Shown piece after piece: positions 1-11,559 of a stretch of DNA of 11,559 nucleotides. How positions within the stretch are numbered: position 1 is the first letter of the stretch; the number at the start of each line of letters is the position of its first letter. Made by a program: the position numbers and the translations under genes. The notes beneath the pieces are model-generated. The model made no database searches. It saw only the letters and a list, made by a program, of their open reading frames with translations, and had not been told where the DNA came from. Source of the DNA: an uncultured Bacillota bacterium (GTDB taxonomy: Bacteria; Bacillota_I; Bacilli_A; Erysipelotrichales; Erysipelotrichaceae). The DNA is taken from positions 1 through 11,559 of the forward strand of contig ONXX01000062.1 in NCBI GenBank assembly GCA_900321955.1, written 5' to 3'.

Positions 1-1
1 C

Positions 2-460
2 GATTCGACCAGTGTGGAACTTGGCAATGTGCAGGTCTTTCTGAATGAAGGTTATGGCGACTTCGTCAAGCTGTCCAAGGGAAGACTCTATGGAGTGATG
101 GCCGCCGGCTTTATCACCGTTGCGACGATCGCTTACGGATTAAAGATCGGCAGGCAGATCCTTGCCCCGATGTGCAAGGGCGATCCATTCAATGTCTCTG
201 TCGCTGAAAAGCTGCGCGTTCTGGCCATCGTGGTCATGGCGTCCGGTGTCATCACATCCTTTGTCCAGGCTTATACCGGTTCGATGTTCGCCGATCCGGC
301 ACTTCTGGAGCAGCTTTTTAAGGAAGGCGTCGTCAAAAACATCATGATCCACTACAATTTCTCGCTGACCCCGCTGTTTGTCGGCGGCATCCTCTTTCTT
401 CTGTCGTATGTCTTTGAGTATGGCGAAGAACTGCAGCAGCTCTCCGATGAGACGTTATAA
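2..460 (+). CDS. DUF2975 family membrane protein (5' end cut by the window)
   Basis: The reading frame is open from base 2 with no stop before it, so the gene begins upstream. The GTG at 14 is only the first possible start inside the window. About 150 residues are visible, with three hydrophobic segments: near LYGVMAAGFITVATIAYGL, near KLRVLAIVVMASGVITSF, and near LTPLFVGGILFLLSYVF. The C-terminal signature FEYGEELQQLSDETL is typical of DUF2975 proteins, small inner-membrane proteins that usually have four membrane segments, so about one is missing upstream. DUF2975 genes are usually followed directly by a small XRE regulator, and that is the case here (12-base gap, no terminator). Their biochemical role is unknown; they are thought to be membrane partners of the adjacent regulator. 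The family call is by recognition of the C-terminal motif and the neighbour. Confidence 0.8.
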   Translation, partial: DSTSVELGNVQVFLNEGYGDFVKLSKGRLYGVMAAGFITVATIAYGLKIGRQILAPMCKGDPFNVSVAEKLRVLAIVVMASGVITSFVQAYTGSMFADPALLEQLFKEGVVKNIMIHYNFSLTPLFVGGILFLLSYVFEYGEELQQLSDETL

Positions 461-472
461 TAAAAGAGAAGT

Positions 473-688
473 ATGGGACAGATCATATTGAGACTGGATC
501 GGGTGATGGCCGACCGTAAGATGAGTCTGAAGGAGCTTTCCGAGAAAGTGGGCGTTTCCAATGTCAATCTTTCCAAGATGAAGACCGGCAAGATTTCGGC
601 GATCCGCTTTTCCACTCTGGAGGCCATCTGTGAGGCTCTGGATTGTCAGCCCGGGGATATCCTGGAATACGTAAAGGAAGAACAGTGA
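473..688 (+). CDS. Small XRE-family (Cro/CI-type, YozG-like) transcriptional regulator
   Basis: This 71-residue protein is almost entirely one helix-turn-helix domain. The first helices lie at residues 4-25 (ILRLDRVMADRKMSLKELSE) and the recognition region at about 27-40 (GVSNVNLSKMKTG). It ends with the family-typical LEAICEALDCQPGDILEY. It lacks a ligand or oligomerisation domain, as is normal for YozG-like regulators of about 70 residues. It starts 12 bases after the DUF2975 stop with a modest purine-rich site (AGAGAAG), so the two are almost certainly co-transcribed. The stop codon overlaps the next start as TGATG (686-690), which implies translational coupling to the 73-residue protein. 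Function is inferred from the domain: DNA-binding control, probably of its own operon. Targets cannot be read from the sequence. Confidence 0.85.
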   Translation: MGQIILRLDRVMADRKMSLKELSEKVGVSNVNLSKMKTGKISAIRFSTLEAICEALDCQPGDILEYVKEEQ

Positions 689-909
689 TGTGGTTTTTCA
701 CTCAGAAAAAGAAAGAAAAAAAGAACTATGATCCCGAGCTTAGAACGCCGGCGATCCGTGTAAGCATCTGTACCGGCGAACAGGTGGCGGGCTTTGAAAA
801 CAAGGAAAGCGGCCGTTTTGAGGAGATTGCCCTGATCCGCAGCGAAAAAGATCTGAAGGATTTTAAGGAACGCTACGGTATCGAGGGAGAAATCAGAAAG
901 ATCTATTGA
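688..909 (+). CDS. Small conserved-looking 73-residue protein of unknown function
   Basis: I choose the ATG at 688 because it overlaps the stop of the XRE gene (TGATG) and follows an AAGGAAG purine stretch at the correct distance. A longer frame from 643 would lie inside the regulator gene. The protein begins MWFFTQKKKEKK, a very basic, aromatic N-terminus. A soluble part follows, with ICTGEQVAGFENKESGRFEE at its centre and an LKDFKERYGI segment near the end. The ICTGEQVAGF motif and the length remind me of a recurring family of tiny Firmicute proteins that databases have sometimes called 'aspartate dehydrogenase'. I consider that name unsupported, because the protein is far too short for an enzyme with a Rossmann fold. 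No membrane segment or signal peptide is present. There is one cysteine, in the ICTGE motif. A terminator follows immediately, so this is the last gene of the DUF2975/XRE operon. Confidence 0.7.
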   Translation: MWFFTQKKKEKKNYDPELRTPAIRVSICTGEQVAGFENKESGRFEEIALIRSEKDLKDFKERYGIEGEIRKIY

Positions 910-913
910 AAAC

Positions 914-948
914 AGAAAGCGATCAGTATAACACGGATCGCTTTTCTT
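914..948 (+). terminator. Rho-independent terminator of the DUF2975/XRE operon
   Basis: A 9-bp perfect stem, AAAGCGATC (916-924) with GATCGCTTT (936-944), encloses an 11-base loop and runs into TTTTCTT. It begins 5 bases after the stop codon of the 73-residue gene. Confidence 0.85.
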
Positions 949-979
949 ATGCTTTGAAACAAAAGTAAAATATCATATA

Positions 980-1008
980 TTGACATAAATGAATGTTCAT
1001 TTAATAAT
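980..1008 (+). promoter_or_regulatory. Sigma-A-type promoter of tetR-spx-lon
   Basis: A perfect -35 box TTGACA (980-985) is followed by exactly 17 bases and the -10 box AATAAT (1003-1008, five of six matches to TATAAT). Transcription would start near 1015, leaving a leader of about 13 bases before the TetR start codon at 1028. The spacer is filled by an inverted repeat, listed separately. Confidence 0.8.
986..1003. promoter_or_regulatory. Predicted operator for the TetR-family regulator
   Basis: This is a perfect inverted repeat with 8-base arms and a 2-base centre, TAAATGAA-TG-TTCATTTA. It occupies the whole spacer between the -35 and -10 boxes and overlaps the first base of the -10. The TGAATG/CATTTA-type half-sites resemble operators known for TetR/AcrR-family repressors. 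A dimer bound here would block RNA polymerase, so negative autoregulation of the downstream operon is the natural inference. Confidence 0.7.
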
Positions 1009-1027
1009 AAAACGTGAGAGGTGCATT

Positions 1028-1588
1028 ATGAGGACAAGAGATCTGGATAAGCAGCAAAGGATCAAGAACGCGATGATCGCCCTGATCTTAAAGGAGGGCA
1101 TCAACGGCGCTTCGGTGGCCAAGATTGCCAAGGTGGCAGGCGTATCGCCGGCGACCATCTATGTCTACTATGAAAATAAGGAAGAGATGTTGTCGGAGGT
1201 CTTCGGGGAATATGTCCGCAAGTCCTATACCTACATCACCGACAATGTGGTCAATCAGATGAGCGGTGAACAGTTCATTGAGACTCTCATCCGCAGGACC
1301 TATGCCTTTGCCTTGGAGAATCAGGAGATTTTTTCCTTTGTGGAACAGTGTTCTGCCTGTCCGACTCTGCAGGAGAGTGTCAGCCACGACGATTGTTGCA
1401 AGGGCGTCTTCTCTCTCATCCACGACTATCAAAACAGGGGCGTGATCAAGAAGTATTCGGATCCCAACCTGGCTGCTGTACTGTTTGCGCCGGTCAAGTT
1501 TATGGCAAGGAACCGGTCGTCTCATTTAGATGCGGAGGCACAGCTCAATGAGCTGATTGCCATGATGCAGGATCTGCTGCTGTATTAG
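1028..1588 (+). CDS. TetR/AcrR-family transcriptional regulator with a cysteine cluster
   Basis: This 186-residue protein has the usual TetR length. The N-terminal DNA-binding domain covers residues 8-55, with the helix-turn-helix at about 29-48 (SVAKIAKVAGVSPATIYVYY) followed by the conserved ENKEEML. The rest is a helical ligand/dimer domain. I place the start at the ATG at 1028, behind the GAGAGGTG site. An in-frame ATG at 989 lies inside the promoter spacer, upstream of the predicted transcription start, and would not be translated. The ligand domain has four cysteines close together (C108, C111, C123, C124) plus H120, D121 and D122 between them. This could be a thiol-redox or metal-sensing site, but that is inference only. 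The promoter palindrome suggests autorepression. The next gene's ribosome-binding site overlaps this stop codon, so tetR, spx and lon form one operon. Confidence 0.9.
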   Translation: MRTRDLDKQQRIKNAMIALILKEGINGASVAKIAKVAGVSPATIYVYYENKEEMLSEVFGEYVRKSYTYITDNVVNQMSGEQFIETLIRRTYAFALENQEIFSFVEQCSACPTLQESVSHDDCCKGVFSLIHDYQNRGVIKKYSDPNLAAVLFAPVKFMARNRSSHLDAEAQLNELIAMMQDLLLY

Positions 1589-1599
1589 GAGGTGCGTAT

Positions 1600-1977
1600 A
1601 TGATCGTGATCTACACATCAGAAGGATGTTCGTCCTGTCGCAAGGCAAAACAGTACATGAAAGACAATCATCTGAAGTTTATTGAAAAGAACATCAATAA
1701 GGAGACTTTAAAGGAAGATGAGGTCCGCTACCTTTTAAAACGAACCGAAAACGGCACCCAGGATCTGATCTCTTCCCGTTCCCGGATCATCAAGGAAAGC
1801 GAGGTCGACATCGAAGACATGTCCACATCCGATCTGGTCCGTTTCATCGCCGATCATCCGACGATCTTAAAGCGTCCGATCATCGTCGATGGCTATGATA
1901 TGCAGACGGGCTACGACGAGGAACAGATCTCCATCTTTAAGAAAAATGATTTAAGAAAGGTTTCTTTAGCTATATAA
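1600..1977 (+). CDS. spx: Spx, global thiol-stress transcriptional regulator (ArsC/Spx family)
   Basis: Spx binds the C-terminal domain of the RNA polymerase alpha subunit and redirects transcription under disulfide stress. This 125-residue protein has the thioredoxin-like ArsC fold. It carries the redox CxxC switch at C10-S-S-C13, followed by RKA as in B. subtilis Spx. It also has the residues known there to be needed for polymerase contact or activity: G52 (in TENGTQDLI), R60 and R92 (in LKRPIIVDGYDMQTGYDEEQ). It therefore looks like a true Spx rather than an arsenate reductase. It is slightly shorter than the 131-residue B. subtilis protein and ends SLAI rather than in the LAN tail linked to ClpXP turnover. 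A strong AGGAGG (1587-1592) overlaps the tetR stop. The gap to lon is 9 bases, so the genes are co-transcribed. Confidence 0.92.
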   Translation: MIVIYTSEGCSSCRKAKQYMKDNHLKFIEKNINKETLKEDEVRYLLKRTENGTQDLISSRSRIIKESEVDIEDMSTSDLVRFIADHPTILKRPIIVDGYDMQTGYDEEQISIFKKNDLRKVSLAI

Positions 1978-1986
1978 GGAGAAGAA

Positions 1987-4260
1987 ATGTTAGTAATACC
2001 TGTATATAATATGCTGCTGCTGCCGGAAGCGAATCTGTATTTTCAATTGGATCAGCTTCGCAAGATCTCCGGAAGCAGAAGCATTACCCTCAACGAAAAG
2101 ACCATCGTCATTCTGGCGAAAGAGAAGTTTGATCTTTCCCAGATCGACGAAGACAGTTTCTATCCGATCGGCGTGGTCGGCTATGTCTCGGCCTTAAGGG
2201 AAGGCTTTGTGACCATCACCTTACAATACCGCGTCAATCTGGAAAACATCTTTATCAACCCGGACCGTACGATCAAGCTCGGCATCTCCAGACGAAATGA
2301 GATACAGGATCTTGATGAGGACGAGGCAAGGGAAAAACTGAAAGATCTTTTAATCGAGATGAAGAAGTATGCTGCCGGCTTTGAATGGGCCAAGGCGGCC
2401 GATGTCTACATCGACCAGGTCGAATCCTTGAATATGGCGATCTCGATGATGTCGCCATGGCTCAAGCTGAACAACGAAGAACGCTATGCGCTCTTAGAAG
2501 AAGATTCCAACGCCAAGCGGGCACAGATGATCGAAAAGATCATGTATGAATTCCTGGAAGTCGGACGCATCACCAACGAGGCAACCACTTCCCAGCAGAA
2601 GGAATACCAGCAGATGTATCGCGAACAGGCGATCAAGCGTCAGATGGAGCATTTGCAGAAGGAACTGGATGACATGCATCCGGAGAACGTCAGCGATGTG
2701 CAGAAATTTGAAAAGAAGATTGCCGAGTCGGGCATGAACGAGACCGCCCGCAAGGAAGCGATGAAGGTCCTCAACCGTTTAAGACAGGAAGGACAGCAGT
2801 CGGTGGAATCGGGCATCCTCTACGATTACCTGGATTTCATCACTTCTCTTTCCTGGAAGAAGGAAGAAGTACACAATATCGATCTGGATAAGGCCAAGGC
2901 CATTCTGGATGAAGACCATTATGGTTTGGATAAGGTCAAGGAAAGAGTCATCCAGCAGATTGCGGTCATGAATCTGAAGAAGCAGCAGTCCGGTTCGATC
3001 CTCTTGTTTGTCGGTGCCCCAGGTACCGGCAAGACCTCCATCGGCAAGAGTATTGCCAGAGCTCTGGGCAGAGAATACGTCAGAGTTTCACTGGGTGGCG
3101 TACACGACGAGTCGGATATCCGCGGCCACCGCAGGACCTATATCGGTGCCATGCCGGGACGCATCATGGACGGCATCGAAAAAAGCGGCGTCTCCAATCC
3201 GGTCATGGTGCTGGATGAAGTGGATAAGCTTTCCGCTTCCTACAATGGTTCCCCGGCTTCCGCTTTACTGGAAGTGCTGGATCCGGAACAGAACAACACC
3301 TTTACCGATCACTATATGAATGTGCCGTATGATTTATCCGATGTCCTATTCATCTGTACGGCCAATTCGACTGACACGATTCCGGAACCTCTGCTGAATC
3401 GTATGGAAGTCATTCAGTTCAACGGCTATACGCCGATTGAAAAGAAATACATCGCCTTGCGCCATCTGGTGCCAAAATCACTGGAAGCGATGGGCATCAA
3501 TAAGGATCAGCTCACTTTCACTAGTGAGGCGATTGAAACACTGATCAGCGAATACACGGCAGAAGCCGGAGTGCGAGGCTTGCGCAAACAGATCGATACC
3601 TTATGCCGCATGCTGGCAGTGAAAGTATCGGCAAACCCGGAGGAAAAGATCACCGTCACTGAAAACGAAGTACGGGAAATGATGAGCGGCCATCCGGTCT
3701 CTCATTCCAAGATCTTACAAGAAGTCAAACCGGGTGTGGTAACCGGACTTGCCTGGACACCGGTCGGCGGCGAGATCTTATATATTGAGACCCTGCTGAC
3801 AAAAGGAAAGGGCGAACTGATCATCACCGGTCAACTGGGTGATGTCATGAAGGAATCTGCGATGATCGCCTTGTCTTTGGTCAAGGAACACTTCCCGAAG
3901 GAATGCGAGGTTCTGCAGGATCATGATTTGCACATCCATGTGCCTTCCGGTGCAGTGCCAAAAGACGGACCTTCCGCCGGTGTGACACTGACGACCGCTT
4001 TGGCATCGTTGGTGACCGGCAAGAGCGTCGATCCGCATATTGCGATGACCGGTGAAGTGGCTCTTCGCGGCAGTGTCGATCCGATCGGCGGTTTGAATGA
4101 AAAACTGATGGCTGCCCAAAGAGCGGGCGTCACCAAGGTCTTCATTCCGAAAGAAAACCTCATCGATCTCAAGGAAGTATCGGATGAGGTCAAGGATAAG
4201 ATCGAGATCGTTCCAGTCAACAAGATCGAAGAGATCTTGAAAGCGACAGGCATTCTCTAA
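1987..4260 (+). CDS. lon: ATP-dependent protease La (LonA)
   Basis: Lon is a cytosolic hexameric AAA+ protease that degrades misfolded and regulatory proteins. The 757 residues follow the LonA order: a N-terminal substrate-binding domain (about 1-190), a coiled helical region (about 190-290), an AAA+ module and a Ser/Lys protease domain (about 570-757). Visible motifs are Walker A GAPGTGKT (343-350, K349), Walker B with D410/E411 in VMVLDEVDKL, the AAA motif ALLEVLDPEQN, an arginine in LLNRMEVI, and sensor 2 in AEAGVRGLRKQI. The catalytic dyad is S663 (KDGPSAG) and K706 (GLNEKLMAA), 43 residues apart, as in E. coli Lon. It is a little shorter than the B. subtilis (774) and E. coli (784) proteins, with a reduced linker before the protease domain. 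AAGGAG (1976-1981) overlaps the spx stop. All active-site residues are intact. Confidence 0.97.
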   Translation: MLVIPVYNMLLLPEANLYFQLDQLRKISGSRSITLNEKTIVILAKEKFDLSQIDEDSFYPIGVVGYVSALREGFVTITLQYRVNLENIFINPDRTIKLGISRRNEIQDLDEDEAREKLKDLLIEMKKYAAGFEWAKAADVYIDQVESLNMAISMMSPWLKLNNEERYALLEEDSNAKRAQMIEKIMYEFLEVGRITNEATTSQQKEYQQMYREQAIKRQMEHLQKELDDMHPENVSDVQKFEKKIAESGMNETARKEAMKVLNRLRQEGQQSVESGILYDYLDFITSLSWKKEEVHNIDLDKAKAILDEDHYGLDKVKERVIQQIAVMNLKKQQSGSILLFVGAPGTGKTSIGKSIARALGREYVRVSLGGVHDESDIRGHRRTYIGAMPGRIMDGIEKSGVSNPVMVLDEVDKLSASYNGSPASALLEVLDPEQNNTFTDHYMNVPYDLSDVLFICTANSTDTIPEPLLNRMEVIQFNGYTPIEKKYIALRHLVPKSLEAMGINKDQLTFTSEAIETLISEYTAEAGVRGLRKQIDTLCRMLAVKVSANPEEKITVTENEVREMMSGHPVSHSKILQEVKPGVVTGLAWTPVGGEILYIETLLTKGKGELIITGQLGDVMKESAMIALSLVKEHFPKECEVLQDHDLHIHVPSGAVPKDGPSAGVTLTTALASLVTGKSVDPHIAMTGEVALRGSVDPIGGLNEKLMAAQRAGVTKVFIPKENLIDLKEVSDEVKDKIEIVPVNKIEEILKATGIL

Positions 4261-4264
4261 TCAC

Positions 4265-4301
4265 AAACAGCTGAGTTTCATCCTCGGCTGTTTTTCTTTT
4301 T
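4265..4301 (+). terminator. Rho-independent terminator after lon
   Basis: An 11-bp stem (4265-4275 with 4283-4293, one G-U pair) and a 7-base loop are followed by the T-rich tract TTTTTCTTTTT (4291-4301). It begins five bases after the lon stop and cleanly separates the tetR-spx-lon operon from the mgtC-exporter operon. Confidence 0.92.
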
Positions 4302-4329
4302 GGGCGAAGCCTTCTAAAACTGGTAGAAT
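4300..4329 (+). promoter_or_regulatory. Candidate extended -10 promoter for the mgtC-exporter operon
   Basis: TGGTAGAAT (4321-4329) is an extended -10 element (TGn plus TAGAAT, five of six matches). A poor -35, TTGGGC at 4300-4305, lies 18 bases upstream. Transcription would begin near 4336. There is no better promoter in the 152 bases between lon and mgtC. A weaker AT-rich alternative lies at about 4383-4388. Confidence 0.45.
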
Positions 4330-4348
4330 ATACAAGTAGGAAAGAAGT

Positions 4349-4379
4349 CATGAAAACGCATGAAACAGTCGTTTTCGTG
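4349..4379 (+). promoter_or_regulatory. Leader hairpin upstream of mgtC
   Basis: CATGAAAACG (4349-4358) can pair with CGTTTTCGTG (4370-4379), giving 10 bp with one G-U and an 11-base loop. There is no T-tract after it, so it is not a terminator. It lies 22 bases before the AGGAGG of mgtC. It may act as an RNA structure in the leader or as a protein-binding inverted repeat. Confidence 0.4.
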
Positions 4380-4385
4380 AAATAA
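4350..4385 (+). CDS. Candidate 11-residue leader peptide before mgtC
   Basis: A short frame encodes MKTHETVVFVK and stops at 4383-4385. AGGA (4338-4341) sits 8 bases before its ATG, a plausible ribosome-binding site. The frame covers both arms of the leader hairpin, so a translating ribosome would prevent that hairpin from forming. Short leader frames control mgtC in Salmonella (mgtM, mgtP), but there is no sequence resemblance here. Frames this short also arise often by chance. Confidence 0.25.
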   Translation: MKTHETVVFVK

Positions 4386-4412
4386 TATAAGAAAATACAG
4401 CAGGAGGATGCA

Positions 4413-5094
4413 ATGAGTTTATTTCAATATGAATGGCTGCTCAGATTGGTGTGTTCGGTCACGGTCGGAACGCTGCAGATTGGTGTGTTCGGTCACGGTC
4501 GGAACGCTGATCGGTTATGAGCGCCATGTACGTTCCAAGGATGCGGGAATCCGCACGCATGCCATCGTGGCACTGGCCTCCTGTCTGATGATGCTGATAT
4601 CGCAATACGCCTTTCCCGATGCGGGAAAGTTCGACGCTTCCAGAGTGGCTGCCGGCGTCGTCAGCGGCATCGGTTTCCTGGGTGCCGGCCTGATCTTTGC
4701 CCACGATGGTTCGATCTACGGTCTGACGACAGCAGCCGGTGTCTGGGCGACTTCCGGTATCGGCATGGCCTTCGGCGCCGGGATGTATGCCCTTGGCACG
4801 GTCTGCGGCTTGCTGATGTACATCGTGGAAAATGTCTACCAGAAGATCTTCAGCTTCAATCCGCCGTATTCACTGATCAATGTCGCCTTCAAGATGGATC
4901 ACGAAGGAACGATATCCGATATCAATGAGGTTTTGCTGAAGCTTGGCTATAACCATTCGGAAAACAAGATCACTTCCAAGGAAAATTACTGGCAGGTGGA
5001 TACGATGATCCGTACGCGTAAAAATGTATCGCCGAAGCAGCTGAAAGATGAGCTGTCAGAGATACCGCATCTGATCGAAATCTGCATTATTTAG
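4413..5094 (+). CDS. MgtC/SapB-family membrane protein, frame broken by a 34-bp tandem duplication
   Basis: The true start is the ATG at 4413, five bases after a consensus AGGAGG (4402-4407). It reads MSLFQYEWLLRLVCSVTVGT, a typical MgtC first membrane helix. At 4442-4509 a 34-bp segment is present twice in tandem. The frame from 4413 therefore meets TGA at 4518 after 35 codons. The rest of MgtC continues in the +1 frame from within the second copy: IGYERH, AGIRTH, SRVAAGVVSGIGFLGAGLIF and YGLTTAAGVWATSGIG, then a C-terminal ACT-like domain from about NVAFKMDHEG. Without one copy the protein would be 215 residues, normal for the family. As sequenced, full-length product needs a +1 frameshift or initiation elsewhere. 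The ATG at 4429 is in the MgtC frame but has no ribosome-binding site and gives a nonsense N-terminus. TTG 4480 and GTG 4483 inside copy two would lose only about 11 residues. MgtC proteins act in low-magnesium/acid survival and modulate membrane energetics; the role here is unknown. It heads the exporter operon. Confidence 0.85.
4442..4509 (+). repeat. Exact 34-bp tandem direct repeat inside mgtC
   Basis: Copy 1 is 4442-4475 and copy 2 is 4476-4509, identical at all 34 positions. The match stops at both flanks (T versus G before, C versus A after), so the unit is exactly 34 bp. Because 34 = 3x11+1, each extra copy shifts the frame by one. One copy, or four, keeps MgtC in frame; two or three do not. 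The junction between copies creates CTGCAG (4473-4478). Confidence 0.97.
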
Positions 5095-5111
5095 AAAAAG
5101 GGGACGAAACT

Positions 5112-5525
5112 ATGGAGAAACCGCTTTTCAGAGAAAAAAATATCAATCAGATCACTTCACCCGATGAGCTGAACGACTATCTCAAGGTCACCAACACTTC
5201 CGTCTGGACGATCTTGGTTGCCGTCATCCTGCTGTTGTCGGGACTTTTGGTGTGGGCGTCGATCGGTCATCTGGATACCTATGCTGAGGCAAATGTCATT
5301 GCCAAAGACAAGCAGTTACAGATCATCGTTGCCGATCAAAGGGCCAAGATGGTCAAGGACGGCATGACACTGAATATCGAAGGCGAAGAAGTCGTCATCG
5401 AAAATGTAAAGCTCGATGAGTACGGCCGTGCTTTGGCAACGGGCGAACTGGATATCAAAGACGGTGAGTATACAGGCAAGGTGGTCGTGGAAAGCATCCA
5501 TCCGATCAGCTTTCTGCTGAAATAA
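5112..5525 (+). CDS. Short HlyD-like membrane-fusion protein of an NHLM/NHLP-type exporter
   Basis: The 137 residues comprise a short cytosolic N-terminus (LFREKNINQITSPDELNDYL), one membrane segment at about 31-52 (VWTILVAVILLLSGLLVWAS), and about 85 extracytoplasmic residues. The outer part resembles only the two ends of HlyD-family adaptors: VADQRAKMVKDGMTLNIEGE and a final VVVESIHPISFLL strand. The long coiled-coil hairpin and most of the lipoyl domain are absent; full NHLM-type adaptors have roughly 400 residues. The compact form looks clean and complete, not like decay, and I believe similar mini-adaptors recur in gut Firmicutes, though I cannot check. It starts 17 bases after mgtC with an AAAGGGGA site and ends 4 bases before the C39 ABC gene. 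It probably anchors or gates the two ABC proteins in a single-membrane cell. Confidence 0.75.
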   Translation: MEKPLFREKNINQITSPDELNDYLKVTNTSVWTILVAVILLLSGLLVWASIGHLDTYAEANVIAKDKQLQIIVADQRAKMVKDGMTLNIEGEEVVIENVKLDEYGRALATGELDIKDGEYTGKVVVESIHPISFLLK

Positions 5526-5529
5526 ATTT

Positions 5530-7710
5530 ATGAAGAAAAAAGTCAAAGAACCGGTAAAAAAGGGAGGAATTGCCAAGGTACCTGTCATCATTCAGATGGA
5601 AGCACTGGAATGTGGTGCGACCTCTTTGGCAATGATCCTGGCCTATTATGACAAATGGGTACCGCCGGAGCAGGTCCGTGTCGACTGCGGCGTTTCGCGT
5701 GACGGTTCCAATGCCAAGAACGTCCTTTTAGCTGCCCGCAATTACGGCCTGGATGCCAAGGGCTACCGTTTTGAACCGGAAAGCTTAAAGGAAGAAGGCA
5801 TTTTCCCTTGTATCATTCACTGGAATTTCAATCACTTCGTCGTCTGCGACGGTTTTAAAGGAAATAAAGCTTACCTCAACGACCCGGCCAGAGGTTTTGT
5901 CAAGGTGTCCATGGAGGAATTCGACAAGTCCTTCACCGGTATCGCTTTGCTGATGGAACCGACGGAAAATTTTGAACCGGGCGGCAAGCGCAAGAGTGTC
6001 CTGGAATTCGCGGCAACCAGGCTGAAGAACTCCAAGAATGCGATCATCTTTGTCGCTTTGACGACAGCGATCTCCTATCTGTTCTCGATCATCAATCCGG
6101 TCATGTCCCAGGTCTACCTGGATCGTCTTTTGAGCCGGCAGAATCCGGAATGGATCGTTCCGTTTATCACGTTGATGTCTCTTTTGGCGATCGTTCAGAT
6201 CATTGTCAGACTCTGCAGTACGGTCTTCTCTTTGAAGATCAACGGCAAGATGTCGATCGTCGGTTCGGCTTCCTACATGTGGAAGGTCATGCGCATGCCG
6301 ATGGAATTCTTCTCACAGCGCATGATGGGTGACATCATCCGCCGCAAATCCACCAACGAGACGATTGCCCAGACGTTAGTCAACGTTTTTGCGCCACTAG
6401 TTCTCAACGGCATCATGCTGATCTTCTACCTGGTGGTCATGATCCGTAAATCATTGGTCTTAACGGCCATCGGTGTGGCAACACTTTTACTGAACCTTCT
6501 GGTTTCCCGCTTCATCTCGGAAAAGCGCGTCAATGCGATGCGTATTCAGCTGAGAGATACGGGCAACCTGTCTTCGACCACGATGAATGGTATCTCGATG
6601 ATCGAGACCATCAAGGCATCCGGTGCTGAAAACGGCTTCTTCCGCAAGTGGGCGGGTTACCAGGCCAGCGTCAATGCCAAGAGCGTGGAATATTCAAGAA
6701 TGAATGCCTATCTGGGACTCATACCGTCGATCCTGTCGATGCTGGCAGATGATGCGGTATTGTTCTTAGGCGTCTTATATACGATGCGCGGTGAGTTCAC
6801 CCTCGGCAGCATGATGATGTTCCAGGGCGTGCTTTCTTCCTTCATGTCACCGGCCATGTCTTTGGTCAATGCCGGTCAGACGATACAGGAAATGCGCACC
6901 GACATGGAAAGGATCGAGGATGTCATGCAGTATCCGGAAGATCCGTATGTCAAGGAAGAACCGGTCAGGGAAGACGAAAGCTATGCCAAGCTTTCCGGCA
7001 ATATCGAATTGAAGAATGTGACCTTCGGTTATTCGAGACTGGCCGAACCTCTGATCGAAAACTTCTCCATGTCGATCAAGCCGGGTTCCCGTGTTGCCTT
7101 TGTCGGCTCCAGTGGCTGCGGCAAGTCAACACTGGCCAAGCTGATTTCCGGTCTTCATAAACCATGGAGCGGTGAGATCACTTTCGACGGCAAGCACATC
7201 GATGAGATCGACCGTTCGGTATTTACCGGATCACTGGCGGTCGTTGATCAGGACATCATCCTGTTTGAAGATACCATCGCTAACAACATCAAGATGTGGG
7301 ATGACACCATCGAGGATTTTGAAATGATCATGGCGGCATCCGATGCACAGATCCACGAAGACATCATGCTCAGAGAAAACGGTTACCAGTACAAGCTTAC
7401 CGAAGGCGGCAAGGACTTTTCCGGCGGCCAGAGACAGCGTCTGGAAATCGCCAGAGCCTTATGTCAGGATCCGACCATCATCATCATGGATGAAGCGACC
7501 TCGGCTTTGGATGCCAAGGTGGAATATGAAGTGGTCAAGAAGATCAAGGACCGCGGCATCACCTGCATCGTCATCGCCCACAGACTTTCAACGATCCGCG
7601 ACTGCGATGAGATCGTTGTCCTGGATCATGGTAAAGTCGTCGAACGCGGTACGCACGATGAACTGTATAAGAAGGGCGGCTATTATGCCGAACTTATTGC
7701 GAGTGAGTAG
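5530..7710 (+). CDS. Peptidase-containing ABC exporter (C39 domain; NHLM/NHLP subunit 1 type)
   Basis: This 726-residue protein cleaves leader peptides after a double-glycine-type site and exports the mature peptide. The N-terminal C39 cysteine peptidase (about 14-140) has the oxyanion Q22, catalytic C28 in ALECGATSLAM, H102 in FNHFVVCDGF and D118 in LNDPARG, so all catalytic positions are intact. A six-helix ABC membrane domain spans about 170-450. The ATPase domain (about 490-726) has Walker A GSSGCGKST (526-534), signature FSGGQ (630-634), Walker B IIIMDEATSALD (D654/E655) and switch H684. The start at 5530 has no clear ribosome-binding site, but the previous stop is only 4 bases upstream, suggesting translational coupling. 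The overall look, the short adaptor and the paired second ABC gene point to the NHLM/NHLP bacteriocin-export group. No precursor gene is visible in the window. Confidence 0.92.
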   Translation: MKKKVKEPVKKGGIAKVPVIIQMEALECGATSLAMILAYYDKWVPPEQVRVDCGVSRDGSNAKNVLLAARNYGLDAKGYRFEPESLKEEGIFPCIIHWNFNHFVVCDGFKGNKAYLNDPARGFVKVSMEEFDKSFTGIALLMEPTENFEPGGKRKSVLEFAATRLKNSKNAIIFVALTTAISYLFSIINPVMSQVYLDRLLSRQNPEWIVPFITLMSLLAIVQIIVRLCSTVFSLKINGKMSIVGSASYMWKVMRMPMEFFSQRMMGDIIRRKSTNETIAQTLVNVFAPLVLNGIMLIFYLVVMIRKSLVLTAIGVATLLLNLLVSRFISEKRVNAMRIQLRDTGNLSSTTMNGISMIETIKASGAENGFFRKWAGYQASVNAKSVEYSRMNAYLGLIPSILSMLADDAVLFLGVLYTMRGEFTLGSMMMFQGVLSSFMSPAMSLVNAGQTIQEMRTDMERIEDVMQYPEDPYVKEEPVREDESYAKLSGNIELKNVTFGYSRLAEPLIENFSMSIKPGSRVAFVGSSGCGKSTLAKLISGLHKPWSGEITFDGKHIDEIDRSVFTGSLAVVDQDIILFEDTIANNIKMWDDTIEDFEMIMAASDAQIHEDIMLRENGYQYKLTEGGKDFSGGQRQRLEIARALCQDPTIIIMDEATSALDAKVEYEVVKKIKDRGITCIVIAHRLSTIRDCDEIVVLDHGKVVERGTHDELYKKGGYYAELIASE

Positions 7711-7722
7711 AAAGGAGCTTTC

Positions 7723-9942
7723 ATGGGCTGGTTTGATGAGCAAATAAAAACGCGAAAACTATCGGATCAGGAAGTCGTTGAAGACTCCTTTATGAAACTG
7801 GCTTCCTCTGTCCTCGGCCACAAGGCGGGCATCAGGATCCAGTCGCAGCGCTACCTTTCCAAGGCGGCGATTGACGATATTTTAAAGTATTATCACAAAA
7901 AACCGATCGAGGTTACCGATGACATCACCGATTTCACCGATCGTCTCGAACATGCCTTGCGGCCGTATGGCATCATGTATCGTGTCATCCATCTGGAAAA
8001 GGGCTGGTACAGAGATTCCTTCGGTCCGATCCTGGCCTTCGACAAGGAAGATGGCCAGGCGATCACCCTGCTGCCGGACGTTTTGAGCGGCTATCGCTTC
8101 AACGACCTCAAGAGCGGCAAGAGCGAGAAGATCTCGGCGGCCAACGAAGGAAGATTCAAGGAAGAGGCCTTCTGCTTCTATCAGCCTCTGCCGTTAAAGA
8201 AGCTAAAGATCATTGACCTTCTCTTATATATGAAGGACTGCATCAAACCATCCGATGTGGTGATGATGTTTGTGATCTCTTTAGTGATGACGAGTATCGG
8301 TGTGCTGATGACCAGGATCACCAAGACCTTGACCGGTGCTGTTTTGCAAAGCGGCCAGATCAATGCCTTGCATGCGATCATGATCTTCATGATCTTTGCC
8401 AGCGTCTCCCAGAAACTGATGGGCATTGTCAATGCGCAGGTCAATTCCCGCATTACCATCAAGACTTCCCTGTCGGTTCAGGCAGCGGTCATGATGCGTG
8501 TGCTGACCTTGCCGGTATCCTTCTTCAGAAAGTATTCGTCCGGTGAACTGGCAAGCCGTTCGTCCAGTGTATCTTCTCTGTGTGATATGCTGCTGACGGG
8601 AATTTTCTCCGGCGGTTTAAGTTCGTTGACGTCTCTCTTATATATCGGACAGATCTTCAACTTTGCACCAAACCTGGTCATTCCGTCATTGCTGATCATC
8701 TTAATCACGGTGGCATCCAGCGTGGTGATCAGCTTGATCCAGGTCTCCTTATCCAAGAAGAGGATGGAACTGACGGCAAAGGAATCCGGTTTAAGCTATG
8801 CGCTCTTATCGGGCATCCAGAAGATCCGTGTGTCGGGCGGCGAAAAGAGAGCTTTTGCCAAGTGGGCAGATGTCTTTGCTCAGGAAGCGGCTTACGCCTA
8901 TGATCCGCCGGCTCTGGTCAAGTATTCCAGCGTCATTACGATGGCCATCTCTTTGATCGGTACGATCCGTCTCTATGCCCTGGCTTTTGAAGCGGGACTT
9001 GATCAGTCAACGTACTTCGCCTTCAATGCTGCTTATGGCATGGTCATGGGCGCCTTCTCCACGATGGCTGGTCTGGGACTCAATGTTGCTCAGATGAAGC
9101 CGATCCTGGATATGGCAGAACCGATCCTCAATGAGGTACCGGAAGCCGCTGAAGACAAGGAAGTGCTGTCCCGCATTTCCGGCAACATCGAAATGAGCCA
9201 TGTGTCTTTCCGTTACGAAGACAACATGCCGTATGTCATCGATGACCTGTCTCTCAGCATCAAGGCGGGTGACTATGTCGCCATCGTCGGCAAGACGGGC
9301 TGCGGAAAGTCCACTCTGATCCGTCTGCTGCTCGGATTTGAGAATCCGGAAAAGGGCGCCATCTACTACGACAAGAAGGATCTGCGCAAGATCGATCTGG
9401 TCTCCTTGCGTAAGAAGATCGGTACCGTCACCCAAAACGGTGACCTGTTTACCGGTGACATCTATTCCAACATTTCCATCTGTGCGCCGGGCCTTTCCAT
9501 GGAAGATGCCTGGAAGGCAGCCGAGATTGCCGGCATGGCGGAAGATATCAAGGCGATGCCGATGGGCATGTATACGATGATCACGGAAGGTGCCAGAGAC
9601 ATTTCCGGCGGTCAGAAGCAGCGTCTGATGATTGCCAGGGCGATTGCACCAAAACCGAGAGTCCTCATCTTTGATGAAGCGACTTCCGCTTTGGACAACA
9701 AGACCCAGAAACAAGTCTCGGAAGCTCTGGATAAGCTCAACTGTACGAGAATCGTCATTGCCCACCGTCTTTCAACGATCCGCCACTGTAATAGGATCCT
9801 GATCCTGGATAAAGGCAAGATCGTGGAAGAGGGCACTTACGACGAACTCATCGCCAAGAACGGCTTCTTCGCCGAACTGGTAGACAGACAGCGACTGGAC
9901 AAACCGGAAGAATTAAACGAAGAAAAGACAGAAAAAGAATAA
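7723..9942 (+). CDS. ABC exporter without active peptidase (NHLM/NHLP subunit 2 type)
   Basis: This 739-residue protein is the partner of the preceding transporter. Residues 1 to about 165 form a soluble N-terminal domain (motifs EKGWYRDSFGPILAF, ITLLPDVLSGYRFNDL) in the place where subunit 1 has C39. It has no catalytic CG motif, so it is not a protease; it may recognise leader peptides (inference). The membrane domain spans about 172-470. The ATPase domain (about 485-739) has Walker A GKTGCGKST (523-531), signature ISGGQ (627-631), Walker B VLIFDEATSALD (D651/E652) and switch H681. Both ATPases keep every core motif, so a heterodimer would have two competent sites. It follows subunit 1 by 12 bases with AAAGGAG (7711-7717) directly after that stop. 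The very charged tail (ELNEEKTEKE) ends just before a terminator. Confidence 0.92.
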   Translation: MGWFDEQIKTRKLSDQEVVEDSFMKLASSVLGHKAGIRIQSQRYLSKAAIDDILKYYHKKPIEVTDDITDFTDRLEHALRPYGIMYRVIHLEKGWYRDSFGPILAFDKEDGQAITLLPDVLSGYRFNDLKSGKSEKISAANEGRFKEEAFCFYQPLPLKKLKIIDLLLYMKDCIKPSDVVMMFVISLVMTSIGVLMTRITKTLTGAVLQSGQINALHAIMIFMIFASVSQKLMGIVNAQVNSRITIKTSLSVQAAVMMRVLTLPVSFFRKYSSGELASRSSSVSSLCDMLLTGIFSGGLSSLTSLLYIGQIFNFAPNLVIPSLLIILITVASSVVISLIQVSLSKKRMELTAKESGLSYALLSGIQKIRVSGGEKRAFAKWADVFAQEAAYAYDPPALVKYSSVITMAISLIGTIRLYALAFEAGLDQSTYFAFNAAYGMVMGAFSTMAGLGLNVAQMKPILDMAEPILNEVPEAAEDKEVLSRISGNIEMSHVSFRYEDNMPYVIDDLSLSIKAGDYVAIVGKTGCGKSTLIRLLLGFENPEKGAIYYDKKDLRKIDLVSLRKKIGTVTQNGDLFTGDIYSNISICAPGLSMEDAWKAAEIAGMAEDIKAMPMGMYTMITEGARDISGGQKQRLMIARAIAPKPRVLIFDEATSALDNKTQKQVSEALDKLNCTRIVIAHRLSTIRHCNRILILDKGKIVEEGTYDELIAKNGFFAELVDRQRLDKPEELNEEKTEKE

Positions 9943-9946
9943 ACAC

Positions 9947-9970
9947 AAGGGAGGCGAAAAGCCTCCTTTT
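9947..9970 (+). terminator. Rho-independent terminator of the exporter operon
   Basis: AAGGGAGGC (9947-9955) pairs with GCCTCCTTT (9961-9969), with one G-U pair and a GAAAA loop. The stem's 3' arm merges into a short TTTT run (9967-9970). It begins 4 bases after the stop of the second ABC gene. Confidence 0.75.
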
Positions 9971-9991
9971 GTATCAATAAGCGGAACTATG

Positions 9992-10016
9992 AGGCAGATA
10001 ACTGCCTTTTTATAAT
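9992..10016 (+). promoter_or_regulatory. Palindrome plus TATAAT, probable promoter/operator of the hybrid kinase gene
   Basis: A perfect inverted repeat AGGCAG-ATAA-CTGCCT (9992-10007) is followed by a consensus -10 box TATAAT (10011-10016). No recognisable -35 box lies 16-18 bases upstream; the palindrome sits in that spacer. Two readings are possible: a second small terminator (the stem runs into TTTTT), or a regulator-binding site in an activator-dependent promoter. Transcription would start near 10023. Confidence 0.45.
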
Positions 10017-10067
10017 GGGGAAGAAGAAAGATACAAATCATTCATCAAAAGGAGGTACTTGTCTTTC

Positions 10068-11559
10068 ATGGACCCCAAAGAAAAAGAACAGCTGTTTCAA
10101 AAACTGGATGCACTGATTTTAGATCTGGCATACGAACACCAAAGCATCTACTATGTCCTGGCAAAAGAAGACGAGGGGATCTGTTACAGAGAAAACCCTC
10201 TGATCCCCAATGGTGTTAAAACAGGAGAAGTCTTTCCCTTTCAGGAGACAGCCTTCGCCTATGGAAACACCTTTGTCGAAACAAAGGACAAAGAACGTTT
10301 CCTTCAATTCGTAAGATTCGGGAATATAACGAAGAAGCTGGAAAACAGCGTCGTGATTTCCTGTGCCTATCAGGTTGTCTACAACAATCAAACGGCATCC
10401 CACACGATGCGCATCATGCGCACCATTGTCGACAAAAAAGAAGCGTTTCTGGTCTGCATTGCCAACGACGAAAAGACGGCAAACGATCTCTTACAGGAAG
10501 CGAAAGACAAGGACAGGAAAAGAAACGAAGGCCTGCGCCGTATTATGCACGAGATCCGTGCCCCCTTAGATGCCATCATCGGATTAAACGCGATGGCCTT
10601 AAAAGAAAAGGGCCTTTCAGCAAAGATACGAAACTATCTCAACAGGATCAAAAAAGCAGCCTCCTACATCCTGAGCATCATCAACGATGCCCTGGATATC
10701 GAGAAGATCGAAGAGGGGAAAAGCGGGATCAAAGAGGAACCGTTTTGTCTGAGCGGGATGGTCGGGGAAGTGACGTCACTGCTTGAGACGAAGGTTCAGC
10801 AGAAAGACATCCGTTTGGAAATAAAGATCGATCCAACCCTTGAAGCGTATTACCTGGGCGATGTGACCAAGATAAAGGAAGTATTGATCAACATCTTAAG
10901 CAACGCCATACATCACAGCAAAGAAGGAAAAAGAGTCAGTCTGGTCATTACGAAAAAGAAGGAAGGACTCTGTTTTTGTATCCGGGATGAAGGGGAAGGC
11001 ATAAAGACAGAAAAGCTCGAGAAGATCTTTGAACCCTTCTGGCAGGAGAAAGAAGAAAAGGGCAGCAGCGGTTTAGGCCTGTATTTGAGCAAGCAATTGG
11101 TTAACGCGATGAAGGGTGCGTTGTATGCAGAAAGTAAGCCTGACAAAGGTACGACCTTTACGATCCTCTTGCCATTAAAGATAGCCAAGGAAATAAAAAA
11201 GGAAAAGAAAAGGAGTATTGATCTCAAGGGGCTCAGGATTCTGGCAGCCGAGGACATCGATATCAATCGGGAGATTCTGTCCTTTCAGTTAAGGGAAAAA
11301 GGAGTTCTCTGTGATCTTGTGTCAAACGGCAAAGAAGCGCTGGAACGTTTTAAGAAAAGCAAGGAGAACGAATACGATCTGATCCTGATGGATGTCCACA
11401 TGCCGATCATGGATGGCATAAGTGCAGCGAAGCAGATTCGTAAATTAGAAAGAAAAGATAACGATATTCCGATCGTTGCGATCAGCGCCGATGGTTTTGA
11501 AGAAGATGAAGAAAAGAGCCGGAAAGCCGGTATGAACGTCCACTTGCGAAAGCCCGTCG
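10068..11559 (+). CDS. Hybrid sensor histidine kinase with receiver domain (3' end cut by the window)
   Basis: The frame is open to the window end, with 497 residues visible. Residues 1 to about 140 form a PAS-like sensor region with no membrane segment, so the kinase is probably cytosolic. The dimerisation/phosphoacceptor helix carries H161 in RRIMHEIRAPLDAIIGL. The HATPase domain has the N box with N275 and N279 (LINILSNAIHHS), G1 at D307 (DEGEGI), the F box IFEPFWQ, and G2 at 332-337 (GSSGLG). A receiver domain starts near residue 388 with E395/D396, phosphoacceptor D442 (LMDVHMPIMDG), S473 (AISAD) and K495 just before the cut. All catalytic residues are present. Further domains may follow beyond the window. 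The ATG at 10068 lies 12 bases after GGAGG (10051-10055), rather far; an in-frame TTG at 10059 is only 3 bases away. Its signal and output are unknown. Confidence 0.9.
   Translation, partial: MDPKEKEQLFQKLDALILDLAYEHQSIYYVLAKEDEGICYRENPLIPNGVKTGEVFPFQETAFAYGNTFVETKDKERFLQFVRFGNITKKLENSVVISCAYQVVYNNQTASHTMRIMRTIVDKKEAFLVCIANDEKTANDLLQEAKDKDRKRNEGLRRIMHEIRAPLDAIIGLNAMALKEKGLSAKIRNYLNRIKKAASYILSIINDALDIEKIEEGKSGIKEEPFCLSGMVGEVTSLLETKVQQKDIRLEIKIDPTLEAYYLGDVTKIKEVLINILSNAIHHSKEGKRVSLVITKKKEGLCFCIRDEGEGIKTEKLEKIFEPFWQEKEEKGSSGLGLYLSKQLVNAMKGALYAESKPDKGTTFTILLPLKIAKEIKKEKKRSIDLKGLRILAAEDIDINREILSFQLREKGVLCDLVSNGKEALERFKKSKENEYDLILMDVHMPIMDGISAAKQIRKLERKDNDIPIVAISADGFEEDEEKSRKAGMNVHLRKPV

Follow-up and report, generated by a model that had tools for sequence, protein, structure and literature searches.

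An exact 34-base tandem duplication separates the Shine-Dalgarno-preceded start of an mgtC-family gene from its core on a contig of an uncultured Erysipelotrichaceae bacterium

An mgtC-family gene on contig ONXX01000062.1 of an uncultured Erysipelotrichaceae bacterium carries, close to its 5' end, a 34-base unit twice in direct succession. This raises the question of whether the second copy belongs to an ON/OFF switch, is an ordinary mutation or was produced by assembly, and whether MgtC can still be made from the two-copy form. The window, i.e., the whole stretch of DNA analysed (11,559 bases), encodes TetR, Spx, Lon, MgtC, a short HlyD-like protein and two NHLM-type ABC exporters. The features of mgtC, with the evidence for each, are:

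4402..4407, + strand: AGGAGG, Shine-Dalgarno-like, 5 bases ahead of ATG 4413 (read from the sequence)
4413..4520, + strand: frame of the best start, 35 codons followed by TGA 4518-4520 (translation; start position kept in aligned relatives)
4429..5094, + strand: alternative 221-codon frame from ATG 4429, spanning both copies and the MgtC core (ORF, Pfam, AlphaFold)
4442..4475, + strand: first copy of the 34-base unit (TRF, repeat search, own scan)
4476..4509, + strand: second copy, identical to the first (TRF, repeat search, own scan)
4510..5094, + strand: undamaged MgtC tail, open to TAG 5092-5094 (ORF; identity to the homologue P0001)

TRF reported the repeat at 4442-4509 with a period of 34, 2.0 copies, 100% matches and a score of 136, the highest of its seven rows in the window. 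An exact-repeat scan agreed (start 4442, unit 34, matching run of exactly 34 bases). When exact tandem units of 15-150 bases were scanned for, this repeat was the sole case in the window, and 112 loci (931,517 bases, some overlapping) contained one other, an 18-base unit in L021 within a GTCGGC-like low-complexity tract. A further 345,846 bases, from 20 loci of two related genomes, contained no exact tandem unit. Near-perfect repeats (unit 18-100 bases, match at least 88%) were less rare, being present in 13 of 132 loci, those in L019 and L107 apparently consisting of runs of one letter or N. The exact 34-base duplication thus exceeds chance.

Slippage between short repeats usually leaves flush microhomology. 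At the junction studied here no base matched beyond the 34, so that flush microhomology is absent and the repeat does not have the form of a microhomology-mediated tandem duplication. Promotion of the duplication by a hairpin was rejected, as the DNA folded no better than its shuffles (z 0.72); the start region as RNA likewise folded no better than shuffles (z -0.32).

The product of the 221-codon frame matched PF02308 (MgtC) at residues 18-140 with 123.5 bits against a cut-off of 31.4, which places the gene in the MgtC family, as the sequence-only reading had proposed. That reading had also seen the normal start thrown out of frame and the tail left intact, and both observations were reproduced: translation from 4413 ends at TGA 4518-4520 after 35 codons, because 34 is not a multiple of three, and the tail, whose frame differs from that of 4413, runs open to its stop. 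Compared with other PF02308 members, the full family core is encoded, whereas the start preceded by a Shine-Dalgarno-like site is severed from it by the duplication. The further step from loss of frame to an OFF state did not hold as stated, since the frame of ATG 4429 had been overlooked. MgtC is likely, not certainly, off, because this ATG opens 221 codons through the whole core. A restart of translation at ATG 4517, a codon that overlaps the stop, was rejected, as this start lies in the third frame and opens 23 codons that are not MgtC.

The two-copy allele might accordingly still make a working MgtC from ATG 4429, with an altered N-terminus and level and the gene not off. In addition to the open frame and the full Pfam core, the AlphaFold model of this product retains helix 4-34 (mean pLDDT 85.8), although with low confidence at its very beginning (block means of 54 for residues 1-10, 87 for residues 11-20 and 93 for residues 21-30). 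The core is kept from the equivalent of R11 onward, but F4, E7 and W8, which are invariant across 11 aligned homologues, are lost. Moreover, ATG 4429 is 21 bases away from AGGAGG, and the hydrophobicity of the first segment is reduced (best 17-residue Kyte-Doolittle mean 0.94 vs. 1.62 in P0001). On this evidence a working protein from ATG 4429 appears unlikely, and MgtC is probably strongly reduced or lost in the two-copy form.

The region ahead of the gene contains a promoter-like element:

4378..4387, + strand: TGAAATAATA, putative extended -10 (conservation in relatives)

Of the 10 aligned relative rows, 7 contain it exactly, L005 has it with one change, and L085 and L012 lack it; it is also kept at loci where mgtC has other neighbours. 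TGAAATAATA therefore looks like a promoter by virtue of its conservation, which carries the call because a consensus promoter scan gave no + strand site ahead of mgtC and did not flag it. Terminator-like structures were at chance level (2 vs. 1.2 in shuffles). Between the hairpin that follows lon and the start of mgtC, an 11-codon frame (4350-4385) lies behind an AGGAAAG-like site and contains a GAAAACG/CGTTTTC inverted repeat.

One-copy relatives of the gene, whose existence had been expected, were found both among catalogued proteins and among aligned loci. P0001, which is 98% identical over 93% of the 221-residue frame and stands for 175 member sequences, has one copy, and P0003 and P0056 read straight across the duplication site with one copy each. 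The first 21 residues of P0056 are those of the window's 4413 frame. The extra 34 bases were present in none of 10 aligned relative loci, in which the start is kept and which show no conserved repeat tract at the duplication site; these loci were chosen from the 112 fetched and represent nine genomes, L007 and L092 coming from the same one. Four peptides specific to the two-copy form occurred in none of the 120 homologues listed (of 4739 matches), these being clustered at 90% identity, so that two-copy members could hide inside the P0001 cluster. The spacing from R11 to E25-R26 was 13 residues in all 60 of these 120 homologues in which a pattern located both anchors. No catalogued protein of 24-77 residues shared sufficient words with the product of the 35-codon frame. 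Only the one-copy state was hence seen elsewhere, in the 90%-clustered homologues and the aligned loci, and by this comparison one copy is likely the ancestral state.

The search for closer relatives covered named genomes and the family of G001. An alignment scan of the named genomes yielded 80 loci, the best of them over most of the protein being 58% identical (L001), with partial stretches of up to 68% in L025 and L036; exact patterns found no relative in these genomes. Of 272 genomes of the family, 131 had an MgtC match (best full-length identity 58%), and the best Lon DNA match among these genomes was 79%. The source species itself was found neither among the named genomes nor among the 272. 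Viral contigs gave no match, and plasmids a single remote one covering 7% of the query. Closest among the named relatives are uncultured Erysipelotrichaceae MAGs, several of them from goat, buffalo or cattle gut, and the source bacterium is probably a gut commensal. None of the matches listed in the family search had internal stops. A decayed pseudogene was rejected, given the open tail, its near identity to P0001 and the lack of internal stops in the listed relatives.

These data are best accommodated by a recent, private duplication in mgtC with MgtC probably lost or strongly reduced, a reading to which we give about an even chance. It is favoured by the two perfect copies, the single copy in P0001, P0003 and P0056, the absence of the second copy from the aligned loci and the listed homologues, and the intact tail; the lack of internal stops among the listed family matches also speaks for it. 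According to this reading, an mgtC gene that is normal in every other respect would have acquired, recently and close to its 5' end, an exact 34-base tandem duplication private to one lineage of this uncultured bacterium. Ribosomes starting at 4413 would halt after 35 codons, and MgtC would be mostly or wholly lost, ATG 4429 perhaps yielding a little protein with an altered N-terminus. Like any tandem repeat, the perfect repeat might be lost again through slippage or recombination. We infer that the duplication is present in the cell, that it is recent and that expression is reduced.

An assembly artefact predicts the identical sequence, which counts against the private duplication and makes this alternative a serious one. 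The artefact would be a join of two contig ends that left their common 34-base overlap unmerged, the second copy then being absent from the cell. Exactly two perfect copies whose match extends over just one unit would be expected from such a join, yet they fit a recent non-homologous duplication equally well. The single copy in relatives and catalogued forms agrees with an artefact, and so do the indel forms that occur in metagenome contigs: 25 residues are missing in frame from P0003, and in P0056 a stretch corresponding to 56 bases of the window is missing, with a change of frame. Such indels may be real variants or result from poor assembly of mixed strains; we counted them against the private duplication as a possible hint of assembly trouble, or else of real variability, together with the absence of flush microhomology at the junction and of any like exact duplication in the other fetched loci. 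P0002, a partial catalogued form, begins about 45 bases past the repeat on its own contig, which hints weakly that assemblies break hereabouts. Against an artefact stand the lack of a second such duplication in the window and a literature search that found no report of assembler-made duplications. An artefact is thus a substantial possibility, and a real private mutation is favoured over it by a small margin.

The sequence-only reading had gone further and taken the repeat for a phase switch that would also be polar on the exporter genes behind mgtC. These genes are indeed present:

5112..5525, + strand: short HlyD-like protein, 137 aa (TIGR03794, 21.5 bits, far below the cut-off of 156.2)
5530..7710, + strand: NHLM-type peptidase/ABC exporter, ABC1 (TIGR03796, 926.7 bits, cut-off 853.3)
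7723..9942, + strand: NHLM-type ABC exporter, ABC2-like (TIGR03797, 687.8 bits, slightly under the cut-off of 709.4)

The TIGR03796 and TIGR03797 matches support exporter genes downstream of mgtC; the weak TIGR03794 match is confined to the first part of the HlyD-like protein. L001 and L131 each have a comparably short HlyD-like protein at the corresponding position. The order from TetR to ABC2 is shared with G118 (L131), in which Lon is 84%, ABC1 79% and the MgtC tail 53% identical, and the order from MgtC to ABC2 with G001 (L001). Among the 34 loci compared, 30 others had no Lon and no close exporter in the fetched flank, many of their contigs being cut, and L017 and L027 had ABC matches of only 29-30%. 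As far as these loci tell, the two nearest genomes share the gene arrangement, which is not conserved family-wide.

In an evolved switch, MgtC and, by putative polarity, the downstream exporter would be toggled as the 34-base unit is gained and lost. MgtC and with it an NHLM-type export operon would then change between two states in a fraction of the cells, a form of bet-hedging that concerns peptide export and the homeostasis of membrane or ions. The perfect tandem unit, the frame change and the intact tail would suit such a switch, and revertible frameshifting duplications are known from pneumococcal capsule genes (PMC4243769, PMC4022640). However, the mixture of one- and two-copy strains that a switch predicts did not appear: the two-copy form was missing from the listed homologues and the aligned loci, and no protein of the 35-codon frame was catalogued. 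The comparison with relatives showed neither recurrence nor copy-number variation nor a conserved unstable tract, and the exporter adjoins mgtC in only two of the genomes examined. We regard a two-state switch as very improbable.

Known systems place the repeat more precisely. In the capsule genes of pneumococcal serotypes 3, 8 and 37, spontaneous and reversible intragenic duplications were described (Waite et al., 2001, 2003, as cited in PMC4243769 and PMC4022640). The present repeat resembles these in being a perfect duplication within an open reading frame that puts the normal start out of frame, as there a spontaneous duplication within the ORF inactivates the gene; unlike in the pneumococcal case, for which reversion was reported, it concerns mgtC of an uncultured commensal and is known from one sequence. 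For inserts of up to nine bases, PMC4022640 puts the expected frequency of reversion at about 1e-5 or less. Reversion may be more frequent for a longer repeat than for such short inserts. In the agr phase variants of Staphylococcus aureus, a duplication plus inversion in agrC can restore the original sequence, whereas for a duplication in agrA PMC6686034 reports no revertants; a duplication need therefore not always revert. The likeness to the agr variants lies in a duplication-type change able to restore the original sequence, while gene and structure are different.

Simple-sequence-repeat phase variation is a mechanism in which the reading frame depends on how many copies of a tandem unit are present. 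The same dependence holds here, but there are two long units of 34 bases, and neither the window nor the 10 aligned loci have a multi-copy tract at the site. Among the matches listed in a literature search on MgtC with phase variation or slipped-strand events, only PMC3350482 names MgtC (two times), and nothing was found joining MgtC with Erysipelotrichaceae.

Any reversibility of the repeat would be no sign of selection for switching, because it is generic to any such duplication. The duplication is ordinary, and nothing that we found marks it as a maintained switch. Without a check of reads and of further strains, a perfect tandem duplication on a lone contig is weak evidence of phase variation, and a gene should be called off only once alternative starts have been sought. 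If the second copy is real, mgtC of this bacterium would provide another example of a spontaneous, potentially revertible intragenic duplication, in this case in an uncultured gut bacterium.
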